DNA of 6,855 bases from a bacterium (lineage in GTDB: Bacteria > SM23-31 > JAUVVT01): contig JAUWXV010000201.1 of the NCBI GenBank assembly GCA_030616165.1, positions 1 through 6,855 on the forward strand. The letters run 5' to 3'. The notes beneath the pieces were generated by a model. The model was not told where the DNA came from, made no database searches, and saw nothing but the letters and a program-made list of their open reading frames with translations. This document shows positions 1 to 6,855 of this stretch, one piece after another. Within the stretch, counting starts at the first letter, position 1. The number at the start of each line of letters is the position of its first letter. The position numbers and the translations under genes are program-made.

Positions 1-39
1 GTTTGAGTAAAGTGCATTACTATATTATTTCTTATGAAA

Positions 40-58
40 AATTGCATTGATAGCAATT
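40..58. repeat. Small stem-loop upstream of the first gene
   Basis: Two 6-base arms, AATTGC (40-45) and GCAATT (53-58), are perfect reverse complements around a 7-base loop. The stem is short and no clear T-run follows, so it could be a weak terminator of a gene outside the window, a regulatory hairpin in the leader of the first gene, or chance. Confidence 0.25.
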
Positions 59-86
59 CTTGTGTATTAGTAAAAACGGAAAAATT

Positions 87-356
87 ATGAATTATTCGGA
101 TACAGATAAATTAATCATAATATTTATTTCGATAGCTGGAATATCACTTCTGTGCTTTTTTTATCTTCTTATAAGGGTGCGGTTTTTAATAAAGAAGACA
201 TTAAAAAATATGAATGAAATAACTTATAAGTTAAACTTTATCGAAAAAAACAAACAGCGTATTCCAAATGCCGAAAAAATATCTAAAAAATTAAAAGAGA
301 TATCTGAGGGATTGAAAAAATTAAACGACAGGATTAAAAAAATAAGAAACCTATAA
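87..356 (+). CDS. Small single-helix membrane protein with lysine-rich helical tail
   Basis: This 89-residue protein is not one I recognise. After a short polar N-terminus, one hydrophobic segment (about residues 8-31) is followed at once by basic residues (RVRFLIKK). The rest, to the C-terminus, is very Lys/Glu-rich with heptad-like hydrophobic spacing, as expected of a long amphipathic helix or short coiled coil. By the positive-inside rule the tail should be cytoplasmic. I chose ATG at 87 over the in-frame TTG at 60, because the nine extra residues are polar and the TTG has no ribosome site; the ATG itself has only a weak GGA upstream. The stop lies 18 bases before the rhomboid start, so the two are probably co-transcribed. 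The layout resembles small DUF948-type membrane/coiled-coil proteins, but there is too little sequence to assign a family. The gene is likely real; its function is unknown. Confidence 0.6.
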   Translation: MNYSDTDKLIIIFISIAGISLLCFFYLLIRVRFLIKKTLKNMNEITYKLNFIEKNKQRIPNAEKISKKLKEISEGLKKLNDRIKKIRNL

Positions 357-374
357 CAAAAAGATTTTTTAAAA

Positions 375-1205
375 ATGTATAAGGAATATGAAAGTTATGA
401 GATAGGGATGCACAGGGTGATTACACCAGTTGTAAAAAAACTAATAATAGCAAACATTGCAGTATTTGTTGTCCAAATTCTATTTTCAAGAGTGTTTCAT
501 ATTTATTTGAGTCCCTATTTAGGTCTTGTACCGAAATACGTATATACAAGATTTGCTGTATGGCAGATTTTCAGTTATCTTTTTTTGCACGGGAGTTTTT
601 TTCACATACTTATTAATATGTTTGTTCTCTGGATGTTTGGAAGCGAACTTGAGAGGTACTGGGGTTCGAGGGAATTTCTATTTTATTATTTTATTACGGG
701 AGTCGGCGCTGGTATATTCAGCATAATAGCCGATTTAAATTCTACTATCCCGATAATAGGAGCATCAGGGGCAATTTACGGGGTTCTTACTGCTTTTGGA
801 ATGATTTTCCCGAATCGATTAATATACATCTATTTTATTATACCGATTAGGGCAAAGTATTTTGTTATAATTATTGGAATAATCACATTTTTATCAGCAT
901 TTTCGTCATCCGCCACGGGAATTGCACACTTTGCTCATCTTGGAGGGATGGTTATTGGTTTTATTTATTTGAAAAAAAATATCCGTTTAAAATATATTAT
1001 AGAAAGATGGAAACGCTTCAGATTTAATAGAAGGTTAAGAATTATCAGATATAAACAGAAGAAGATTAAAGATTCCAAAGAACAGATTGATATGATTCTT
1101 GATAAGATAAATGAAGTAGGTTATGAAAATCTGACTGAAGAAGAGAAAAAAATTCTATATAGGGCGAGTATTTATCTTTCAAAGGAGGAGGGAAAGAAAA
1201 ATTAA
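375..1205 (+). CDS. Rhomboid family intramembrane serine protease
   Basis: This 276-residue polytopic protein cleaves transmembrane helices inside the membrane using a Ser-His dyad. The family's key motifs are all present. HILIN (His77, Asn81) matches the HxxxN oxyanion-hole motif. GASGAIYG carries the nucleophile Ser131. AHLGGMVIG supplies the catalytic His188. About six hydrophobic segments (from residue 22 to 199) match the core six-helix fold, and the loop after the first helix has the usual hydrophobic-aromatic run. After helix six comes a basic linker (about 200-235), then a soluble helical tail with ILDKI...GYENLTEEEKKILYRAS (about 241-265). I recall this tail from Bacteroidetes-type rhomboids (DUF6576-like). 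The ATG at 375 has no good SD; Met12 (408) is an alternative start. The stop TAA at 1203-1205 overlaps the proposed start of the next gene. Substrates are unknown; the neighbouring membrane and envelope proteins are only candidates. Confidence 0.93.
   Translation: MYKEYESYEIGMHRVITPVVKKLIIANIAVFVVQILFSRVFHIYLSPYLGLVPKYVYTRFAVWQIFSYLFLHGSFFHILINMFVLWMFGSELERYWGSREFLFYYFITGVGAGIFSIIADLNSTIPIIGASGAIYGVLTAFGMIFPNRLIYIYFIIPIRAKYFVIIIGIITFLSAFSSSATGIAHFAHLGGMVIGFIYLKKNIRLKYIIERWKRFRFNRRLRIIRYKQKKIKDSKEQIDMILDKINEVGYENLTEEEKKILYRASIYLSKEEGKKN
1181..1192 (+). promoter_or_regulatory. Strong Shine-Dalgarno for the gene starting at ATT 1201
   Basis: The purine run AAAGGAGGAGGG holds AGGAGG (1183-1188) and GGAGGG (1187-1192). 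The second ends 8 bases before the ATT at 1201, an ideal spacing. It lies inside the rhomboid's last codons (Lys-Glu-Glu-Gly), so coding constraint may explain part of it. It is nevertheless one of only two strong SD sequences ahead of a start in this window, and it supports initiation at 1201. Confidence 0.6.
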
Positions 1206-1812
1206 GTATAAAGTATTATTTCTTGTTATCTCGATTTTATTATTTATAGGAGACGGGAGTTTTGCATTCCTGAATTTGCGCTTCAATAATTTTAACATTG
1301 CTGTCGGAACTAACTGTATAATGCACGATATTATTTACCCTGAAGTAAAGGGATACTCTAATACAAAACTTAAGAATGCTTTTTTAATCGATATGCGGTT
1401 TGATTTTCGGACTCTTAAAGGTCTTCGGTTTTCGCCCAATATTGAATGGTGGAGCTGGGGCGAATTTCCAAAACAAGGAACTGTTGGTGTTGAGAATTCT
1501 ATATCTTGTCTTGATTTGAACTTTGATATCAATTATTTTATTTTTCAAAAGAAAGTATTCCATCCGTATATCGGCACAGGAATTTGCTTTCATATTACAT
1601 TTACTGAATCAGATTTCCCGGGAGAAATGTTTAAAGAAGTTCCGATTGTGGTTAGAGAAATTACAGAAAGACAATTTAATCCAGGAATTAACTTTATTGC
1701 TGGTTCAGATATTTATATTGGTGAGAATATTACCCTCTTTAGCGAATTTAGATACGAATATATTAATAAGTTTAATCAAATAAAATTTTTAATAGGCATT
1801 AGTACCTTTTGA
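1201..1812 (+). CDS. Putative outer-membrane beta-barrel protein, apparent ATT start
   Basis: The 203-residue product looks like a small outer-membrane barrel: alternating polar/hydrophobic strands, many aromatic residues, turns with Gly/Asn/Asp, and a terminal Phe as in many barrel proteins. I cannot name a family. The start is the odd point. The first conventional start in frame is TTG at 1276 and the first ATG is at 1321. Yet codons from 1201 encode a textbook signal peptide: two Lys within the first four residues, a hydrophobic core VLFLVISILLFI, then a GDGSFA cleavage site, with the mature protein beginning near FLNLRF. The codon in the start position is ATT, well spaced from a strong SD. 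Upstream in frame there is only a CTG (1135) before a TGA (1132-1134). The gene therefore uses a rare ATT start, has a mutated start, or contains a sequence error. It overlaps the rhomboid stop by five bases and is probably translationally coupled to it. Confidence 0.75.
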   Translation: MKYKVLFLVISILLFIGDGSFAFLNLRFNNFNIAVGTNCIMHDIIYPEVKGYSNTKLKNAFLIDMRFDFRTLKGLRFSPNIEWWSWGEFPKQGTVGVENSISCLDLNFDINYFIFQKKVFHPYIGTGICFHITFTESDFPGEMFKEVPIVVREITERQFNPGINFIAGSDIYIGENITLFSEFRYEYINKFNQIKFLIGISTF

Positions 1813-1886
1813 ATGTTATGATAAAACTTTTTTAAATATTTTAAAAATACTTATTTTAAACTTGTAATTTTAATAAAAATAATTAA

Positions 1887-2699
1887 ATGCAATGGCAATC
1901 TAATTGTGTAGCTTGTAATACCAAATTGGATAATCCAATTATATCAAATGTAGGAATACTTTGTAGAGAATGTTCAAGGCAAGGCTTATTTAGAAAAAGA
2001 TTAATAATTACTGGTATTACAAGAATGAAAGATGATAGGGTATGTGTTAGTGGAATAGATCCAGAAACTTGGAGATTTGTTAGACCAGTTTATCCTATCG
2101 GAGGATATCTAACAAGAGATTTCATCATGATTGGAACAAGAAGGTCTGTTATACATTTTGACGTTGTTGAAATGGAATTTACAAATTATAAGCCAGATCA
2201 AATACATCATACTGAAGATTGGCTTATAAACGAACGATTTACACCTAAATATATAGGCCATTACAAAGAGGAAAATATAATAAAAATCTTAAGATATATG
2301 GCAGTTTCAAATTTAGAAGAAGCAATTGTTGCTCAAGATAGTTCTTTATTTATTGTAGATGTAAAAAGAATGACGCGTATTTGGCATGAGCATTATGAAA
2401 AGTTTAAAGTTCGTATTAATTTCGAGGATAAAAGTGGTAATTTATTTGAAGGAATACCAGCAACTGATTTACTACTTTTAGCGAAAGTTAGATGGTGTGT
2501 AGAAAAAAAAAGAATAAACTATGCACAAGAAATGGTTCGTAAGTTTAATGGTAATCAACATAAATATATTAGAATTAGTTTAACTCGATTATTTCGATGT
2601 CAATATTGGAAGCAAGTAACAGGGCTAATAACAGTACCAGATTTCTTTGATGGTGAGTCTTTTGCAGATTATGAAAGACGTTTAGGAGGACCAGCATGA
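1887..2699 (+). CDS. Zinc-ribbon dual-OB domain protein
   Basis: This 270-residue soluble protein is the first gene of a three-gene cassette. It opens with a four-cysteine zinc ribbon (CVAC at 7-10, CREC at 26-29). Next comes a segment with RVCVSGIDPETWRFVRPV (about 51-68), a pattern I associate with the dual-OB family often found beside DUF488 genes. Other matching landmarks are HHTEDW (107-112), GIPATD (189-194) and a C-terminal RLFRCQYWKQVTGL (about 234-247). OB folds usually bind nucleic acids or nucleotides, so a sensing or substrate-binding role is an inference. No catalytic motif is visible and no signal peptide or membrane segment is present, so it should be cytoplasmic. The ATG at 1887 has no SD, only an AT-rich leader. 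The stop overlaps the next start (ATGA at 2696). Base composition is low in GC. The family call rests on memory of motifs, not on a search. Confidence 0.75.
   Translation: MQWQSNCVACNTKLDNPIISNVGILCRECSRQGLFRKRLIITGITRMKDDRVCVSGIDPETWRFVRPVYPIGGYLTRDFIMIGTRRSVIHFDVVEMEFTNYKPDQIHHTEDWLINERFTPKYIGHYKEENIIKILRYMAVSNLEEAIVAQDSSLFIVDVKRMTRIWHEHYEKFKVRINFEDKSGNLFEGIPATDLLLLAKVRWCVEKKRINYAQEMVRKFNGNQHKYIRISLTRLFRCQYWKQVTGLITVPDFFDGESFADYERRLGGPA
2684..2689 (+). promoter_or_regulatory. Perfect SD for the first DUF488 gene
   Basis: AGGAGG lies 6 bases before the ATG at 2696, within the last codons of the dual-OB gene. Together with the ATGA stop/start overlap, it indicates deliberate translational coupling, so the two proteins are probably made in a fixed ratio. 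Confidence 0.75.
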
Positions 2700-3178
2700 T
2701 TTATACAATTGGACATAGCAATCATACAATACATTACTTTATTGAAATTATAAAAGAATTTGGAATAGATACTATTGTTGAGTTACGCTCAGTACCTAAA
2801 AGTAAATATTTAAAACATTTTAATAAACCCAATTTGATAAATGAACTTAGTAAACATAATATTAAATATATTGATATGAGTAAATACCTTGGTGGACGAC
2901 CAGAAGATAAATCAGTTTTAAACATAGATAAAAAAATTGAATTAAATAAGATTGAGAGTAACAATTGGTATCAGGAAGCTATTGATAGATTAGTAAATAT
3001 TTCCAAAAAATCAAGAATAGCAATTATGTGTAGTGAAGAAGACCCAGCAAACTGTCATAGAGGATACATTATATCACATACTCTCTTAAATAGAGGTGAA
3101 GAAATTATACACATACGAGGGAATAAAATTCAAGAAAAGTCAAAATTTTATCACAGACAAATGGGGATAGAATTTTAA
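2696..3178 (+). CDS. DUF488 family protein, first copy
   Basis: This 160-residue cytoplasmic protein has the family's landmarks in order: TIGHSN at 4-9, then VELRSVPKSK (28-37) in the usual DVRxxPxS position, HFNK (41-44), YLGGRP (64-69), CSEE (112-115) and CHR (120-122). The acidic-Arg, Cys-x-Glu and Cys-His-Arg residues look like a conserved functional site, but I know of no firmly established activity for DUF488. One departure is Glu29 where most members have Asp. The gene overlaps the dual-OB gene by four bases at its start and its TAA shares one base with the next ATG (3178), so all three are one translational unit. It differs strongly from the second DUF488 gene, so they are not a recent duplication. 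Confidence 0.88.
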   Translation: MIYTIGHSNHTIHYFIEIIKEFGIDTIVELRSVPKSKYLKHFNKPNLINELSKHNIKYIDMSKYLGGRPEDKSVLNIDKKIELNKIESNNWYQEAIDRLVNISKKSRIAIMCSEEDPANCHRGYIISHTLLNRGEEIIHIRGNKIQEKSKFYHRQMGIEF

Positions 3179-3660
3179 TGATTAATATTTTTACAATTGG
3201 GGTATATGGTTATACAGAAAATGATTTTTTTCAAAAATTGATTAATTCAAAAATCGATACATTTTGTGATATTAGAAGAAGACGTGGTGTAAGAGGATCA
3301 AAGTACTCTTTTGTTAATAGTAAAAAATTACAAATGAAATTGGCAAAATTAGGAATAAATTATGTTCATTACATTGAGTTAGCTCCGAGCAACGAGGTTA
3401 GAGAAAAGCAAAAAGAGTTTGATAAATACCAAGGAGTTCAAAAAAGGAAAAGAATTGGACTGAACCAAGCGTTTGTTGAAGCCTATAAAAAGCAGAATTT
3501 AATTACTTTTGATCCTGACCATTTTTTAAGTTTTTTGGGTTCAAATGCAAAAAATGTAGCATTATTTTGTATTGAAAAAGAACCAAATGCATGCCATAGA
3601 TCATTAGTCGTTGAATATTTGCAAAAAATTTTGAAAGATTTAAAAGTTGTTCATTTATAA
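3178..3660 (+). CDS. DUF488 family protein, second divergent copy
   Basis: Also 160 residues and soluble, this is a DUF488 protein of a different subtype. It has TIGVYG (6-11) in place of TIGHS, an unbroken basic run CDIRRRRGVRGSKYSF (30-45) containing the Asp-Ile-Arg motif, a LAPS segment (68-71), CIEKEP (131-136) and ACHRSL (138-143). The arginine-rich loop beside the predicted functional Asp suggests binding to a nucleic acid or other polyanion, which is inference. It begins at the last base of the preceding stop codon; the purine-rich GGGGATAG upstream may act as its ribosome site. Pairing of two unlike members in one operon fits a heterodimer or division of labour. It is the last gene of the cassette; non-coding DNA follows. 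Confidence 0.87.
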   Translation: MINIFTIGVYGYTENDFFQKLINSKIDTFCDIRRRRGVRGSKYSFVNSKKLQMKLAKLGINYVHYIELAPSNEVREKQKEFDKYQGVQKRKRIGLNQAFVEAYKKQNLITFDPDHFLSFLGSNAKNVALFCIEKEPNACHRSLVVEYLQKILKDLKVVHL

Positions 3661-3695
3661 TATTATGGCTAAAAATAAAAAGATTATAGTATATT

Positions 3696-3710
3696 TTCTT
3701 TAATAAAGAA
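3696..3710. repeat. AT-rich hairpin after the DUF488 cassette
   Basis: TTCTTT (3696-3701) and AAAGAA (3705-3710) form a 6-bp stem around a 3-base loop, with further imperfect AT pairing outside. It lies 36 bases after the cassette's last stop. It has almost no GC and no following T-run, so a role as a terminator is only possible. Confidence 0.25.
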
Positions 3711-3753
3711 TATATTAAAAGAAAAATTTTATCTTACTGTTCCGAATAAACCG

Positions 3754-3781
3754 GTAGGACAGACATTCTTGTCTGTCCTGC
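3754..3781. repeat. Inverted repeat, dispersed REP/MITE-like element
   Basis: AGGACAGACA (3756-3765) and TGTCTGTCCT (3770-3779) are perfect 10-base complements around a TTCT loop. One G-T and one further G-C pair extend the stem to 12 bp. It is clearly richer in GC than its surroundings and sits between the DUF488 cassette and the lipoprotein gene. Palindromes of this wording (GGACAGACATTCTTGTCTGTCC and variants) are, as I recall, dispersed in many copies in some candidate-phylum genomes. No T-run follows, so it is not a standard intrinsic terminator, though it could still block or stabilise transcripts. No second copy lies in this window. Confidence 0.75.
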
Positions 3782-3813
3782 TTATTATTTACCATTACTT
3801 GGATTTTTTTAAG

Positions 3814-5001
3814 ATGAATTCTAATTGTTATTCTAAATATATTTATGTGATAAAATACTGTATTTTATTATTAACATTATTATTCGCTGTAAAATGTTCG
3901 GAAAATGATATAACATCAAATGATTCATATCCGCCCCTTTCCTTTTTTAAAGAAGCAGTTGTTCCGGATACACTTTATACTGTCACATCTGAAGATTTTC
4001 TGGTACAGGTCAAAACGGAAAAGAGCCTTTATAGTAATATAACTTATATTCTAATGAAGGCTTTTGATACTTCTTATGAATTACCCTCCTCAATAGATAC
4101 ACTCCACGACAATGCATACTTCGGAGACATCGTTCCTGGGGATGGGATATTCTCTCGTATAATAAATTCAGCACAAATAAAATCTAATACTGAAGAATGT
4201 ATTCTTGAATTTTCCACTCCGTTAGTTAATGAGATATTTCTTGATACAATTCTTTTTATAGAAGGGGAAAAAAATTTACCCCCTGTTATATCAAACCTGA
4301 TTCTTCCTAACACGGTATCTCTTGATAGCTCTGAATTGAAATTTTATATATTTTTGGATGTTATTGACCCCCAGGGTAAAGATGATATAAAAGAGGTAAA
4401 AGGCAAAGTCTATTATCCTTATTTTTCTGTTCCAAGCCTTGTTATAACCCTGAAACATTATGGAATACCTCCCGAGATAATTAAGGGGGAGAATAATTAT
4501 GTTTACATATTTCAGACGAATGATATGGCAAAAATGGGCACTGGGGAATATTCGATTCTATTTTATGCTCAGGATAATAAAGGAAACTTGAGCAACTCGT
4601 TAGTCGGTTCCATATATTTCTATTCTGATATTGAGAACCTTCCACCGGTGATTGAGTATGTTAATGCTCCCGATACTATTGAGACCACAACAGAAACCAT
4701 TCTTCTTGAGGCAATGGTTACAGATGTAAATGGAATAGGTGATATAGAAATTGTTTACTTTGATTCTTATCTGCCCGATGGGAATCCGGCAGAAGGAAAT
4801 CCATTTTATATGTATGATGATGGCAGTGAACTATCGTTACCGTGGGGTAACTCCGGAGATAAAATTAAAGGTGATGGAATTTATTCATGTGAAGTTACAG
4901 CCGATAATCCTGTCAAAGGAAATTATCTTTTTAGATTTTACGCTGTTGATAAAGTTCAAAATAAAAGTGAGCCTGTCGAACATACTATTGTTATAAGATG
5001 A
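3814..5001 (+). CDS. Putative lipoprotein with Ig-like domains
   Basis: From the ATG at 3814 the protein is 395 residues. Its N-terminus has a hydrophobic core (YCILLLTLLFAVK) ending at Cys28, followed by polar SEND, like a lipoprotein signal, although the residues before the Cys (AVK) are a loose lipobox. The rest is beta-rich. A first domain has PGDGIFS (108-114); a second begins at NLPPVIS (154-160) and a third at NLPPVIE (275-281), which ends with KGDGIYS (352-358) and an AVDKVQN...EPVEHTIVIR finish. The NLPPV linkers and GDGI(F/Y)S turns mark repeated Ig-like modules of the kind annotated as 'choice-of-anchor X'; two may be that type with another between. The frame is open back to a TTG inside the inverted repeat, which is not a credible start. 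GTG at 3847 would give a tighter lipoprotein signal and is a real alternative. The stop overlaps the next ATG by four bases. Expected location is the outer membrane or cell surface; a ligand cannot be inferred. Confidence 0.75.
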   Translation: MNSNCYSKYIYVIKYCILLLTLLFAVKCSENDITSNDSYPPLSFFKEAVVPDTLYTVTSEDFLVQVKTEKSLYSNITYILMKAFDTSYELPSSIDTLHDNAYFGDIVPGDGIFSRIINSAQIKSNTEECILEFSTPLVNEIFLDTILFIEGEKNLPPVISNLILPNTVSLDSSELKFYIFLDVIDPQGKDDIKEVKGKVYYPYFSVPSLVITLKHYGIPPEIIKGENNYVYIFQTNDMAKMGTGEYSILFYAQDNKGNLSNSLVGSIYFYSDIENLPPVIEYVNAPDTIETTTETILLEAMVTDVNGIGDIEIVYFDSYLPDGNPAEGNPFYMYDDGSELSLPWGNSGDKIKGDGIYSCEVTADNPVKGNYLFRFYAVDKVQNKSEPVEHTIVIR

Positions 5002-6503
5002 TTATTGAAAAATTGTTCAAAAATATTTTCCATAAAAATGAAGAAAAGATTCTTTTAATATTTTTATATTCATTATTAACCTTTTTTGAATTATCCAATT
5101 CTCAGCAAATCAACCCCCAAAATTTTCTTTTCAAACCTGCTTTTTCCAGAATTTCTGCAAATGATATAACCGATATAGTAATAAATGAAAACAGAATATG
5201 GTTTGGTACAGGCAAAGGTTTAAGCTATACAGATGATAATGGCTTGAATTTCTATAATTACTTGCATAAGGATGGAATGGGCAAAGGTGGAGTCTCTGCA
5301 ATCGGTGTTAAGGATGATGTGGTTTGGGTAGCAACCTCCATTGATTCGATTCTCGCTACTGGAAGTTTTGATGTCGGTGGTGGATTGAGTTATTCGTTGG
5401 ATAATGGAGAAACATGGAACTGGATTCCTCAGCCGGTAGATGCTCGTAATGATACTGCAGGTGGCAAAAAACCGACAACAACAGCGGTTCAAAATGTAAC
5501 GTATGATATTGCATTCGGGGATAATGAGATATGGATTGCCAGCTGGGGTGGGGGATTGAGAAAGTCCTCAGACATGGGAAAAACGTGGGAAACGGTTTCT
5601 CCGGATAAATTTCCTTTTGATGTCAGCGGAAATTTGAATCACCGTGCATTTTCGGTTATCTATGCAGAAAATGGTTTGTGGGTTGGGACGGCTGGTGGAA
5701 TCAATAAATCTACTGATGGTGGAAAAACATGGACAAATTATACTGCACAAAGCGGCAGTGGAATCTCTGGGAACTTCGTTGTCGCTCTTGGGAAGCAAAT
5801 TTTTCAGGATAAAAGCATTGTCTGGGCTGCTACATGGACGGCAGAAGGAGGAGAAGAATTCGATGCCGTTAGTAAAACCGATAATGGTGGATTGACCTGG
5901 GAGGTAACGTTAAAAGGGGAAAAGGCGCATAACTTTGCTTTTTACGAAAATGAGGTTTATGTTCCAACAGATAACGGACTATATAAATCAACAGATTTTG
6001 GAAAAACCTGGGCACTTTTCCCCCAGATAATAGATGAAACTGGTAATGCTGTTATGACAAATGAGATTTATTCGGTTGGATTTAAGGGTGGTGATTTGTG
6101 GGTTGGAACTGGTGATGGGCTTGCAAAAACTTCTGACAGTGGAAATTCATGGAAGATTTTCAGAGCATTCAAACCGACTGGAATAGAAGGCGAACCTTCA
6201 ACTTATGCTTATCCGAATCCATTTTCACCGTTAAGACATAATGTAATCGGAGATGATGGACATGTGAGGATTCAGTATAATGCGAAAAACAATACAAGGG
6301 TTACTATAAAAATTTTTGATTTTGGGATGAATCTGGTAAAAAATCTTGTTCAGGATAAGTCCAGAGCAGGCGGGGGAGATTATTATGAAGTATGGGATGG
6401 AAGAAATGAAAATGGAGACATCGTGGCAAATGGTGTCTATTTTTACCTCCTTGAACTTGAAGGTGAAAAAACTGCGTGGGGAAAGATTGTCGTTTTAAAT
6501 TAA
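4998..6503 (+). CDS. Secreted seven-bladed Asp-box beta-propeller with C-terminal sorting-type domain
   Basis: This 501-residue exported protein has a hydrophobic signal segment at about 18-31, with likely cleavage near SNS-QQ (33-37). Seven Asp-box-like repeats follow, of the form S-x-D-x-G-x-T-W: TDDNGLNF (78-85), SLDNGETW (133-140), SSDMGKTW (190-197), STDGGKTW (238-245), KTDNGGLTW (293-301), STDFGKTW (331-338) and TSDSGNSW (378-385). Each is preceded by a strand like LWVGTxxG, so a seven-bladed propeller is expected (BNR/sortilin/YCF48-like fold). Residues 400-501 form an Ig-like domain of FlgD/type IX sorting type: YPNPFSP (405-411), a WDGRNENG turn, then NGVYFYLLE and a final GKIVVLN. 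Such domains guide export and surface attachment through type IX secretion in Bacteroidetes-like bacteria. The ATG overlaps the lipoprotein stop (ATGA) with no clear SD, so coupling is likely. Propellers of this kind are mostly binding scaffolds; no glycosidase active site can be assigned here. Confidence 0.85.
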   Translation: MIIEKLFKNIFHKNEEKILLIFLYSLLTFFELSNSQQINPQNFLFKPAFSRISANDITDIVINENRIWFGTGKGLSYTDDNGLNFYNYLHKDGMGKGGVSAIGVKDDVVWVATSIDSILATGSFDVGGGLSYSLDNGETWNWIPQPVDARNDTAGGKKPTTTAVQNVTYDIAFGDNEIWIASWGGGLRKSSDMGKTWETVSPDKFPFDVSGNLNHRAFSVIYAENGLWVGTAGGINKSTDGGKTWTNYTAQSGSGISGNFVVALGKQIFQDKSIVWAATWTAEGGEEFDAVSKTDNGGLTWEVTLKGEKAHNFAFYENEVYVPTDNGLYKSTDFGKTWALFPQIIDETGNAVMTNEIYSVGFKGGDLWVGTGDGLAKTSDSGNSWKIFRAFKPTGIEGEPSTYAYPNPFSPLRHNVIGDDGHVRIQYNAKNNTRVTIKIFDFGMNLVKNLVQDKSRAGGGDYYEVWDGRNENGDIVANGVYFYLLELEGEKTAWGKIVVLN

Positions 6504-6532
6504 TAATAGTTATCTATCAAATTTATGTTAAA

Positions 6533-6855
6533 ATGAAAAAAATTCTAATCTTCATACTTTTATTATTTCTTAATATTGAAATTTGTTATTCTGTAGAGGG
6601 GGGATATGCAGGTTCATTTTTACGTATGGGTCTTGGCGCAAGACCGAAATCACTTGGAGGTGCTTTTGTTGCTGTTGCTGACGACCCTTATGCTGCATAT
6701 TATAACCCTGGAGGTCTTCCATTTTTAAATAAAGGATTTATTACCTTCTCTGCTATGTTTCTTTCTCTTGACAGGAAATTTAATTATGTCAGTTTTTCAC
6801 AAGGTATAAAACCTGCTGGTGGATTTTCAATAGGCTGGATGAACGTCGGAGTTGG
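6533..6855 (+). CDS. PorV/PorQ family outer-membrane protein, N-terminal part
   Basis: The gene runs off the window after 107 codons. A signal peptide is clear (MKKILIFILLLFLNIEICYS), with the mature protein starting near VEGGYAG. It continues with SFLRMGLGARPKSLGGAF, VAVADDPYAAYYNPGGL and FNYVSFSQG. This order (FLRMGxGARPxxxGGAFVAxADD, then YxNPxGL) is the hallmark of the PorV/PorQ (UPF0164-like) barrel family. PorV shuttles or releases cargo bearing a C-terminal sorting domain in type IX secretion; many relatives in other phyla are less well defined. The ATG at 6533 gives a standard signal peptide; another ATG at 6525 is out of frame. The gap from the propeller stop is 29 bases, with no SD. 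Lying directly after a gene whose product ends in a sorting-type domain, it could serve that protein. The complete length, expected to be several hundred residues, cannot be checked. Confidence 0.85.
   Translation, partial: MKKILIFILLLFLNIEICYSVEGGYAGSFLRMGLGARPKSLGGAFVAVADDPYAAYYNPGGLPFLNKGFITFSAMFLSLDRKFNYVSFSQGIKPAGGFSIGWMNVGV

Follow-up and report, generated by a model that had tools for sequence, protein, structure and literature searches.

The three-gene unit that we followed up in the window, i.e. the whole stretch of 6,855 nucleotides analysed here, is best read as a divergent variant of PDC-M45, an already catalogued candidate defence system. It encodes a dual-OB (DuOB) protein and two DUF488 proteins and is a real, conserved, mobile and defence-associated unit, as the preliminary description of this DNA had correctly spotted. 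The same description took the trio for an undescribed system, which cannot be upheld because PADLOC-DB 2.0.0 already holds it as PDC-M45 and Pfam already names both DuOB and DUF488. We propose, with a probability of about 0.58, that the trio is a laterally acquired anti-invader module that represents a divergent PDC-M45 subtype and works by the mechanism set out below. PDC-M45 belongs to a large set of computationally derived candidates; its parts are now tied to named folds, with intact active-site motifs in both enzymes.

Gene layout and family assignment

The positions of the open reading frames (Table 1), the 4-base overlap (ATGA) between the DuOB gene and the first DUF488 gene, the 1-base overlap (TAATG) between the two DUF488 genes and the Shine-Dalgarno sequence at the first junction are all as described previously, while no Shine-Dalgarno sequence is visible 5' of the DuOB gene, the first of the trio. 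The tight coupling exceeds chance: in all 20 further loci, the gene for the PDC-M45B-type DUF488 protein (M45B) precedes that for the PDC-M45C-type protein (M45C) on the same strand, with the two genes overlapping or at most 31 nt apart, and the DuOB gene lies upstream, downstream or, twice, divergently. The hairpin 3' of the trio is built around the palindrome GGACAGACATTCTTGTCTGTCC (window 3757-3778), which is a dispersed repeat with 95 copies in the source genome at up to two mismatches (control pattern, 0 copies), some of them arrayed at a spacing of 28-29 or 74 bp.

Table 1 Features of the trio and its 3' flank in the window
Feature	Position	Strand	Basis
DuOB gene (PDC-M45A-like), 270 aa	1887-2699	+	PF22557, PDC-M45A, AlphaFold2 model
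Zinc-ribbon-like codons C7xxC10...C26xxC29 in DuOB gene	1905-1973	+	Motif
AGGAGG Shine-Dalgarno, 6 nt ahead of ATG at 2696	2684-2689	+	Sequence
First DUF488 gene (PDC-M45B), 160 aa	2696-3178	+	PF04343, PDC-M45B, invariant residues, model
Second DUF488 gene (PDC-M45C), 160 aa	3178-3660	+	PF04343, PF22751, PDC-M45C, PDC-M19A, tree
Strong terminator-like hairpin 3' of trio	3753-3782	+	Core is the dispersed palindrome

The profile search that the preliminary description had proposed places the proteins in the Pfam families DuOB (PF22557, 59.7 bits against a cut-off of 27, covering profile positions 1-209 of 210) and DUF488 (PF04343, 61.0 bits for the first and 52.3 bits for the second DUF488 protein against a cut-off of 22.2). 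DUF488-N3a (PF22751, cut-off 27) was dropped as a name for both DUF488 proteins, since only the second scores above the cut-off (29.8 bits) and the first falls below it (19.5 bits). NCBIfam matches of the trio proteins (pelota and others) were far under cut-off and were set aside, and sequence searches, single or profile, returned no convincing relative of solved structure for any of the three.

Among the models of PADLOC-DB 2.0.0, the first DUF488 protein matches PDC-M45B (PDLC04657) with 139.5 bits (E = 2.6e-41) and the second matches PDC-M45C (PDLC04658) with 56.1 bits (E = 8e-16), while the match of the DuOB protein to PDC-M45A (PDLC04653) is weak (17.1 bits, E = 8e-4). The adjacency of three genes that is expected of PDC-M45 is present in the window. 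That PDC-M45 is this trio follows from the Agrobacterium homologues, which match the M45A, M45B and M45C models with E-values of 2e-88, 4e-84 and 5e-73, respectively. The second DUF488 protein also matches PDC-M19A, a little above its PDC-M45C score (65.8 bits, E = 1e-18); both DUF488 proteins, at 160 aa, align to M19A only from position 150 of 294 (PDLC04505) and lack its N-terminal part of about 150 positions. PMC12988326 credits the PDC systems to a guilt-by-embedding preprint (Payne et al. 2024). In the literature searched, we found no mention of PDC-M45 or of DUF488 together with a dual OB, and no experiment on the trio.

Conservation, mobility and genomic neighbourhood

When DuOB was sought by its family model, it was found in 17 of 392 genomes of the phylum to which a Pirellulales locus (L003) belongs and, in a second phylum, in 4 of 195 genomes, while none was found outside the window's own genome among 41 genomes, or among 6 of the window's phylum. 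The full trio, with both DUF488 genes beside DuOB, is present in 18 of the 22 DuOB-bearing genomes; in three of the remaining four, the contig ends close to DuOB (one of them still carries M45B), and in the fourth (G626) DuOB has no DUF488 gene in view. The three genes are thus neighbours across phyla, and no shared metabolic pathway adjoins them, so that neither of the two observations that the preliminary description had named as counting against its reading was made. Carriers known by name are Rhodothermus marinus DSM 4252, Agrobacterium tumefaciens 1D1108 and Allochromatium tepidum NZ. Trios are also found on plasmids and on IMG/VR contigs (L090, L095-L100, L108); the latter were recovered with DUF488 profiles, DuOB proteins varying too much for a profile scan, and scans of viral contigs with single window proteins gave no match.

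Several trios adjoin known immune systems. The Agrobacterium trio on pAt1D1108a adjoins a CBASS operon, the Allochromatium trio on pAt1 adjoins csm6, csx16 and cas1, and the R. marinus trio on pRMAR01 adjoins type III CRISPR-Cas genes. In G618 (L046 5949-10874), the trio has the order DUF488-DUF488-DuOB, and genes for TIR-APAZ and a short Argonaute come immediately after DuOB on its strand; in G599 (L052 4300-10821), genes for TIR-TM, HsdM and HsdS directly follow the trio on the same strand, again next to DuOB, as if the trio formed part of a type I restriction locus. In Klebsiella, a trio of the DUF4326 type (see below) adjoins a NotI restriction-modification pair. At a threshold of 1e-10, 173 PADLOC models matched among 111 neighbour proteins versus 20 among 106 control proteins from the same genomes, counts that are of models rather than proteins and overstate the difference, since methyltransferase models are redundant. 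Because of this redundancy we trust only the direction of the difference, and the neighbours scanned individually carry the argument: 5-6 of 20 match defence models, spread over 3 of 10 loci, and these matches include a generic HerA-like protein (L056) of a kind also matched in controls. In the Pfam tally, integrase, N6-methylase, resolvase and TIR families lead among neighbours, and glycosyltransferases and housekeeping families lead among controls. The few matches of single neighbours indicate that not every trio lies in a recognisable island. The proposal of a role in defence is thus strengthened by context, i.e. by a trio that is conserved across phyla and adjoins known immune systems, with CBASS, CRISPR, Argonaute and restriction neighbours found at some trios.

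In the window, the order of genes is rhomboid, OmpW-like, trio, Ig, BNR and PorV. These neighbours are ordinary surface and secretion genes, and no defence island lies within the whole 6,855-nt contig, which weighs against the defence reading. The window trio is an insertion, because a class-mate (G004, L087) has the flanking genes in the order rhomboid-BNR-Ig-PorV without the trio, with nothing between the rhomboid and BNR genes, and because the GC3 of the trio (15-19%) is lower than that of its neighbours (25-31%). In G001, a member of the window's family, the OmpW-like gene has a small open reading frame and a TonB-receptor-like gene after it. We also note that the protein encoded at window positions 4998-6503 combines BNR repeats with a sorting-like domain at its C-terminus (weak matches to CHU_C, FlgD_ig and PorZ) and that positions 6533-6855 encode the start of a PorV-like protein, which suggests type IX secretion in this lineage.

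Folds, motifs and phylogeny of the three proteins

The window DuOB protein carries a C-x2-C-x15-C-x2-C motif within its first 36 residues (segment aa 7-29), followed by the dual-OB domain (aa 37-246). The zinc-ribbon motif and the OB domain that the preliminary description had recognised are both present, but the motif is peculiar to this copy: it occurs in 1 of 27 DuOB proteins compared, and since the 26 others lack it we rejected it as a hallmark of PDC-M45. The segment is modelled with low confidence (pLDDT about 60). In Rhodovastum, a small DUF3268 zinc-finger gene (L007 7021-7227) overlaps the last part of the trio and is a possible split counterpart of the fused ribbon, suggesting that the trio may repeatedly acquire zinc modules as accessories. 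In the trio of G228, the DuOB gene (L015 1400-2400) has an in-frame TAG, so that this copy may be decaying.

The AlphaFold2 model of the window DuOB protein (pLDDT 83.1) gave Foldseek matches to Teb1, TEBP-alpha, POT1 and RPA, and also to HIN-200 DNA sensors, with E-values of 7e-5 to 1e-3, and VIA-align matches with modest Z-scores from 6.5 to 4, among them LEF-3 (Z 6.5) and TEBP-alpha (Z 5.0). Although the Z-scores are modest, these matches concur on tandem-OB proteins that bind single-stranded DNA, which the modelled DuOB fold resembles, and they lend weight to the earlier suggestion of a partner that would bind nucleic acid.

The Cys-Glu and Cys-His-Arg motifs noticed earlier are present in both DUF488 proteins, and their exact forms can now be given as C-x-E-x2-P-x2-C-H-R in the first and C-x-E-x5-C-H-R, found family-wide, in the second. 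The first protein has R31-S32-x-P34-x-S36 and C112-x-E114-x2-P117-x2-C120-H121-R122, and the second D31-x-R33 and C131-x-E133-x5-C139-H140-R141. Invariant residues are G6, R31, S32, P34, S36, Y58, G66, C112, P117, C120, H121 and R122 in 22 M45B proteins and D31, R33, C131, E133, C139, H140 and R141 in 20 M45C proteins, and the Cys-loop C-x-E...C-H-R is invariant or nearly so across the family. Since the window proteins retain all of these invariant residues, both DUF488 proteins would be expected to be active. The model of the first DUF488 protein (pLDDT 87.4) is Rossmannoid; the nearest structure to the DUF488 model is diphthine synthase (Z 9.5, 107 residues, rmsd 2.9), and its Foldseek list contains PTP-like proteins, with no match below 1e-3. 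In this model the Cys-loop runs between the strand 108-112 and the helix 121-132, with C112 at the end of the strand and R122 at the start of the helix, a predicted geometry that matches rhodanese/PTP-type Cys-loop enzymes. DNA-end processing was reportedly predicted by Burroughs and Aravind in 2023 for enzymes of the DUF488 clade in conflict systems.

In the tree, M45B and M45C fall on two separate sides (support 99/98), marking them as distinct and old paralogues, and the second DUF488 protein groups with all M45C sequences. Within M45C it belongs to a five-member clade (99/99) with the proteins of R. marinus, G228, G427 and G599, while the first DUF488 protein sits on a very long branch (1.97) and its position inside M45B is unsure.

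Possible function and relation to known systems

We suggest the following mechanism for the anti-invader module. The dual-OB protein, with its added zinc ribbon, would bind single-stranded stretches or ends that lie exposed on the DNA of an invading phage or plasmid and would recruit the two non-redundant DUF488 enzymes with their rhodanese/phosphatase-like fold. Their Cys-loop would then modify or trim the terminus in what may be a phosphate or sugar-phosphate reaction, and the altered terminus would either block replication or repair of the invader DNA or mark this DNA for partner systems, for instance type III CRISPR, short Argonaute or restriction. A defence activity of the trio is likely from its context, and DuOB probably recognises single-stranded DNA or ends, as its modelled fold suggests; that the substrate of the DUF488 enzymes is a nucleic-acid end and not a free nucleotide is put forward tentatively. 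It is tempting to speculate further that a telomere-protein-like dual-OB sensor detects invader DNA through ends that are free or single-stranded and that paired enzymes of the rhodanese/phosphatase fold inactivate this DNA by a reaction at its terminus, either independently or in addition to CRISPR, Argonaute or restriction, with the second enzyme slot taken by DUF488 or SLOG-DUF4326, a fuller picture that we consider rather doubtful.

As a first alternative, the trio could be a repair or detoxification module rather than an immune one, in which DuOB would locate damage or adducts on single-stranded DNA or RNA and the DUF488 proteins would clean ends or adducts as a mobile stress-survival trait. 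On Enterobacteriaceae plasmids, a solo M45C-like DUF488 gene lies between uvrA and frmR with formaldehyde-detoxification genes beside it (L045 6004-6435; L153 2504-2935), a setting that suggests damage and not phage and keeps the repair reading alive, and the DuOB model also resembles the replication and repair OB proteins RPA, RecO and RMI. The full trio, however, is repeatedly found next to CBASS, CRISPR, Argonaute and restriction genes and not next to repair or aldehyde genes, making repair unlikely as its function. The other alternative, a nucleotide-signal module in which DUF488 or DUF4326 would make or destroy a free nucleotide of the NAD/ADP-ribose type and DuOB would act as a sensor, leading to activation and to killing or pausing of the infected cell, draws on a variant of the trio in plasmids of Citrobacter, Klebsiella, Acinetobacter and Moraxella and on several isolate viral contigs. 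Here the gene after DuOB encodes an M45C-type DUF488 and the next one DUF4326 in place of M45B, and the DUF4326 protein of the Moraxella plasmid (L022 6097-6705) is fused to an N-terminal minimal SLOG domain (PF22565, 118.5 bits). DUF4326 has been assigned to the rhodanese-phosphatase superfamily (PMC9503650, PMC7824862) and is proposed, computationally, to act on ADP-ribose phosphates (PMC9503650), and genes for TIR domains adjoin two trios. DUF4326 has also been linked to DNA modification and restriction (PMC9503650, PMC7824862). Because the trio has no constant effector gene, DuOB looks like a nucleic-acid-binding protein and the ADP-ribose proposal is only computational, we regard the signalling alternative as quite improbable.

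An ordinary host cluster without joint function, in which the three genes are adjacent incidentally, would fit the cell-surface genes around the window trio and a source genome that has no other DUF488, but it is very improbable given that the genes keep their association from phylum to phylum, with two gene orders and on chromosomes, plasmids and viral contigs, and that the trio is missing from the same locus in the class-mate. A chance cluster is contradicted by the same conservation data and was rejected.

The window trio has parts like the three of PDC-M45 (an M45A-like dual-OB protein, DUF488 M45B and DUF488 M45C) in the same adjacency. It differs in that the M45A models barely detect its DuOB protein (17 bits), and they miss those of R. 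marinus and G148, in that its M45C protein belongs to the separate clade described above, in that its DuOB protein has an extra zinc ribbon, and in that its M45B protein, at 160 aa versus about 200, lacks most of the usual C-terminal extension. A divergent subtype of this kind suggests that present models under-count the system. The R. marinus DSM 4252 trio on pRMAR01 (L044) likewise has DuOB and M45B, and its M45C protein is 48% identical to that of the window and its sister in the tree; unlike the window, it has the order M45B-M45C-DuOB, CRISPR-Cas neighbours and no zinc ribbon. The plasmid variant DuOB-DUF488-DUF4326 resembles the window in having DuOB followed by an M45C-type DUF488, and differs in that DUF4326 replaces M45B; this exchange, with SLOG, connects the system with the ADP-ribose chemistry that has been proposed, an idea that thereby becomes testable. 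New with respect to the catalogued system are thus a divergent subtype scarcely seen by the M45A models, the fusion of a zinc ribbon in one copy, and the exchange of DUF488 for DUF4326, once fused to SLOG.
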